Source of the DNA: Candidatus Obscuribacterales bacterium
GTDB taxonomy: Bacteria > Cyanobacteriota > Vampirovibrionia > Obscuribacterales > Obscuribacteraceae
Direction of reading: 5' to 3'
Assembly (NCBI GenBank): GCA_031292355.1
Contig: JARLHI010000057.1
Location: 124,001-188,000 of the forward strand
Length of the DNA stretch: 64,000 bases
Of the stretch, positions 1-64,000 are shown piece after piece (the stretch's first letter is position 1; every line of letters begins with the position of its first letter). A program made the translations under genes and the position numbers. A model generated the notes under the pieces. That model did not search any database. It saw nothing but the letters and a program-made list of their open reading frames with translations, and was not told the origin of the DNA.

Positions 1-329
1 ATAACAGCCGAAGAAATACGATTTGGCGTGATATACGATTCCTGGAGATCCAGGTTTAAGTTGGGTAAATACTGAGTTTTAGCCAGTTTTACGTTAGCCT
101 TTGCCGCTCGCAATTTGAAAACTTTCGCCGAAATCTCAGGATAATTGCGCAACGCAATTTCGACAGCATCTTTGATAGTCAGCGCGTGCGTAGGTTGAAT
201 CGGTTGAAATTGAACATCTGGCACTTCCACTTCTCGCCCAGCAGCCAAAGCGCCTGCACAAAACTGCAGCCCCAAAAACAGCGCCAGAAAAATAGATTTT
301 AAGTTTTTGGCGCTGGCCGGCGCAAACAT
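1..329 (-). CDS. TolC-like outer membrane efflux protein, N-terminal part (runs off the window)
   Basis: Only the first 109 codons are inside the window; the gene continues past base 1. Translation from the ATG at 329 gives a signal peptide (KSIFLALFLGLQFCAGALAA, residues 10-29) and then LTIKDAVEIALRNYPEISA, the opening of the outer membrane efflux protein (TolC/OEP) fold, where an ALxxNP-type helix begins the alpha-hairpin. A following segment (KLAKTQYLPNLNLDLQ) fits the periplasmic coiled coil leading to the first beta strands. Proteins of this family form the outer membrane channel of tripartite pumps or type I secretion. An in-frame GTG lies seven codons upstream and could be used instead. 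No pump partner is visible. The family call is fairly sure; the substrate is unknown. Confidence 0.7.
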   Translation of the reverse strand, partial: MFAPASAKNLKSIFLALFLGLQFCAGALAAGREVEVPDVQFQPIQPTHALTIKDAVEIALRNYPEISAKVFKLRAAKANVKLAKTQYLPNLNLDLQESYITPNRISSAV

Positions 330-502
330 CAAGGTGACCCGGAAAGACACATTCAAGCAATAGGAGTTGCAGGGCGAAGTTAGTCGTCCCAGCCACATAG
401 TACGAGGTTTTGGGGTGATTGCGACTTGGACAATTTTAAGCTTAAGTTCAGCCGCACTCAAGAGCGTGAATCACTTATGATTTAAACAATGGTCAAAATC
501 GT

Positions 503-519
503 TTCAAAGCCGCTTTGAA
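503..519. promoter_or_regulatory. Perfect 17-bp inverted repeat upstream of the charged exported protein
   Basis: TTCAAAGC-C-GCTTTGAA reads the same on both strands around a central C. It ends four bases before one possible ATG (523) and 30 bases before the better ATG (550), in the spacer between the divergent TolC-like and exported-protein genes. It could be an operator, or a hairpin in the message leader. No regulator is encoded next to it. Confidence 0.4.
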
Positions 520-549
520 GACATGCGATGTAGTTTTTCAAGAGCAAAA

Positions 550-1287
550 ATGTTGGCATTCGACAATAAAAAAACACAGACGCAAAAGTTGCCATTTTTT
601 ATCGCATGGCAGTTTTTGGCTCTATTCTTCATCCAACTTACCCTTGGAGCTATAGTTTTGCCAGCGGCCTTGGCGCAAGCAAATTTCGACAACGATGCTT
701 ACGCAACGCTGCTTGAGGATGAAGATAAAAGAATCAAAGATCTCAGAAAAAAACGACTCCAGCGTGATGCAGATTTACTCAAGGAAGAAGCTGAAGCAAA
801 AAAGTCTGACGACTTGCGAAAGAAGCGACCGCTCTTCGGCAGCAGAAATGTAGATGGTGATGATGGCGATGACAGCGATGATAGTGATGAAAATAAGAAC
901 AAAATATTTGAAAGCAGCGTAAAGAAACGCGATCGTGACCGTCAGTTGCACGTAACTCTGAGGTTGGATGTCGACGATGATGACCAGCTGGATTCTATGA
1001 AACCTGACCCAACCAAGAAAAAAGACGAAAAAGAAGACGAGAAAGCCAAAGCTGAAAAAGAACGCGAAGAAGATAAAGAGCTTGCAAAAAGGCGCGAAGA
1101 ACGTAAAGAGGCCTTTGACGATCTAACAGACAAACCGTACTTCGCCATGGACTGGGTGCCATCGGCTCCCGATGCTACAAGCAACGGAGGCTTCGGTCTT
1201 CTTGATGGAAACGGTCGTCCCGTCCCGTATCACTTAAATGGCCACCCAAATTTGCAACGCGGGATGCCTTGGGATTTAGACGATTAA
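550..1287 (+). CDS. Exported highly charged hypothetical protein
   Basis: I do not recognise a family. From the ATG at 550 the protein has 245 residues. It starts with a polar segment, a long hydrophobic signal sequence (about residues 14-43, ending PAALAQA), then a strongly charged Lys/Glu/Asp-rich body with runs such as DGDDGDDSDDSDENK and EREEDKELAKRREERKEA, likely helical or disordered. The C-terminal 50 residues are less charged, with Gly, Pro and Asn. The start at 550 is preferred because AAGAG lies a good distance upstream; an in-frame ATG at 523 would abut a 17-bp palindrome and lacks a good ribosome site. The 3' end overlaps the convergent TPR gene by four bases. Function unknown; probably periplasmic or cell-surface. 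Confidence 0.6.
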   Translation: MLAFDNKKTQTQKLPFFIAWQFLALFFIQLTLGAIVLPAALAQANFDNDAYATLLEDEDKRIKDLRKKRLQRDADLLKEEAEAKKSDDLRKKRPLFGSRNVDGDDGDDSDDSDENKNKIFESSVKKRDRDRQLHVTLRLDVDDDDQLDSMKPDPTKKKDEKEDEKAKAEKEREEDKELAKRREERKEAFDDLTDKPYFAMDWVPSAPDATSNGGFGLLDGNGRPVPYHLNGHPNLQRGMPWDLDD

Positions 1288-2813
1288 GGCACAGACAAAG
1301 CAGCCCGCCTCGCTAAATTGTGGTCATTGATTGCTGCCGAAGCAGCTTCGTATTTTTTCGCCGTTTCTACATTATTCTGGCTGCGCAAAAGTCTTGCATA
1401 ATCGTACAAACATGAAGCCGTTATGGCACTTCGGTCTCCGCAGGCATTAGCGGTAGCTGTTAGCGCCCAGGCATAGATTTTGGCTGCCTGATCCAAATTG
1501 CCAGCAGAATAATAAAGCAGTGCGAGGTAATTCAATCTCAAAGCGACCTCCATTTTCTGCACACCAATAGGAACTGGTTTAAGTGAAGCAAGAATCTCAT
1601 TTACATCGCGGCTACTTTCGAGACTTGAAGTGGAAGTAGAATCAATTGCACTCAACATTGTTTCAGCGCGTTTAACCATCAAAGGATCGGCACCGTAAGC
1701 ATTTTTATAAATACTCAATGCCCGCTCAAGTAACGGTTTGGCTTCGGGCAATCTCTTTTCGGATATATAGACGTAAGCAAGTCCCGTCAAATCCCTTGCA
1801 GTGCTTGGATGATTGGGTCCCAAACTATCTAAATCGGTGGCGATCATCCGCTCATAGAATTCCTCACGCTGCTTGTTGATGCGCGCAAGTGTTGCATCCT
1901 TACTGGAGGCAGAAGATGCAGCGGTGACTACTTTTTCAATGGGGATTGTTTTCTGTTGTATATCAAGAACTTTGTCAAATTGGGATGCAGTTGGCTCATT
2001 CTTGCGCAAATCCTGTGTCTTTCCGCTTATGGGATCAATGACATTGAGCGAAACGCTCTTGTTCCACTGCGATGTGTCAACGCTTTTTGTTCGTGAATAA
2101 CTTTCAATTGTGTCTTTCAAAAGCTCTTTCTGCAATGCAGAAGAAAGTATTCGGTGACTCTCGTTAGCTTTGACAATGATGTCGATGTAGTCACTGAGAA
2201 GACCTTCCAGAAATAAATCATCGGGAATCTGGCTGATGCTCATCGTCGTAGTCAAAGACTGATCGTACCAGCTCTCTGTTTGACCAATCACATGTGTTTG
2301 AGCACAAGCCTGACCAAGTAAACGTGTTACTAGAGCATAAGCAAAAGTGCCAGTCTGCCCGTTTTCCTTTATTACCGCAAGCGCTTGCTCGTAATATTTG
2401 ATTGCATTTTCATACTGCCCATCGAGGTAGTGAATTTGCCCCAAAGATTCTAAAGTCGGCAACAATTCAATGCTTGAATCACCATGAGCCTTCTTCAACA
2501 TATGCAACGACTTTTTATATTTTGGCAGAGCTTCTTGAGTGATGTCTTCTAGTTGCAAAACATTTGCCAGGCTCTCTAAACATAAAACCCTGTCATCAAC
2601 GTTGACGCTTCGATCTCTTTTGCTCTCTTTGACTGCTTGCTCGAAGCAGCCTTGTGCTTGCTCCAGTTCTCGCAACTGTAATCTTCGCTTGCCTTCCTCA
2701 AGAGCCTGACGCCAGACGCTCTCATCACCCGATGCGTATTGATTGGAAAAAATCAAAGCGATCAAAGCCGTCAAGACAGCAGTATGTTTTTTAGTGTTTT
2801 CTATTTTGCTCAT
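1284..2813 (-). CDS. Exported TPR-repeat protein
   Basis: About 509 residues from the ATG at 2813. A signal peptide (HTAVLTALIALIFSNQYASG) is followed by tetratricopeptide repeats. Clear units include LPTLESLGQIHYLDGQYENA followed by IKYYEQALAVI, ARDLTGLAYVYISEKRLPEA followed by KPLLERALSIY, and LNYLALLYYSAGNLDQAAKI. They lie in an N-terminal block (about 50-180) and a C-terminal block (about 330-500), separated by a less ordered segment. The pattern resembles kinesin-light-chain-type TPRs, which act as protein-binding scaffolds. The start codon overlaps the stop of the upstream CstA-type gene (TGATG), so the two are probably translationally coupled. An in-frame GTG at 2822 is an alternative start. 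Function beyond protein binding cannot be deduced. Confidence 0.75.
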   Translation of the reverse strand: MSKIENTKKHTAVLTALIALIFSNQYASGDESVWRQALEEGKRRLQLRELEQAQGCFEQAVKESKRDRSVNVDDRVLCLESLANVLQLEDITQEALPKYKKSLHMLKKAHGDSSIELLPTLESLGQIHYLDGQYENAIKYYEQALAVIKENGQTGTFAYALVTRLLGQACAQTHVIGQTESWYDQSLTTTMSISQIPDDLFLEGLLSDYIDIIVKANESHRILSSALQKELLKDTIESYSRTKSVDTSQWNKSVSLNVIDPISGKTQDLRKNEPTASQFDKVLDIQQKTIPIEKVVTAASSASSKDATLARINKQREEFYERMIATDLDSLGPNHPSTARDLTGLAYVYISEKRLPEAKPLLERALSIYKNAYGADPLMVKRAETMLSAIDSTSTSSLESSRDVNEILASLKPVPIGVQKMEVALRLNYLALLYYSAGNLDQAAKIYAWALTATANACGDRSAITASCLYDYARLLRSQNNVETAKKYEAASAAINDHNLARRAALSVP

Positions 2814-4891
2814 CAGCAGCACCGCATCGGTGGTTTATCAGAAGATTCGCAGCTGGTTACATCTGGATCGATCTTAGCAGTGAACCATGCTCTGACCGAC
2901 TCGAAGACAACGATAGCGACCAGCACCATAAAAACACCACCCAATGTTGCGTCAAGATAATCGTTGAAAATCAACACATTTGTAGTTTTCAACTCAACTG
3001 GTGTGAGCGCCCCCTGGGCTATCTTCAGCGCAAGAGAATTGGCATGGGCAAGAAATCCGAGCTTTACGTCAGTAGAAAAAATCTTTTCAATGCCAGCCGT
3101 AAATGTGACAGCTAACAACCACAACAACGGCGCAATCGTCACCCAGGCGTAACGTCTTTTCCCCATTCTGATGATGACGGTTGTACCAATCGAGAGTGCA
3201 ACTACAGACAATAACTGATTGGCAATGCCAAACAGCGGCCACAAACTGTTAATGCCGCCCAGGGGATCGATGACTCCTTGATAAAGAAAGTATCCCCAAC
3301 CGGCAACGACTAGAGCAGAACTGAGAATAATCGCCGGATACCAGTTGGTTTCACCGAGCCTCGACCAGCCGAGGGCCAGAAAATCTTGCAACAGAAACCG
3401 CCCCACTCGGGTGCCGGCATCAAGACAAGTGAGAATAAAGAGCGCCTCGAACATGATAGCGAAGTGATACCAGAAAGCAATATCAAGGGCACCACCTAAG
3501 CCACTATATTTGATCACCTTTGAAAATATATGAGCCATGCCGACGGCAAGCGTCGGTCCACCACCAGTGCGGCCTAGCAGTGTGGTCTCACCAACATCTT
3601 TTGAGAGTTTGACGACCTCGTCAGGTGTAACTGGATAGCCCCAGTTTGTAATGGTGGTCGTTGCCTGAACTACTTCGGTACCAACGACTCCTTTTGGACT
3701 GTTAATGGCAAAATAAATTCCAGGACTGATACTACATGCGGCTATGACGGCCATAATAGCAACCGTCGCTTCACACAACATCGAGCCATAACCAATCGGA
3801 CGAGCATGCGTTTCTCGCCAGATCATCTTGGGAGTAGTACCTGACGCAACTAGAGCATGGAATCCAGAGATAGCACCACAGGCAATGGTAATAAAGCAAA
3901 ACGGAAAAATCGTGCCAGAGAATAAAGGTCCATGACCATTGGTAAATATGGTCAATCTGGGCATCTGCAAATTGGGGTGCAAAATAACGATACCCAGGGC
4001 AAGAAGAACGATGATGCCGATTTTTAGGTAAGCTGACAGATAATCGCGGGGAGCAAGAAGAACCCAAACAGGAAGAACGGATGCAACAAAACCATAAACC
4101 ATAATTGCAATGGACAATTGCTCCCCGGTCAACGTAAAGATGGGTCCAAGGGTCGGGTCTGCAGCGATGAACTGTCCGCCGTAGACTGCCGCTATCGTCA
4201 GCAAAACGCCGATAAGGGAACCTTCACCGATGCGACCTGGTCGCAACAAACGCATATAAAATCCAACAAACAGAGCAATTGGAATCGTCATGAAAAGCGT
4301 AAATACGCCCCATGGACTGGATTTCAACGCATTTACGATGACGACGGCAAGCACCGCCATCAGTATCATCATAATTAGCAAAATTGCAGTCAGCGCCACT
4401 TTACCAGCAGTTGGGCTGACCGCATCGCTGGCCATTTTGCCGAGCGATTGCCCATTCCGTCTCATCGAAGCACACAGAATGACAAAATCTTGAACGGCAC
4501 CAGCGAGGCTTACACCGATGATAATCCACAAAGTGCCAGGCAAAAAACCAAATTGAGCGGCGAGAATTGGTCCAACAAGTGGACCGGCTCCAGCGATAGC
4601 AGCAAAATGATGACCAAATAAAACCCATTTATGGGTGGGCACGAAATCTTTGCCATCATCGACTTTCACAGCAGGCGTTTGATTGTAATCATTGAGTTCA
4701 AAAACCTTTTCGGCTATGAACTTACTGTAAAACCGGTAAGCAACAGAAAATGTGCAAATGGCAGCAGTCAAAATCCAGACAGCATTGACCGGCTCATTCG
4801 ATGAAATAGCAATGGTACTTAAAGCGAAGGCACCAAGCAACGCGACGCTAGACCAGAGCCCTATCGAAAAAATAGTTTTGGAGTTCTTCAT
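2813..4891 (-). CDS. cstA: CstA-family carbon starvation / peptide or pyruvate transporter
   Basis: A 692-residue polytopic membrane protein, close to the usual length of CstA (about 700). The family signature [20 protein letters not shown] is present near residue 90, followed by many hydrophobic segments and the conserved [18 protein letters not shown] region. CstA/BtsT proteins import peptides or pyruvate during carbon limitation. Neighbours support a nutrient-scavenging role: a concentrative nucleoside transporter lies 28 bases upstream on the same strand, and an exported TPR protein overlaps the 3' end. Start chosen at the ATG at 4891, with AAGGA just upstream. The C-terminus is polar and ends in two cysteines. 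The family is certain; the substrate is inferred from relatives. Confidence 0.9.
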
Positions 4892-4919
4892 TCCTTGATT
4901 TTCTCTGAATTTTTCTCTA

Positions 4920-6230
4920 CTAAAGTGTCAGCAAACCAGCAAGAGTCGCTGAAAGATAACTTGCCATAGTGCCGCAAATAAGCGCTTTAACGCCCAGTTT
5001 AGCTAGATCCTGGCGGCGCGAAGGAGCGATTTCGCCGATGCCACCAACTTGAATGGCAATCGAGCTGATATTTGCAAAACCACACAAAGCAAAAGTGGCA
5101 ATCGTTTCTGCTTGTTTTGAAAGCAGATGATTCGGTGTTTTGATGATCGCGGCGAGATCAGAAAAGGCAACAAATTCGTTGAGCACAATTTTTTCACCAA
5201 GCAATCCACCAACGGTGTGCACATCGGCAATAGGCACTCCCATTAAATATGCTACCGGCGCAAAGCAAGCACCAAAGATATCCTTTAAACGCAAGTCGGC
5301 AAAATTCAAACCAATCTGGCTTGCGTTCAAGCCCATGCTAAAGAGCTGCCTTCCCACCAGCGATACAAAAGAATCGGCCAAAGCAACGAGCGCAATGAAA
5401 GCAATGAGCATCGCTACGACATTGAGTCCGATGCGCAATCCGTCAGAGGCGCCGTGGGCTGCAGCATCGATTAAGTTGGCGTTCGTTGTTTTGATTTCAA
5501 TTTTAACTGTGCCTTTGGTTTTCGATTCTTCGGTTTCTGGCCACACTATTTTTGAGATTACGAGAGCGCCTGGAGCAGCCATGATGCTGGCCGTGAGCAA
5601 GTATGAAGCTTTGATACCAAAGCCAATATAGACAGCAAGAACACCACCAGCCACACAAGCCATCGAACCGGTCATGGAAGCCAGCAATTCAGACATGGTC
5701 ATAGAAGGCACATAAGGACGAATCAGTAATTGAGCCTCGACTTGTCCCACGAAAACACTCGCGGCGTTTGATAGAGCTTCACCGCCACTTGCCCCCATCA
5801 AAACAGCAACTACTTTTGCTACTACCTGAACGAGCCGTTGCATAATGCCTAGATAGTAAGAAATGCTCACGAGGCTAGAGACAAAAATGATTGTGGGCAC
5901 CACACGGAAGGCAAATATATAGCCTGCGCCATCACCAAAAACGCGAACAAGTGTTTCTGGATTTTTGGCCAACGGACCAAAGACAAAACCAGCTCCTTGA
6001 TCAGAAAATCCAAGAAGTTGAGTAATGCCATCGCCCACCAGGCGAAAAAGCTGTTGTCCGAATTCAACTCGCAAAACGAAAATGGCCATCACTAGCTGGA
6101 TGACAAGTCCCGATATAACCAGGCGTTTATTAATAGCTTTACGATTGTTGGACATCAAAAAAGCCAGACCAAGAATGGCCGCAAAGCCCAACAGACCTAC
6201 GTACTTAGAGGTAGGAAGCATCGGATACAA
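4920..6230 (-). CDS. nupC: Concentrative nucleoside transporter (NupC/CNT family)
   Basis: 436 residues with the CNT layout: three N-terminal membrane helices, a gate region ([20 protein letters not shown] and the following [18 protein letters not shown]), then the core with [20 protein letters not shown] and, near the C-terminus, [19 protein letters not shown]. These match the conserved nucleoside- and ion-binding segments (GQxEAxLLIxPY and CGFANxxSIxIQ). Such carriers import nucleosides with Na+ or H+. It is followed closely by the CstA-type gene on the same strand, so the two probably share a transcript. ATG at 6230 is used; an in-frame ATG three codons later is possible. Family assignment is firm, ion and substrate preference not. 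Confidence 0.92.
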
Positions 6231-6276
6231 CTCCGCATTATATTTGCAAATTGTGTTGCAAAAGATCTGCTCTAGT

Positions 6277-6678
6277 TTATTCGTTCGCCTTCACTAAATC
6301 TACGCCAATGTACTCTTCCAGTCGCACATCTATCGGTTTTGAGAAAGTTTTATACTTATCCTTTTTAACTTCCAGCAAATGACTACCTGGTTTTAGCCTG
6401 GTCAGCAAAACGCTGCCGTTTAAACCAGTCTTATTCTTCTGGTCGTCGGCTCCGGCAAGAGTGCCTATTAATTTGTTATCTACGAAAACCTGAGCGCCAA
6501 GCGCCTCATCGTCACCATTGACGATGACGTTGTCGACAGGCTTTTGAGCACCCCAGGTTTCGACGAACAAAACAGCGAGCACGAAAAAGAGGATGCCCAA
6601 CCAACTGCGGTTGGCGGCTGACTGCCTAAAACCACGACTGTCTCCAGCCTGGATGGAATTCTTGGACTCGTCGGTCAT
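6277..6678 (-). CDS. Membrane-anchored PEGA-like domain protein
   Basis: 133 residues: a polar N-terminus, one membrane helix (SWLGILFFVLAVLFVETWGA, about 25-45), then a small beta-rich domain. Segments QVFVDNKLIGTLAG and LKPGSHLLEVKKDKYKTF follow the pattern of PEGA domains (surface or envelope beta-sandwich modules named for a PxGxH-type turn). Its ATG overlaps the stop codon of the class A penicillin-binding protein gene (ATGA), so translation is very likely coupled and a role in the cell envelope near the peptidoglycan synthase is plausible. It ends in a short acidic/basic tail. The PEGA assignment is a motif-level inference. Confidence 0.6.
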   Translation of the reverse strand: MTDESKNSIQAGDSRGFRQSAANRSWLGILFFVLAVLFVETWGAQKPVDNVIVNGDDEALGAQVFVDNKLIGTLAGADDQKNKTGLNGSVLLTRLKPGSHLLEVKKDKYKTFSKPIDVRLEEYIGVDLVKANE

Positions 6679-9212
6679 GGCGTCTGAGCACCAGAGGCTG
6701 GCGCATTCGCAGGAACGTAAGCAGGCGCATATTTACTTTGCTGTACAGCCGGATACAAACGACCGGCGCGCGCGACTGCTCCTGATTGGGCAGGGGCTCG
6801 GCTCACAGAATTAGCTGAACTGACATTTGGTTCAACAGGCGCGTTGTTCATATTCATCATAATTGTGCTGCTAGAGGGGGCAGCTCGAGGCGCTGGAGTC
6901 GGCGCAAAAAGCGGTGTGGGAATTTTTGCAGCTGGAGCTGCTGCTGGAATGAAGTCGCTAGATGGAGTCGTTCTTGCTGGCGCAGGCATTGGCATGGCTG
7001 GAGATGGCGCGAAGCTTGAATTTGTATTGTCTTTAAACTCTTTGACGTTTCCATTCGTGCCAGCAGTGGAAGCCGGAGCATAAATAGACTCACCATTTCT
7101 TTCAATCTCAGCACTTCGATTTTTGTCTTCTTGAGGCGATTGCTTACGCAATTCCACAACACCTGAACCAACAGGCACTGCCACCGGTGGTGGTTCGTTC
7201 GGTTTGACCTCTGAGTTCTCAGGCACCACGGGCGATGTCGGATTCAAAGGTGGATAGACAGCAACCTGACCATCCTTTAAAACCGGCTCAGACTTCTGGT
7301 CTGCATTTTCTGGCGCAGTCTTGGTCGGTGGTACAAAAGTGCCGGGAGGAGTTGGATGAACCAAATAATACTGGGTCGCAAAATCTCTCCAGATTTTAGC
7401 CATTACGTCACCACCTGTGACATGCTGCCCAGGAATCGGCAAATTCTCGTCGTTACCGCCCCAGATAGCGGTGCACATATCAGGGGTGTAGCCGACGAAC
7501 CAGATGTCCTTAGCTGCGTCTGCCGTTCCTGTTTTTCCGGCGACCGGTCGATCAGCCAGTTTCGCTTGAGTACCGGTGCCGTATTTAACGGTGTCTTGCA
7601 TCATATCGACGAGCCTGGCGACTGGCTCAACTGGAAAAACCTTGTCTGCTTTGGATTCAAAAACTTCAATTACTTGACCGCGATTATTTTGAATTTGTCG
7701 AATCATTTGCGGTTTGATCGCGATGCCCATGCGCGAAAATGTGGCATAAGCACCGGCCATCTCCAAAGGAGTGACCGCAGAGCTACCAAGGGCGAGTGAC
7801 AAATTCGGCTCCAGCTTGGTTGTGATACCAGCTTGACGGGCGGTTTCAACGACACTGTCGATACCAACTAACTGGGCAATTCGCACTGAAACAACGTTGC
7901 GCGATAGAGCCAGAGCCTTGCGCAAAGGGATACGTCCATAGAATTTATGATCGAAATTCTTCGGCGCATAATCAGGCAGACCATAAGGTTGATGAATAAC
8001 CAAAGGCTTATCATCCACCATCGAATCTTGAGCCAATTTATTCTGCAAAAGAGCGGTCAGATAAACGAATGGCTTAAAAGATGAACCGGCAGTATGAGGA
8101 TTGGTGGCGCGATTAAATTGATGCTGCCAGAAATTTCCAACGCCGCCAACGAGAGCAAGAACGGCTCCATCAGGCACATTCACCGTAACAAGAGCGGCTT
8201 GCGAAACACCTTTTGGCGCCTTTTTCAAATCATCATTGAGCACTTTCTCAGCTGCATCTTGCACTTGCGGATCGAGATTGGTAAATACGCGCAATCCTTG
8301 CTGACGCATCTCCGACTGACTCATATGAGAGCGCAGTTGCTCGAGAACGGCTGTGACATAGTAAGGATATTTCTGTAAAGGGTTGCTGCCCTTTTTGAAA
8401 ACCAGCTTTTTAGCTTTAGACACGTTTGCCTGAGCTTGAGTGATATAGCCATATTCGACCATCTTATCGATGATTTCATGCTGTCTGTCAAAAGCTGCCT
8501 GGCGATTGGCGACGGTGCCAAGCTCAGATGGTGCTTTAACCAGACCAGCTAAAAATGCCGATTGCCCAAGGTTTAGTTCGGCCGCTGAGCAATCGAAATA
8601 TTTGGTGGCAGCCCGTTCGATACCGTAGGCGTTGTTACCGAAAAAAACTTGATTCAGATACATCTCAAGGATTTTTTCTTTGGAATAGCGACTTTCAATT
8701 TCCCAGGACATCAACCCTTCTTTAATTTTTCTGTCCATGGTGCGCTGAGCATCTGTGAAAAAGAGATTTTTCACAAGCTGCTGCGTAATCGTCGAGCCCC
8801 CCTCAACGACGTGCCCTTTCGTCAAATTAGCAATAGAGGCCCGACCGATACTGACAAAATTGATGCCGTGGTGCTCGTAAAAATGGTGGTCTTCAGCAGC
8901 GAGCATCGCTTGCTTCATCTGCAATGATATTTGCGTCAGAGGCACTACACGCCTATCTTGATCGCCTTCGACGACACAAATGAGATGGTCGTTTCGATCC
9001 AGTAATTGAATCGCTTCAATTGGTTCATAGCGCTCGACCATAGTCAGATCGGGCAGATCGTGTACATATTTCCAGGCCGATGCCACTCCATACCCGGTGC
9101 CAATCGCCAGAATTATGCAAAAAACTATAAATGTAGTTCTGAAAATGCCGCCCAGAGCCGAAGGCTGATTGCCTCGACGCTTTCGTTTTTCAGTTGAACG
9201 GCGGCTTGGCAA
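6675..9212 (-). CDS. mrcA: Class A penicillin-binding protein (PBP1A-type, bifunctional)
   Basis: 845 residues. A basic cytoplasmic start and one membrane helix (about 24-46) are followed by a GT51 glycosyltransferase domain with the catalytic motif AMLAAEDHHFYEHHG (Glu107) and GGSTITQQLVKN. The transpeptidase domain carries all three active-site motifs: SSFK (Ser377), SRN (437-439) and KTGT (560-563). It polymerises lipid II and cross-links peptidoglycan on the outer face of the inner membrane. Beyond about residue 620 lies a long Pro/Ala/Ser-rich, probably disordered tail, making the protein longer than many PBP1As. The start must be the TTG at 9212: an in-frame TAG lies five codons upstream and no ATG or GTG precedes the membrane helix. 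The next gene overlaps its stop codon. Confidence 0.95.
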   Translation of the reverse strand: MPSRRSTEKRKRRGNQPSALGGIFRTTFIVFCIILAIGTGYGVASAWKYVHDLPDLTMVERYEPIEAIQLLDRNDHLICVVEGDQDRRVVPLTQISLQMKQAMLAAEDHHFYEHHGINFVSIGRASIANLTKGHVVEGGSTITQQLVKNLFFTDAQRTMDRKIKEGLMSWEIESRYSKEKILEMYLNQVFFGNNAYGIERAATKYFDCSAAELNLGQSAFLAGLVKAPSELGTVANRQAAFDRQHEIIDKMVEYGYITQAQANVSKAKKLVFKKGSNPLQKYPYYVTAVLEQLRSHMSQSEMRQQGLRVFTNLDPQVQDAAEKVLNDDLKKAPKGVSQAALVTVNVPDGAVLALVGGVGNFWQHQFNRATNPHTAGSSFKPFVYLTALLQNKLAQDSMVDDKPLVIHQPYGLPDYAPKNFDHKFYGRIPLRKALALSRNVVSVRIAQLVGIDSVVETARQAGITTKLEPNLSLALGSSAVTPLEMAGAYATFSRMGIAIKPQMIRQIQNNRGQVIEVFESKADKVFPVEPVARLVDMMQDTVKYGTGTQAKLADRPVAGKTGTADAAKDIWFVGYTPDMCTAIWGGNDENLPIPGQHVTGGDVMAKIWRDFATQYYLVHPTPPGTFVPPTKTAPENADQKSEPVLKDGQVAVYPPLNPTSPVVPENSEVKPNEPPPVAVPVGSGVVELRKQSPQEDKNRSAEIERNGESIYAPASTAGTNGNVKEFKDNTNSSFAPSPAMPMPAPARTTPSSDFIPAAAPAAKIPTPLFAPTPAPRAAPSSSTIMMNMNNAPVEPNVSSANSVSRAPAQSGAVARAGRLYPAVQQSKYAPAYVPANAPASGAQTP

Positions 9213-9270
9213 GACGTATGGTCCCTATCTGGAAGGTGCTGCCCGGCGTAATTATATAACTATGGCTAAA

Positions 9271-9292
9271 GGGACGACCGTGAGGTCGCCCC
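9271..9292 (-). terminator. Hairpin after the Xer recombinase gene, possible weak terminator
   Basis: GGGACGACC-GTGA-GGTCGCCCC forms a nine-base stem with one mismatch. Read on the minus strand it follows the recombinase stop codon by about 35 bases and is followed by TTT only, so termination would be weak. It lies before the penicillin-binding protein gene. Confidence 0.4.
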
Positions 9293-9326
9293 TTGAAGCG
9301 GATTTTATTGTTGGACAAGTCGTTAA

Positions 9327-10397
9327 TCAGGCTCTTGGGTGGCTATTCATATAGACACGGCGTAAACGGTCAAGGCTTACATGTGTGTAGATCTGAGTAG
9401 TCGAGATAGTCGTGTGGCCAAGAAGATCTTGAACGACACGCAGGTCAGCTCCACCTTCAAGCAAATGCGTAGCAAATGTGTGACGCAGCGTATGAGGCGT
9501 TATCACCTTATTGATACCAGCGGCCTTTGCGTATTTGAGCACGATGCGATGCACCGAACGTGATGATAGTCGAGTTGCTTGACGGCTGACGAAAAGCGGA
9601 TGTTCAGCTTGAGGAACGCGACCACCAGCGAGCTTCGACCAGTGCTGACTTAAATAAAGCTGCAACCAGTGTTGAGCGCTATCGTTGAGAAGAACGACTC
9701 TTTCTTTTGCACCTTTGCCGAGGACTTTCATTTCTTTGGCTTCAGGATTGTAGTCCTGCACTCTTAAGCCACAAAGCTCAGAAACGCGCATGCCCGAGGC
9801 ATATAGGACTTCCATCAAGGCTCGGTCACGGACACCAAGTGATGAATTGTCTGTGACAGCAAGTAATCTAGCCACTTCTTCACGGTCTAAACAAGAAGGC
9901 AGACGGCGAGCCAGTTTAGGACCGCGGACGAGTTTCGAGGGATCTTCGTCAATCAATTGCTCACGGCGCAGGTATTTATAGAAGCTGCGTATGGCAGAAA
10001 TTTTGCGAGCTACCGTCGGTCGACTGTAGTTTTCTTGAATTTGATGAATGTACGCTCTGAGACTGTCGGCTTCTAATAAGCCTGAAGTCTTAGAAGGAAC
10101 AGATTCAGTTGTCGATGCTAGATTGACAACCGGGTTTTGTTCAGGACTGAAATCAAGCGAAGCTTCACTTGAGCCAGGTTGCGATGGGGATACGGATTTA
10201 ACGGAGGAATCGGCTGGAGTGACTCCGTTTGTAGAGTCGCTTTCAATAAGCTGCTTCAAATCATTCATGTAGGCACGAATGGTATTAGAGGAATAATTTC
10301 TTTCGACTTCCAGATAGCCAGCAAATTGGTCTAGCCAGACTTGTGCTCCTGTTTGTTGGACGTCCACGAATAACCAACTTTCTAGTAGATGGACCAA
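9327..10397 (-). CDS. xerC: Tyrosine recombinase XerC/XerD with an extended N-domain insert
   Basis: 356 residues, against about 300 for typical XerC/XerD. The N-terminal SAM-like DNA-binding domain begins FAGYLEVERNYSSNTIRAYM and is interrupted by about 55 low-complexity Ser/Pro/Thr residues (51-107), resuming at LRAYIHQIQENYSRPTVARK. The catalytic domain is intact: Arg204 (ASGMRVSELCGL), Lys in GKGAKER (228-231), HTLRH (His302, Arg305), GHTTIS (His328) and Tyr337. Xer proteins resolve chromosome dimers at dif. XerC and XerD cannot be told apart here, and some lineages use one enzyme. The start is TTG at 10397; a GTG ten codons in is an alternative. The gene is divergent from rpoB across a long spacer. 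Confidence 0.9.
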   Translation of the reverse strand: MVHLLESWLFVDVQQTGAQVWLDQFAGYLEVERNYSSNTIRAYMNDLKQLIESDSTNGVTPADSSVKSVSPSQPGSSEASLDFSPEQNPVVNLASTTESVPSKTSGLLEADSLRAYIHQIQENYSRPTVARKISAIRSFYKYLRREQLIDEDPSKLVRGPKLARRLPSCLDREEVARLLAVTDNSSLGVRDRALMEVLYASGMRVSELCGLRVQDYNPEAKEMKVLGKGAKERVVLLNDSAQHWLQLYLSQHWSKLAGGRVPQAEHPLFVSRQATRLSSRSVHRIVLKYAKAAGINKVITPHTLRHTFATHLLEGGADLRVVQDLLGHTTISTTQIYTHVSLDRLRRVYMNSHPRA

Positions 10398-10501
10398 TAC
10401 TCGAGTTAATTATGAAAAGTTCAGGTGACTAAGTAAAGGCCTTTTTAACCGAAACCGAAAAAAAGATTCTGATAATTACAAAGAGCGGTATTGCTCAACC
10501 C

Positions 10502-10574
10502 GCTGCTCCTTTCCGGTTGGTTTAAGGTTCTACGACCTCTTGAAAAGCCACCATCTGCGGTAGCAGCTTTTTTT
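10502..10574 (+). terminator. Structured hairpin with poly-T tail upstream of rpoB (possible attenuator)
   Basis: GCTGCT (10502-10507) pairs with AGCAGC (10562-10567), and the second arm runs directly into seven T residues. Inside, GGTTGG can pair with CCACC and AGGT (10525-10528) with ACCT (10535-10538), so the whole segment can fold into a long nested stem. It could be a terminator or attenuator for transcripts starting further upstream. Confidence 0.4.
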
Positions 10575-10735
10575 ATTCGCCGCTTTTTGCCAACGACTTA
10601 CAACCGCATTACTTAGTGAAGCTTAGTCTCATAGTCATTAAGAAAAAAGGAAGCCAAGGAGATCGATTTAATTTAATAGATAAGCTAGATGATATGCGCG
10701 CCCACAAATTTATTAAACAGATTTTAACAAACTTT

Positions 10736-10765
10736 TTGTCATCAAAGTCTGTTTCGGACTATCTA
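10736..10765 (+). promoter_or_regulatory. Candidate rpoB promoter
   Basis: TTGTCA (10736-10741) and TATCTA (10760-10765) are separated by 18 bases in an AT-rich stretch about 100 bases upstream of the rpoB start, a sigma-70-like arrangement. TATACA four bases further on is an alternative -10 element. Prediction by eye only. Confidence 0.35.
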
Positions 10766-10803
10766 TACATAGATAAACGATACGATTAAGAGCTACGCAT
10801 ATT

Positions 10804-10829
10804 TGCAGCCGCATTTGCCCGCGGCTGCA
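10804..10829 (+). promoter_or_regulatory. Hairpin in the rpoB 5' leader
   Basis: TGCAGCCGC and GCGGCTGCA form a perfect nine-base stem around an eight-base loop, ending 35 bases before the rpoB ATG. There is no T run after it, so it is not a simple terminator. It could stabilise the message or mark a processing or control site. Confidence 0.45.
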
Positions 10830-10864
10830 GAAAGAATCCTGTCAAAAAAATCCAGAGGTAATCG

Positions 10865-13800
10865 ATGGCTTTAGACTTAGCTGAGCGCGTCCGAACCTTC
10901 GGGGCCGGTAGTACTCGCATCGCCGATCTACCCGATCTAGCCGAAATCCAAAAAAGCTCCTTCAAATGGTTCATAGATGAAGGTCTTGGTGAAGAATTAC
11001 GAGCTTTCAGTCCAATCAAGGACTACACAGGAAGGCTTGAACTGCACTTCCTACCAAATTACACTTTCGAAGATCATACTGAGCCAAATAAGCCCAAGAC
11101 TCCGGAAGACGCCCGAGCCATGGACTCCAGCTATACGAAAAAGCTGAGAATCCAGATGCGCCTGGTCAACCGTGAAATCGGCGAAATCAAGGAGCAGGAA
11201 ATCTACGTCGGCGATATTCCGATGATGACTGACCGCGGTACGTTTATCATCAACGGCGCAGAAAGAGTCATCGTCAGCCAAATCGTCAGAAGCCCAGGCA
11301 TTTACTACAAGCGCGAAGTAGATACCAACGGTAAGCGTACTTTCTCGGCCACTCTGATTCCTAACCGTGGCGCCTGGCTCAAATTTGAGACAGACGTCAA
11401 CGACGTCATTTATGTCAAGATCGACAAAAACCGCAAGTTGCCTGCAACCACGTTGCTGCGCGCTCTCGGCTATACCGATTCTGAAATGGAAGCTTTGTTC
11501 CGTCACCGCGACTTTTTAAAAAAGACACTGGACAAAGATTCGACCAAATCACGCGAAGACTCATTGATTGAGGTCTACCGCAAACTTCGTCCAGGCGATC
11601 CGCCATCAGTGGCTGGTGGTCAAAGCATCATTGACTCGCGCTTCTTTGATGACAAGCGTTACGACTTGGGTAAAGTCGGTCGCTATAAGTTGAACAAAAA
11701 ACTCAGCTTGTCCATTCCTGAAGTGAATCGCACTCTCAGCCGCGAAGACATCGTCGCCGCTGTGGACTATTTGATCAGCTTGCACTACGACGAAGGTCAC
11801 GTGGACGACATCGACCATTTGGGCAACCGTCGTATCCGCTCGGTCGGTGAACTGTTGCAAAACCAGTTCAGAATTGGTTTGACCCGTCTTGAAAGAATCG
11901 TACGTGAACGTATGACATTGCAAGACGCCGATACCCTGACACCGGCTAATTTGCTCAACACAAAGCCGCTCGTTGCAGCCATTCGTGAATTCTTCGGCTC
12001 ATCGCAGTTGTCGCAGTTCATGGACCAAACCAATCCGCTGGCTGAATTGACACACAAACGTCGTCTATCAGCTCTAGGACCTGGTGGTTTGAGCCGCGAA
12101 AGAGCAGGGTTTGCTGTTCGAGACATTCACCCAAGTCACTACGGACGCATCTGTCCGGTTGAAACTCCAGAAGGTCCGAACGCTGGATTGATCGGTTCGC
12201 TAGCCACACATGCCCGCGTGAACGAATATGGATTTATTGAAACTCCATACAGAAAGGTCATAAACGACAACGTTAGTGACACCGTTCATTACCTGACTGC
12301 TGACGAAGAAGATAAATACCGCGTAGCTCCAGGCGACGTACCGGTCAAAGAAAACGGTGACTTCGTTCATCCTTTGATCCCTGTTCGTTATAAAGCAGAG
12401 TTCATCGAAACTACAGCCGACCACGTTGACTATGTAGGCGTTTCACCAATTCAGATTGTCTCTGTTGGAACGGCTTTGATTCCTTTCCTCGAGCACGACG
12501 ATGCTAACCGAGCCCTGATGGGATCAAACATGCAACGTCAATCAGTTCCTCTAGTAAGAACTGAACGTGCCTTCGTGACAACTGGAATTGAAAAGCAGTC
12601 TGCCCGTGACTCGGGGATGGTTGTGGTTTCAGACATCAAGGGAAAGGTCGAATACGTCACTGGCAACGCCATTCACGTTCGCACCGAAGATAAGCGTCTT
12701 GTCAAATTCAAACTTGGCAAATTCCAACGTTCTAACCAAGATACTTGCTTGAACCAGAAACCAATCGTGGTACCCGGTCAGGACATCGTTCCTGGTATGG
12801 TCATCGCCGATGGTGCTGCCACCAATTCCGGTGAACTGGCTGTAGGACGTAACTTGCTCGTGGCCTTTATGCCATGGGAAGGCTACAACTTTGAAGACGC
12901 CATCTTGATCAGTCAGCGCCTCGTATACGACGAAGTATTGACTTCAATCCATATTGAAAAATTGGAAATTGATGCTCGTTCAACGAAGCTCGGTCCTGAA
13001 GAAATCACTCGTGAAGTGCCAAACGTTTCGGAAGAATCGCTTCGCCACCTTGATGAATCGGGTATCGTCCGCATCGGCTCACGTGTTTATCCTGATGACA
13101 TTCTGGTTGGCAAGATCACACCAAAAGGTGAATCTGAACATCCTCCAGAAGAAAAACTCTTGCGTGCCATCTTCGGTGAAAAGGCTCGTGACGTCCGTGA
13201 CAACTCACTGCGCGTTCCGCACGGTGAAGGTGGTCGCGTTGTAGACGTCAAAGTCTTTGATCGTGAAAAAGGCGACGAATTGCCACCAGTGGCTAACAAA
13301 GTAGTGCGCGTTTATATCGCTCAAAAACGTAAAATCTCAGTTGGTGACAAAGTTGCCGGACGCCACGGTAACAAGGGTATCGTCGCTAAGATTTTGCCAA
13401 GAGAAGATATGCCGTTCCTGCCTGATGGCACACCGGTTGACATCGTTCTCAATCCGCTAGGTGTACCTAGCCGTATGAACGTTGGACAGACATTTGAAAC
13501 TCTGCTCGGACTAGCTGCAATGCTCACCGGACTCCATTATGAAGTGCCGCCTTTCGATGAAATGTATCAAAAGGAAGCGTCATCATTTTTGGTTCACGAT
13601 GAAATCAAAAAGGGCAAAATCATAGCTGATACCCCATGGGTAGGCGATGACGGTAAAGTCATTCTGCACGATGGTCGAACCGGCGCTCCTTTCGACAATC
13701 CAGTGACGGTCGGCAAAATCTACATGATGAAGCTGGTCCACTTGGTTGACGATAAGATCCACGCCAGATCGACTGGACCTTACAGTCTTGTTACTCAGCA

Positions 13801-14377
13801 ACCGCTCGGTGGTAAAGCGCAGTTCGGTGGTCAAAGACTTGGAGAAATGGAATGCTGGGCGCTTGAAGCGTTTGGTAGCGCCTATTCTCTCCAGGAAATG
13901 TTGACCATTAAATCAGACGATGTGAATGGTCGCTCGCGTGCCTATGAGTCAATCGTTAAGGGTGAGAACTTAAAGCGTCCAGGTATTCCTGAATCGTTCA
14001 AGGTGCTCGTTCGCGAATTGCAGTCAATCGGTCTCGACGTTTCTGTTGCTAAGCGCACTCGCGAAGGCGGAGAACTCGAAGTCGACTTGATGACTGAAGT
14101 CGAAGAAGCCCGTCCTCGTGGTCTGCGTCGCTTGAGCCCATTTGGCGAAATCGGCATTGAATCAGAACTCGCGGAACTTTCCAGACAGCCAATGATTCCG
14201 TCGGCAGCAATTGCCGTCAGCAACGTTGATTCTGGTAACGACTTAATCGGCGGACCAATCGGTGGTGGCGGTGGCGGAGCCGATGATGGCGATGCTGATG
14301 TCGATACCGACGAAGTTGCAGTAGGAATGAGCGTTGTCGATGAAGACGACGTTGATGATTCAGGTGATGAGGCCTAA
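10865..14377 (+). CDS. rpoB: DNA-directed RNA polymerase subunit beta
   Basis: 1170 residues with the full set of RpoB signatures: [32 protein letters not shown] (rifampicin/fork region), the following [55 protein letters not shown] and, near the end, [20 protein letters not shown]. The subunit forms half of the RNA polymerase cleft. The ATG follows AGAGG at a good distance. After the conserved C-terminal clamp helix segment (about residue 1110) there is an extra tail with a GGGGGG run and a very acidic Asp/Glu-rich end, not part of the core fold. It heads the rpoB-rpoC1-rpoC2 operon, consistent with cyanobacterial organisation, without rplJL immediately upstream. Confidence 0.98.
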
Positions 14378-14392
14378 AGCCTTTGTGTTAAT

Positions 14393-14418
14393 CCCCGGCG
14401 GTAGTTTTGCCGCCGGGG
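14393..14418 (+). promoter_or_regulatory. Perfect hairpin in the rpoB-rpoC1 spacer
   Basis: CCCCGGCGG and CCGCCGGGG form a nine-base GC-only stem with an eight-base loop, 15 bases after the rpoB stop. No T run follows, so read-through into rpoC1 is expected; the hairpin may serve RNA processing, stability or translational uncoupling. Confidence 0.5.
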
Positions 14419-14434
14419 AATTGCCAAGTTTTAA

Positions 14435-16294
<1,860 letters not shown>

Positions 16295-16297
<3 letters not shown>

Positions 16298-16316
16298 GCG
16301 ACGTAAGAGTCGCTTA
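16295..16316 (+). promoter_or_regulatory. Hairpin overlapping the rpoC1 stop codon
   Basis: TAAGCGAC and GTCGCTTA form a perfect eight-base stem with a six-base loop; the first three bases are the rpoC1 stop codon. No T run follows. It lies 69 bases before the rpoC2 start and may influence message processing. Confidence 0.45.
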
Positions 16317-16341
16317 AAGCCTGACCTAAACGATGTTTAAC

Positions 16342-16365
16342 CCAGACCAGTCACCAGACCAGTCA
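16342..16365 (+). repeat. Tandem 12-bp repeat in the rpoC1-rpoC2 spacer
   Basis: CCAGACCAGTCA occurs twice in a row without mismatch, ending 19 bases before the rpoC2 ATG. It leaves the ribosome site (AAGAGGG) intact. It could be a recent slip duplication or a small binding site. Confidence 0.7.
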
Positions 16366-16384
16366 AATGTATTAAGAGGGACCT

Positions 16385-19300
16385 ATGGTCACAACCACTA
16401 ATAAGCAAGAAGTATTTGAATTCATCAACTACACGGTGGACAAAAAGAAGCTCGGTTCTTTGTTGTCGCAAGTCTATGAATTGTATGGCACTGCACGCGC
16501 AGCAGAACTTGCCAACTCTCTCAAAGATTTGGGATTTCATTTTGCCACCAGAGCTGGTGTCACCATCTCAATCGATGACCTTGTTATTCCTGAAGCGAAG
16601 AAGGGATTGATTTCCGCCGCTGAGAAAGAAATCGAATCAGCGCAGAGCCGCTACGAACGTGGCGAAATCACTGAAGTTGAACGTTATAACAAAGTTATTG
16701 ACACCTGGTCCGCTACGACAGACCAATTGACGAAAGAAGTTGTCGACAACTTCGACAGACTCAATCCTGTTTATATGATGGCTTTCTCAGGAGCCAGAGG
16801 TAACATCTCTCAGGTTCGTCAGTTAGTTGGAATGCGCGGATTGATGGCAGACTCTCAAGGTCAGATCATCGACTTGCCGATTAAAGCCAACTTCCGTGAA
16901 GGCTTGAACGTTACTGAATACATCATCTCGAGTTATGGTGCACGTAAGGGCTTGGTAGATACAGCTCTGAAAACAGCCGACTCTGGATACCTCACAAGAA
17001 GACTGGTTGACGTTGCGCAAGACGTTATCGTTCGCGATATCGATTGCAAAACACTGCGCTACATCGACATGCAACCGATTATGGAAGGCAACAAGGTCAT
17101 GGTGCCTTTGTCTGAAAGAATCCACGGACGCGCTGCAGCTCAAGATGTGGTCAATGAAGAAACAGGCGAAGTCGTCATCCGCAATGGTGAACTGATCAAC
17201 CGCATTCTCGCTGAATTAATTGAAAAGAGCTTCAAAAAGGGCACTTCAGTCAAAGTACGTTCGCCGCTTACTTGCGATAGCCAGTATGGCGTTTGCCAGA
17301 AGTGCTATGGCTGGTCGCTCACTAATAACCACCTGGTTGACGTCGGCGAAGCAATCGGTATTATCGCTGCCCAATCAATTGGTGAACCTGGTACACAGCT
17401 CACCATGAGAACCTTCCACACAGGTGGAGCGGTAGCGGGCGGTTCGTCACGTGCTCAGTTGAAAGCTAACGCTGCTGGCGAATTGACTTACAAAATTCCT
17501 AGCCGTTCGCACCGTACAGCTTATGGTGACGTTGTTGACCAAACAACTAAAGAAGGCGTTCTCAAAATCACCACTGGTGCTAAAGAACAAAATCTGCCTA
17601 TTCCAAGCGGCGCTTTGATCATTGTCAAATCTGGAACACAAGTAACAGCTGGACAGGTTCTTGCTGAATACGATCCACCAGGCGCTAAGAAGAACTTGAC
17701 CGAACGCGCATCTAAAGACATCACCGCTGATATCTCTGGACGTATCAATTTCGCTGGCTTCCAAGCTGATGAAAAACGCGACCGTCAGGGCAATATTTCA
17801 CGCACCGCAAACCGCGCCGGTATCATTTGGGTACTGGAAGGCGACGTGTACAACTTGCCATCAGGCGCTCATGTGGTTGTTAAAGACGGACAGGACGTAC
17901 ATCCAAACGATGTTCTCGCCGAAATCGCAATCAACACCGAATATGGTGGCGAAGTACGCTTCGGACCAGAAATCGAACTCGAGCCTGTAAAAGGCAAGAA
18001 GGGTCAAACCGTTCAACGATTGACCAAGGGTAAAGAAATCAACGTCATCATCTCGTCGATAGGCGCTGCCAATGCCAAACTAGAGCAATCGAAGCAAGCA
18101 AATATCTGGCGCGTCAACAAGACCAAAGAATCTTTCACCTTGAAAGTTTCCGATCTGGAAATTGTTGAAAACGGCAAAATCATCGCTGAATTAATTGACG
18201 ATGGCACGAATGTCGTGACCTCCGGCGGCGAAATCATATATGACGGCGTTGAAATCGATGATCGTCGTGTTGTCACCAAAGCTGGACGTATTCTCTTCGT
18301 TCCAGAAGAAGTGCACTTCATCTCTAAAGACATCAGCTTGAAAATGTCTGAGTCTGGCGAAATCGTCACAGCTGGTCAAGAAGTAGTCAAAGACGTCTTT
18401 GCCCACATGGACGGCGTTGTGGAAATCGTTTCCGACAACGACATCATCCACGAAGTAATCATCAGACCAGGCGACCTGTTCAATATCAACGATCCATCAG
18501 ACGTAAAAGTGCCTGAAGGTCAAATCGTTGAACCAGGTACAGAAATTCTCGAAGGACAGAAGTTCAAAGAGCGCAAGATCGTCAACATTCTTGAGAAAGA
18601 AGATGGCACCTCGCAATTGCTCGTTCGCCCAGTCGAAGAATACTGGATCGAGCCTAAAGATACGAAGTTCAAACACAGAGCAACCGATGACAAAATCAGC
18701 TTGCGTTCTGTCACCCAACTTCTCTTTAGAGACCGTGAAAAAGTTCGTCACCTGCAAGGCGCTCAATTGACTAGAACCTCACTGGTTCTGCAAATGCAAG
18801 GTCAGTTGATGGGTCTTAAGGGAATTGTTGAAATCGGCGAAGACTTCAATATCGTTGTTCAAGAAAATATTCTCTTGCGCCGCGATCATGATTTGAACGT
18901 CACTCTGGTTTCCGTACAACATGGCGATATGGTTCCTGCAAAATCTGGCGTTGCCACCACTCAGGTGCTGACAAAGGGTGCAGCCCGCGTTCAACTATCG
19001 AAGACAGACGAACGTCGTATTCTTCTAATTACAGAAGAACAACACGTTGTGCATAAAGCCAAAGGTGCAGTCACCGTCAAAGAAGGCGATTTGCTCCGCA
19101 ATGGCGATCCAATTTCCAAAACATCGGTTGCCACTCACTCTGGTCAAGTCACAGCCGTCGAAGGCAGTGAAGTGACTCTGAGAAAAGGCAGACCTTACCT
19201 CATCTCCGGTAACACCCAACTTCAAAGTGAAGACGGAGCTCTGGTACAACGCGGTGACTTGTTGGCGACACTCGTTTACGAACGTCAAAAAACAGGGGAC

Positions 19301-20074
19301 ATCGTTCAGGGTCTACCTAGAGTTGAAGAATTGCTTGAAGCGCGCAAACCAAAAGAAAGCGCCATTCTCGCTGAACGTGCCGGTCGGGCCCGCATTCAAC
19401 GTGAAGATGATATGACCAGACTCTTCGTCGTTTACGGCGAAGGCAATGAAGAAGAAATTCCGATTCCTGCTGGTCTTAACGTTGTCGTTGACGAAGGCGA
19501 AGACATTACACCTGGTAAGGCACTTACCGACGGACCTCCAAATCCGCATGACGTCGTACGTTTGATGGGTATTGAAGCCGCTCAGAAATACCTCGTTGAC
19601 GAAGTACAGTCTGTATATCGTTCACAGGGTGTAGAAATCGCCGACAAACACATCGAAGTAATCGTTCGTCAGATGACCCGCAAGGTTCGTGTAGACGAGC
19701 CAGGCGACACAATCATGCTGCCAGGTGAATTGCTCGAGCGCTTCTACCTCGATAACGAAGCCGTTAAAGCAAGACAATTGGGAACACGTGAGTGCACATA
19801 CACCGCCGTTCTTCTCGGTATCACGAAAGCCAGTTTGAATACCGAAAGCTTCATCTCTGCAGCTTCTTTCCAGGAAACTACAAGAATCCTCACTGAAGCA
19901 GCGGTTGAAGGTAAGAAAGACTGGTTACGTGGTCTCAAAGAAAACGTCATCATCGGTCGTCTGATTCCAGCCGGAACCGGCTTCCAGGGGCACACAGCGC
20001 CTCAGGAAGAAGAAGAGGAAGAAGAAGATATCTATCCTCCAATCGGCGAAGGTTCATTCAACGTTCCTGCGTAG
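16385..20074 (+). CDS. rpoC2: DNA-directed RNA polymerase subunit beta'' (RpoC2, C-terminal part of beta')
   Basis: 1229 residues. It begins with the region after the beta' split, has the second zinc-ligand set (CDSQYGVCQKCYGW), the bridge helix/trigger-loop start (IGIIAAQSIGEPGTQLTMRT, about 325-345), and the trigger-loop end DIVQGLPRVEELLEARKPKE near residue 975. Between these two lie about 625 residues built of repeated sandwich-barrel-type units (for example SGALIIVKSGTQVTAGQVLA, GAHVVVKDGQDVHPNDVLAE and KGAVTVKEGDLLRNGDPISK), equivalent to the large SI3 insertion of cyanobacterial RNA polymerase. The C-terminus ends with a run of eight consecutive acidic residues (EEEEEEED). AAGAGGG precedes the ATG. 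It is the last gene of the operon and is followed by a strong terminator. Confidence 0.97.
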   Translation: MVTTTNKQEVFEFINYTVDKKKLGSLLSQVYELYGTARAAELANSLKDLGFHFATRAGVTISIDDLVIPEAKKGLISAAEKEIESAQSRYERGEITEVERYNKVIDTWSATTDQLTKEVVDNFDRLNPVYMMAFSGARGNISQVRQLVGMRGLMADSQGQIIDLPIKANFREGLNVTEYIISSYGARKGLVDTALKTADSGYLTRRLVDVAQDVIVRDIDCKTLRYIDMQPIMEGNKVMVPLSERIHGRAAAQDVVNEETGEVVIRNGELINRILAELIEKSFKKGTSVKVRSPLTCDSQYGVCQKCYGWSLTNNHLVDVGEAIGIIAAQSIGEPGTQLTMRTFHTGGAVAGGSSRAQLKANAAGELTYKIPSRSHRTAYGDVVDQTTKEGVLKITTGAKEQNLPIPSGALIIVKSGTQVTAGQVLAEYDPPGAKKNLTERASKDITADISGRINFAGFQADEKRDRQGNISRTANRAGIIWVLEGDVYNLPSGAHVVVKDGQDVHPNDVLAEIAINTEYGGEVRFGPEIELEPVKGKKGQTVQRLTKGKEINVIISSIGAANAKLEQSKQANIWRVNKTKESFTLKVSDLEIVENGKIIAELIDDGTNVVTSGGEIIYDGVEIDDRRVVTKAGRILFVPEEVHFISKDISLKMSESGEIVTAGQEVVKDVFAHMDGVVEIVSDNDIIHEVIIRPGDLFNINDPSDVKVPEGQIVEPGTEILEGQKFKERKIVNILEKEDGTSQLLVRPVEEYWIEPKDTKFKHRATDDKISLRSVTQLLFRDREKVRHLQGAQLTRTSLVLQMQGQLMGLKGIVEIGEDFNIVVQENILLRRDHDLNVTLVSVQHGDMVPAKSGVATTQVLTKGAARVQLSKTDERRILLITEEQHVVHKAKGAVTVKEGDLLRNGDPISKTSVATHSGQVTAVEGSEVTLRKGRPYLISGNTQLQSEDGALVQRGDLLATLVYERQKTGDIVQGLPRVEELLEARKPKESAILAERAGRARIQREDDMTRLFVVYGEGNEEEIPIPAGLNVVVDEGEDITPGKALTDGPPNPHDVVRLMGIEAAQKYLVDEVQSVYRSQGVEIADKHIEVIVRQMTRKVRVDEPGDTIMLPGELLERFYLDNEAVKARQLGTRECTYTAVLLGITKASLNTESFISAASFQETTRILTEAAVEGKKDWLRGLKENVIIGRLIPAGTGFQGHTAPQEEEEEEEDIYPPIGEGSFNVPA

Positions 20075-20093
20075 AAAACCAATTCGAAAATAG

Positions 20094-20126
20094 AAAAAGG
20101 ACATGCGAAATGCATGTCCTTTTTTA
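20094..20126 (+). terminator. Rho-independent terminator of the rpoB-rpoC1-rpoC2 operon
   Basis: GGACATGC (20099-20106) and GCATGTCC (20112-20119) form a perfect stem around a five-base loop, with A residues before it and six T residues after it. It lies 20 bases downstream of the rpoC2 stop codon. The flanking A run means it may also work on the minus strand. Confidence 0.9.
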
Positions 20127-20241
20127 TTACGTCATGTCGATGTCAGGGACAGGCAAAAGCATCAAGTTGTTGAATTATTGAACGAACGACGCGGTTTCCA
20201 ACCGTCCGGTCGGATCTTTTTTCGATCAGCAATTACGAATT

Positions 20242-20709
20242 TCAGGTCTCAACTGGCCTTGGCACAAGCTTAAGATGCGAATGCCCAGAAGTTCCAAGAA
20301 TAGCTTGAGCGTCAAAGCCCTTTCTGATGCGGTCCGTCAGAAAATAAGTTAATGGTTTTCGCGACGGATTGCAGCGTTGATCAAGCAATAGATGGGTCAA
20401 AATTGAAAGCGTGATTCCGACTCTGTAGGGTTGTCGCTTCTCGCCTTTGAAAAAGAGAAAGAAAAGCGCCAGCAGCTCAAAGGAATGCAGTGGAAGATAG
20501 AGCTTGCCGCTATATTTTTCGTGAGCGGCTTCGTTAAATCGATGCCAATCAGGCTTCCAACCATGAGCACCCACATAATCGACTACGTGGTCTAAATCAA
20601 TCAGCCACCCCACCAGAAAACTGGCAAAAGCGGCTGGCTTGGAGCGATAAGTGGCGTAGTTTGCCAGACTGACGCCGGCAGAGGTCACTATATGTCCGAA
20701 GGTACGCAT
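20242..20709 (-). CDS. Small membrane protein resembling YdjM/DUF457-type metal-dependent hydrolases
   Basis: 155 residues with two to three hydrophobic segments. The motifs LIDLDHVVDY (about 36-45), HSFELLALFFLFF (about 75-87) and LTHLLLDQ (about 105-112) resemble the spaced Asp/His pairs of inner-membrane metal-dependent hydrolases of the YdjM/DUF457 group. In those proteins the histidines and aspartates are thought to hold a metal, but the substrate is not known. The gene stands alone, convergent with the rpo operon and divergent from the TPR/NHL gene. The ATG at 20709 begins the recognisable family N-terminus (MRTFGHIVTSAGVSLANYA). Family assignment is tentative. Confidence 0.55.
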   Translation of the reverse strand: MRTFGHIVTSAGVSLANYATYRSKPAAFASFLVGWLIDLDHVVDYVGAHGWKPDWHRFNEAAHEKYSGKLYLPLHSFELLALFFLFFKGEKRQPYRVGITLSILTHLLLDQRCNPSRKPLTYFLTDRIRKGFDAQAILGTSGHSHLKLVPRPVET

Positions 20710-20968
20710 GTATTTTAATGTCCCCGCTTACTTTAATGCCTAGACTGAAAACTGAAGGAACCTATTTTTTTGCCAATCCCAGAGCTTTTCAGGGCTTTTT
20801 GTTCGTACTACTTTATATACCCTGAGAATCGCTGAACTCTCACCTGGACTTAAAGCACAATGTTCAAACGAGTTTTTCACAAGTTTTCAATGACCGTAAA
20901 CAAGCAGACGTTAGTTTTGTCAAGTTGAGCCCGCCCATAGCCCATGAATTACTGAGGAGAGTTGGTCC

Positions 20969-22111
20969 ATGAAGTTGATTCCCGAAAAGATTGCCATCGT
21001 TGCGCTTGCTGCCACAGCAATTACCAGCCTGCAAACTTTCCAGGCTCTCGCCCAGTCCGGAAATCCTCATGCGGTCAATCTCTACAATCTGGGTCTGACG
21101 GCTTACAAGCAAGGCAGTCCCGAGTCAGCGATTATTTTCTTCAAGCGCGCTTGCGACATCGATCCTAATCTGGCGGATGCTCAATACAATCTGGGCATGA
21201 TTTTTCAAAGCGAAAAAAGGGTGAAAGAAGCCGCCCCGCGCTATCTAGAAGTGTTGCGTGTCAAACCGACCGACCCCGACGCTCATTATCAGCTGGCCCT
21301 TTGCTATATCGACATGCAGCAAGCGGCCGATGCTAAAACACAATTACAGACGATCGCTCCAAATAATCCGCATTTTGCTGATGCTCAAAAACGTTTGAAC
21401 ATGATCGATTCTGGTGTCATCCCTCAAGCTGCTGCCCCGCAAATAAACTCGGTGGTGCCAGACGCTGCCGCCCAGAACGGATTAAGACCGACCGATCCAT
21501 CAGTTCCAGCACCGGATACTCAAGTCGCTCAACCTCTGCAACAAGCACCGCAGCAGATGCAACCGCCAGCTCAAGTAGCTCAACCGCTTATTGCACAACA
21601 ACCAGTTCAACAACCAGTTCAACAGCCCGTTCAGCAACCAGCCAAACAGGCTCCGCCAGTTGTTCAAGCAGCTCCTCCAGTTCAAGGCCCAGTGCCAGCG
21701 ATTCCAAACGCTGAAGTGAAAGTCATCGCCAATCACTTCAACGCTCCAGCTGGAGTTGCCTTCGATAAATCCGGCAATTTATACGTCGCCAATTTCGGTT
21801 CAAATTTAATCGAACGCATCGCCGCTGATGGCACGCGCGAAAAATTCAGTGCCGGCGCCAATATCAAAGGACCAATTGGACTGGTTGTGGATCTTGCAGG
21901 CAACGTTTACGTTGCTAATTACACTTCGGGTACCATTGCTCGCATTAGCCCCTCTGGTGTATCTACAGTCATCGCCTCCGGATTCAAAAAGCCTTATTAC
22001 CTCTCGTTCGACAAAGTTGGCAATTTATTTGTCAGTCAGCAAGAAGACAATTCTGTTGTCCGTATATCTTTTCCCAAAGCGGCTCCCGCTGCTGCTGCTA
22101 AGCCTCTCTAA
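20969..22111 (+). CDS. Exported TPR protein with C-terminal NHL/SMP-30-like beta-propeller repeats
   Basis: 380 residues. A signal peptide (IAIVALAATAITSLQTFQAL, cleavage after LAQS) leads into three TPR units (about 30-140; for example LADAQYNLGMIFQSEKRVKE and PDAHYQLALCYIDMQQAADA). A Pro/Gln-rich linker follows (about 160-250) with QQPVQQPVQQPVQQP, encoded by 12-base tandem repeats near 21595-21645. The last 125 residues hold NHL-type repeats (FDKSGNLYVANFGSNLIERI, DLAGNVYVANYTSGTIARIS, FDKVGNLFVSQQEDNSVVRI). Only about three blades are present, too few for a closed propeller alone, so it may oligomerise. GAGGAG lies upstream of the ATG. Probably a periplasmic or surface scaffold; the partner is unknown. 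The acyltransferase gene starts five bases downstream. Confidence 0.75.
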   Translation: MKLIPEKIAIVALAATAITSLQTFQALAQSGNPHAVNLYNLGLTAYKQGSPESAIIFFKRACDIDPNLADAQYNLGMIFQSEKRVKEAAPRYLEVLRVKPTDPDAHYQLALCYIDMQQAADAKTQLQTIAPNNPHFADAQKRLNMIDSGVIPQAAAPQINSVVPDAAAQNGLRPTDPSVPAPDTQVAQPLQQAPQQMQPPAQVAQPLIAQQPVQQPVQQPVQQPAKQAPPVVQAAPPVQGPVPAIPNAEVKVIANHFNAPAGVAFDKSGNLYVANFGSNLIERIAADGTREKFSAGANIKGPIGLVVDLAGNVYVANYTSGTIARISPSGVSTVIASGFKKPYYLSFDKVGNLFVSQQEDNSVVRISFPKAAPAAAAKPL

Positions 22112-22116
22112 AAGTC

Positions 22117-22755
22117 ATGGCTGAATACGATCCTAAAATCTATGCACCATGGCGTAAAACTGCGCATATGTTGACGGCTCGATACTTTTTGACGCCGCTT
22201 TACTGGATGCGCAATTTCGTTACAGTTTATGGTCGCGAAAACATTCCCAAGAATACGCAGTTACTTATAGTCGGAAATCACTTATCGAATTGGGACCCAC
22301 CCCTACTTTGCATTGCCACCGACTTGCCCATGGCGTACGTGGCTAAAAATGAACTCTTTGATGTGCCAATTCTCAAGCATTTGATCAAGTTTTATGGTGC
22401 CATTGCCATCAACAGGCACAAGCCTGAAAAATCAACAATCAAAACAATCAAGAAAGTGCTGGCCGAAGGCTGGAATCTTGGCATGTTTATTGAAGGCACG
22501 CGCTCTAAGAATCCAGGGTATCTGGGTCCTCCGCACACGGGCACTGCTTACTTTGCGTATTCCAACAACATCCCTATTTTGCCTGTGGGTTTAGTTGGCA
22601 CCAACGAAAAATTCAAAAAAGCAAAAGTCTATATCGGCAAGCCGATTCAACCGAGCAAAGATCTCGAAAAAACCACATGGGAAGTGATGGAAGCTCTCTC
22701 AGAGCTGACTGGCTACAAAATAGCCAATAGAAAATTAGCTGACCACATAGAATAA
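22117..22755 (+). CDS. plsC: 1-acyl-sn-glycerol-3-phosphate acyltransferase (PlsC family)
   Basis: 212 residues, typical of short PlsC proteins. The catalytic HX4D block is GNHLSNWDPPLL (about 50-61), and the glycerol-phosphate-binding motif is FIEGTRS (about 124-130), followed by the conserved AYFAYSNNIPILPVGLVG strand. The enzyme adds a second acyl chain to lysophosphatidic acid, making phosphatidic acid on the inner membrane; a hydrophobic segment near residues 15-35 may help anchor it. It starts five bases after the upstream TPR/NHL gene and has no strong ribosome site of its own, so coupling is likely. Related acyltransferases with other acceptors cannot be excluded. Confidence 0.88.
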   Translation: MAEYDPKIYAPWRKTAHMLTARYFLTPLYWMRNFVTVYGRENIPKNTQLLIVGNHLSNWDPPLLCIATDLPMAYVAKNELFDVPILKHLIKFYGAIAINRHKPEKSTIKTIKKVLAEGWNLGMFIEGTRSKNPGYLGPPHTGTAYFAYSNNIPILPVGLVGTNEKFKKAKVYIGKPIQPSKDLEKTTWEVMEALSELTGYKIANRKLADHIE

Positions 22756-22777
22756 TCTGCACGCAGTAAACTAAAAG

Positions 22778-23368
22778 ATGGAAATAGCGAACGAAAACAA
22801 ATCAGTAAAAGCAGCCGACGAAGAGAGTCAGTTGGAGCAACAGCTCAAGAATATATTTGCGAATTCAGAAATCATACCGGTTTTGCGTTTAATCAGAGAC
22901 GCAAATCTGCCCGACTGGTGGCTTGCGGGCGGCGCCGTTAGAAACACGGTCTGGCGTCATTTATTTCCCGACAACTGCTCCCTTGCCATTAAAGATTTCG
23001 ATGTCGCATTTTTTGACAAAAACGGCAGCCGAGATGGCGAAAAGCTTGCGAAAAAATGGCTTTGCGAACAATTGCCATTTGTCGAATTTGATGTAAAAAA
23101 CCAGGCTAGCTTTGGCGTCTGGCGCGACTGGCATTTCACTTTTACAAGTACCGAAGATGGTATCAGGCACTGGCTTCATACAGCGACAGCTGTCGGCATC
23201 AAAATAGACGATGAAGGCGAAATTTCTGTGCTTGCTCCATATGGATTATCAGATTTATTAGCTGGCATCGTGCGACCGACGCCCTACTGCGCCAAGGCTA
23301 AAGCCGCCGAGGAAAAAGGGCAGGAATTCATGGCAAAATGTCCGGCATTAAAATTGGCACTCAGCTGA
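22778..23368 (+). CDS. Nucleotidyltransferase-like protein (COG3575 type)
   Basis: 196 residues. After a polar 25-residue start comes LPDWWLAGGAVRNTVWRHLF (about 47-66), then AIKDFDVAFFD with the DxD metal-binding pair (about 74-85), and later FDVKNQASFGVWRDWHFTF and LHTATAVGIKIDDEGEISVL. The GG..RN and DxD pattern is that of the nucleotidyltransferase superfamily, close to the uncharacterised COG3575 proteins. The true substrate of that group is not established. The gene follows plsC by 22 bases. Its end overlaps the convergent surE gene by eight bases. Family call moderately sure, function unknown. Confidence 0.7.
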   Translation: MEIANENKSVKAADEESQLEQQLKNIFANSEIIPVLRLIRDANLPDWWLAGGAVRNTVWRHLFPDNCSLAIKDFDVAFFDKNGSRDGEKLAKKWLCEQLPFVEFDVKNQASFGVWRDWHFTFTSTEDGIRHWLHTATAVGIKIDDEGEISVLAPYGLSDLLAGIVRPTPYCAKAKAAEEKGQEFMAKCPALKLALS

Positions 23369-24146
23369 CGACGTCGGTTAAGCCCATCTGCCCAAGAGCA
23401 TCGTAATCGGTTCTGTCTAACTTGATAGGCGTCAAAGAAATGGCTTTTCTTTTGATAGCCGATACATCTGTGTCAATTTCTTTGACCTGGCTGTGACGAT
23501 CCATGGCAAAGCCAAACCAGAAATATGGCGTTGCTCTTTTATCCAATCGTGAGTCGACCTCTAGGGCTAGAAGCGAGCCTCTGCCCTGTCTGACTACTTC
23601 CATACCCTGCACTTGATCTGGTTCAACGTCAGGAAAATTGACGTTCATGCAGACTTTTTCTGACCATCCACTGCGCATCAGCTTTTGCAAAACTCGCGCC
23701 ACCCAGATTGCTGGAGTTTGCCAGGGTAATTTGTTGATGTCATGATAAGCCTGACTGAAGGCAATCGAACGAACACCAATGTAGGTACCCGTGAGAGCTG
23801 CATTTGTAGTTCCTGAAAATAGAACATCGTCAGAGAGATTAATGCCGCGATTGATACCAGACATCACCACATCTGGTGGCTCATCTAGCATCAGGTGTTT
23901 CATTGCCATAATGACCGAATCGCATGGAGTTCCAGCAACGGCAAATTTGCGAGCAGCAAGAGTCCTGATTCGAAGCGGAGTTTGCAAAGTCAAAGATGCG
24001 GACGCTCCGCTTAAATCATGTTCTGGCGCCACGACCCAGACTTCATCAGCGACCTCTAATGCGGCCTGTTCGAGCACCTTTAAGCCTTCGGCATTAATGC
24101 CATCGTCATTGGTTAAAAGCGCACGACGAAAAATCTTGTCCGACAA
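23361..24146 (-). CDS. surE: 5'/3'-nucleotidase SurE
   Basis: 261 residues, the usual SurE size. The N-terminus carries the metal-binding LLTNDDGINAEGL (Asp-Asp), followed by VVAPEHDLSGASASLT, AVAGTPCDSVIMAMKHL and the highly conserved DVVMSGINRGINLSDDVLFS. Later come the GTTNAALTG segment and the MNVNFPD motif. SurE removes phosphate from nucleoside 5'- and 3'-monophosphates and acts in stationary-phase survival. The start is TTG at 24146 with GAGGGC upstream; no ATG is available before the metal motif. It overlaps the convergent nucleotidyltransferase-like gene by eight bases at the 3' end and is divergent from the SDR gene. Confidence 0.95.
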   Translation of the reverse strand: MSDKIFRRALLTNDDGINAEGLKVLEQAALEVADEVWVVAPEHDLSGASASLTLQTPLRIRTLAARKFAVAGTPCDSVIMAMKHLMLDEPPDVVMSGINRGINLSDDVLFSGTTNAALTGTYIGVRSIAFSQAYHDINKLPWQTPAIWVARVLQKLMRSGWSEKVCMNVNFPDVEPDQVQGMEVVRQGRGSLLALEVDSRLDKRATPYFWFGFAMDRHSQVKEIDTDVSAIKRKAISLTPIKLDRTDYDALGQMGLTDVVS

Positions 24147-24264
24147 TTGGCTGCCCTCTAAAAGTCGCTTTTAAGCTTACAGCAAGGATAGTTTTTACAC
24201 GCAACAAGCGTTGAAAAGCAGTGATAATAATAGCGTAAATAAACTCAACCGGAGCGCTTTAATC

Positions 24265-25047
24265 ATGGCTGTGGGAAACCCCATCTTCGACCTGACTGGA
24301 AAAGTGGCTCTGATAACTGGATCCAGCCGCGGTATCGGTCGGGCAATAGCAGAACAAATGGCTGTTGCTGGAGCCCGCGTGGTTATCTCCAGCAGGAAAA
24401 AAGAAGCCTGTGACGGTGTAGTCGAAGACCTCACGCGAAAAGGACATGAAGCAATCGCTGTTCCATGCAATGTAGCCAATCTAGACGAATTGCAAAATCT
24501 TGTCGCTCAAACGAAAAAGTCTTTTGGGCAAATCGATATTCTCGTGGCAAACGCCGCCACAAATCCGACTTACGGTCCCAGCCTCGATATGACAGATGAG
24601 GTCTGGGACAAAATTATGAGCACGAATGTCAAAAGTGTTTTCCGTCTATGCAACATAGTGCTACCCGATATGGCAACCAGAAAAGATGGTGTCATCATTG
24701 TTATTTCTAGCGTTGCTGCAACCATGGGTTCAGAAACGCTTGGCGCCTATGCTGTTTCAAAGGCCGCCGAAGCCCAGCTAACACGCAATCTGGCTGTGGA
24801 GTGGGGCAGACACAATATCCGAGTAAATGCTATTGCGCCTGGGCTTATCAAAACTGATTTTGCTAAAGCCCTCTGGGAAAATCCTCAGTTGGTCAAACGG
24901 GTGGAAGCAATGACCGCACTCAAACGCACCGGTGAAACCGACGACATTGCCGGACTGGCTGTAGCCCTTTCAACGCCAGCGTGCAAATTTATCACTGGAC
25001 AGTTTATTGTGGCTGATGGTGGCATGACAATTGGCGGAAGTTTTTAA
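24265..25047 (+). CDS. SDR-family NAD(P)-dependent oxidoreductase
   Basis: 260 residues from the ATG at 24265, chosen because GGAG lies ten bases upstream; an in-frame start at 24211 is less likely. Classical short-chain dehydrogenase layout: cofactor motif TGSSRGIGRA (about 17-26), NAAT, catalytic Ser in VISSVAA and YAVSKAA (Tyr and Lys). The C-terminal FITGQFIVADGGMTIGG is also typical. Its stop overlaps the ATG of an ACAD10/11-type kinase (TAATG), and the dehydrogenase partner of that kinase lies 2.5 kb away. In levulinate degradation an SDR (LvaD) works with the kinase LvaA and dehydrogenase LvaC, so a 3- or 4-hydroxyacyl-CoA substrate is plausible. Family is certain, substrate inferred. 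Confidence 0.88.
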   Translation: MAVGNPIFDLTGKVALITGSSRGIGRAIAEQMAVAGARVVISSRKKEACDGVVEDLTRKGHEAIAVPCNVANLDELQNLVAQTKKSFGQIDILVANAATNPTYGPSLDMTDEVWDKIMSTNVKSVFRLCNIVLPDMATRKDGVIIVISSVAATMGSETLGAYAVSKAAEAQLTRNLAVEWGRHNIRVNAIAPGLIKTDFAKALWENPQLVKRVEAMTALKRTGETDDIAGLAVALSTPACKFITGQFIVADGGMTIGGSF

Positions 25048-26135
25048 TGACTATGAACAATCGAATTCCCGAAACTACGGATATTCGCAAAGCGCATATA
25101 TTCGACCAGACAAAACTTCTCGCCTACTTGCGTCCACGTCTGCAGCATCTAGATGGAGATGTGGAGATTCGTCAGTTTGAAGGCGGTCAATCAAATCCAA
25201 CTTTTGTGGTGGGCGGCAAGAATTTTGGCTCCGAGCACCAATATGTCGTCCGCAAAAAACCACCCGGCAATTTATTGCAGTCAGCGCACCTGATTGAGCG
25301 CGAATTCAAAGTGATGCAGGCTCTAAAATCGACTGATGTCGCAGTACCTATAGTGCGTTTTTTTTGCGAAGATCCAGACATTCTAGGTACGCCATTCTAT
25401 GTCATGGATTACATTCCTGGCCGCGTTTTCCGCGATCCCAAGCTCCCCGAATTGACTCCGAAAGAGCGCGCTTGCGTCTACGACGCGATGAACTCAATGC
25501 TCACAAAGTTGCATAAAGTGAATTGGAAAGAAGTAGGACTTGCAGATTTTGGCAAAACCGAAAATTATGTTGCACGACAGATAGCACGCTGGTCCAAGCA
25601 ATACGAAGCGGCCAAAATAGATCCCAATCCATCTATGGATAAGCTCATGCAATGGCTTCCCAACAACATTCCAGCCGGAGACGCCGAGGGTTTGTCCACG
25701 ACAATCACGCATGGCGACTTCCGATTGGAGAATTTGATTTTTGCCTCCGATTCTTTTGAAATTCAAGCGGTTCTCGACTGGGAACTGTCGACTCTGGGAC
25801 ATCCGCTTAGCGATCTTGGCTATAACTGCGTTGTCTATCATCTACCGGCAAACATAGATGGACTGTCGGGAATTGAGGGACTCGATCTCGCGCAACTGGG
25901 GATACCAGATGAAAAAACTTATGTTGAATCATACAAAAGACGCACCGGCAGCGATACTAGTATCGATCACAGATTTTTCGTAATCTTTTCTTTGTTCCGT
26001 CTAGCCTCAATTGTGCAAGGAGTGCTCGCAAGAGCTAGACAGGGCACAGCTAGCTCGCAAAAAGCAGAGCTAATTGGAGCACTGGCAAAACCCTTTGCAG
26101 ATAAAGCGTGGCAGTTGACTGGCGCTAAGAACTAA
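25047..26135 (+). CDS. APH-fold phosphotransferase of the ACAD10/11 kinase (LvaA-like) group
   Basis: 362 residues. N-lobe motifs IRQFEGGQSNPTF (nucleotide loop) and YVVRKKPPGNLLQSAH with the conserved Lys, then the hinge DYIPGRVFRDPKLPEL, catalytic loop HGDFRLENLIF and metal-binding VLDWELSTLGHPLSDLGY. These match the N-terminal kinase domain of animal ACAD10/ACAD11 and bacterial LvaA, which phosphorylates the 4-hydroxyl of 4-hydroxyacyl-CoA, rather than antibiotic-modifying kinases. The start codon overlaps the SDR stop codon; a second in-frame ATG lies two codons in. The ACAD10/11-type dehydrogenase that would use its product is encoded convergently beyond one transporter gene. The role in 4-hydroxy acid breakdown is inferred from family and context. 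Confidence 0.85.
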   Translation: MTMNNRIPETTDIRKAHIFDQTKLLAYLRPRLQHLDGDVEIRQFEGGQSNPTFVVGGKNFGSEHQYVVRKKPPGNLLQSAHLIEREFKVMQALKSTDVAVPIVRFFCEDPDILGTPFYVMDYIPGRVFRDPKLPELTPKERACVYDAMNSMLTKLHKVNWKEVGLADFGKTENYVARQIARWSKQYEAAKIDPNPSMDKLMQWLPNNIPAGDAEGLSTTITHGDFRLENLIFASDSFEIQAVLDWELSTLGHPLSDLGYNCVVYHLPANIDGLSGIEGLDLAQLGIPDEKTYVESYKRRTGSDTSIDHRFFVIFSLFRLASIVQGVLARARQGTASSQKAELIGALAKPFADKAWQLTGAKN

Positions 26136-26275
26136 GTGCCTGAAGCGTAGACAATCGCATCAAACCAATACAAATCAATAAAAAAAGGGCTACGCAAGCA
26201 ACCGACTATATATTTTGATTGTAAGCTGTTGCAGAGAAGACTCCCAGATGAGCGAGTTTTCACACAGTGGTAACC

Positions 26276-27541
26276 ATGGTCGAGAGTCCTTACGCTGCCC
26301 TTAAAATTCGTGATTTCAGACTGCTTGTAGGCGGACGCCTGCTGATCACATTAGCCCTTCAAATACAGGGCATGGCAGTCGGCTGGCAAATCTACGAATT
26401 GACCAAGAGTCCTCTGTACCTTGGCTTTGCTGGTCTAGCCGAGGCATTGCCGGCGCTCGGAATTGCGCTCTATGCCGGGCACGTTGCCGATATGATTGAC
26501 CGCAAAAAACTTGCTATTGGCTCTGTTCTGATGCTTGTCGTGAGCATCGCTTTGTTAACGCTGTGCACGTGGTTGTTTGCCCATCACCACATGCTGGTCT
26601 ATATAATTTTTGCCATCATTGCGTTTTCTGGATTTGCGCGCGGCTTCTATGGACCAGCAGTGTTTGGCATGGTTTCAGACATCGTGCCGCGTGAGTTTAT
26701 TGGTAACGCAGCGGCCTGGAACAGCGCCATATGGCAGGGCTCTGCTGTTGTTGGCCCGATTTTTGGTGGCGCTCTGTACCTTTTTCTTGGCGCCACCAAA
26801 ACATACCTTTTCTCAACGATTTTTCTTGCTCTTTCATTCTTTTGTTTCTGTCTGATCAAAACGAGCACAGTCGTCAGAGCACAAGGAAGAGTAGATATAG
26901 TCACGAATATCAAAGAAGGACTGCACTTCGTTTTCTCCAACCAGGTTATTCTTGGCGCAATGGCTCTAGACTTATTTGCCGTTCTTTTTGGTGGGGCCGT
27001 CGCACTGCTACCCATATTTTCAGCACAAATTTTCCATCTTGGACCACAGGCTCTGGGATTTCTTCGAGCGGCACCGTCGGTTGGAGCCTTGCTGACGTCG
27101 TCTTATTTAACGCACAATCCGATCAATAAAAATGCAGGACGCACACTTTTGTTTTCAGTCGGTGGCTTCGGCTTATGCATGATTGCCTTTGCTCTGTCGC
27201 AAAATTTCTTTCTGTCACTGGCACTTCTCGCCCTAAGCGGAGCGCTCGATGGCGTCAGCGTTTATGTGCGCACTACTATCTTCCAGTTATCTACGCCAGA
27301 GCACATGAAGGGGCGAGTATCCGCAGTCAACAACATCTTCATAGGCTCATCAAATGAAATCGGTGAATTCGAATCTGGTATGGCAGCTAAACTTCTGGGA
27401 CTAATTCCATCTGTTGTCTTTGGCGGCTGCATGACATTGTTGGTTGTGATGATAGCGGCTTTGAAGGCACCCAAACTCAGGCGCTTGAGCATGGACACTC
27501 TTTTGGAACTGAAAAGCAAGCCAGTGGAGACTGTGACCTAA
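26276..27541 (+). CDS. MFS transporter (DUF894/EntS-like)
   Basis: About 421 residues with twelve hydrophobic segments. The N-terminus ([20 protein letters not shown], then [20 protein letters not shown]) and the loop [18 protein letters not shown], an MFS motif A variant (G-x3-D-x2-D-R-x), are typical of the enterobactin-exporter-like MFS_3 group. The C-terminal half has [18 protein letters not shown], also usual in this group. It may move a substrate or product of the surrounding acyl-CoA pathway, but no direct evidence exists. The ATG at 26276 is preferred; a GTG three codons earlier is possible, and neither has a clear ribosome site. The gene ends four bases inside the convergent acyl-CoA dehydrogenase gene. 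Confidence 0.85.
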
Positions 27542-28752
27542 GTACGGTCTTTGAATTTATCGATTTCAATTTTGGCAATTGCGTCTAGATGAACTTCATC
27601 TGGACCGTCAGCAAGACGCAACGCGCGCTGCCAGGCAAAAGCCTGTGCGAGGAAATAATCCTGACTAACGCCGCCTCCACCATGCAGCTGAATTGCCCTA
27701 TCAATTACTGCAAGAGCGACATTAGGAGCCACGACCTTAATCATGGCAATTTCTGCACGAGCCGCTTTATTGCCAACCGTGTCCATCATATAAGCGGCTT
27801 TCAAAGTAAGTAGACGCGCTTGATCGATCTCGATACGCGAACGGGCAATTTCATGCCGGACGACACCTTTGTCAATCAGCTTGCCACCAAATGCGGTGCG
27901 AGACACGCCACGCAATATCATAGACTCAAGCGCTCGCTCAGCAGCTCCAATTGAGCGCATACAATGATGAATGCGTCCTGGTCCTAATCTTCCCTGGGCG
28001 ATTTCGAAGCCTTTGCCTTCTTCAAGAAGGATATTCTCGCGAGGGACTTTGACATCATCGAATATCACTTCAGCATGACCGTGCGGCGCATCATCATAGC
28101 CAAAAACTGTCAGGGCGCGCACCACCGTCACCCCAGGAGTGTCCATTGGCACGAGAATCATTGATTGCTGTTTGTGCACCGCTGCAGCGGGGTCGGTTTT
28201 GCCCATTAATATGGCGACTTTACAGCGTTTATCCAGCGCTCCAGATGTCCACCATTTGCGACCATTAATGACGTAATCGTCGCCGACCAATTTAATCGAA
28301 CACTCGATATTGGTGGCGTCACTGGATGCCACCATTGGTTCAGTCATGGCAAAACAAGAACGAATCTCGCCTTTTAACAGTGGTTCAAGCCAAAGGGTTT
28401 TCTGCTGCTGAGAGCCGTATCGAGCGAGAACTTCCATATTGCCCGTATCTGGAGCGGAGCAATTAAAAATTTCCGGTGCGATCATTGAGCGACCGGTGAT
28501 TTCACATAATTGCGCATACTCATAATTATTGAGACCAGCACCATACTCGCTATCTGGCAAAAACAAATTCCACAAGCCCTCGGCCCGAGCATTTGCTTTT
28601 AATTCATCAAGAAGAGGAGAGACGGTCCATCGGTCTTTGCTATCGCGCAGATGGTCTGCAAAGACGACCTCATTAGGATAAACATACTTATCCATAAAAA
28701 TGAGCAAACGGTCTTTCAGCTGCTGTGCTTTTTCAGTTAGTTCGAAAATCAT
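27538..28752 (-). CDS. Acyl-CoA dehydrogenase of the ACAD10/11 (LvaC-like) group
   Basis: 404 residues. Very strong ACAD10/11 signatures: [17 protein letters not shown] (about 85-100), [19 protein letters not shown] (flavin and substrate region), the following [34 protein letters not shown], and [20 protein letters not shown] with [13 protein letters not shown] near the end. Standard acyl-CoA dehydrogenases lack the [11 protein letters not shown] block. Members act with a partner kinase: the 4-hydroxyacyl-CoA is phosphorylated, then this flavoenzyme drives loss of phosphate to give an ordinary beta-oxidation intermediate. The kinase gene lies at 25047-26135. The start is the ATG at 28752, overlapping the stop of the YhaN-like gene (ATGA), so both are co-translated. 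Confidence 0.9.
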
Positions 28753-31661
28753 AATGCCGAGCGCCCACATGACAAAAGGAGACCACGTTGGCTTTCATCT
28801 ATTGCAGTAAAAGCCGTCTTATAGTGACTGGGATTGCTTGTAATCACAATCAACTCAAATTGCAAATTGAGCAATTCCAACAAGAATGTCAAATTATCAG
28901 GACGCATGGCTTCGTTCTTGCCGCCAAAGGCTTCTTCCATTACAAGCACATAGGGCTCGGTTGACCCAAGGATTTTTGCGGACACCAGCCTGGCAAACCA
29001 GCGCACCTGCTCAACTGTCTTGAGGGCAAAAGTTTTGCCTATGCTGTAAGACGGGTCGTCGGCTTTTGCTGTGGAATCGCTTTGTTCTGCCTGATTAAGT
29101 TCAACACCCATCTCCATCAACATGTCTTCGATGATGACTATGACTTTATCAAGCCAGACATCTTTCGGAGAAACACCATAAATTTTCTCTTTAGCATTTT
29201 CCAATGCATTTTTCACACGACGCACAATATTCAATTCATATTGAACACGCGCCAATTGTTTGGCTAATTCCTGATAGCCAGCGTCATCAATGTTGGCTGA
29301 AAGAACTTTGTTTGCCAGAAAATCCCGTTCGCTCCTCAATTGCTCAAGAGAGGGCTTAGCCTCGGGTGCAGCCTGACTTTTAGCGTTAGCAACCGCTCGC
29401 AGCAATTCATCCAGCACTGGCATCTCTTTTGCCAACTGCGGAAAACGCATCAACAACACTTGCATTCGAGTAATTTTTTCGCGTCTTTGCTTGCCTAGTC
29501 TTTCGATCTGCGGAGGTAATTCATCTGCGACAAACCCAGAGGACATATCGGTTTCGAGTCGTCTCAATTCTGTCTGTAAAGCATGCCAGTGATGATAAGA
29601 AGCCACCTTTGAATAAAATTCCCGATAAGCTTCTTGGGCGTCATCTAAATTCTCTACTTTTGCCCGTCCGCAAATTTGAATAATTTGCTGATCGACATTA
29701 GTTACTTCGCTACTGAGAAAATCTAGTCTTTGCCTCGCCTGTTTTACAGCTTGGGAATTATCAACGAGTGATTTTGATTCTTCAAGAAACTGTTTGATTT
29801 CAGCAGCCAGAGCCACTGCATCTTCCGGGCTAGACTTTTTATAGCGTCCACAGCGATGAAAATAAGGCTCAACCGCCTCTTTCAATTCGGCAACTTGCAC
29901 GCTCAAACCGGAGCGTCTTTGTTCCAGTAAGTCTAGATTTTTAGTGGCATCGCCTTTGGCCATGTAAGCCTGTAGTCGGTCCAAGAAATCGGCGACTTCA
30001 CTGATACCAGCTTCACCTGAAAGTACTGACAGCCTGGATGTCACCTCGGCAATTTTAGCTTCGAGATCCTCATGCAATTTTGTCTGTCTGGCTAATTCAT
30101 TGGAATTTTCTTGAAATTCTTTGCGTTTATATAGCGCCGGAGCGAAAGCGAAAAGGGAGTAATACATACAGCCGCCAAAACCTATGGCCAGCAGAACGCC
30201 AAAACCTATCAATAGAATGAGGCCCGCATGGGTCTCGTAAAGAATCGCTAGAATTGCCGCGATAAGGACACAAACACAGACCGAAGCGAGAAAGAAAATA
30301 CGACTGGATTTGTGTTTTGTCTCGCGCTTTTCTTCAACTTCTTTGACCAGAGTACTAAAACGCCAGAGTGCTTTATCGCAATCTGCTGATTGCAATAATG
30401 AAGATTGCAATACTTCGATATAGTGCTTCGACTCTTCATATTGCTGTGGTTCTAGGCTCAAGACAAGGCTTCGCTCAGGTTCAAATGACTGCAAATCAAC
30501 TTCGTCTTCTTCTAGTTTTTGCAATTCTTCAGCAATGCGCAACCCCAAATGGTGTAATTCTTCCGATAAATTTTGATATTTTGCAGACGAATCTGCAAGC
30601 GTCACTGCGTCGGACGCATTAAATACATCCAGTCCATAAAAGTGATCTTTGACTCGATTTTCACGGACTTCATAGTCGCGGATGATGGGGTTGTTTTCAG
30701 CAAAAGCGACGTCATAATCGGCTTGACGTGACTGGCGCCTGACCCACAATTCTTCAATTTGTTTTTGTAAATCTAAAGGGAATTTAGCCATTGAGCCCAT
30801 GCGCGTCAATTCGGTGCGCAAATGCTGCACACGCAAATAAGTTTCTTGCGCTGTAATTGAGCGAGCGTCTATGTCGGCTAACTCGCTGCATAAATCAAGA
30901 TATTCGGCGGTGTAACTTTGCGAATCTCCATTGCCTTCGTCAGATTGGCGCTTCACCCCGCTATCTTTCTTTTTGCGCTCGCGCTCTAACTTTTGCACTT
31001 TATCTGAAAGTTCGTAGTAACGTCCTTCTAAATCTCTTAGAACAACAGCGCCTCGCTCACGTCTACCTTGATATGGAAAACCAGCCAGAGCCTCTTCCAA
31101 CGCCATCACAGCCGCTCTAGGTTCTTTGGGATAAGCCTCACCGGCGGTCCAGTCACGAATCACTCGACAAAGATCAGTCAAACTACCGACGCGACTTTCT
31201 ACGAGCTCAGATGGGGAAACAAAGCAAAGCTTCCGAAAAATCTCGCGACTCATTCCTGTTATTTTCAAGCCGATCAAATCTTCGTTATTAGCATCAAGAA
31301 AATCGCGAGTGACGTCGGCATCTTCCTTGTTGTAATCGACAACTTGAACCGCTTCGTCAGAAAAGTCGCGAATCACTTTTAACTCGAGGGCATGCGATGC
31401 CACCGTGGTACTAACGTCGATACCGGCAATATAAGGCAAAGCGAGATCGGCGGGGGCGAACCTTTCAAGATCGGTGACTTCATTGACAGAGAGTTTCTTC
31501 ACTCTGGCAAAGCCAAAAAGGCAAGCCCAGATCGCTGCCTTGATGGCCATCACAGCGTGCGGCTCGGTTTCCAAAACGACATTTAGCCGGGCTGGATCAA
31601 ATTCAATTTTTTGCCCGGACAAACTGCCGAAACCGGCGAAATCAATGCTCCCAATTTTCAT
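28749..31661 (-). CDS. YhaN/SMC-like coiled-coil protein with a lost Walker A motif
   Basis: 970 residues. The N-terminus ([20 protein letters not shown], then [19 protein letters not shown] and ACLFGF) lines up with YhaN/RecF-type ATPases, where GPNEAGKST should stand between the NVV strand and the following helix. Here the glycines, Lys and Ser/Thr are all replaced. The C-terminus keeps a Walker B-like strand ([15 protein letters not shown]) and [20 protein letters not shown], the usual D-loop and H-region layout. Long coiled coils fill about 200-440 and 520-830, split by two membrane helices (about 455-510) as in YhaN. No SbcD/YhaM-type nuclease is nearby. It sits between the thiolase and the ACAD10/11-type gene, overlapping the latter by four bases. 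Function unknown; nucleotide binding is doubtful. Confidence 0.7.
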
Positions 31662-31756
31662 AATGTCCAGTCTGAAAGATTCGGTCCTAAATTACATTGC
31701 TGATAAAACTAACTCTTACTACCTTGATAATGGCATATTTCGCGGCAAAACTGGGA

Positions 31757-32962
31757 TCAAATTTCGTTTGCAATGATGGTCGCAATTCCCTGCCCCACGC
31801 CTATGCACATTGTGGCAAGTCCGAAGCGCGCGGAGCGACGTTTCATTTCATGCATCAGAGTGCCAAAAATCCGTGAACCACTACTACCAAGAGGGTGCCC
31901 CAGCGCGATTCCTCCGCCATTGACATTTAGCTTGGTTTGATCGAGTCCCAACTCTGCAACACAGGCCAGAACTTGCGCCGCAAAGGCTTCGTTGAGTTCG
32001 ACCAAGTCGATTTGCCCCACTTCCAGAGAGGCTCGCTCAAGAGCCTTACGTGTCGCTGGAATTGGCCCAAGACCCATGCAAGCGGGATCCACACCAGCCA
32101 CAGCCGACGAAACAAATCTGGCCATTGACTTCAATCCCAAAGCCTGAGCTTTTTTGCGAGACATAATAAGGACTGCCGAAGCGCCATCGTTAATACCCGA
32201 GCTGTTGCCGGCGGTGACAGTGCCGCCTTCTCTAAATACTGGTTTCAGCTTTTGCAGGTCGGCAAGTTGAGCGTTCAAGCGAGGGTGTTCATCCACCTCG
32301 AAAACTTCGCACTTGCCTCCTTTACCGGCGGGCAAACTAACAGGGACAATCTCGTCTTTAAACAAGCCAGCTTCCATCGCCTTTTGATATCGATTTTGAC
32401 TGCTCAAAGCGAAAGCATCTTGCGCCTCTCGGCTGATTTTGTATTTTTCGGCGACGTTTTCAGCTGTTTCACCCATAGAAAACGGATGGTACATCTCAGC
32501 CAGTTTCTTATTGACAAAACGCCAGCCCAAAGTGGTATCAATCAATTGCTGATCGCCTCTTGCAAACGCGCTTTGCGCTTTACCCATGACAAATGGTGCG
32601 CGTGTCATCGATTCCACCCCGCCAGCGATAAAAACATCGCCTTCGCCTGCAATAACCGCATGGCAAGCGGTATTTACAGCCATTAAGCCAGAACCACAGA
32701 GTCGATTAACTGTTGAACCAGCAACGGTTATCGGCAAGCCAGCAAGAAGCGCAGCCATACGACCGACGTTGCGATTATCTTCACCCGCTTGATTAGCCGC
32801 TCCGAAAATGACATCTTCGATGCTAGACGGATCAAGATTATTGCGCCTGACAATTTCTTTTATTACGAGGGCGGCTAAATCGTCCGGACGAATGTCTTTT
32901 AAAGTTCCACCATAGCGACCAATTGGTGTTCTCAGGGCATCGACAATTACAGCTTCGTTCAT
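31757..32962 (-). CDS. Thiolase (acetyl-CoA acyltransferase, PcaF/FadA-like)
   Basis: 401 residues, normal for thiolases. The nucleophile is in [18 protein letters not shown] (Cys near 88), the other active-site parts are [19 protein letters not shown] (His near 350) and CIGVGQG (second Cys near 388). The segment [20 protein letters not shown] is common in 3-oxoadipyl-CoA thiolases, but no other beta-ketoadipate gene is present, so a general 3-ketoacyl-CoA role is as likely. It would cleave 3-ketoacyl-CoA to acetyl-CoA and a shortened acyl-CoA, the last step of the acyl-CoA pathway suggested by its neighbours. The YhaN-like gene follows on the same strand after 95 bases. Enzyme family firm, substrate inferred. 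Confidence 0.92.
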
Positions 32963-32995
32963 GAGGTTTTCACTTTTATCTGATTTTGCGCGCTC

Positions 32996-33019
32996 AAAAA
33001 ATCAGGCGCACGCCCTGAT
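32996..33019 (-). terminator. Rho-independent terminator after the DUF4388-type gene
   Basis: On the minus strand ATCAGG and CCTGAT form a six-base stem around a GC-rich loop that can extend it, followed at once by six T residues. It lies 25 bases after the stop codon of the signalling protein gene and before the thiolase start. Confidence 0.75.
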
Positions 33020-33044
33020 ATTTAGACAGTATTTTAGCAACGAA

Positions 33045-34919
33045 TCAGCTGTGAATTTGTGTAATCAACGATAGAAGCACGTCTCGATCGACTTCCTGAC
33101 TGACATATTCGATATATTTTACCTGCCAGTTTTCAAGGTCCTGAATCACACTGGAAAGAGAAGCGTTTGTTTGTCGCGCCCCGACCATATCCACGCCGAT
33201 ATCGCCCTTATTATTCATGGCAAAAATATGCGCCCGACCGGAATTAGCCATCGCGTCTCGCAATCCAAGACGCAGGAGCGCAACACTTAACTCGCCACCG
33301 ATTTTTTCGCTGATGCTGCCAATCAATTCTTGGAATTTGCTCAGCGGCGTCATCAAATCTGTGTCTGGTGTTGAAACCAATTTATAATGCAGTAATAAAT
33401 CGATGGTGCGCGCAAATTCTGGCGTGGTGATATCGCCTAAATATCGCAAAACATTATTCAAGCTCGTGAGACCGTCGAGGTGGCTATGAACACGCTTCAT
33501 AAGCTCTATTTCAGATGGTTTCAACGGTTTTTTCTCTTGCGGATCGATTAAGTCGCCACTGCTCATTTTTCCTGCAGTGTCAGTGACTTTTTCAAGCACT
33601 GAATAGAAACCTTTGCTCAATTTCTTGGCGACAACATCTGTGTTGTCTTTAGCTAGAGCAGAATCCAACAACAATTTATCCAGTGGTTTAGTTAGTTTAG
33701 AAGGCTCAAGCATTAAATCCGAAGGCGGTGTTCGTTGCATGAAAACGAAGATGCCTTCGCGCCAGGCGCAAGCAAATTCCGACACAGCCTTATTCCCTTG
33801 CAACTTCCCGACTTTAGCGTGTGTCAGCTTACCCACTTCAAAACAAGCCCTAAATTGCTGATCTCGATGTTCAACTGAAAGCACACCGGTCTCTCTGTTC
33901 GTGGCCAAGTTTTGCAAAAGATTGGACGGATCTGTGGTACCCAAATGTCCAACCATTGATTGAACCTGAGTTTCTTCTCCTGATGTTTTGATGATTTTTT
34001 TCTGCTTCGTCTCAGTGGACTGTCCGTAAAACGCTTGATCTTGCATCGCGATTTCCAGCTGTCGCGTGCTGATGAAGCCCTTTTTGACAGTCAAAGGGCC
34101 AAGTGTAATACGGTCTTTAATATTGGTGCTCTGCAACTCAAAAAGCATCTCATCAAGCTGACTCTCGGTCACCAATTTGCCAGCGACAAGATAATCCTTC
34201 AATGTGAAAGGAGTCTTGTTGCGAAAACAATTGACCAGAAAAGTAGCTTTATTGAACAGTGGATAGATAGCTTTTACTTGTTCTAAACCACGTAATTCTT
34301 CGAGCAATTCTTCGTGATCCATCTTACCGGATGTCGACAATCTCTGGCTAATTGTGCCAATCGGCGTGTAATTGTCGATAGCCGCAATAGCTGCGTTGCG
34401 ACGTCTGGGAGCATCCATTCCGGCCTTCATTTTGATACCAGTAGCGGTGAGCACAGGCACCGTTCCCAGTAGCACTTGTCTGGCCAGATCTGAACTTTCC
34501 TCAATCAAATTGCCTTTACCAAGCACTGCCTGCACATGTTTAGCTAGAGGCGGCGAATAATCGAATAATTCAGAATGATTTTCAAAACTGATGAAAGCCA
34601 GCGCTCCAGCCAGATGTTCACGCACCAGAGCAAGTGCTCTGTCTGTGTTGATGAAAATCAAAGCACCTTGTACTTCCAGGAAATTGTTCGCCAAACGTCC
34701 GGCGTCGACGATCATTTCAGTTGGAAAAAGAAAACCACCATCTTTGCAATCAATAAGAACAGCGTCGAACAGCTGTTTGCTTTGCACTAGCTCTTCCAGT
34801 TCCGAGGTCAAATTAGCACTGTACTTGAGGACGATGACACTGTCTTGCGACATCATGTCAGTCAAATTTTCAGTGATAACTTCTTCAGATTCTGATTTTG
34901 TTTCTTCTTCGTCAGGCAT
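33045..34919 (-). CDS. Multidomain signalling protein with a DUF4388 (PatA-like) domain
   Basis: 624 residues without membrane segments. The N-terminal 110 residues alternate strands and helices (VIVLKYSANLTSELEELVQS; FDAVLIDCKDGGFLFPTEMI; LIFINTDRALALVREHLAGA) in the manner of STAS anti-sigma-antagonist domains. A middle segment (DYLVAGKLVTESQLDEMLFE; LTVKKGFISTRQLEIAMQDQ) resembles the MshEN/GspE N-terminal nucleotide-binding fold. Residues about 335-420 (NLLQNLATNRETGVLSVEHR; FEVGKLTHAKVGKLQGNKAV; WREGIFVFMQ) match DUF4388, a domain of response-regulator-linked proteins. The last 150 residues are helical, with no recognised motif. Probably a cytoplasmic regulator. It is transcribed alone and ended by a good terminator. 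Domain calls are by motif only. Confidence 0.6.
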   Translation of the reverse strand: MPDEEETKSESEEVITENLTDMMSQDSVIVLKYSANLTSELEELVQSKQLFDAVLIDCKDGGFLFPTEMIVDAGRLANNFLEVQGALIFINTDRALALVREHLAGALAFISFENHSELFDYSPPLAKHVQAVLGKGNLIEESSDLARQVLLGTVPVLTATGIKMKAGMDAPRRRNAAIAAIDNYTPIGTISQRLSTSGKMDHEELLEELRGLEQVKAIYPLFNKATFLVNCFRNKTPFTLKDYLVAGKLVTESQLDEMLFELQSTNIKDRITLGPLTVKKGFISTRQLEIAMQDQAFYGQSTETKQKKIIKTSGEETQVQSMVGHLGTTDPSNLLQNLATNRETGVLSVEHRDQQFRACFEVGKLTHAKVGKLQGNKAVSEFACAWREGIFVFMQRTPPSDLMLEPSKLTKPLDKLLLDSALAKDNTDVVAKKLSKGFYSVLEKVTDTAGKMSSGDLIDPQEKKPLKPSEIELMKRVHSHLDGLTSLNNVLRYLGDITTPEFARTIDLLLHYKLVSTPDTDLMTPLSKFQELIGSISEKIGGELSVALLRLGLRDAMANSGRAHIFAMNNKGDIGVDMVGARQTNASLSSVIQDLENWQVKYIEYVSQEVDRDVLLSLITQIHS

Positions 34920-35249
34920 TTCTATTAAGTCTATCGCGGTTCTGTCGGCTGTAGAAAAGTGCTAAAAGCGTGACTGGACTGGCCCCTGTAATTTCGACTA
35001 TGCCCATATTTGGGGTGGGTTAACTCTGCCTTTTGCCAGTAGCTCGGATTAGAGTTCAATTAGGTTGACTGTTACTGCTAATTGTCGGCAAAAACAACGA
35101 AGTATAAATAGAGTAGGGGTTTTCAGCCTTTTATCCAAGACCTGATTTATTATCTTCCCTACATTTAAAGAGCATTTAAAGAGCATTCTTAATACGCGAT
35201 TCCAAGAACCGTAATAGACTTATGTGGCTATTATTTTCTGGAAGGTTTT
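34920..35249. other. 330-bp divergent promoter spacer
   Basis: No gene is seen between the divergent DUF4388-type and glycine-zipper genes. The right half is AT-rich and holds a TATAAAT-like element near 35104 and an 11-bp tandem repeat at 35162-35183, annotated separately. The left half shows nothing I can name. Confidence 0.6.
35162..35183 (+). repeat. Tandem 11-bp direct repeat CATTTAAAGAG upstream of the glycine-zipper gene
   Basis: CATTTAAAGAG occurs twice head to tail and is followed by a further CATT. The 11-base period equals one helical turn, as in binding sites of OmpR/PhoB-type response regulators. It lies 66 bases before the GTG start at 35250. Confidence 0.55.
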
Positions 35250-36374
35250 GTGGCTGATAAGAAATTGACCTCAATCAAGACGCTCTCCGCGGCGGTCATT
35301 CTCAATCTCGCATTTAACACCTGCGTTTTGTCTCAGGAGGCTACAGTTGAGTCGCCGACTAAGAAAACAGTACAGCTAGGTCAGATATCCAATCAGAATT
35401 TGCTCAAAGGCGAAGTCAATTATTTAGTGCCTAAAGGCACGGTTTTTTCTTTGAAGCTCGCGTCCATTCCTACCAATGGCATGCATTTACTGGACCGCGA
35501 TCTTGATGGCAAACTTTATCCGGCCAAATTAGGCGCTGAAATAACAGCCAAAACATCAGAAGACATATACGTCGACGACAAAAACGTAATCCCGGAAGGT
35601 ACTGTTTTTCATGGCACAGTGAGCAAATTGCTACCGCCTCGAAATATCAATCGCAATGGCTGGATGCAAATTTCGTTTAGCCATTTCACGACACCAGATG
35701 GACGCACCTTCTCTTTCAACGCTCAAGCAGACAATTTCAAACCTTCTACAGCCAAATCCAAACTGAAGGGAGCCGGTTATTTAGCGTCTCATGCAGCCGG
35801 TGGTGCCGTAGTTGGAGCGCTTGCAGCCTGGTATGTTTGTGGCACTCATTACACACTGGCGATGCATGGTTACAACATCGCAGGCGGAGCGGCCGCTGGC
35901 GCTTTGATGGCCACTGCCTACGCCATAGCAAAACACGGCGATCATGCCACCCTTGAGCCGGGCGACGATTTTAATATGCAAATAGATACTGATTTGCTCA
36001 TGCCAGCAGCCGTCGAGGCGACTCATACCGCTAAATATGTTAATCGCGACGGCATTGAGATTAAAATCGCTCATCGCCGTATGGAAAAAGACGGTTTAGG
36101 TGGCTACTTATATCGAGTGGACGCCACTATCAATAATGACACCGACCAGCCTCTGAAATCGGTAGATATCTTCTGCAAAGACGATAATGAGCATATGTTG
36201 CCCATTATCGCCGGTACGGATTTTGATTCAGAGTTTTTGTTCGAGGTGGAAGCACATTCGGAAAAACACGTGATTATGAACTTTCAGGTTGAGTTTCCGA
36301 AGGTCAAACGACAGTTGGTTTGCTTAGATCATGACAGCAGACAGATTTGCTATCGCAGCGAGATGGTCAAGTAA
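35250..36374 (+). CDS. Exported hypothetical protein with a glycine-zipper segment
   Basis: 374 residues; no family recognised. GGAAGG five bases upstream supports the GTG start at 35250. A signal peptide (IKTLSAAVILNLAFNTCVLS) is followed by a beta-rich region (about 40-170: VPKGTVFSLKLASIP, VIPEGTVFHGTVSKLLPP) that resembles the base-plate or conjugation TrbI/VirB10-like pattern of 'G-T-x-F/I' strands, though too weakly to claim. Two Gly/Ala helices (AAGGAVVGALAAWYV and AGGAAAGALMATAYAIA, about 185-230) form a glycine zipper typical of membrane- or envelope-inserting hairpins. The C-terminal 130 residues are again beta-rich. Probably an envelope protein. It is monocistronic as far as can be seen. 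Confidence 0.6.
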   Translation: MADKKLTSIKTLSAAVILNLAFNTCVLSQEATVESPTKKTVQLGQISNQNLLKGEVNYLVPKGTVFSLKLASIPTNGMHLLDRDLDGKLYPAKLGAEITAKTSEDIYVDDKNVIPEGTVFHGTVSKLLPPRNINRNGWMQISFSHFTTPDGRTFSFNAQADNFKPSTAKSKLKGAGYLASHAAGGAVVGALAAWYVCGTHYTLAMHGYNIAGGAAAGALMATAYAIAKHGDHATLEPGDDFNMQIDTDLLMPAAVEATHTAKYVNRDGIEIKIAHRRMEKDGLGGYLYRVDATINNDTDQPLKSVDIFCKDDNEHMLPIIAGTDFDSEFLFEVEAHSEKHVIMNFQVEFPKVKRQLVCLDHDSRQICYRSEMVK

Positions 36375-36417
36375 CTTTTTAAACGACACTCAATCAGGTT
36401 CTATACAAGCCCTGGTT

Positions 36418-36654
36418 TCAGGCTGCTTGAAGTTGAACGTCGTAGATCAAACGCACAGTTTCATATTCAACGCGGATTGACACTGTGTTTTCGGTGGAAA
36501 ATTCTAGTCTGACACGGCCGAGAGTGCTCGTGCTGTATTCACTCCAGTGTTCTGGCACTGAAACGATGACATTTTCGGGGCCCCATTCTTCAACGTAGGC
36601 TTTAAGTACCTGGCACAACTTGTCTTCATCTCTGGGGTCTTGAAACATACTCAT
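36418..36654 (-). CDS. Small hypothetical protein
   Basis: 78 residues, acidic, with no signal peptide or membrane segment. The start at 36654 is chosen because AGAGGTGG lies seven bases upstream; the open frame extends further upstream without a ribosome site. The sequence (DEDKLCQVLKAYVEEWGPEN, then VIVSVPEHWSEY and TVSIRVEYETVRLIYDVQL) suggests one helix followed by a four-stranded sheet. No family recognised. It is convergent with the glycine-zipper gene and divergent from the GT87-like gene. Confidence 0.55.
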   Translation of the reverse strand: MSMFQDPRDEDKLCQVLKAYVEEWGPENVIVSVPEHWSEYSTSTLGRVRLEFSTENTVSIRVEYETVRLIYDVQLQAA

Positions 36655-36961
36655 TTGGTCCACCTCTAAATTGATACCGGCGTCGCGTCCTTCCATGCCG
36701 TAAGAATAGAGTTTGGATGCCAGTAGGTAAATTCGTATAATCCCCACTGACTTCGTATTTTCCCCATTCGGGTGATTTCAACTTTTTCGGCACCTGTGCT
36801 GCTTTAGAGACAACAATGGTCGTTTGAGGATTTTCCTGCTCGAGATAATTTTTGAAGATCAGTCGGTCAATTGGACCTTCTACCCGAGAGTTTCGCTGGT
36901 TCCGGTAAACTAACGGTCGATTGATCGACCAATTTCAGCCGCTCAGGAGTTCAGACGACAA
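36655..36961. other. 307-bp divergent spacer with two related palindromes
   Basis: No gene is supported here. The notable content is two GGTC...GACC dyads at 36865-36877 and 36915-36930, described separately. The stretch next to the small minus-strand gene shows nothing clear. Confidence 0.5.
36865..36930. promoter_or_regulatory. Pair of GGTC-n-GACC palindromes upstream of the GT87-like gene
   Basis: Site one is GGTC-AATTG-GACC (36865-36877); site two is GGTCGAT-TG-ATCGACC (36915-36930), a perfect seven-base dyad with a two-base gap. Their centres are about 51 bases apart, close to five helical turns, and site two ends 31 bases before the ATG. The layout fits a dimeric repressor with two operators. 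Confidence 0.4.
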
Positions 36962-38266
36962 ATGCCCAGCAGTGACCGAAATGTTCCAGCCGAAAACCTC
37001 GACGATCAAAAGCCGAACCTGCTCTGGAAAATTGCCAGCATCATTTATCTGGCCGGATTTGGGATATGGGCATCGACGCTTTACTTTCTGATAGTGCGCA
37101 AAACATTCAGCCACGAAGCCTTCATGCATGCGGTCAAAAGTCTGGTTTTCATCGATTTTAGTAAGTTCTACATTGCAGGCTTAATGGCCTGGTCGCCAGA
37201 CAAAAGCAAGCTCTACGATTTCCCCACCCAGATGCTGTGGGTGCAGAACATTTTGGGCACACTCGACCGCCCTCCTGACTCGATTCCTTATACACCAATG
37301 TTTTGCGTTTTCATGCGCGCGTTCACCTGGCTACCTATAGAAAAAGCCCTCCTGTTCTTTTTCATAACGACCTTCAGTATGGCGGTCATCTCAGTGACAG
37401 CCATCTTGGTGCATAAAGGACATCTGAAAAAATCGGAATGTCTGATTTTCTGGATTCTCGCTTTGACGCCAGTTGGTTGCACCGAAATTTTTCAGTTGGG
37501 ACAAACTACATTTTTCTGGTTAGCAATGATGTCGGCTTTTTACCTGGGTTTTCTCAAGAAGCACGATATCGTCTCCGGTATCGCTCTTGCGTTTCTCGCT
37601 CTCAAACCTCAGTATGCCTTGCTTGCGACAGCTGCTCCAATTGGCTGCAAACGCTGGAAAATACTCGCAGCAGCGGCCGTGGCTGAACTAATATTTGTGA
37701 TAGTCGCCACTTGCGTTGTCGGTGTCGATACGATGATCTACTATCCAAAATTTCTCAACTGGGCAGCCGGGCATGTCACCACTTTCATTCCCAATCACAA
37801 TCCCACACTGGGCATGATTACTCTACGTGGCTTATTAGCACCGTTTCTTCCTGAAGTATTGAATTATCAGATCGGTGGTGCCATCAATTTGCTTGTCTGG
37901 ATTCCCTTGCTTTTGGTCTGGCGAAAAAGCGCCAAAATCGGCGAAGATGCTTTTTCCTGGGCGATTGTGCTGACAGTCGCCTGCACCGTATTTTTTAGCG
38001 CACACAGCATGCTCTACGATTTTATGCTAGTGACAATTGGCTGGGCGGCGACTTTGAAATCAGGCGAATTAAACGGAAAAATTGCCAGCGACGACAATTT
38101 GAGACGCGTGTGGGTCATGATGTTTTGGTTGCTCCCAGGTCTTACATGGCTTCTAGCAAGCCTGCAACTAGGCTATGAAGCGTCAGCGCGCGCACACGCG
38201 ATTATTTTGTTTTGCATCATTTGTGTTGGGTCGGCAAATCTAGCTAGAATCTTCAAACGCTTCTGA
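36962..38266 (+). CDS. Polytopic membrane glycosyltransferase, GT87-like (DUF2029)
   Basis: 434 residues with about ten hydrophobic segments after a 20-residue polar start. The first periplasmic loop contains IDFSKFYIAGLMAWSPDKSK and PYTPMFCVFMRAFTWLP, where the Asp-Phe and Tyr-x-Pro pattern is typical of GT87 polyprenyl-phosphate-mannose-dependent transferases. Later segments such as GIALAFLALKPQYALLAT and FIPNHNPTLGMITLRGL also fit. Such enzymes move a sugar from a lipid carrier onto glycans or lipids outside the inner membrane. The acceptor is unknown and no other glycan gene is adjacent. Two palindromes upstream suggest regulation. Family assignment by pattern, moderately sure. Confidence 0.65.
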   Translation: MPSSDRNVPAENLDDQKPNLLWKIASIIYLAGFGIWASTLYFLIVRKTFSHEAFMHAVKSLVFIDFSKFYIAGLMAWSPDKSKLYDFPTQMLWVQNILGTLDRPPDSIPYTPMFCVFMRAFTWLPIEKALLFFFITTFSMAVISVTAILVHKGHLKKSECLIFWILALTPVGCTEIFQLGQTTFFWLAMMSAFYLGFLKKHDIVSGIALAFLALKPQYALLATAAPIGCKRWKILAAAAVAELIFVIVATCVVGVDTMIYYPKFLNWAAGHVTTFIPNHNPTLGMITLRGLLAPFLPEVLNYQIGGAINLLVWIPLLLVWRKSAKIGEDAFSWAIVLTVACTVFFSAHSMLYDFMLVTIGWAATLKSGELNGKIASDDNLRRVWVMMFWLLPGLTWLLASLQLGYEASARAHAIILFCIICVGSANLARIFKRF

Positions 38267-38296
38267 ATCGAAACTCGTCTAGTGAGTCCAAACAAT

Positions 38297-39379
38297 TTAA
38301 TTGGTTTTGTGACAGCCATCCGCTTGAGACGCAGCACATTTCACTTCTTCGACTTGAATCGTTGAATGCGAAATACCAAATTGATCGTTGACTATCTTAG
38401 TAACATTGGCTAGAACGGCTTCTGCCCCGGATAAGTCGTTAATAGTTACATGTCCCGACATAGCATCTCGTCCAGATGTAATTGTCCAAACATGAATGTC
38501 ATGCACGTCGACGACACCATTGATAGCCATCAAGCTCTGCCTGAGCGCACCAAGATCGATATGACCGGGCGTTCCTTCCATTAAAATATTGGTGCATTCT
38601 TTGAGTAAAGCCCAGGTCCTTGGCAAAATGGCAATGGCTATCAAAGCACTAATGAGTGGGTCCGCGAAATTCCATTTGCAAAAAATGATCGCGCAACTAG
38701 AAATAATCACACCCACTGAAGCCAGACAATCACCGAGAATTTCTAAATAGGCGGCTTTTGCGTTAAGTGAATTGCTCGCAGCTTTTTGCAAAATGCGTAA
38801 CGAAACGACATTCACGATGAGGCCAACGCATGCCACTATCAAGACTGGCATTGCTACCACGTCAGGCGGATGCGAAAGCCTCGAATAGGCTTCATACATA
38901 ATGAAGATAGACACGCCTACAAGCGCCAGACCATTGATAAAACTGGCGAGAATTTCGCTGCGGTAATAACCAAAAGTTTTATCAGGAGTAGGTGGTTTCG
39001 ATGAAAACCAGATTGCTACTAGAGCGAGAACTAGAGCTGCAATATCGCCAAGCATATGGCCGGCATCAGCAAGCAAAGCCAGCGAGCCTGTGTAATATCC
39101 GGTCACTACCTCAAGGACCATATAGGCAGTGGTCAATCCGAGAACAAACAACATGCTGTTTTTATTCTCAGCTCTTAAATTAGCCGCATGATTGTGGTTA
39201 TGGTTATGGCCATGTCCATGCCCGCCATGATCATTTACCTCTGACTTATGAGCAGAGGTTTTTTTCTCGACATGAGCATGATTATGCCCTTGCCCGGAAC
39301 AATCGACTGTAATTGGCGTTTCGGTTTTGCTCACTTCGTGTAAATGGTCTGACTGATTAAGTGGCAATGGATCACTCAT
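38297..39379 (-). CDS. Cation diffusion facilitator (CzcD/ZnT-type zinc exporter)
   Basis: 360 residues. A His-rich cytoplasmic N-terminus (HGGHGHGHNHNHNH, about 52-65) precedes six membrane helices. The metal site residues are in LLADAGHMLGD (helix 2, HxxxD) and in LEILGDCLASVGV (helix 5). The C-terminal domain (IDLGALRQSLMAINGVVDVH, then DIHVWTITSGRDAMSGHV) is the usual regulatory metallochaperone-like fold. Members export Zn2+ or related ions with H+ exchange. The gene begins two bases after the stop of a zinc-dependent TPR-protease and lies in the apparent pgk operon. Family sure, ion inferred from histidines. Confidence 0.93.
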   Translation of the reverse strand: MSDPLPLNQSDHLHEVSKTETPITVDCSGQGHNHAHVEKKTSAHKSEVNDHGGHGHGHNHNHNHAANLRAENKNSMLFVLGLTTAYMVLEVVTGYYTGSLALLADAGHMLGDIAALVLALVAIWFSSKPPTPDKTFGYYRSEILASFINGLALVGVSIFIMYEAYSRLSHPPDVVAMPVLIVACVGLIVNVVSLRILQKAASNSLNAKAAYLEILGDCLASVGVIISSCAIIFCKWNFADPLISALIAIAILPRTWALLKECTNILMEGTPGHIDLGALRQSLMAINGVVDVHDIHVWTITSGRDAMSGHVTINDLSGAEAVLANVTKIVNDQFGISHSTIQVEEVKCAASQADGCHKTN

Positions 39380-39381
39380 AA

Positions 39382-40737
39382 CTACTGGGGAGTCGAATAA
39401 AGACGTACCAATGTATTGATATCACGAGATTTCAATTCTGTGTGATGATCGGCAATTTCCACAGGAGTAAAAAACATGATGTCGTCAGGATTACGTGTAT
39501 GCCCGGTCAATCCAAGAACATGACCAACTTCGTGCAAACTGATTTTACGCAATCGATTGTCGGTTAGGGGTAAAGTTTGCTCCATAGGAACTGTCAAAAG
39601 TTCAATATTTCCGTGCACTATTTTGCCAGACTTACTCATAGAAAGCCTAGTTTCACCAGCTTCTGCCGAATTTGCAAACTGACTGGCATCAGCTGTCCAT
39701 ATGCAATCGATATCGGCACCACTGCTATCAACGTACGTAAATCGAATCAGCCCACCTGACGCGTGGGCCCAATCTTCAAAACAAGTCTTCAAAATGCTGG
39801 GGAAGTTAGCTCTATAACCAGGCATCGACGCTGCTTCTGTGGCAGAGAGCTGTTTGATATAAACCTTGACCGGCATTTTTTTGGCGGGCCATTTAAACAC
39901 ACCACTTTGACTTGTCACTTCGGCGAAATAGTCAGAACTATTGGCGGGTTGCGCGTTTTTCGACGCCGTTTTACTCTCTGCAGCGCTACGAGCGTCGTTA
40001 TTTGGCGCAGTTGGCATAGCAGCAACCGTGCCTGCACCCGTGGAGCGCATTTTGTCAACAGCTGTAGCTACGTTCTTAATTTTTGCGGCTTCTGGATGCG
40101 TTGGAAAACGATTGAGGAAATCAGCATATGTCTGTGAAGCAAGATCGAGTTTACCCTGCGACTGATAGAGTCCGCCAAGCGTAATGAGCGCATAAGGAAG
40201 ATTTGAATCAATGGCAAGCGCCTTCTGCAATTCCGAGATAGCCTGGTCGGTGCGCCCGAGCTTGGCCAGACACAAAGCATAATTGCTATGCCCTACAGCG
40301 ACATCCGGGGCAAGAGCTAGCGCCTTCTCAAACAGCGGCAAGGCATCGTTGTTCTGATTTTGGTTGAGTAAATTAACTGCTTGAGTCATCAACTGAGCGG
40401 CTTGAAAGCTTTGTTGACTGGCTGGCCTACCGCCAACCGTATAGGTTTGGCCAGCAGCATTCGTTTGCCCCTGACCGCCATAAATATTTGGCGCAGCCGA
40501 TTGATAAGACTGATTGTTCTGGTACTGGTTCTGATATTGAGGGGGATACTGATTTTGATATTGGTTTTGGTTTTGATATTGGGGCTGCACTGCGTATTGC
40601 CGCGATGGAGCCTGAACTGGATACGAAGACTGAGGCAAATAAGATTGGTACTGAGCAAAAACAGGTATGGTCCAGCCGATTAGCTGGACCACGCTCAAAC
40701 TCAAAACGATAACAACCTGAATGCCTTGCTTACGCAT
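39382..40737 (-). CDS. Exported TPR protein with a C-terminal metzincin-type zinc protease domain
   Basis: About 451 residues from the ATG at 40737 (AGGTAG upstream; an in-frame TTG lies two codons earlier). A signal peptide is followed by a Tyr/Gln/Asn-rich stretch of YQNQ-type repeats (about 30-80), TPR units (about 110-220; for example VAVGHSNYALCLAKLGRTDQ and PYALITLGGLYQSQGKLDLA), and a C-terminal protease domain. Its zinc site is HEVGHVLGLTGH, a variant of HExxHxxGxxH with one extra residue before the third His, as in some bacterial matrixin-like enzymes, and DIMFF supplies the Met-turn. The gene follows pgk by 19 bases and precedes the CDF exporter by two, suggesting one transcript. 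Substrate unknown; the TPRs may recruit it. Confidence 0.82.
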   Translation of the reverse strand: MRKQGIQVVIVLSLSVVQLIGWTIPVFAQYQSYLPQSSYPVQAPSRQYAVQPQYQNQNQYQNQYPPQYQNQYQNNQSYQSAAPNIYGGQGQTNAAGQTYTVGGRPASQQSFQAAQLMTQAVNLLNQNQNNDALPLFEKALALAPDVAVGHSNYALCLAKLGRTDQAISELQKALAIDSNLPYALITLGGLYQSQGKLDLASQTYADFLNRFPTHPEAAKIKNVATAVDKMRSTGAGTVAAMPTAPNNDARSAAESKTASKNAQPANSSDYFAEVTSQSGVFKWPAKKMPVKVYIKQLSATEAASMPGYRANFPSILKTCFEDWAHASGGLIRFTYVDSSGADIDCIWTADASQFANSAEAGETRLSMSKSGKIVHGNIELLTVPMEQTLPLTDNRLRKISLHEVGHVLGLTGHTRNPDDIMFFTPVEIADHHTELKSRDINTLVRLYSTPQ

Positions 40738-40756
40738 TTGCAACTACCTGAAAAAG

Positions 40757-41998
40757 TTAACGAGTTTTTCCGGCGGTTGCGACCGCGTTTTCAGCATCAT
40801 CCAGCGAAGCAATACCTGGCAATACAAGTCCTTCAATAAATTCCAGAGATGCACCACCACCGGTGCTAACGTGAGTCAAAGCCGATTCTGGCACATTTTT
40901 GGCGCCAAGCGCGGCAACAGAATCACCGCCGCCAACGATTGTTTTGACACCCTTAGCTGTTAATGCAACCAGTTGATCTACCACGTTGAAAGTGGCTTTT
41001 TCAAAGCCTTTGACTTCAAACACACCAAGCGGTCCATTCCACAAAATGGTTTTGCATTCTTTTAGAGCAGCATCAATGAGCGCTGAAGTTTTAGGTCCAA
41101 GATCCAATCCCATTTGATCGGCAGGAATATGCTCGACGTCAACGGTAATAGATTCGGCGCCTTCTTTGATTTCCTTAGCGCATATAACGTCTACAGGCAA
41201 AATCAATTTGACACCCTTGGCTTTAGCCTGTTCTTCGAGCTTTCGGCAATAATCGAGACGATCGTCTTCGACTAATGACTTGCCCACATTGAGTCCGCGC
41301 GCCTTCAAAAAGCTGAAAGCCATGGCTCCGCCAATAATCATCACGTCGACACGAGAGAGCAGATTCTCGAGAACCCCAATTTTTGACGAAACCTTTGAGC
41401 CGCCAATAATCGTGGCAAAAGGACGAACAGGATTGTCCAGAGTCTCACCCAGCATCTGCACTTCTTTGTCGATCAAAAAGCCAGCAAGAGCCGGGTGTAA
41501 GAGATGAGCCACGCCTTCGGTGCTGGCATGCGCGCGATGCGCCGTACCAAATGCGTCATTGACATAGACATCAGCTAGAGAGGCAAGTTTTTTAGCGAAC
41601 TCAGCATCATTTTTCTCTTCTTCAGGATAGAAGCGCACGTTCTCGAGCAGACAAACTTCACCTGGTTTTAGAGCATCAACCACTTTTTGCGCTTCTTCGC
41701 CAACACAATCGTTAGCGACATGGACCTTGATGCCATTACCAACGAGAGCTTGCAGCTGTTTAGCGACTGGCGCCATGCTGAACTTTTGATCCTTACCCTT
41801 TGGTCGCCCCAAATGCGATACCAGAATCACCTTAGCTTTTGCATTGGCTAGAAATTCAATTGTTTTGAGAGCGGCTTTGATTCGAGAATCGTCGGCAACC
41901 GAGCCGTCGGCATTTTGCGGAACATTGAAGTCCACGCGTACGAGTACCTTCTTGTCTTTAAAGAATTCTGCTCCGGCTTGAACGATTGTCTTTTTCAT
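40757..41998 (-). CDS. pgk: Phosphoglycerate kinase
   Basis: 413 residues, the normal length. The N-domain has VLVRVDFNVPQN, then LVSHLGRPKG and LLENVRFYPEEEKN; the C-domain has the nucleotide-binding ILWNGPLGVFEVKGFEKAT and GGGDSVAALG. All are family signatures. The enzyme transfers phosphate from 1,3-bisphosphoglycerate to ADP in glycolysis (and the reverse in gluconeogenesis). gap lies just upstream on the same strand but a terminator sits between them, so pgk probably has its own promoter or depends on read-through. The TPR-protease and CDF exporter genes follow closely. Confidence 0.98.
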   Translation of the reverse strand: MKKTIVQAGAEFFKDKKVLVRVDFNVPQNADGSVADDSRIKAALKTIEFLANAKAKVILVSHLGRPKGKDQKFSMAPVAKQLQALVGNGIKVHVANDCVGEEAQKVVDALKPGEVCLLENVRFYPEEEKNDAEFAKKLASLADVYVNDAFGTAHRAHASTEGVAHLLHPALAGFLIDKEVQMLGETLDNPVRPFATIIGGSKVSSKIGVLENLLSRVDVMIIGGAMAFSFLKARGLNVGKSLVEDDRLDYCRKLEEQAKAKGVKLILPVDVICAKEIKEGAESITVDVEHIPADQMGLDLGPKTSALIDAALKECKTILWNGPLGVFEVKGFEKATFNVVDQLVALTAKGVKTIVGGGDSVAALGAKNVPESALTHVSTGGGASLEFIEGLVLPGIASLDDAENAVATAGKTR

Positions 41999-42044
41999 TT
42001 TCCGCTTCCTGAAATTAAAACTGCCATATCAACCAATTCTCTTG

Positions 42045-42072
42045 AAAAAGCTGGGCTCGCAATGAGCCCAGC
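42045..42072 (-). terminator. Rho-independent terminator between gap and pgk
   Basis: On the minus strand GCTGGGCTC and GAGCCCAGC form a perfect nine-base stem around a five-base loop and are followed by five T residues. It stands 30 bases after the gap stop and about 50 before the pgk start, so it should end or dampen gap transcripts. Confidence 0.88.
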
Positions 42073-42102
42073 ACTTTCGAGAAATTGAACAACCTATTAG
42101 GA

Positions 42103-43125
42103 TTAGACCTTAACGGCTAATTTGCTAGCAACGATTTGAGCAAGTTCGATCAAACGGTTGGAATAGCCCCATTCGTTGTCATACCAGGACAATACTTTGA
42201 CCATGCGGTTTTCGACGATCATGGTCAAATCAGCGTCAACAATTGACGATAGTTTGTTGCCACCAAAGTCTACTGAAACCAATGGCAAATCAGAAACACC
42301 GAGAATGCCTTTCAAACCGCTACCGGCAGCTTTTCTCAAAGTTTCATTGACCTGTTCAACGGTAACGTCTTTTTTGACCTGTACAGTCAAGTCGACAACG
42401 CTAACATTGGGAGTGGGCACGCGCATGGCAAAGCCATTGAGTTTGCCTTTCAAATGTGGCATGACCAAACCGATTGCTTTAGCAGCGCCTGTACTGGAAG
42501 GAATCATGGAAAGACCGGCAGCGCGAGCGCGACGCAAGTCAGAGTGAGCGGTGTCAAGCAAGCGTTGATCGAGAGTATAGCTGTGGATCGTGGTCATCAA
42601 ACCATGTTCGATACCATATTCATCGTCGATAGCCTTGGCTAAAGGAGCCAGGCAGTTGGTTGTGCAGCTGGCGTTCGAGATGATGTGGTGTTTTTCTGGG
42701 TCGTATGATTTGTCATTGACGCCAATAACAATTGTGATGTCTTCGCCCTTAGCTGGAGCTGAAATTAGCACTTTCTTCGCGCCGGCTTTGATGTGACCTT
42801 TAGCTTTTTCAGCATCGGTGAAAACACCAGAGCATTCCAGAACGATGTCTACCTTGTGAGCTGCCCATGGGCAGTTACCTGGTTCACGCTCAGCTGTGAA
42901 ATGAATGGTCTTGCCATTGATCACCAGAGAATCTTTGGTGTGGCTGACTTCATGCTTCAATTCACCTTGAATTGAGTCATATTTGAGCAAGTGAGCAGAA
43001 GCTTCGGTATCTTGCATAGGGTCGTTGATAGCGACGATTTCGATATCTTTTGCTGCGCTTTCTAAGAAGGCACGCATTGCATTGCGGCCAATCCGTCCAA
43101 ATCCGTTAATTGCTACTCTAGCCAT
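42103..43125 (-). CDS. gap: Glyceraldehyde-3-phosphate dehydrogenase
   Basis: 340 residues from the ATG at 43125, preceded by GAGG at the right distance; the open frame upstream is not part of the gene. Motifs: cofactor GFGRIGRNAMRAF, catalytic SNASCTTNCLAPLAK (Cys near 155), the sugar-phosphate site GAAKAIGLVMPHLKGKLNGF, and the C-terminal SWYDNEWGYSNRLIEL. The Asp in AINDPMQDTE at the end of the second strand suggests NAD+ preference. It oxidises glyceraldehyde-3-phosphate in glycolysis. A perfect terminator follows before pgk. Start region and family are clear. Confidence 0.98.
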   Translation of the reverse strand: MARVAINGFGRIGRNAMRAFLESAAKDIEIVAINDPMQDTEASAHLLKYDSIQGELKHEVSHTKDSLVINGKTIHFTAEREPGNCPWAAHKVDIVLECSGVFTDAEKAKGHIKAGAKKVLISAPAKGEDITIVIGVNDKSYDPEKHHIISNASCTTNCLAPLAKAIDDEYGIEHGLMTTIHSYTLDQRLLDTAHSDLRRARAAGLSMIPSSTGAAKAIGLVMPHLKGKLNGFAMRVPTPNVSVVDLTVQVKKDVTVEQVNETLRKAAGSGLKGILGVSDLPLVSVDFGGNKLSSIVDADLTMIVENRMVKVLSWYDNEWGYSNRLIELAQIVASKLAVKV

Positions 43126-43364
43126 AATTTCCTCTTTTACACTCCAACTCGTGTCCATCATGCAACGTGCAGACGACCGCATCGGCTCAAGGTCGGTTGG
43201 ATAACCAGGTCCAGACGGTCAAAAAGTGACAATGAGAGTTTAAAGGAAAAATCATCCAAAAACCCCAGCCTTTATGCGTCCTTAAGACAAAACCGATCAA
43301 TTCTTCAGAAAATCACACTTGAATGCTTCAATTTTAGTGAAATAGAGGCTGTCAAAGGCTCTTT

Positions 43365-43377
43365 TCAGCTAAGCTGA
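43365..43377. promoter_or_regulatory. 13-bp palindrome upstream of the Nfu gene
   Basis: TCAGCT-A-AGCTGA is a perfect dyad around a central A, 39 bases before the Nfu ATG. It may be an operator, possibly linked to Fe-S control, but the length is short enough that chance is possible. Confidence 0.25.
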
Positions 43378-43416
43378 TAGAGTCAAAACGCGACTGTCGC
43401 ATATCGAGGTTTAATA

Positions 43417-43635
43417 ATGAAGGAACAAGTAGAAGCAATTCTAGACAAAATCCGCCCCATGCTCATGATGGACGGTGGAAACATCGAATTGGTCGACGTT
43501 AAAGACGAAGAAGTATTCGTGCACTTAGTCGGCGCTTGCGGAATGTGCCCAAGTTCTTCGATGACCATGAAAATGGGTGTCGAAAGAGCAATCAAAGAGC
43601 AAATGCCAGAAATCAAGCGTGTGGTCGCGGTTTAA
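43417..43635 (+). CDS. nfu: NifU-like (Nfu) Fe-S cluster scaffold protein
   Basis: 72 residues, exactly a stand-alone NifU C-terminal domain. It has MLMMDGGNIELVDV, then VHLVGACGMCPSSSMTMKMG, with the CxxC pair (Cys46 and Cys49) that holds a 4Fe-4S cluster between two subunits, and a final helix GVERAIKEQMPEIKRV. Such proteins carry clusters to target apo-enzymes. In cyanobacteria this short form is the main scaffold. The gene is transcribed alone, with a terminator about 75 bases downstream. GAGG is upstream of the ATG. Confidence 0.93.
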   Translation: MKEQVEAILDKIRPMLMMDGGNIELVDVKDEEVFVHLVGACGMCPSSSMTMKMGVERAIKEQMPEIKRVVAV

Positions 43636-43710
43636 TCGACCCGCACTCTATCGAATCATCTGAGCTGCTGGGAATAAAACTGCCTTAGATGAGATTAATA
43701 GCCAATTAAC

Positions 43711-43739
43711 GAAAGCCGTGCGAAAGTGCGGCTTTTTGT
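43711..43739 (+). terminator. Rho-independent terminator after the Nfu gene
   Basis: AAAGCCG (43712-43718) and CGGCTTT (43729-43735) form a seven-base stem around a ten-base loop with inner pairing, followed by TTGTT. It also argues against any start for the next gene before 43740. Confidence 0.75.
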
Positions 43740-43783
43740 TCTCAGAGCTGGGTATAAATTGCTTATCACTCGGAGGGGCGAAA

Positions 43784-45178
43784 GTGAGTTGGGAAAATCA
43801 TCTGACCAGGGGCTCAATAGCACTGGCCAGGGCAGACTATGCTCTGGCACAGGACCAGCTTAATCAGGCTCTGACCGAAGTTAAGGCACAAAGACGCGCC
43901 TCAGACTCGCGTGTGTCTACCGTGTACAGTTTGCTCGCCCAAGCCTTTTATAGGCAGGGCGATTACAAAAAAGCGGTTCCGCTGCTCAAGCAAGCCATAG
44001 CGACGGATGACAGACACAACAACATGGACACTTCAAGCAAAGCTCGCGACTTGATTTGTCTGGCCGAGATCGCCAGACACGATGGCAATGTTGAAGAAGC
44101 AGCTGGGCACATCAACAAAGCAATTGAGAATTTGCAATATTTGCAACGCTCTCAAAATGGTTTCGGCGCTGAAGCAACCCATGCTCTCAGCGCATTATTC
44201 AGCAAAGTTTCGCTGGAGCGAAAGCTCGAACAAAAACAAAAATTGAACCAGATCGAGGTTATTAAAAATCAGTTTCGTGAATTTCTTGTTGAAGCCGAAA
44301 AAACGAACAATCAGTCAGCAACATCATCAGCCGTAAGCGCTTCTGGCAGTCAGGCCTATTTCGGCACAGAAACTCAATCGCCCGACAACTACTGGCTTGA
44401 AAATTACGAAAGTGGCACCGCCCTTGGTGCTTCACGAGAAGAGTCCAAGCTGGAATCGTCCTATGTCTTGCTGCTTGAAGCGCTGCACACAGCTGCTGTC
44501 AATTTTTCACTGCAAGATACGCGCTTCATTTGCAGTTTAACCGCTTTAGCGCAAACCACTACCCGCCTCGACCTCGTCGAGCTAACCGAAGAAATATTGA
44601 GGTACTGCCAGAAGCTCGCAGTGTCCCAGAAAGTTGAACGACAAGGGATGATCGAAATCAAACTGGCTTTTGCAGATTTTTACAGCTATCTCTGCGACTT
44701 CAAAACATCTGCAATTTATTTCAGTCAAGCCGCAGCCTTAATTGAGCAGCCCAAGACGCAAGAAGAAGCAGAGAAAGAGGATACCTCAAGTACCTTCAAT
44801 TACAACAATGCTCTGTCATTTACGGCAAGCTTTGTCGCCATGATGCAAAAATCAGATCTGCACCAATCGGCAAAACTGCTGACGCAGCAGGGTCTAGAAT
44901 GCGAAGAGTCGCAAGACTGGAAACAAGCAACAGCGTTATTCGAAAAAGCGTTGCTGTTGTTGGAGCAGATTTTTCCGTACGACCACTTAGAATTTGCGCA
45001 GTTGTTGCATTTTATGACAGCTTCACTGCTTGGAGAAGGTCGCGTTGACGAAGCGGTCACCGCACGCACGAGAGCAGAAGAAATAGAAGAAGCTGCGCAA
45101 AATTCCGGGCAAATTCTTGAGTCTCGCTTGAGACGATTGCCTAAAATCAAAGTCGAAGTGTTTAACGAAAATCGGTGA
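43784..45178 (+). CDS. Cytoplasmic TPR-repeat protein
   Basis: 464 residues from the GTG at 43784, which follows GGAGGGG by seven bases; the longer open frame would begin inside the upstream terminator. No signal peptide. TPR-like helical pairs occur in the N-terminal part (ALARADYALAQDQLNQALTE, then STVYSLLAQAFYRQGDYKKA and DLICLAEIARHDGNVEEAAG) and in the C-terminal part (LLTQQGLECEESQDWKQATA; LEFAQLLHFMTASLLGEGRV). The middle is a less regular helical region. Likely a protein-protein scaffold of unknown partner. It overlaps the convergent TetR gene by 17 bases. Confidence 0.7.
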   Translation: MSWENHLTRGSIALARADYALAQDQLNQALTEVKAQRRASDSRVSTVYSLLAQAFYRQGDYKKAVPLLKQAIATDDRHNNMDTSSKARDLICLAEIARHDGNVEEAAGHINKAIENLQYLQRSQNGFGAEATHALSALFSKVSLERKLEQKQKLNQIEVIKNQFREFLVEAEKTNNQSATSSAVSASGSQAYFGTETQSPDNYWLENYESGTALGASREESKLESSYVLLLEALHTAAVNFSLQDTRFICSLTALAQTTTRLDLVELTEEILRYCQKLAVSQKVERQGMIEIKLAFADFYSYLCDFKTSAIYFSQAAALIEQPKTQEEAEKEDTSSTFNYNNALSFTASFVAMMQKSDLHQSAKLLTQQGLECEESQDWKQATALFEKALLLLEQIFPYDHLEFAQLLHFMTASLLGEGRVDEAVTARTRAEEIEEAAQNSGQILESRLRRLPKIKVEVFNENR

Positions 45179-45761
45179 TGCTTTTGGCACCGCTGAAAAA
45201 CAAGGACGCAGCCAAATCAGCGAAGTGCTGCGGGCTGAGCGTACCGTTCTTGTCGAACCAGATATATGTCCAGTTGATTGAACCGAGCAAAGACATGGCG
45301 AGGCCAGTTCTTGTCGGTTCATTTAAATCTGGTCGGATTTCTGCCACGAGATCACGAAAAATTTTGATGACACCACGCTCAGTATCACGTATGAGGCTTT
45401 GCTGATCACTGGGCAACCAATGCAAATCATTGAGCAGCACCACATGCTTGGCGTGCGAGCTCACATAGATTTCCATAAAAGAACGCAGCAAAGCCCTCAG
45501 CCGGATCTCCGGTTCGGTGTCCTTTTGAAGAACCTCATTGGCTGTCTTAAGCAATAGCTGAACATGGCTTTGCAGCATGTCGAAGAGAAGCGCTTCTTTT
45601 GATGTGTAATAGTGGTAGATCAGTGCCTTTGACGTATGGCAAAATTGAGCAATAGTGGCCATGGATGTGCCAGCAAAGCCCTTATCCGCAAACAGAACGG
45701 CAGCCTGGTCAAGAATTAATTGCTGCTTTTCTCCATAGTCGTCGGCGCGGGGTCTGCCCAT
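45162..45761 (-). CDS. TetR-family transcriptional regulator
   Basis: 199 residues. The N-terminal helix-turn-helix domain reads ILDQAAVLFADKGFAGTSMA, then TIAQFCHTSKALIYHYYTSK and EALLFDML, a classic TetR pattern. The C-terminal helical domain would bind a ligand, possibly an acyl-CoA or aromatic compound, which is not known. Its ATG overlaps the stop codon of the diiron oxygenase gene (TAATG), so the two are co-transcribed and probably auto-regulated through the dyad at 46898-46933. It overlaps the convergent TPR gene by 17 bases at the 3' end. Confidence 0.9.
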   Translation of the reverse strand: MGRPRADDYGEKQQLILDQAAVLFADKGFAGTSMATIAQFCHTSKALIYHYYTSKEALLFDMLQSHVQLLLKTANEVLQKDTEPEIRLRALLRSFMEIYVSSHAKHVVLLNDLHWLPSDQQSLIRDTERGVIKIFRDLVAEIRPDLNEPTRTGLAMSLLGSINWTYIWFDKNGTLSPQHFADLAASLFFSGAKSITDFR

Positions 45762-46858
45762 TAAAATATGGGGATGATCTTGCCGATCTCGAAATCAACA
45801 GTTTCACCGTCAATACCAATTTCTGGCAACGCGGGAAATTTGATGCCATAAGGATCAAGCGTCTGCTTCATGCGCAATACAGCAGTTCGCCAGTTCTTTT
45901 TACGCTGTTCATGACTGAGAACACCAAAACCTGCTGACCGCGCTGACTCTTCAAGCAATCTTTGCGAGGCAATAAAAGTCGGTGGCAACTTCCAAAATTC
46001 AGCTGGTGGCTCGTATAAAACACCAGAGAGGAAAATGAAGCCTGCTCGAATCTGTTTAGTGATCATATCTTTGTCGTCTTGCGACAAATTCGGCAAGATG
46101 TTTTTCAGGACAGCAAGACAAATACTTAGATGGCGACCTTCATCACGAGCAATGTGCCGAAAAGCTTCTTTAAAAAGAGGAATGTCGGTAGTTTCTTGCA
46201 TACTCGCAAACAAAGTAGACGAAGCCACTTCGCCGAACAGAAAAGAGCTGAATAAAATTGGGATTTCGTATTCTTCAATAGCGTTCTTAAAGCCATCCCA
46301 ATAGCGTGCGCCATTGAAATAAAGCCATTCGATATTGTTTCTCGCCAGCTTACCAAGAGGCGTCGTTGGCTCGAATTGCAATGGACCACCCGGTGTCAGC
46401 ATACGAATAGCGCGTCCACAAACTTCTTCGTGATTCATTTCGTCGCGCGTCACTGAAAAGAAGCATTTGCGAATGGCATCTTCTTCTTTTTTCTCATACG
46501 CATGAATCATCGCTCTTGCAAAAACCGCTGGTCCCGAAGCATCAAAAACAGAAAGCAACGACCACCAGTAGGAAATCGCATAACGCTGATCCTGCGTCAA
46601 TGCATCCACATCGAAACTATCCCAGGGCAATTCATTTGGTGACCAGCCTGGCTCTCTAGAAGCTTCATAGATTTCCATCAACCTTGGCGTTTGAACATTC
46701 CATTCGATTGGGAAAATGTTCATCTTATTGGCGATTTCAGGCGCTTCAATGACGTCTTTCAACAATACTTCTGGATTGGGCATCTCGCCATACAATGTAG
46801 GCGGTGGAATCAGATCATCAGCAAGAGATTGCTCGAGAGATTGTTTTGTCGTGGCCAT
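45761..46858 (-). CDS. Ferritin-like diiron oxygenase (AurF-like)
   Basis: 365 residues, no membrane segment. The helical core carries two ExxH motifs expected for a carboxylate-bridged diiron site: RDEMNHEEVC (about 140-149) and IARDEGRHLSICL (about 240-252), with further acidic ligands likely in MIHAYEKKEED and FLFGEVASSTLF. The layout is that of the ferritin-like superfamily and most resembles proteins annotated as aminobenzoate oxygenase (AurF) or related diiron N- or C-oxygenases. Substrate cannot be read from the sequence. It forms an operon with a TetR regulator, and a long dyad operator lies 40 bases upstream. Family level call only. Confidence 0.7.
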   Translation of the reverse strand: MATTKQSLEQSLADDLIPPPTLYGEMPNPEVLLKDVIEAPEIANKMNIFPIEWNVQTPRLMEIYEASREPGWSPNELPWDSFDVDALTQDQRYAISYWWSLLSVFDASGPAVFARAMIHAYEKKEEDAIRKCFFSVTRDEMNHEEVCGRAIRMLTPGGPLQFEPTTPLGKLARNNIEWLYFNGARYWDGFKNAIEEYEIPILFSSFLFGEVASSTLFASMQETTDIPLFKEAFRHIARDEGRHLSICLAVLKNILPNLSQDDKDMITKQIRAGFIFLSGVLYEPPAEFWKLPPTFIASQRLLEESARSAGFGVLSHEQRKKNWRTAVLRMKQTLDPYGIKFPALPEIGIDGETVDFEIGKIIPIF

Positions 46859-46897
46859 GTGCGCCTCATCTTCGTAAGTGACTGAGTAGAAGCCGGG

Positions 46898-46933
46898 ATA
46901 ATTAGTTAACCGTCCGGCCGGCTAATTAATATT
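46898..46933. promoter_or_regulatory. Probable TetR operator upstream of the diiron oxygenase-tetR operon
   Basis: TTAACCGTCC (46906-46915) faces GGCCGGCTAA (46916-46925), giving TTAnCCGnCCGGnCGGnTAA, with eight of ten base pairs symmetric. The symmetry continues outward in AT-rich flanks, so about 14 of 18 positions match over 36 bases. Position 40 bases before the start and the linked tetR gene support autoregulation. Confidence 0.7.
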
Positions 46934-46992
46934 ATCAGATAAAACCAGGCTTGAGCAAACAAAACGCCTGCCCGATCATTAAAAAACGCTAT

Positions 46993-47706
46993 TTAGCGAT
47001 GCGTCCAGCTGTCCAGCACTTGCTCGACGAGATAACGACGATTAGTCAGACCGAGCGAATCGAAAAAGGTCATCAATAGTTGCTTGTAGGCCTGTCTTTC
47101 ATCAGTGTCAGCAAGGATGATTTTCTCCGCCCCTGGCTCAGCCGCGAGTACCGTCTCTAACCAATCTGGCAAATACTCGCCTTCCTGACTGATTACCTCG
47201 AGCATTTTCATCACACCAGCGTGAATTTTGGCGCGGAAAATAGTAAACACCTCAGCCGTGTCGGATCGATACAGTTCGAACAGTTCTGCGTTATCGAATG
47301 TTAGACCAAATTCCAAGAAGTTGCGCTCGAGCGCCTGCACACTTTGCCAGTCACTATAACTAAAGTCTGCATCACCTAAAGCCTGGAACTGCCCAATTTG
47401 CACGCCGACGTTTTTAATTACACGCAGAATCTGCTCTGCCTCTAGCGTTCTGGTGCTCAGATAAAAAGAGATGATTTCCTCGTCATCAACGACAACACCT
47501 GTGGAAGCAAAAGCCTGACGCTGCCAGCTAATTTGCCAAATCGCCTGCCGATCCAAATCGGCATTCATTGCCTGCAGACGCCGTAAGTCGTTTTCAGCAT
47601 CAGAATGCTTTTTAACCTGCTCAATCAAAGACGACAGCTCAGCTGCTGCAGTGCATCCTGAGTCAGGCTCCATAGTGTGCAAACCGTTTTCTGTTGACTC
47701 GCCCAA
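46993..47706 (-). CDS. Hypothetical acidic helical protein
   Basis: 237 residues, soluble, mostly helical, acidic. No family recognised. Segments such as LSSLIEQVKKHSDAENDLRR, LNFLEFG-like helices and DWLETVLAAEPGAEKIILAD show amphipathic helices but no motif. The frame opens with a TTG at 47706 with AAAGGAG upstream at a long distance; an ATG eleven codons in (47673) is also possible. It precedes the diiron oxygenase operon on the same strand, separated by 134 bases that contain that operon's operator, so it is probably a separate unit. Confidence 0.5.
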   Translation of the reverse strand: MGESTENGLHTMEPDSGCTAAAELSSLIEQVKKHSDAENDLRRLQAMNADLDRQAIWQISWQRQAFASTGVVVDDEEIISFYLSTRTLEAEQILRVIKNVGVQIGQFQALGDADFSYSDWQSVQALERNFLEFGLTFDNAELFELYRSDTAEVFTIFRAKIHAGVMKMLEVISQEGEYLPDWLETVLAAEPGAEKIILADTDERQAYKQLLMTFFDSLGLTNRRYLVEQVLDSWTHR

Positions 47707-47789
47707 GTATAATGCGCGCTCCTTTTAAGCATGGAGGAAGCCGATAAATCCGACTGCCACATTATGCCCAAAATTGAACCTGAACTGTC

Positions 47790-48563
47790 TTACTCGAGAG
47801 AGGAGATTGCTTGTTCGACGCGTTTGTGGAAGGCCGGACTCATATAACGCTCCACAATTTGCAGTCTCAAATCGCGTCCAAGCATAGCCGAATCAGAATT
47901 ATGCAATGCACCAAATTGGGCCCGACCGATTGCTTTTTTAGCCTCACCGAGAGAAACAGATTCGTTTTGCGCAATTGCCTGAGCAATTCGAAGAACCTGA
48001 GCCCGCAATGAGCCACTGTCAAAAAGATCGTCTATTAGTCCACGTCTGAGGGCTTCGTCACTATGAATGGTGCTTGCCGTGTACAACATTTGCTTAGCAA
48101 AAGCAGAACCAACAAGTGCCACCAATCGAGCAATTGACGCATCGTCAAGGATGATACCAAGTCGAGCAACTGGAATGCCAAATGTGGCATTCTTAGAGGC
48201 ATACCGCAAATCACAGGCAGAAGCGAGCAAGCACCCACCCCCGAAACATGGTCCCTGAATCATCGCAAGCACGGGTAACTCAAAACGCCAGACTGCATTC
48301 AAACAGTCTTCTATAGCCAGCCAGAATTCCATTGCGCTGTCGAAGTCATGAAGCTTTTGCAATTCGTGCAAATCCGCACCGGATGCAAAAGAATCCCCCT
48401 GCCCAGTCAAAACTATAACCCTTGCGCCTCGCCCTTTTAAGCGGTCCAGAACGCCCGGCAATTTCTGCCACATTTCAGTTGTAATCGCATTATGCGATTC
48501 CGGTCGATTTAGGGTGATGACACCAATGTTCTCTTCGAGTGAAGAAAGAATATGTTCAGCCAT
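47790..48563 (-). CDS. Enoyl-CoA hydratase/isomerase family protein
   Basis: 257 residues, the standard crotonase size. IGVITLNRPESHNAITTEMW opens the fold; the first oxyanion-hole segment is DSFASGADLHEL, the second is GPCFGGGCLLASACDLRYAS. The position usually held by the first catalytic Glu is in IQGPCFGGGC...; the second is RLGIILDDASI, where the common Glu or Asp of the second position appears as Asp (DD). It likely hydrates or isomerises an enoyl-CoA in beta-oxidation, matching other acyl-CoA genes in the window, though it is 15 kb from them. It follows the lnt-DUF192 pair on the same strand by 34 bases. Exact reaction not provable. Confidence 0.85.
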   Translation of the reverse strand: MAEHILSSLEENIGVITLNRPESHNAITTEMWQKLPGVLDRLKGRGARVIVLTGQGDSFASGADLHELQKLHDFDSAMEFWLAIEDCLNAVWRFELPVLAMIQGPCFGGGCLLASACDLRYASKNATFGIPVARLGIILDDASIARLVALVGSAFAKQMLYTASTIHSDEALRRGLIDDLFDSGSLRAQVLRIAQAIAQNESVSLGEAKKAIGRAQFGALHNSDSAMLGRDLRLQIVERYMSPAFHKRVEQAISSLE

Positions 48564-48597
48564 TTCTGCCTGCCGAAAAGTTTAAAAATTCAAAGGT

Positions 48598-49146
48598 TTA
48601 CGGTTTAGCGCTGGGAGCAGCAACCGCGGGCAATTCGAATGACACACTGTCACCTTCTTTGACGTTGTGCTTGGCAGCATATCCAGCCTGCAGCTCAATT
48701 ACTTCACTTGCTTCCAAGCCTTTGCCAGGAGGATACGTCACACAGTCATGAGGATTTTCAGAATGACACGGCTGGGCATTGGCAAAAATCTTGACAATCT
48801 TGTCATTTTTGACGAAGAGCATATCAAGAGGAATAAGTGTGTGGTACATCCAAAAATTTACTGCTTTAGGAGGATGAAAAAGAAAGACCATGCCCTGATC
48901 TTCAGCCAGAGAGGTTCGATACATCAAGCCTCTCTCGATTTCTTCAGGAGTTGCCGCGACTTCCAGTTTGACAACATCGGCACCAATTTTGACGGTCGGT
49001 ACGCTGCTTGGTGTTACACCCGCTGGTGTGTCGCTAGCGCGACCGGCACTTTCACCGCGACTAGCGGCAAATAGCGCAGAGACGCCAATGATCAGCAAGA
49101 TTGCCACTTTGAGTCCAACATCTGTATTGCGAGAACTGAGATTCAT
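48598..49146 (-). CDS. Exported DUF192 family protein
   Basis: 182 residues from the ATG at 49146, which overlaps the lnt stop codon (ATGA); a GTG three codons earlier is also in frame. A signal peptide or anchor (VAILLIIGVSALFAA) is followed by a low-complexity linker and the DUF192 domain: EVAATPEEIERGLMYRTSLA, then MVFLFHPPKAVNFWMYHTLI, PLDMLFVKNDKIVKIFANA and VIELQAGYAAKHNVKEGDSV. The family is small, periplasmic or exported, without a proven function. Its coupling to the lipoprotein N-acyltransferase gene is notable. Family assignment sure. Confidence 0.88.
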   Translation of the reverse strand: MNLSSRNTDVGLKVAILLIIGVSALFAASRGESAGRASDTPAGVTPSSVPTVKIGADVVKLEVAATPEEIERGLMYRTSLAEDQGMVFLFHPPKAVNFWMYHTLIPLDMLFVKNDKIVKIFANAQPCHSENPHDCVTYPPGKGLEASEVIELQAGYAAKHNVKEGDSVSFELPAVAAPSAKP

Positions 49147-50777
49147 AGCCACCACATTCTAGAAAAAGGCGTCGGTTTGTAGAGGAATTGTACCGTGTCT
49201 AATATAACCCCTCTTTTTCCTGGTATCGATTGTGACTTAACCATACCACTGGGATCTATTACTGCTGAGATGCCAGTGTTAGAGGCGATAACAACGTAAC
49301 GTCCATTTTCAACAGCTCTAAACACCGCAGCAGCAAGCATTTGTCGGTTTAATGAGGATGAGTGAAACCAGCCGAGATTAGCAATATTAACGAGCAGAGA
49401 AGCGCCCCTTCTGACTTCGGTAGAGATCAGATGCGGATAGATAATTTCGTTGCAAATACTGACACCGACCTTGCCCCACATAGTTTGCAAAAGATGAGTT
49501 TGATTACCCTGCAGAAATCTCTCTGGACCGGAATAGATCTTGGCCACATCCTGACCAAAAATACCAAGTGGTGCAAATTCACCAAATGGCACCAGACGCT
49601 GCTTGGCGTAGAGCACTTCTTTGGTCGGCAAAAAGGAGAGCAATCTTGCACCATTGATACGACCATCATTGAGAGATTCGATCGAGCCCACGATAATCTC
49701 TTTCTTTTCTCTTCGCACCAGATTCTGCATGCCATCGAGCAATAACCCATGTTCACTCTGTTGCGAGTTGAGAACACCTTCAGGATAGATCAACAGGTTG
49801 ACACCAATATTGGTAGCAAGTTGAGAGTAACGTTTGGCAATTTCTGCATTAGAAGAGGTCTTCATTCGCTCTTCTTCAATCGAGACATTGCCCTGAATAA
49901 TGCCAACTGGGACAGTCGGAGTTTGATCGTAGAAATTATCGACACTGTCGGTTCTACTTGCGTAGGCGACGTCAGCGGTTTCAGCTCGTCCACCAATATT
50001 TACAACGGTCAAAAGAAGCGCTACTAAGACGCAATCAAGCGTTGAGCCAATTACTTTCGAAAACTGGTCGACTCTTTGACCAAGGGCCGGAGCAAGGTTC
50101 GTGCAATCAAGTACCAGTTGAGCTAGGGCCGCGTTGCAAAGAACTATCAACATGTCCACCAAACCACTGCCACCATAGCGAGCCAGCTGGATGAGGGGCA
50201 AATTAGCGTGCTGTGAATAAGCGAGTTGATTGACTGGCAATGCTTTGAACCATTCTGCGGTACCGATTGTCCATTGAAAAAACATCCAGACAATAGGAAC
50301 GCACAGCAGGTAAGGAATATAGGGTCGCTTATAGAAAGCGACGAAACCAGAACGCACTGGCAAACAATAAATCAAAAGGGCAAAAGCAGAAAACAATATT
50401 GCCTGATGCAGTGATTCCACCAACCAGATCAAAGCACAAGTCTGCATAGCAAAAAGATCTGGCATCCCGAGCCACCGCAAAGGATACAGCCCCAGACAAC
50501 AGCTCAGACCAACAAGATGATAGCCCAGTCCAAAAATCAAGCCAGTCCATGCAGCCTCGGTGCGACTAGACGCCGCACGCAGTAACACCAGAAGTGGTGC
50601 CAATGCGATCCAGGCAAGAAATGTCATATCAAAAGCAGCTGAAGATAGTCCCAAAAGGCAGCCGAAAGCAAGAGCCATCGGCAGTTTTTCGGCCATGCTC
50701 AAATTTTCCAGCCAACCGCGCTCTGCGCTCAAGGCAATCGCGTCAACACTAATTTGACTGGGAGGGCTACTTTGCAT
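49143..50777 (-). CDS. lnt: Apolipoprotein N-acyltransferase
   Basis: About 544 residues from the ATG at 50777; the open frame reaches a TTG at 50822 and neither start has a clear ribosome site. Several N-terminal membrane helices (ALAFGCLLGLSSAAFDMTFL; LLVLLRAASSRTEAAWTGLI) carry a nitrilase-type domain on the outer face. Its catalytic triad can be seen: Glu in LLIYPEGVLNSQ, Lys in YAKQRLVPFGEFAPLG, and Cys in GVSICNEIIYP. Lnt adds the third acyl chain to the N-terminal Cys of lipoproteins, a Gram-negative envelope trait. The DUF192 gene overlaps its stop codon. Confidence 0.93.
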   Translation of the reverse strand: MQSSPPSQISVDAIALSAERGWLENLSMAEKLPMALAFGCLLGLSSAAFDMTFLAWIALAPLLVLLRAASSRTEAAWTGLIFGLGYHLVGLSCCLGLYPLRWLGMPDLFAMQTCALIWLVESLHQAILFSAFALLIYCLPVRSGFVAFYKRPYIPYLLCVPIVWMFFQWTIGTAEWFKALPVNQLAYSQHANLPLIQLARYGGSGLVDMLIVLCNAALAQLVLDCTNLAPALGQRVDQFSKVIGSTLDCVLVALLLTVVNIGGRAETADVAYASRTDSVDNFYDQTPTVPVGIIQGNVSIEEERMKTSSNAEIAKRYSQLATNIGVNLLIYPEGVLNSQQSEHGLLLDGMQNLVRREKKEIIVGSIESLNDGRINGARLLSFLPTKEVLYAKQRLVPFGEFAPLGIFGQDVAKIYSGPERFLQGNQTHLLQTMWGKVGVSICNEIIYPHLISTEVRRGASLLVNIANLGWFHSSSLNRQMLAAAVFRAVENGRYVVIASNTGISAVIDPSGMVKSQSIPGKRGVILDTVQFLYKPTPFSRMWWL

Positions 50778-50923
50778 TGGTCTAAAAAACTGATGTAAAA
50801 ATAGGTATGTTCCTGTACGCAAGACAATGTTACACTTGCCGGGACCCTCTTGTAATGAAAGAATTGAAGGGGTTCGACTGAAATAAGCTTTTTGATGCCG
50901 ATTTTAACAAGGACGCTCAAAAT

Positions 50924-51472
50924 TTGAGAATAATAGGAATCGATCCAGGCACTGCTACTGTAGGTTACGGTGTTTTGGACTGCACCGGCAATGGCAGCAA
51001 AGAATCCTTAACATATATCGCATCCGGTATCATTTCTACATCCAAAGATCTCTCACCCGGCAGCAGACTGCATATCATTCGCTGTGATCTGGTCAGTTTG
51101 ATCGAGCAGTTCAAACCAGACATTGCTGCAATTGAATCTCTTTTCTTTTTCAAAAACGCCAAAACGTTCGTCCCTGTAGCTCAAGCCCGTGGCGTCATTC
51201 TCGAAGCCTGCGAATTTATGGGACTGCCTGCATTTAGCTATACGCCAATGCAAGTAAAAATGCATCTCACCGGTTATGGCAAGTCAGATAAAGAACAAGT
51301 GCAATTGATGGTGGCAAAGTTACTCGATCTAACAAAAATCATTAAACCAGATGACGCCGCGGACGCTGTGGCCATCGCTGTCTGTCATTCACGCATGGCT
51401 ATTACAATGCCCCCTCAGCCGATCACTACAGCTCCATCTGCCGCAAAAACAAGGGCTATGAGTCAGCTCTGA
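50924..51472 (+). CDS. ruvC: Holliday junction endonuclease RuvC
   Basis: 182 residues, typical of RuvC. The four acidic catalytic positions are present: Asp in IGIDPGTATVGYGVLD, Glu in AAIESLFFFKNAKT, and the two Asp of DDAADAVAIAVCH. The segment FVPVAQARGVILEACEF and PMQVKMHLTGYGKSDKEQVQ are also conserved. It cuts Holliday junctions after RuvAB branch migration. The start is TTG at 50924 with AAGGA ten bases upstream. It is divergent from lnt and overlaps the convergent BtuF-like gene by 17 bases. Confidence 0.96.
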   Translation: MRIIGIDPGTATVGYGVLDCTGNGSKESLTYIASGIISTSKDLSPGSRLHIIRCDLVSLIEQFKPDIAAIESLFFFKNAKTFVPVAQARGVILEACEFMGLPAFSYTPMQVKMHLTGYGKSDKEQVQLMVAKLLDLTKIIKPDDAADAVAIAVCHSRMAITMPPQPITTAPSAAKTRAMSQL

Positions 51473-52370
51473 CCCAGCCAGTTCCATGATGTTTTTGTGG
51501 AAAAGTTTCAGGATGAAATAACTCGGCGAGAATTTCCAGCGATTCAAGCACGCGAGGCCCAGGACGATTGAAATACTGATTGCCATCGCAGACAAAAACT
51601 CTCTTGTTTTTGGCCGCTTTGAGATTATTCCAGCCAGGATGATTCTGCAATAAATGCATTTCTGTTTGCGTTCTCTCAATACCAAATCCGCATGGGCTGA
51701 CGATAATAATGTCAGGATCTTGAGCAAACAATTGATCAAAAGACATCCATGGTGAGTGTTTTCCCGCTTCGCCGAATAAATTGATGCCACCAGCCATGAC
51801 AATCAACTCAGGCATCCAATTGCCCGCTGCCATCAACGGTTCAATCCACTCGATACAAGCCACTCTGGGCTTATCCAAACCGGCAGTGGCGCTCTCGATT
51901 GTCGACATCGCTTGACTCAAGTCAACAACTAATTTGTCTGCTCGCTCGCTCATATTTAAAGCCGCGCCAACTCTTTTTATATCAAGCCAGATATCCGCCA
52001 GTGAATTTGGCTCCAGCGAGACTATCTGCGGTTGCGAACTGATAAATTGACACGCAGCTTCTTCGACATCTTTGAGACTAACCGCGCACACTTCACACTG
52101 AGCCTGAGTAATGATGTGGCTTGGCTTAAGCGCATCGACAATTTGCGCATCGACACGATAAACGCTTAGTGACTCCTGCAAAATTGCTTTGACGCGCTGA
52201 TCGATTTCGTAGCTGCTGCCTTCTACATTGAATTTCGGTGAAGTGCAAACAGGCAAATCTTTGACGAATTCGGGAAAATCGCATTCATGGGAGCGTCCAA
52301 CGAGCTCTTGAGCCAGTCCAAGACGACAAACAATTTCAGTGGAGCTAGCAATTAAGGAAACAATGCGCAT
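51456..52370 (-). CDS. BtuF-like cobalamin-type substrate-binding protein without a signal peptide
   Basis: 304 residues of the class III periplasmic binding protein fold: MRIVSLIASSTEIVCRLGLA, then ELVGRSHECDFPE, PSHIITQAQCEVCAVSLKDV, and VACIEWIEPLMAAGNWMPEL. The family is that of ABC-type cobalamin or iron-chelate binding proteins. The frame begins directly with the first strand of the domain and no membrane or signal segment precedes it, so the protein appears cytoplasmic, as in many stand-alone homologues. No permease or ATPase gene is nearby. It is preceded on the same strand by the hydroxyacid oxidase gene. Ligand unknown. Confidence 0.8.
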   Translation of the reverse strand: MRIVSLIASSTEIVCRLGLAQELVGRSHECDFPEFVKDLPVCTSPKFNVEGSSYEIDQRVKAILQESLSVYRVDAQIVDALKPSHIITQAQCEVCAVSLKDVEEAACQFISSQPQIVSLEPNSLADIWLDIKRVGAALNMSERADKLVVDLSQAMSTIESATAGLDKPRVACIEWIEPLMAAGNWMPELIVMAGGINLFGEAGKHSPWMSFDQLFAQDPDIIIVSPCGFGIERTQTEMHLLQNHPGWNNLKAAKNKRVFVCDGNQYFNRPGPRVLESLEILAELFHPETFPQKHHGTGWVRADS

Positions 52371-52389
52371 TGGTCACCAACCTTCAATT

Positions 52390-53514
52390 TTATTGAACGA
52401 CCAGGTCTGAGGTAATTGAAGCAATATCGTCGCAGCCAGCAAGAGCCATCGCGAGATCGAATTCATCCATTAAGAGCTGAAGAACGTGGGCAACGCCAGC
52501 GGCTCCATCCACGGTCAAACCCCAGATTAAAGGACGACCAAGTAGCACAGCTGTCGCTCCAAGGGCGAGCGCCTTCAAAACATCAGTACCGCGTCTAATA
52601 CCACCATCAACTAAAATCGGAATATTGCTATCGAAAGTATTTACGGCTTGCACCACGGGCGGTAGTGCCTTGATTGTCGAGATAGAAGTGTCAAGTTGAC
52701 GTCCGCCATGGTTGGACACAATTATGCCTTTAGCCCCTGAATGAATCGCTCTCAAAGCATCGTCTGGTCTCAATATTCCTTTGACTAGGATTGGCACATC
52801 GGTCAGTGACACCAGCCATTCGAGATCTTTCCAGGTCAACGTACAATCGTAGAGCGAAGCAAAATACGCCGCCAGCCCCGAATCTGGTAAATCACCTGGT
52901 AGCTTTTTTAAGGAGTCAGAAGATGTATTCTGCCAGTTGGCGATACTTAGATCAGCCGGAAGATGAAACCGATTTCTGATGTCATTTTCTCGTTTACCAA
53001 TAAGCGGAACATCGACGGTCACAACAATTGCCTTGCATCCAGATTGTGTCGCTCGCTGAACAAGATTTTTCGTCAACCCTTTGTCTTTGTAAACGTAGAG
53101 CTGAAACCAGATGTCCGAAGCCACTTTTTCGCAAACGTCCTCGACAGAATAATTGGAGAATGTGCTCAGAATGAATGTCGTACCGAGCGCTTCGCAAGCA
53201 GAGGCAGTAGCCAATTCACCATGGGGATGAGCCATCGCCTGAAAAGCCATTGGCGCCGCCAGTATTGGCACTGACAGTTTGCGCCCAAACAAATTTATCC
53301 CTTTCGATCGTTGCGAAACATCGACCATCACGCGTGGCAAAAGACGCAACTGCGCAAAATCCTGATGATTACTATCATCAGTTATTCCATCTGCAGCAAA
53401 ACCAGCAAAATATTCAAACGCCGATTGCGAGAGCTTGCGGCGCGCAACTTCTTCATACTCAAAGAGGTTGAGTAATTCGCTAATTTTAGAAAATTGATGC
53501 AGAGGCGATTCCAT
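52390..53514 (-). CDS. FMN-dependent alpha-hydroxy acid oxidase/dehydrogenase
   Basis: 374 residues, the usual size. N-terminal YFAGFAADGITDDSNHQDF and LPRVMVDVSQRS are family features; FMN-binding and catalytic parts are LAAPMAFQAMAHPHGELATA, FQLYVYKDKG, VTVDVPLIGKRENDIRN, the active-site SNHGGRQLD (His and Arg) and VDGGIRRGTDVLKALALGA. Such enzymes oxidise glycolate, lactate or longer 2-hydroxy acids. Without a docking domain it is probably a soluble oxidase of the glycolate/lactate type. It precedes the BtuF-like gene by 19 bases and is divergent from the ALDH gene. Substrate not determined. Confidence 0.9.
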   Translation of the reverse strand: MESPLHQFSKISELLNLFEYEEVARRKLSQSAFEYFAGFAADGITDDSNHQDFAQLRLLPRVMVDVSQRSKGINLFGRKLSVPILAAPMAFQAMAHPHGELATASACEALGTTFILSTFSNYSVEDVCEKVASDIWFQLYVYKDKGLTKNLVQRATQSGCKAIVVTVDVPLIGKRENDIRNRFHLPADLSIANWQNTSSDSLKKLPGDLPDSGLAAYFASLYDCTLTWKDLEWLVSLTDVPILVKGILRPDDALRAIHSGAKGIIVSNHGGRQLDTSISTIKALPPVVQAVNTFDSNIPILVDGGIRRGTDVLKALALGATAVLLGRPLIWGLTVDGAAGVAHVLQLLMDEFDLAMALAGCDDIASITSDLVVQ

Positions 53515-53627
53515 CCCTTCATTGTAAAGTCTTTGAGCCTCAGAATCATTGCCAAGAAGTTTTTCAGTATCACTGTCTACAATTGACTTATGTAATTATA
53601 AAATTCGAGATCTCAAGCCCCTCCTGG

Positions 53628-53650
53628 AGCTATATACAAAGCTATATAAT
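53628..53650 (+). promoter_or_regulatory. Promoter element with repeated AGCTATATA upstream of the ALDH gene
   Basis: AGCTATATA occurs at 53628-53636 and 53640-53648, and the second copy runs into a perfect TATAAT -10 box (53645-53650), 50 bases before the ATG. No good -35 box is seen at the usual spacing, so activation by a bound regulator is possible. Confidence 0.4.
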
Positions 53651-53699
53651 GACCGCCAGTAAACAGATTTACGAGCAAACGACTGAAGGAGTATGAGAT

Positions 53700-55244
53700 A
53701 TGAGCACGGTCACTAAGGCGCGTCTGGCTCTCAGCGGCGTTCAGGAGGCAATCCATATCGGGGCGACTTCTAAAAAAGCTTCAGGCTCGGTGCTAGAAGT
53801 CCGCTCTCCCATCGACGGACAGTCTCTAGCAACCATTCATCTGGCCCAAGCAGCTGACCTCAAAGCTGTGCTCGAGGCGTCTAAAGAGGCTTTTCTGCGC
53901 TGGCGGGTAGTCCCTGCTCCTGTACGGGGCGAATTGGTTCGCCGAATCGGCGAAAAAGCTCGCCTGCAAAAAGCTGAGCTCGCTGACATTCTTTCCAACG
54001 AAGTTGGCAAAACGACACAAGAAGCGCTTGGAGAAATTCAAGAATTCATTGATGTCTGCGACTTTGCCGTCGGCCTGTCCAGACAATTGCATGGTCTAAC
54101 CATTGCGTCAGAGCGTCCCGGTCATAGAATGATGGAACAATGGCATCCGCTTGGACCAATCGGCGTCATCACAGCTTTCAATTTCCCAGTTGCCGTATGG
54201 GCGTGGAACGCTATGCTTGCTTTTGTTTGTGGTGATTCAGTCATCTGGAAACCATCTGAAAAAGCGCCATTATGCGCTTTAGCGTGTCATCGTCTGGTCA
54301 ATGAAGTGATAGCCGAATTCGAAGTGGGCGGAGTCAATATCAAAGGCCTCGCCCTCTCGAGTGTAATTATCGGCTTGGCTGACGTTGGCGAAGCGCTTGC
54401 TCAAAGCACTGATGTACCCTTGGTTTCAGCGACTGGCTCAACACGCATGGGAGTAGCTGTCGCTCAAACTGTGGCCAAAAGATTGGGCCGATCGTTACTG
54501 GAATTAGGCGGCAACAACGCGATGATCGTCGCCCCCAGTGCCGACCTCGAGATGGCCACAAGAGCCATTGTTTTTGCGGCAGTGGGAACCACTGGTCAAC
54601 GTTGCACAACACTTCGTCGTTTAATCGTGCACAACTCGCAAGCAAAAGACCTTGTTGAAAAATTGAAGAAAGTCTATCCCGGTCTGCCAATTGGCGATCC
54701 GCGTGTGTCTGGCAAATTACTTGGACCGTTAATTGATAAAACCGCTTTCGACGCCATGCAAGAAGCCCTTACACAGGCAGTCAAGGAAGGTGGCAAAGTT
54801 ACAGGCGGCGAACGAGTCACCGAAGGCGTTCCGGCCAATGGCTATTATGTACGCCCGGCACTTGTGGAAATCGCTCACTCAGCCAAAATCGTGCAGCATG
54901 AAACATTCGCTCCTATTCTCTATGTCATGAGCTATGAAACCATCGAGGAAGGCATCAATATTCAGAACGATGTGCCTCAAGGTCTGTCCTCAGCTATCTT
55001 CACCTCAGATGTACGCGAAGCTGAATTGTTTATGTCACCTGCCGGCAGCGACTGCGGTATTGCAAACGTCAATATAGGCACTAGCGGAGCCGAAATCGGC
55101 GGCGCTTTTGGTGGTGAAAAGCAAACGGGTGGCGGCCGTGAATCAGGCTCTGACGCGTGGAAAAACTACATGCGTCGAACAACCAATACAATCAACTATT
55201 CCAAAGAGTTACCTTTAGCGCAGGGCGTTCAATTCAACGTTTAG
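53700..55244 (+). CDS. Aldehyde dehydrogenase, ALDH7 type (aminoadipate-semialdehyde/P6C dehydrogenase-like)
   Basis: 514 residues. Catalytic motifs: LELGGNNAMIVAPSADLEMA (Glu) and VGTTGQRCTTLRRLIVHNS (Cys near 303), the Asn in TAFNFPVAVWAWN, and the NAD-binding SATGSTRMGVAVAQ. The GGNNA and GQRCTTLRR spellings are characteristic of the ALDH7/AmaB group, which oxidises 2-aminoadipate semialdehyde (piperideine-6-carboxylate) in lysine breakdown. ATG at 53700 is preceded by GAAGGAG. The gene is monocistronic or shared with the GT39-like gene 32 bases downstream. Lysine degradation is an inference; no other lysine gene is in the window. Confidence 0.88.
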   Translation: MSTVTKARLALSGVQEAIHIGATSKKASGSVLEVRSPIDGQSLATIHLAQAADLKAVLEASKEAFLRWRVVPAPVRGELVRRIGEKARLQKAELADILSNEVGKTTQEALGEIQEFIDVCDFAVGLSRQLHGLTIASERPGHRMMEQWHPLGPIGVITAFNFPVAVWAWNAMLAFVCGDSVIWKPSEKAPLCALACHRLVNEVIAEFEVGGVNIKGLALSSVIIGLADVGEALAQSTDVPLVSATGSTRMGVAVAQTVAKRLGRSLLELGGNNAMIVAPSADLEMATRAIVFAAVGTTGQRCTTLRRLIVHNSQAKDLVEKLKKVYPGLPIGDPRVSGKLLGPLIDKTAFDAMQEALTQAVKEGGKVTGGERVTEGVPANGYYVRPALVEIAHSAKIVQHETFAPILYVMSYETIEEGINIQNDVPQGLSSAIFTSDVREAELFMSPAGSDCGIANVNIGTSGAEIGGAFGGEKQTGGGRESGSDAWKNYMRRTTNTINYSKELPLAQGVQFNV

Positions 55245-55276
55245 CAAACGTTTAAGGCAAGCGTCTAGACAACAAA

Positions 55277-56818
55277 TTGGAAGCCAAAACAAAGAAAATT
55301 CTATTGATTGCCTTAGCTTGCTGCACCGTTATTGGTGCAATACTGCGCTTTGTCGATCTAGAGAAGAAAGAGTTTTGGCATGATGAATGCGAGACCGCAC
55401 TCGTTCTCAGCGGAATGAGCGAAAGTCAACTCTGGTCGACACTGAGCAAGGGGGCTGTCCATGCTAATGAACTGCTGCAATTTCAAAAAATAGGATCAGA
55501 TAGCACGCCGAAAAAAATGCTCGCCGTTCTGGAAAAAGATGAACCTGGGCATACACCGCTCTTTTATCTACTGGAATATTTAGTTGGATTGCTGTTCGGA
55601 TGCTCACCGCTGGTGATGCGCTTTTTAAGTGTTTTATTTGGTGTGCTGCAATTGCCGGTGGTTTATTTGCTCGCCAGAGAAGTCTGGGAATCTGAAGAAA
55701 TGGCTTGGCTTTCAACCGCTCTGGCCTCGCTTTCGCCAACCCTCATTTATTTTTCGCAAGAGGCAAGAGACTATTCCCTGGAATTACTGATGTTATTTCT
55801 GAGCAGCCTTTGTTTGCTCAGAGCGTTGAGATTGCAAACAACCAGAAGCTGGATTTTCTACAGTGTCAGTTTAGCTGTAGGCTTTTATTCTTCACTATTT
55901 ATGTTCGTGGTGGCAGTCGGGCACTTCATCTTTATCAATTTAACGGCCAAATTGAAGTTCAAAGAACGCCTAATCCCATTTGCCTTCAGCCTGACGACAA
56001 CAGCAATTCTTTTCAGTCCCTGGCTTGCCCTGATGGAAAAAAATCAGGACAACTTCAATCAGGCCCACGCCTGGCTCAATAATCCCGTTCCAATTACCGC
56101 TTTGATTAAGGTCTGGACGGCGATTCCATCTAAGGCAATCGCTCTCTACGGCGAAGCAACGAGCACCATGGACAGTGCGCTACTCGCCATTACAATTTTT
56201 CAAATAATCTCTTTACTTGCAGCCATCATTCTGTCTTTCAAAAACAAAAAGATACTTTTGCTTATATCGCTAGGAGTTGCCTGGTATGTCGTTTTTGCTA
56301 TGCCAGACGTATCAGTAGGCGGCATTCGCTCGGTTCCTTTTCGCCATCAAACACCGGCCATAGCAAGCTTTTTGCTGTTGACTCCAGCTCTTCTCAAAGT
56401 CCTTCTCGATTCGCAGGTAAAAACACTGCGTATACTCGGACTGACTTTTTGCGCGGTATTGTTGGCCGTGGAGATGCAATCGAGTATTTATGTCGTTGAT
56501 TGCTCAACTTTCCCAGACAAATCGATTCGTCAGAGATATCTAAGACCGGTGGCAGAGATGGTCAATACCGAAAATTCACCAATAATGCTTGAACAAACCG
56601 GAGCGAATTCTTGCGAGATTCTTGCTCTCAGTCATCTTCTCAAGCCGGACGCAAAAATCTATGCACACGTCTATGAGACTGCAACAGTAGTGCCTGAAGA
56701 GAAGCAAGTATTTCTGTTCAATCCGTCACCAGCCCTCGAAGACACCTTGTCTCTCGCTGGGTACAGGGTGCACGAGATTGCTGGATTTCGATATTTAAAA
56801 AGAATAGACAAAGGCTGA
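55277..56818 (+). CDS. Polytopic membrane glycosyltransferase (GT39/PMT-like)
   Basis: 513 residues with an N-terminal helix, then RFVDLEKKEFWHDECETALV, where the Asp-Glu pair after the first membrane helix is the mark of the dolichyl-phosphate-mannose mannosyltransferase (GT39/PMT_2) superfamily. A periplasmic loop with LEKDEPGHTPLFYLLEYLVG and about ten further hydrophobic segments follow. The C-terminal 100 residues are soluble. Such enzymes transfer a sugar from a lipid carrier to proteins or lipids outside the inner membrane. The start is TTG at 55277 without a strong ribosome site. Acceptor unknown. Confidence 0.7.
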   Translation: MEAKTKKILLIALACCTVIGAILRFVDLEKKEFWHDECETALVLSGMSESQLWSTLSKGAVHANELLQFQKIGSDSTPKKMLAVLEKDEPGHTPLFYLLEYLVGLLFGCSPLVMRFLSVLFGVLQLPVVYLLAREVWESEEMAWLSTALASLSPTLIYFSQEARDYSLELLMLFLSSLCLLRALRLQTTRSWIFYSVSLAVGFYSSLFMFVVAVGHFIFINLTAKLKFKERLIPFAFSLTTTAILFSPWLALMEKNQDNFNQAHAWLNNPVPITALIKVWTAIPSKAIALYGEATSTMDSALLAITIFQIISLLAAIILSFKNKKILLLISLGVAWYVVFAMPDVSVGGIRSVPFRHQTPAIASFLLLTPALLKVLLDSQVKTLRILGLTFCAVLLAVEMQSSIYVVDCSTFPDKSIRQRYLRPVAEMVNTENSPIMLEQTGANSCEILALSHLLKPDAKIYAHVYETATVVPEEKQVFLFNPSPALEDTLSLAGYRVHEIAGFRYLKRIDKG

Positions 56819-56859
56819 CCTGAGCCTTTAGACACTCAGACCAGTGACTCACGCTCGAT

Positions 56860-57225
56860 TTAAGATGCTTTAGCCGTGGAATTTACGTCTAAACGAGCTT
56901 TTAAACCGTGCGGTTCGATTGATAATTTAGCCAGCGAATCTGGGTTAATCAAATCAATTTCCTGATCGATCGGACACAGACAATAATTGTCGCCGCTTTG
57001 ATAAAGCTCACCTTTTGCCACTAATTTGTTGTTGAGCCAGAATTCCATCGGAATTTTTGCTTCAACTTTTTTGGTATCCGCTTCGAAATCGAGCATTTTG
57101 AAATTCTTAGCTTCTGGACACAACGCCATGTTGGCGCCATTGGGAAGAAGTTCGCCCGAACCAATCTCAGAGTTACCTCGAAAGATGCGAACGTTCATTG
57201 ACAACTCTGTCGATAACTCTGCCAT
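56860..57225 (-). CDS. Hypothetical protein
   Basis: 121 residues from the ATG at 57225, which has AGGAGG eight bases upstream; the open frame before it is not coding. No signal peptide or membrane segment. The sequence looks beta-rich (MNVRIFRGNSEIGSGELLPN, then MALCPEAKNFKMLDFEADTK, VEAKIPMEFWLNNKLVAKGE and NYCLCPIDQEIDLINPDSLA), with two similar halves that each place a 'G-E-L' turn before a 'LCP' strand, which suggests a small internal duplication. No family recognised. It follows the duplicated-module gene on the same strand by about 170 bases. Confidence 0.65.
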   Translation of the reverse strand: MAELSTELSMNVRIFRGNSEIGSGELLPNGANMALCPEAKNFKMLDFEADTKKVEAKIPMEFWLNNKLVAKGELYQSGDNYCLCPIDQEIDLINPDSLAKLSIEPHGLKARLDVNSTAKAS

Positions 57226-57395
57226 GGTCTTTCCTCCTGTGCGCAGGCATTGAGTTCGCCTGCTTAATCCGCCACTGCTTGCGTTGGATTGGTGTGGAGG
57301 CAAAGACGGACGAAAGACCATCAGGTTCCCTCATTATTGCTGACTATCTTTGCAGGGTATGGAAGATTTGAGGAACCTACACCACATACGGTGCT

Positions 57396-58937
57396 TTATT
57401 TTTCCAATCTGTCCAAAGGTTCTAATGCTTTAGAATTTTCCCGTAACTGCCTCATTAACCCTTGATGTTTGGGAGAAGGTAGCAACATCTCACCGAACTC
57501 CGCTGAGCGCAGCGCACCACTAGTCAGTCTTTCGCTAAATTCAAGATGTTGTGGCGGCAAAACAGAAACAGGTAGTGAAGCAGGAGCATCGCTATTATGT
57601 CGTGAAAATGCCCATTTGCCTGCGGCAACCAAACCAGCAGCGGCAGCGAGACCGAGGGCGATTTTATTGCCTCTCGTTTTCAAAAAGGCGTAACCTAATT
57701 CTTCGCTTTTAGCATAAAGGCTGGAGTCATGCGTATCAGTCAACCTTGAAATGTCTTTAAAAGCTGCTGCTCCGGATTGGTCCAGGGCAGTCCGAAGGTC
57801 AGCAGGTAGTTTTGAACTCGCACGTTCATAGATTCCCGCTAATTTGTCATCTAACCAACGCTTCTCAATCAGTCTTGCAGCATCTGGGCTGGCAGCTTTG
57901 ATTTCAGCAAACGGAATTTTGTCTGTTAAGAGCGGTATTTCACTATGTGGATTGAAGAATAAAGTCTTCGCTGGCTCACCAATATCTTTTATCAAGACTT
58001 CAGCGGAGGAAGCGGCATCTTTGCCGACAGCCCTGTCAACTTCAAGATTTCTCAAAGTACCTGTTCTACTATCGCGCCACTGGTCGGTATCACCAACACG
58101 TTTTAATTCGAATTTGTTTCCGTCAGCTTCGGTTATGTTTGCTGATGTAACTAATGGACGACCATCAGCTCCTTTTTGAGCAGAATCAAATCCAAGCCTC
58201 ACGCTTCGGCCGTCTTCTGTCTTAATGGCCACGACTTCTGCCCGCGCACTGAGCTCACTCTGCCGGCCTGTGTCTGTAACACTTGCGACACCTCGATAGT
58301 TGGGGTCGAAAATTGAAACATGGGTACCGTCATTATTGGTGAATGGCATTGCCGTACCGGAGCTAAACGGATATTCATTGCCGCGTCCAAACAAAGAAGC
58401 AAAGTCTTTCAACGCCACATCGGGCTGTACTTTTGCCTCAGGCGCAAATAGGGTCGCGCCATGGCCCTCATGATATATAGCAATTTCAGCAGTACTTCCC
58501 GGATTAGGTCCTGCGTGAACTTCGATCACTCTTCTGCTTGCGTCGTTAGTACGACTGTCTAGCCAATCAAATTTGTCTTCTCCGACCCGACTCAATGTGT
58601 AAGGCTCTTCACCGCGAGGTTGAATTGTGAGTTTACTGAGCGTGCCATCATCACCATAACCAGGGGTGGCTGTATGTCCATCAAATGTTTTGATTGATTG
58701 AACCTGAGCGGTGCCGTTCGTACTTTGCCTGAAAACAACTTCGGAGGTATCAGGGTGAGTGACTGTCTGTGCGCCCTTATCTATTGCAATTCCTGGCAAG
58801 TTCGCGTCAGTAACAGGAGCAGGCGCTTTGAGATCAGTGCCTTTATAGCCTTCTGCTTGAGCTGGGCTGAGCCCCTTCGGGGTTTCCACTACCTTATCTT
58901 GCTGAACAGCATCAGTAGCAGTAATTTTGTCCGCCAT
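57396..58937 (-). CDS. Hypothetical protein with two copies of a ~100-residue beta-rich module
   Basis: 513 residues from the ATG at 58937, preceded by GAGGAAG; the frame upstream is not needed. Residues about 79-175 and 234-337 are clearly related: VQSIKTFDG against VVAIKTEDG, YTLSRVGEDKFDWLDSRT against FELKRVGDTDQWRDSRT, and STAEIAIYHEG against SSAEVLIKDIG. The pattern of short strands is reminiscent of YD/RHS-like or lipoprotein beta repeats but I recognise no family. A C-terminal helix (KIALGLAAAAGLVAAGKWAF, about 425-445) could insert in a membrane. The N-terminal 40 residues are polar and probably disordered. No signal peptide. It lies downstream of groEL on the same strand, separated by a terminator. 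Confidence 0.65.
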   Translation of the reverse strand: MADKITATDAVQQDKVVETPKGLSPAQAEGYKGTDLKAPAPVTDANLPGIAIDKGAQTVTHPDTSEVVFRQSTNGTAQVQSIKTFDGHTATPGYGDDGTLSKLTIQPRGEEPYTLSRVGEDKFDWLDSRTNDASRRVIEVHAGPNPGSTAEIAIYHEGHGATLFAPEAKVQPDVALKDFASLFGRGNEYPFSSGTAMPFTNNDGTHVSIFDPNYRGVASVTDTGRQSELSARAEVVAIKTEDGRSVRLGFDSAQKGADGRPLVTSANITEADGNKFELKRVGDTDQWRDSRTGTLRNLEVDRAVGKDAASSAEVLIKDIGEPAKTLFFNPHSEIPLLTDKIPFAEIKAASPDAARLIEKRWLDDKLAGIYERASSKLPADLRTALDQSGAAAFKDISRLTDTHDSSLYAKSEELGYAFLKTRGNKIALGLAAAAGLVAAGKWAFSRHNSDAPASLPVSVLPPQHLEFSERLTSGALRSAEFGEMLLPSPKHQGLMRQLRENSKALEPLDRLEK

Positions 58938-59048
58938 CAAAGTCTTCCTCACTGGTGTTTTTCCTAATATAAGCGCGCAGCCTTGACATCGTCGTGACAT
59001 TCAGGTGGAGCGTTCCGCTCAGGCGCCCAGTTCCATTTTCGACAACAC

Positions 59049-59080
59049 AAAAAGAGCCGGGAGAAAACTCCCGACTCTTT
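59049..59080 (-). terminator. Rho-independent terminator after groEL
   Basis: On the minus strand GAGTCGGGAG and CTCCCGGCTC form a ten-base stem with one G-T pair around a TTTT loop, followed by five T residues. It lies about 30 bases after the groEL stop. A shorter T run on the other side may allow some activity on the plus strand. Confidence 0.88.
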
Positions 59081-59111
59081 CTGATTTCTATTGCCTGTTT
59101 CGAGGTTCTAG

Positions 59112-60758
<1,647 letters not shown>

Positions 60759-60802
60759 TTATAAACGATTGAATTCAAATGAATCGGTGAGAACTAAAGG
60801 TC

Positions 60803-60836
60803 AAAAAAATTGATTAACCGCCAGGCGATTAATCAA
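60803..60836 (-). terminator. Terminator-like hairpin between groES and groEL
   Basis: On the minus strand TTGATTAATCGC and GCGGTTAATCAA form a 12-base stem (one G-T pair) around a three-base loop, immediately followed by seven T residues. It starts nine bases after the groES stop, so part of the transcripts should stop before groEL. Confidence 0.85.
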
Positions 60837-60844
60837 TCAATTCT

Positions 60845-61156
60845 TTAACCAACGATTGCCAAAATGTCGCGCTCAGCGAGAATCAAATATTCAACGCCTT
60901 CGATTTTGACTTCAGTACCAGAATATTTAGCGAAGAGAACCTTGTCGCCAACTTTCACTTCTAATGGTTGACGGGTGCCTTTTTCATCGAGCTTGCCTGG
61001 GCCAGCTGCGAGGATTTCACCTTGCTGAGGTTTTTCTTTAGCGGTGTCTGGCAGAACGATGCCACCAGCGGTTTTTTCTTCCGCATCAAGTTTCTTCACC
61101 ACAACGCGATCAGCCAATGGTTTCAACTGGAGTTTTGCCGCAGATGCTGTAGCCAA
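60845..61156 (-). CDS. groES: 10 kDa co-chaperonin GroES
   Basis: 103 residues from the TTG at 61156, chosen because AAGGAGG lies nine bases upstream; the longer frame has no such site. The sequence has [20 protein letters not shown], then [20 protein letters not shown] (mobile loop), AAGPGK and [20 protein letters not shown], all typical of the GroES heptamer cap. It closes the GroEL chamber. The leader carries a nested hairpin, and no CIRCE element is seen upstream. A terminator-like hairpin separates it from groEL. Confidence 0.96.
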
Positions 61157-61192
61157 TGGTCTATCCTCCTTAACGAATAAACGCAACGTAAT

Positions 61193-61245
61193 ATCAGGAA
61201 TTACTGGCTTGGCGGTTCTTGGAGAACCACATGCCCTTCCTGATG
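61193..61245 (-). promoter_or_regulatory. Nested inverted repeat in the groES leader
   Basis: ATCAGGAA (61193-61200) pairs with TTCCTGAT (61238-61245), and inside it GGTTCT (61215-61220) pairs with AGAACC (61224-61229) around TGG. The structure ends 37 bases before the groES start. It may be an RNA hairpin or a protein-binding site for heat-shock control. Confidence 0.5.
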
Positions 61246-61363
61246 AAAGTCTATCCTTGAGGATTCGCTATCGCGGACCTTTAGCTGTTTTTCTTAATGA
61301 TCGAGGGCCGTAAAATTTAAATCGCCGAAGCGCCTTGAAAGCGTTTTCCAAGCAGAGCTAACC

Positions 61364-63037
61364 TTAATCGTCGCCGCCTTTTTTCTTGACGAGATCGGGC
61401 TGCTTAGTCATCCAGGTCGCATACTCTGGAGCAACTGTCAGGCGACTTTGCTGATTGGCTTGACGCTCATTCAAAACTGAGAGCTTCGCCTGTTTAGCTA
61501 ACTCCGCCCAGGCGATTGGTCCGCTCTGTGCCACTTTGCCGGTCTCGGCTGCCTTGACCCGGTCACGCCCTTCGTATTTCGCAATATCGGCGGCTTCTGA
61601 GGCTGCGTTTAACAAGTTTTCCGCATTTTCTGCATTAAGAGGAAATGCTGCTGCCCCCATTGAAACTGTGACCGTACCAATTCCTGGCACGTTCTCAGAG
61701 CGAATACGAGCACGGACGCGTTCAGCGACGTCTGCACAGGCAGTGGCACTCGTTTCAGGCAGAATAACGCCGAATTCTTCACCGCCGATGCGACAAACGA
61801 TGTCGATGTCTCTAAGGCTGGACTTAATCGTCGAGGCAACGTAGCGAATCGCTTCATCGCCTTTTTCTTGCCCAAGGTGTTCGTTAAGGGTTCCTAGATG
61901 ATCAATATCGAGCACGACCAGACCCAATTCGTGATGGTGCCTGTTTGATCTTTCAATTTCTCGACCCAGAGTGTCTTCAAAATGCAGCCGGTTGTAAAGC
62001 CCAGTGTGCACATCGATGATTGAATTAGCCGCGACAGACTCATGGGTCAACGCCATCTTTAGCGCGCTAGATACCTGCAAAGCCAAAGACTCTAACAAAT
62101 CAATTTGTTCGCGATGGAAAGCGCGTTTGTCGGTCGAAAAGACTTCAATGACACCAAGTGGTTGCTGCTGAAAAAACAAAGGTAAAGCAATCACAGAATT
62201 AAAATTGGCACCGCCAGTAGCTTTTGGCATACCAAATGGTTCGCGAGCGCCATCGCCAATATATTCGGTCTTGCCTGAACGCAAGCAACTTCCGGCAATT
62301 GTATCCCGCACACCTAAATCGAAAGCTTTGAGACTCTTACCTTCTAGACCTTTGTAGGCGGCAAGCTGAAAAGCGTTATTTGGTCCATCATAAAGAAGAA
62401 TGGCACAGTTGGGCGTATTGCCCAGAACGAGCGCCGTATCAGCGGCAATTTGCAAAACATCATTGGCCTGTAAAGCGTTATTGCTGAGCGCACACGACGT
62501 CTTATAAAGAGTACCTAGCCGTTCACGTTCGTACTCGCTGCGCCCAAAGAGAATTGAATTGGCGATAGCAAGCGAAGTTACTTCAGAAACCTGACTAAGG
62601 AAGTCCACATATTTGAGCAAGCTCACGTTATTGACGTCCATGAGGACACCGCCAACAAGCAGGTTTGATGAAATTAAGGGCAGGGCAATTTGACCGGCGC
62701 TGCCTTCGCGCATCATCACAGCCCGACTCAAATCTGGTGCACTATCTGGAACAGCAGTCACGGCCGCTCGCTTTTGAACAACATATTTGAGCAGCGTTTC
62801 TGCCGAGAACGGCAAAACTTTCATTTGTTCGAGCGACTCAGGGGAGTAACCTTTTCCGGCCATCAGCTTCAGAGACAGACTTTCATTATCAGAAAGGAAA
62901 ATCGCGACTTTCGCACCGCCGCCTAATTCGACGAACTGCATCACCGCAGCATCGAGCACGTCTTTTAGACGTAACGATGAAAGAAGTGTCTTCTGCATTA
63001 ATATGTACCGAGGCAAAAGGCTGCCTTCATTACTCAT
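61364..63037 (-). CDS. Diguanylate cyclase with two GAF domains
   Basis: 557 residues, soluble. Two GAF-type sensor domains fill about 10-160 (MQFVELGGGAKVAIFLSDNE; GSAGQIALPLISSNLLVGGV) and 175-330 (LVLGNTPNCAILLYDGPNNA; SVIALPLFFQQQPLGVIEVF). The GGDEF domain (about 340-500) has LVVLDIDHLGTLNEHLG and the active site GGEEFGVILPE, a catalytically valid GGEEF. RDID five residues before it is the RxxD inhibitory site, so product feedback is expected. A helical tail follows. It makes cyclic di-GMP from two GTP under control of an unknown GAF ligand. GGGAG precedes the ATG. It lies upstream of groES on the same strand, and is divergent from the HIT gene. Confidence 0.93.
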   Translation of the reverse strand: MSNEGSLLPRYILMQKTLLSSLRLKDVLDAAVMQFVELGGGAKVAIFLSDNESLSLKLMAGKGYSPESLEQMKVLPFSAETLLKYVVQKRAAVTAVPDSAPDLSRAVMMREGSAGQIALPLISSNLLVGGVLMDVNNVSLLKYVDFLSQVSEVTSLAIANSILFGRSEYERERLGTLYKTSCALSNNALQANDVLQIAADTALVLGNTPNCAILLYDGPNNAFQLAAYKGLEGKSLKAFDLGVRDTIAGSCLRSGKTEYIGDGAREPFGMPKATGGANFNSVIALPLFFQQQPLGVIEVFSTDKRAFHREQIDLLESLALQVSSALKMALTHESVAANSIIDVHTGLYNRLHFEDTLGREIERSNRHHHELGLVVLDIDHLGTLNEHLGQEKGDEAIRYVASTIKSSLRDIDIVCRIGGEEFGVILPETSATACADVAERVRARIRSENVPGIGTVTVSMGAAAFPLNAENAENLLNAASEAADIAKYEGRDRVKAAETGKVAQSGPIAWAELAKQAKLSVLNERQANQQSRLTVAPEYATWMTKQPDLVKKKGGDD

Positions 63038-63253
63038 CGCATACTCCCGTGGTTGACCAGACTTCTGTCATTGTTGCCGTTCTATTTTAACTTTGCGGTT
63101 TAATTTTGAGCTTTCTGTGCTGCTTTTTTACTGATTAATATGATAATTTGCCGACCAGTATTATGCTCGCTATCACGCCCACTTAGCTTTCGCTTTAATT
63201 CCCTTTAGTTCTATCTTCCACTTTAAAGCGAAAACAAGACTATCTAAATAGTG

Positions 63254-63267
63254 AGAAAGTACTTTCT
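63254..63267. promoter_or_regulatory. Perfect 14-bp palindrome upstream of the HIT gene
   Basis: AGAAAGT-ACTTTCT is fully symmetric without a gap. It lies 49 bases before the HIT-family ATG, in the spacer shared with the divergent cyclase gene, a usual place for an operator. Confidence 0.4.
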
Positions 63268-63316
63268 TACCACAAATATGTTTTCAAGCATCAGTATCTG
63301 CTAACCAGGGGTAATT

Positions 63317-63667
63317 ATGAGCACCAATACCGACGCAAACTGCATCTTCTGCAAAGTCATTAATGGTCAAATTCCCAGTCAAAAACTGAGCGATGACGAA
63401 CACTCTATCGCCATATCCGACCTTAATCCGCAGGCACCAGTTCACATCCTGATCATGCCCAAAATGCACGTAGCCAGTATCGCCGCTCTCGACAGTCCTG
63501 AGCTAACTGGTCATCTATTTCAAAAAGCAAAAAAACTAGCAACCGAGCTGAAATTAGAAAAAGGCTTTCGCATTGTCGTCAACACGGGTGATGACGGTGG
63601 ACAGACTGTGCACCATTTGCATATCCATTTGCTAGGTGGGCGCGCCTTTGGTTGGCCGCCAGGCTAA
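63317..63667 (+). CDS. HIT-family (HINT-like) nucleotide-binding hydrolase
   Basis: 116 residues. The Cys-containing start CIFCKVINGQIPSQKLSDDE, then HILIMPKMHVASIAAL, and the catalytic histidine triad HHLHIHLLGGRAFGWPPG near the C-terminus are those of bacterial HinT proteins. They hydrolyse adenosine phosphoramidates and related nucleotides as homodimers. AGGGG lies upstream of the ATG. A strong terminator follows, so the gene is transcribed alone. Family sure, physiological substrate unclear as for the family generally. Confidence 0.95.
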   Translation: MSTNTDANCIFCKVINGQIPSQKLSDDEHSIAISDLNPQAPVHILIMPKMHVASIAALDSPELTGHLFQKAKKLATELKLEKGFRIVVNTGDDGGQTVHHLHIHLLGGRAFGWPPG

Positions 63668-63710
63668 ACAAACAGCGGTCGAAAGCAAACACATGAGTGT
63701 TAAAGATCCA

Positions 63711-63736
63711 GGCTGGAAGCAATTCCAGCCATTTTT
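63711..63736 (+). terminator. Rho-independent terminator after the HIT gene
   Basis: GGCTGGAA and TTCCAGCC form a perfect eight-base stem closed by a GCAA tetraloop, followed by ATTTTTG. It lies 43 bases after the HIT stop and ahead of the last, partial gene. Confidence 0.88.
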
Positions 63737-63877
63737 GTAGGATTTCGACCAAATAACAAAGTTTTGCCATGTTGGCAACCGGGTATGTCTTTATTGCAGT
63801 GATGAACGGAACTGATACGAGTTGAAACCGTCCTCCGCAGCTTTGATCAAGATCACACTCGCGAAAGGGGAATATCC

Positions 63878-64000
63878 ATGGCTACTCAACAGACTACCGA
63901 TCAACAAGTTCTGTGGATGGCTGATTGCTATAGTTTGGCTAAGCGTTTCCCCGATTCTCGGACCTGGCTATCTTTGTTAGATCCTGTAGAACCGAAAGAC
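63878..64000 (+). CDS. Start of an unidentified gene (runs off the window)
   Basis: The ATG at 63878 follows AAAGGGGA at a proper distance, and the frame stays open to the end of the window. The first 41 residues read MATQQTTDQQVLWMADCYSL and then a polar segment rich in Arg, Ser and Pro. No family can be named from so short a piece, and no signal peptide is seen. The gene stands after the HIT terminator, so it should have its own promoter within 63740-63870. Confidence 0.55.
   Translation, partial: MATQQTTDQQVLWMADCYSLAKRFPDSRTWLSLLDPVEPKD

Follow-up and report, generated by a model that had tools for sequence, protein, structure and literature searches.

An oxygenase-tetR operon of Obscuribacteraceae encoding a candidate single-gene diiron oxygenase of aryl-CoA metabolism and a PaaR-like repressor

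We propose that the operon described here encodes a single-gene diiron oxygenase for phenylacetyl-CoA or a close aryl-CoA, which could replace PaaA and is accompanied by its own PaaR-type repressor; we give this reading a probability of about 0.6. PaaABCDE epoxidises the ring of phenylacetyl-CoA, the key step in a widespread pathway for aromatic compounds. The oxygenase resembles that complex in being a ferritin-like diiron enzyme encoded with PaaK and PaaG-type genes, which suggests the same step of the pathway, but it lies outside PF05138, is encoded by a single gene and has no PaaB, PaaC, PaaD or PaaE partner. A separate electron donor is presumed; a BenC/MmoC-type reductase adjoins the oxygenase gene in betaproteobacterial clusters only. 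The evidence, drawn from sequence, consists of the operon itself, a conserved dyad ahead of it, the likeness of both operator and regulator to those of PaaR, and the gene contexts of homologues.

The features are listed in Table 1, with positions referring to the window, i.e., the whole stretch of 64,000 nucleotides that was analysed. Both reading frames were found where the initial annotation had placed them on the minus strand, overlapping as TAATG.

Table 1. Features of the oxygenase-tetR operon and its upstream region
Feature	Position	Strand	Basis
Oxygenase gene, 365 aa	45761-46858	-	ORF
TetR-family repressor gene, 199 aa, PaaR-like	45162-45761	-	ORF; TetR_N and TetR_C_24; best PaaR match in the genome
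Candidate metal ligands of the oxygenase: D106, E140, H143, E210, E240, H243			Invariant in 43 homologues
Putative operator dyad with AT-rich arms	~46898-46933	.	Sequence; conserved in 17/18 family homologues; PaaR-operator-like
Putative -10 hexamer GATAAT	46931-46936	-	Adjoins operator core; position kept in 12/17 family loci
Putative -35 hexamer TTTGCT	46954-46959	-	17-bp spacer; weak match, tentative

The two ExxH motifs reported for the oxygenase correspond to E140xxH143 and E240xxH243, and these residues, like D106 and E210, do not vary in the alignment of homologues. The structure model has a ferritin-like diiron fold with a four-helix bundle and, judged by this model and the pattern of carboxylate, ExxH, carboxylate, ExxH, the protein belongs to the ferritin-like diiron superfamily. 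A comparison with AurF and R2-like oxidases, proposed in the initial annotation, revealed that the protein resembles R2-like oxidases and VlmB, a relative of AurF, in its fold: the nearest solved folds, VlmB, the R2-like ligand-binding oxidase R2lox and aldehyde-deformylating oxygenase, tie at Z 16-17, with approximately 12-14% identity in structure alignments for the AurF, VlmB and R2lox class. Since these relatives share the R2-type fold and the oxygenase also gives weak AurF and R2 matches, it might, instead of catalysing CoA-thioester oxidation, act as AurF, VlmB or R2lox do, be it in N-oxygenation, in ligand oxidation or as a radical protein, under regulation by its own small-molecule substrate. 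We regard this as very improbable, because a shared fold is no guide to function, the gene contexts belong to acyl-CoA pathways and the scores fall below the curated cut-offs for AurF (PF11583; 24.3 bits versus 29.6), R2lox (NF006200; 14.1 bits versus 194, the fold match being common to other diiron proteins) and ribonucleotide reductase R2. The best AurF score among five homologues scanned was 29.5 bits (L103).

PaaA/PaaC (PF05138) was likewise rejected for the enzyme, with no match in the genome of the window (G000) at E <= 0.001 and none among the Pfam matches of the oxygenase up to E 0.1. BoxB was absent from the NCBIfam matches at E <= 0.1, in a library expected to include a BoxB model. 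On these sequence scores, the enzyme is not assigned to any specific oxygenase family. A sequence search for a relative of known structure yielded none that was convincing, no viral homologues were detected at the sensitivity used, and no description of such an oxygenase turned up among the titles and passages of open-licence papers that the search covered. The gene is presently annotated as encoding a hypothetical protein.

The regulator matched TetR_N (55.9 bits, cut-off 24) and TetR_C_24 (67.2 bits, cut-off 26.4), a pair that also occurs outside PaaR and is not specific to it. When Burkholderia PaaR was used as a query in G000, the TetR protein of the window was the top match (39% identity, E 1e-34), followed by a runner-up at E 4e-7. 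The two proteins are reciprocal best matches, and the Burkholderia PaaR in question is encoded beside paaA (PaaA 526 bits). The best reading of the regulator from its sequence is a PaaR-type repressor, from which we infer DNA binding and an effector of the PaaR kind. PaaR of Burkholderia cenocepacia is a TetR repressor of the paa genes of that organism with a matching operator: the PaaR operator ACCGACCGGTCGGTT agrees with the family dyad consensus at 14 of 15 positions and with the copy in the window at 12 of 15. Two differences are evident, as the tetR gene of the window sits in an oxygenase operon and no such operator was seen at the paa clusters of the family, and as the published PaaR operator was placed between -10 and -35 whereas the dyad of the window lies just after the predicted -10. 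Through the PaaR-like operator the inducer, and hence the substrate, can be approached directly. The oxygenase itself may be the paa target of the PaaR-like TetR.

The 20-bp core of the dyad, TTAACCGTCCGGCCGGCTAA (46906-46925, plus strand), is located 47 bp from the ATG of the oxygenase and overlies the transcription start of the operon, which is predicted at about 46924; the GATAAT hexamer was not among the calls of a plain promoter scan. The dyad symmetry described before holds, but its extent, earlier put at about 14 of 18 positions, was recounted as 8 of 10 core pairs, or 13 of 18 once the arms are included. When the intergenic region (134 bp) was shuffled 5000 times with its dinucleotides preserved, 13/18 was reached in 18 cases and 8/10 in 256, so that the symmetry taken alone is only moderately unusual. 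We accept the dyad as real because it is conserved next to homologous oxygenase genes: a site agreeing with the core consensus at 16 or more of its 20 positions lies upstream of the oxygenase in 17 of the 18 Obscuribacteraceae homologues, all with an accompanying TetR, and the remaining homologue lacks both. The initial annotation had let its reading of operon and dyad depend on conservation beside homologous gene pairs, and this reading is thereby sustained. In a wider scan the dyad occurred upstream of 30 of 52 homologues versus 0 at 555,325 other positions of the same loci; as the consensus had been built on loci of the family, with which many of the 52 share their contigs, the independent share is that of the proteobacterial and additional Obscuribacterales loci. 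A large dyad regulon was considered and rejected: G000 contains a single site with the exact pattern, and when up to three mismatches were allowed there were fewer sites than for a reversed-pattern control.

The paa operator repeat has been termed a dual overlapping repeat, as in QacR, two dimers of which bind IR1. The long TetR dyad of the window is similar to that of QacR, which suggests that two dimers may bind here as well, and the PfmR site TACCGACCGNTNGGTN resembles the dyad core, although QacR and PfmR respond to other effectors and control other regulons. In the absence of inducer, one or two TetR dimers would occupy the dyad over the predicted start and block RNA polymerase. An aryl-CoA made by a paa ligase would then bind TetR and free the operator, upon which oxygenase and repressor would be produced together, and the oxygenase would activate the ring for enzymes of the PaaG/PaaF type, which a paa cluster elsewhere in the genome encodes. 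Such a cluster lies on another contig of G000 than the operon (C83:95761-99120) and lacks PaaA.

While the initial annotation considered the substrate not identifiable, gene context in three lineages, together with the PaaR-like operator, points to a CoA thioester of the phenylacetate type, presumably an aryl-CoA. A related toxin, which the initial annotation named as another possible signal, received no support from the operon, the operator or the gene contexts covered here. Two alphaproteobacterial loci (L110, L115) have the order paaG-paaI-paaK-oxygenase, and the oxygenase directly follows PaaK in L114 and L125 and also in L107, which is cut by the contig. In betaproteobacteria, it stands beside the reductase mentioned above and a ligase that is PaaK-like at 261 and 247 bits versus 646, and the Variovorax clusters also hold an indolepyruvate ferredoxin oxidoreductase and an amino-acid-type ABC transporter. 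Burkholderia G061 and Vitreoscilla possess paa epoxidase genes in addition to the oxygenase, which speaks against a stand-in for PaaA. These epoxidase genes, the additional Variovorax genes, the low ligase scores and the presence of isovaleryl-CoA and fatty acyl-CoA regulators among the nearest TetR structures would fit an oxygenase of a side pathway whose substrate is a different acyl-CoA, be it an arylacetyl-CoA of the hydroxylated or indolic kind or an acyl-CoA with an alicyclic or branched chain; the PaaR-likeness would then reflect CoA-thioester chemistry at large and not phenylacetyl-CoA. We consider this unlikely, given that the alphaproteobacterial PaaK, PaaG and PaaI neighbours score above curated cut-offs and that the family genomes indicate the same paa cluster.

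In the 36 genomes of the family that contain a paa cluster, the oxygenase occurs without a PaaA-like gene in 17, a PaaA-like gene without the oxygenase in 14, both in one and neither in four. The p value of this exclusion is 2e-5 (median p 6e-4 with one genome per genus). It may nevertheless be a lineage accident or a product of incomplete or contaminated assemblies, the oxygenase being unlinked to paa in Obscuribacteraceae: a single family is concerned, the labels cluster on the tree, four genomes lack both genes, the oxygenase is on contigs of less than 6 kb in three relatives, and operon and paa cluster occupy different contigs with no operator in common. We judge such an accident improbable, however, since swaps are seen within the genera g7 and g22 and supported branches force at least four changes, since none of the 24 genomes that are at least 90% complete lacks both genes, and since a paa-type context arises independently in two proteobacterial lineages. 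A sign test on the tree comprised four pairs, too few for significance. Further points against a stand-in for PaaA are that G000 has no match to FAD_binding_6, the domain of the usual reductases, and that the paa clusters of the family gave no dyad match of at least 16 positions in 408,184 bases.

If another diiron enzyme does replace PaaA, a gene now annotated as hypothetical would acquire a testable function. In a 2026 survey (PMC13186573), paaA and paaC are put forward as markers that are robust across genomes, and the final set keeps ligases co-localised with the epoxidase complex. Such markers would then undercount the phenylacetate pathway, and surveys keyed on them would miss pathways that use the single-gene oxygenase.

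The replacement of PaaA is complicated by a second set of PF05138 matches in the family. Next to a strong, PaaA-like group (E <= 1.2e-39) there is a weak group (E ~1e-20 to 1e-27, often pairs), a post hoc split backed by place and by tblastn identity of 73-100% to the L167 gene. By recount, the weak group is present in 14 of 36 family genomes, more commonly with the oxygenase (11/18) than without it (3/18), which also favours the accident. If any PF05138 match is counted, 12 of the 18 oxygenase genomes are positive and the exclusion is gone; the other six, G000 included, have none. Because a second PaaA/PaaC-like pair is present in 11 of 18 oxygenase genomes, the view of the enzyme as a stand-in for PaaA is weakened outside G000. 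On account of the weak group, we also put at somewhat less than even odds the wider idea of an as yet unnamed kind of aromatic-CoA oxygenase: an R2-fold, single-gene diiron enzyme, neither PaaA nor PaaC, which would have replaced PaaA repeatedly in phenylacetate pathways and moved between Proteobacteria and Melainabacteria, accompanied, where it lies apart from a paa operon, by a PaaR-type repressor and operator that travel with it. In six of the 14 genomes, the weak-group genes were inspected; all were on a contig other than that of the paa cluster and were approximately 25-30% identical to the PaaA-like genes. Genome G003 has two partial weak PF05138 matches, one of which is the PaaA-like gene cut by a contig end.

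The operon described in the initial annotation, a diiron oxygenase gene and a tetR gene overlapping in TAATG with a long dyad upstream, is a real feature of this 6.6 Mb genome, and all three elements were found in the sequence. The symmetry of the dyad is modest (13 of 18 positions): when the intergenic region was shuffled 5000 times, 18 shuffles reached it. The oxygenase-TetR module is very probably self-regulated. A crotonase-family gene lies at 47790-48563 on the minus strand, about 0.9 kb upstream of the oxygenase and separated from it by a 237-aa ORF without family match; since the dyad sits between this ORF and the oxygenase, the crotonase-family gene is probably outside the operon.

Features of the oxygenase-TetR operon in the window
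Feature	Position	Strand or location	Basis
Oxygenase gene, first in operon	45761-46858	-	ORF
TetR gene, second in operon	45162-45761	-	ORF
Dyad core (central 20 bp)	46906-46925	47 bp from oxygenase start	sequence

Oxygenase homologues were present in 18 of 60 genomes including the window's own, every one in the family Obscuribacteraceae (Melainabacteria), and the other 17 share 67-83% identity with the window's protein. A TetR homologue stands alongside in 17 of the 18, and the same 17 carry upstream a core matching at least 16 of 20 positions of TTrACCGACCGGTCGGTyAA. The remaining homologue (L018, genome G011) has a core score of 11 and no TetR at the threshold used; its promoter must therefore be controlled otherwise. 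The same G011 gene, seen again as L100, has neither TetR nor dyad there as well. Scanning named genomes yielded 52 homologues, including loci from Burkholderia, Pandoraea, Sheuella, Alphaproteobacteria and Binataceae. The fetched flank held a TetR match in 34, of which 28 were strong and downstream and six weak (E 1e-9 to 1e-12) and upstream. Among the 18 without a match, the contig of two (L113, L126) ends inside the gene or flank, and in three (L099, L101, L102) a TetR gene heads the operon just past the flank. A core of at least 16 was found upstream of 30 of the 52 homologues; across the rest of these loci (555,325 positions) there was none. The consensus had been derived from loci of the family, and many of these also belong to the 52. 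Some alphaproteobacterial loci below 16 carry the variant CTGACCGATCGGTCAG or a sequence close to it, Pandoraea loci have weaker dyads, and in Sheuella the dyad precedes the first gene of the operon. Four loci (L117, L119, L123, L128) show related but different dyads with ACCAA- or ACCGA-type half-sites upstream of the oxygenase, and their TetR matches are weaker, upstream ones; operator and regulator look as though they had diverged in step. A near-perfect operator also stands alone in a relative (L069, G035:C10:7244-7263), followed downstream by a leader-like ORF rich in aromatic residues and a gene that by eye resembles DAHP synthase.

Twelve of 17 family loci have a -10-like hexamer whose end lies 15 nt ahead of the dyad centre and, another 16-18 nt upstream, a -35-like hexamer. 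The mean promoter score was 8.59 of 12, compared with 5.87 (sd 0.29) for random positions. The offset used was the best-scoring one, a choice that favours the observed score, and one locus (L008) scored just 4. A plain consensus scan of the window did not report the predicted promoter over the dyad, the -35 of which is weak. The predicted transcription start falls inside the dyad, where a bound repressor would block the polymerase.

The window TetR has a TetR_C_24 domain, and its model (pLDDT 90) is nearest to 3ccy, PfmR, AibR, BkaR and KstR2, among others; some AibR, FasR and FadR entries among the structure matches have acyl-CoA bound. According to a review, the operator of PaaR, the TetR repressor of the phenylacetate (paa) genes in B. 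cenocepacia, is ACCGACCGGTCGGTT, as found with reporter fusions, EMSA having confirmed the binding, and PaaR is released by compound II, not compound I, of its scheme (PMC9493321). We read these as phenylacetyl-CoA and phenylacetate, respectively, because a reference title there names phenylacetyl-CoA as effector of Thermus PaaR. Counted by eye, this operator matches the family dyad consensus at 14 of 15 positions and the window copy at 12. The original study describes the PaaR repeat as a dual, overlapping one that resembles the operator of QacR and lies between -10 and -35 (PMC2770484). The window TetR has two TetR matches in a Burkholderia genome (G061). The better one (38%) adjoins paaA, which a PaaR-type dyad directly precedes; the reverse search with this TetR returned the window TetR first (39%, E 1e-34), the next hit reaching 3.9e-7. 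The oxygenase operon of G061 is headed by a TetR gene with dyads on both its sides, and a further dyad lies directly before the oxygenase. The window regulator is PaaR-like, with presumed DNA binding and ligand.

Family libraries gave a generic Rubrerythrin match to the oxygenase that is weak and just over cut-off, and weak AurF and R2 matches below theirs. All of 43 aligned homologues share six candidate ligands, and the model (pLDDT 79) shows a ferritin-like diiron fold for which VlmB, R2lox and aldehyde-deformylating oxygenase are tied (Z 16-17); the function is not given by the fold. In a quick tree, the family's oxygenases fall into one supported group together with some relatives whose records carry other labels; it adjoins the betaproteobacterial genes and lies within proteobacterial diversity. 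This points to a single early transfer with spread or loss afterwards, a provisional reading given the long branches.

Gene order in two alphaproteobacterial loci (L110, L115) is paaG-paaI-paaK-oxygenase, with PaaG at 398 and 403 bits (cut-off 345), PaaK at 694 and 687 bits (cut-off 646) and PaaI at 159 bits (cut-off 119) in L110 and read from the ORF only in L115. PaaK also lies directly upstream in L114 and L125 (652 and 651 bits), and its end, cut by the contig, is present in L107. In these five loci the fetched flank contains no TetR, and no dyad scores 16 or more; thus, the oxygenase has its own regulator apart from paaK and none where it follows paaK. Betaproteobacterial neighbours, in slightly varying sets, are MaoC, a PaaG-like hydratase, OB_ChsH2, thiolase, a PaaK-like ligase that scores far under the cut-off for PaaK, and a BenC/MmoC-type reductase. 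In 8 of 56 loci this reductase follows the oxygenase within about 300 nt (L099, L101, L102, L103, L124, L129, L130, L132), and weaker copies occur on the other strand in L106 and L108. Vitreoscilla carries paaD, paaE and paaZ followed by oxygenase and reductase; a dyad precedes the oxygenase, and a homologue of the window TetR comes after paaE.

Most likely the oxygenase is an aryl-CoA oxygenase encoded by a single gene and able to stand in for the epoxidase protein PaaA; its substrate, reaction and electron donor we infer. All 36 family genomes examined have an at least partial paa cluster (PaaK, EthD, crotonases, PaaF-like, PaaG-like), PaaK missing in G006 and G018, and 18 of them have the oxygenase. 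The cluster of the window's genome, on another contig than the operon, has PaaK (623 bits, cut-off 646) and PaaF-like and PaaG-like genes; no PaaA was found in it. This cluster (L166, C83:95761-99120) also has no third crotonase, which is present in most relatives' clusters and related to 6-oxocyclohexene-carbonyl-CoA hydratase and MenB. A PaaA-like gene occurs in 15 family genomes, as cluster head in 14 and at a separate contig end in G034. It heads the cluster in L167, L169, L179, L180 and other relatives and scores 131 bits against the model for PaaA (cut-off 280); no PaaB, PaaC, PaaD or PaaE was recognised beside it there, and it is a reduced form of the epoxidase.

Seventeen of the 36 genomes have only the oxygenase, 14 only the PaaA-like gene, one (G012) both and four, all less than 90% complete, neither (Fisher p 2e-5). 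The 24 genomes at least 90% complete divide into 16, 7, 1 and 0 (p 2e-5), and one genome per genus gave a median p of 6e-4. On a tree of paa proteins (35 rows, those with neither gene dropped) the label needs six changes, at least four forced by supported branches; four independent pairs, which cannot reach p 0.05, were all opposite in nearly every pairing, and genera g7 and g22 each hold both states. Two enzymes doing the same job would be expected to show such a pattern. Against the oxygenase as stand-in count the paa epoxidase genes that G061 and Vitreoscilla have besides it, the absence of the dyad from the family's paa clusters, and FAD_binding_6, which had no match in the window's genome and matches in 8 of 14 control genomes; of the 18 genomes with the oxygenase, 9 had none. 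A second, more distant PaaA/PaaC-like group, found in 14 of the 36 genomes (11 with the oxygenase, three without), could supply PaaA function where present and likewise counts against it; six oxygenase genomes, the window's included, had no PaaA/PaaC-domain match. In six loci (L176, L177, L178, L181, L182, L183) this second group lies on contigs other than that of the paa cluster, and in three of them it adjoins, by eye, a small ferredoxin-like ORF.
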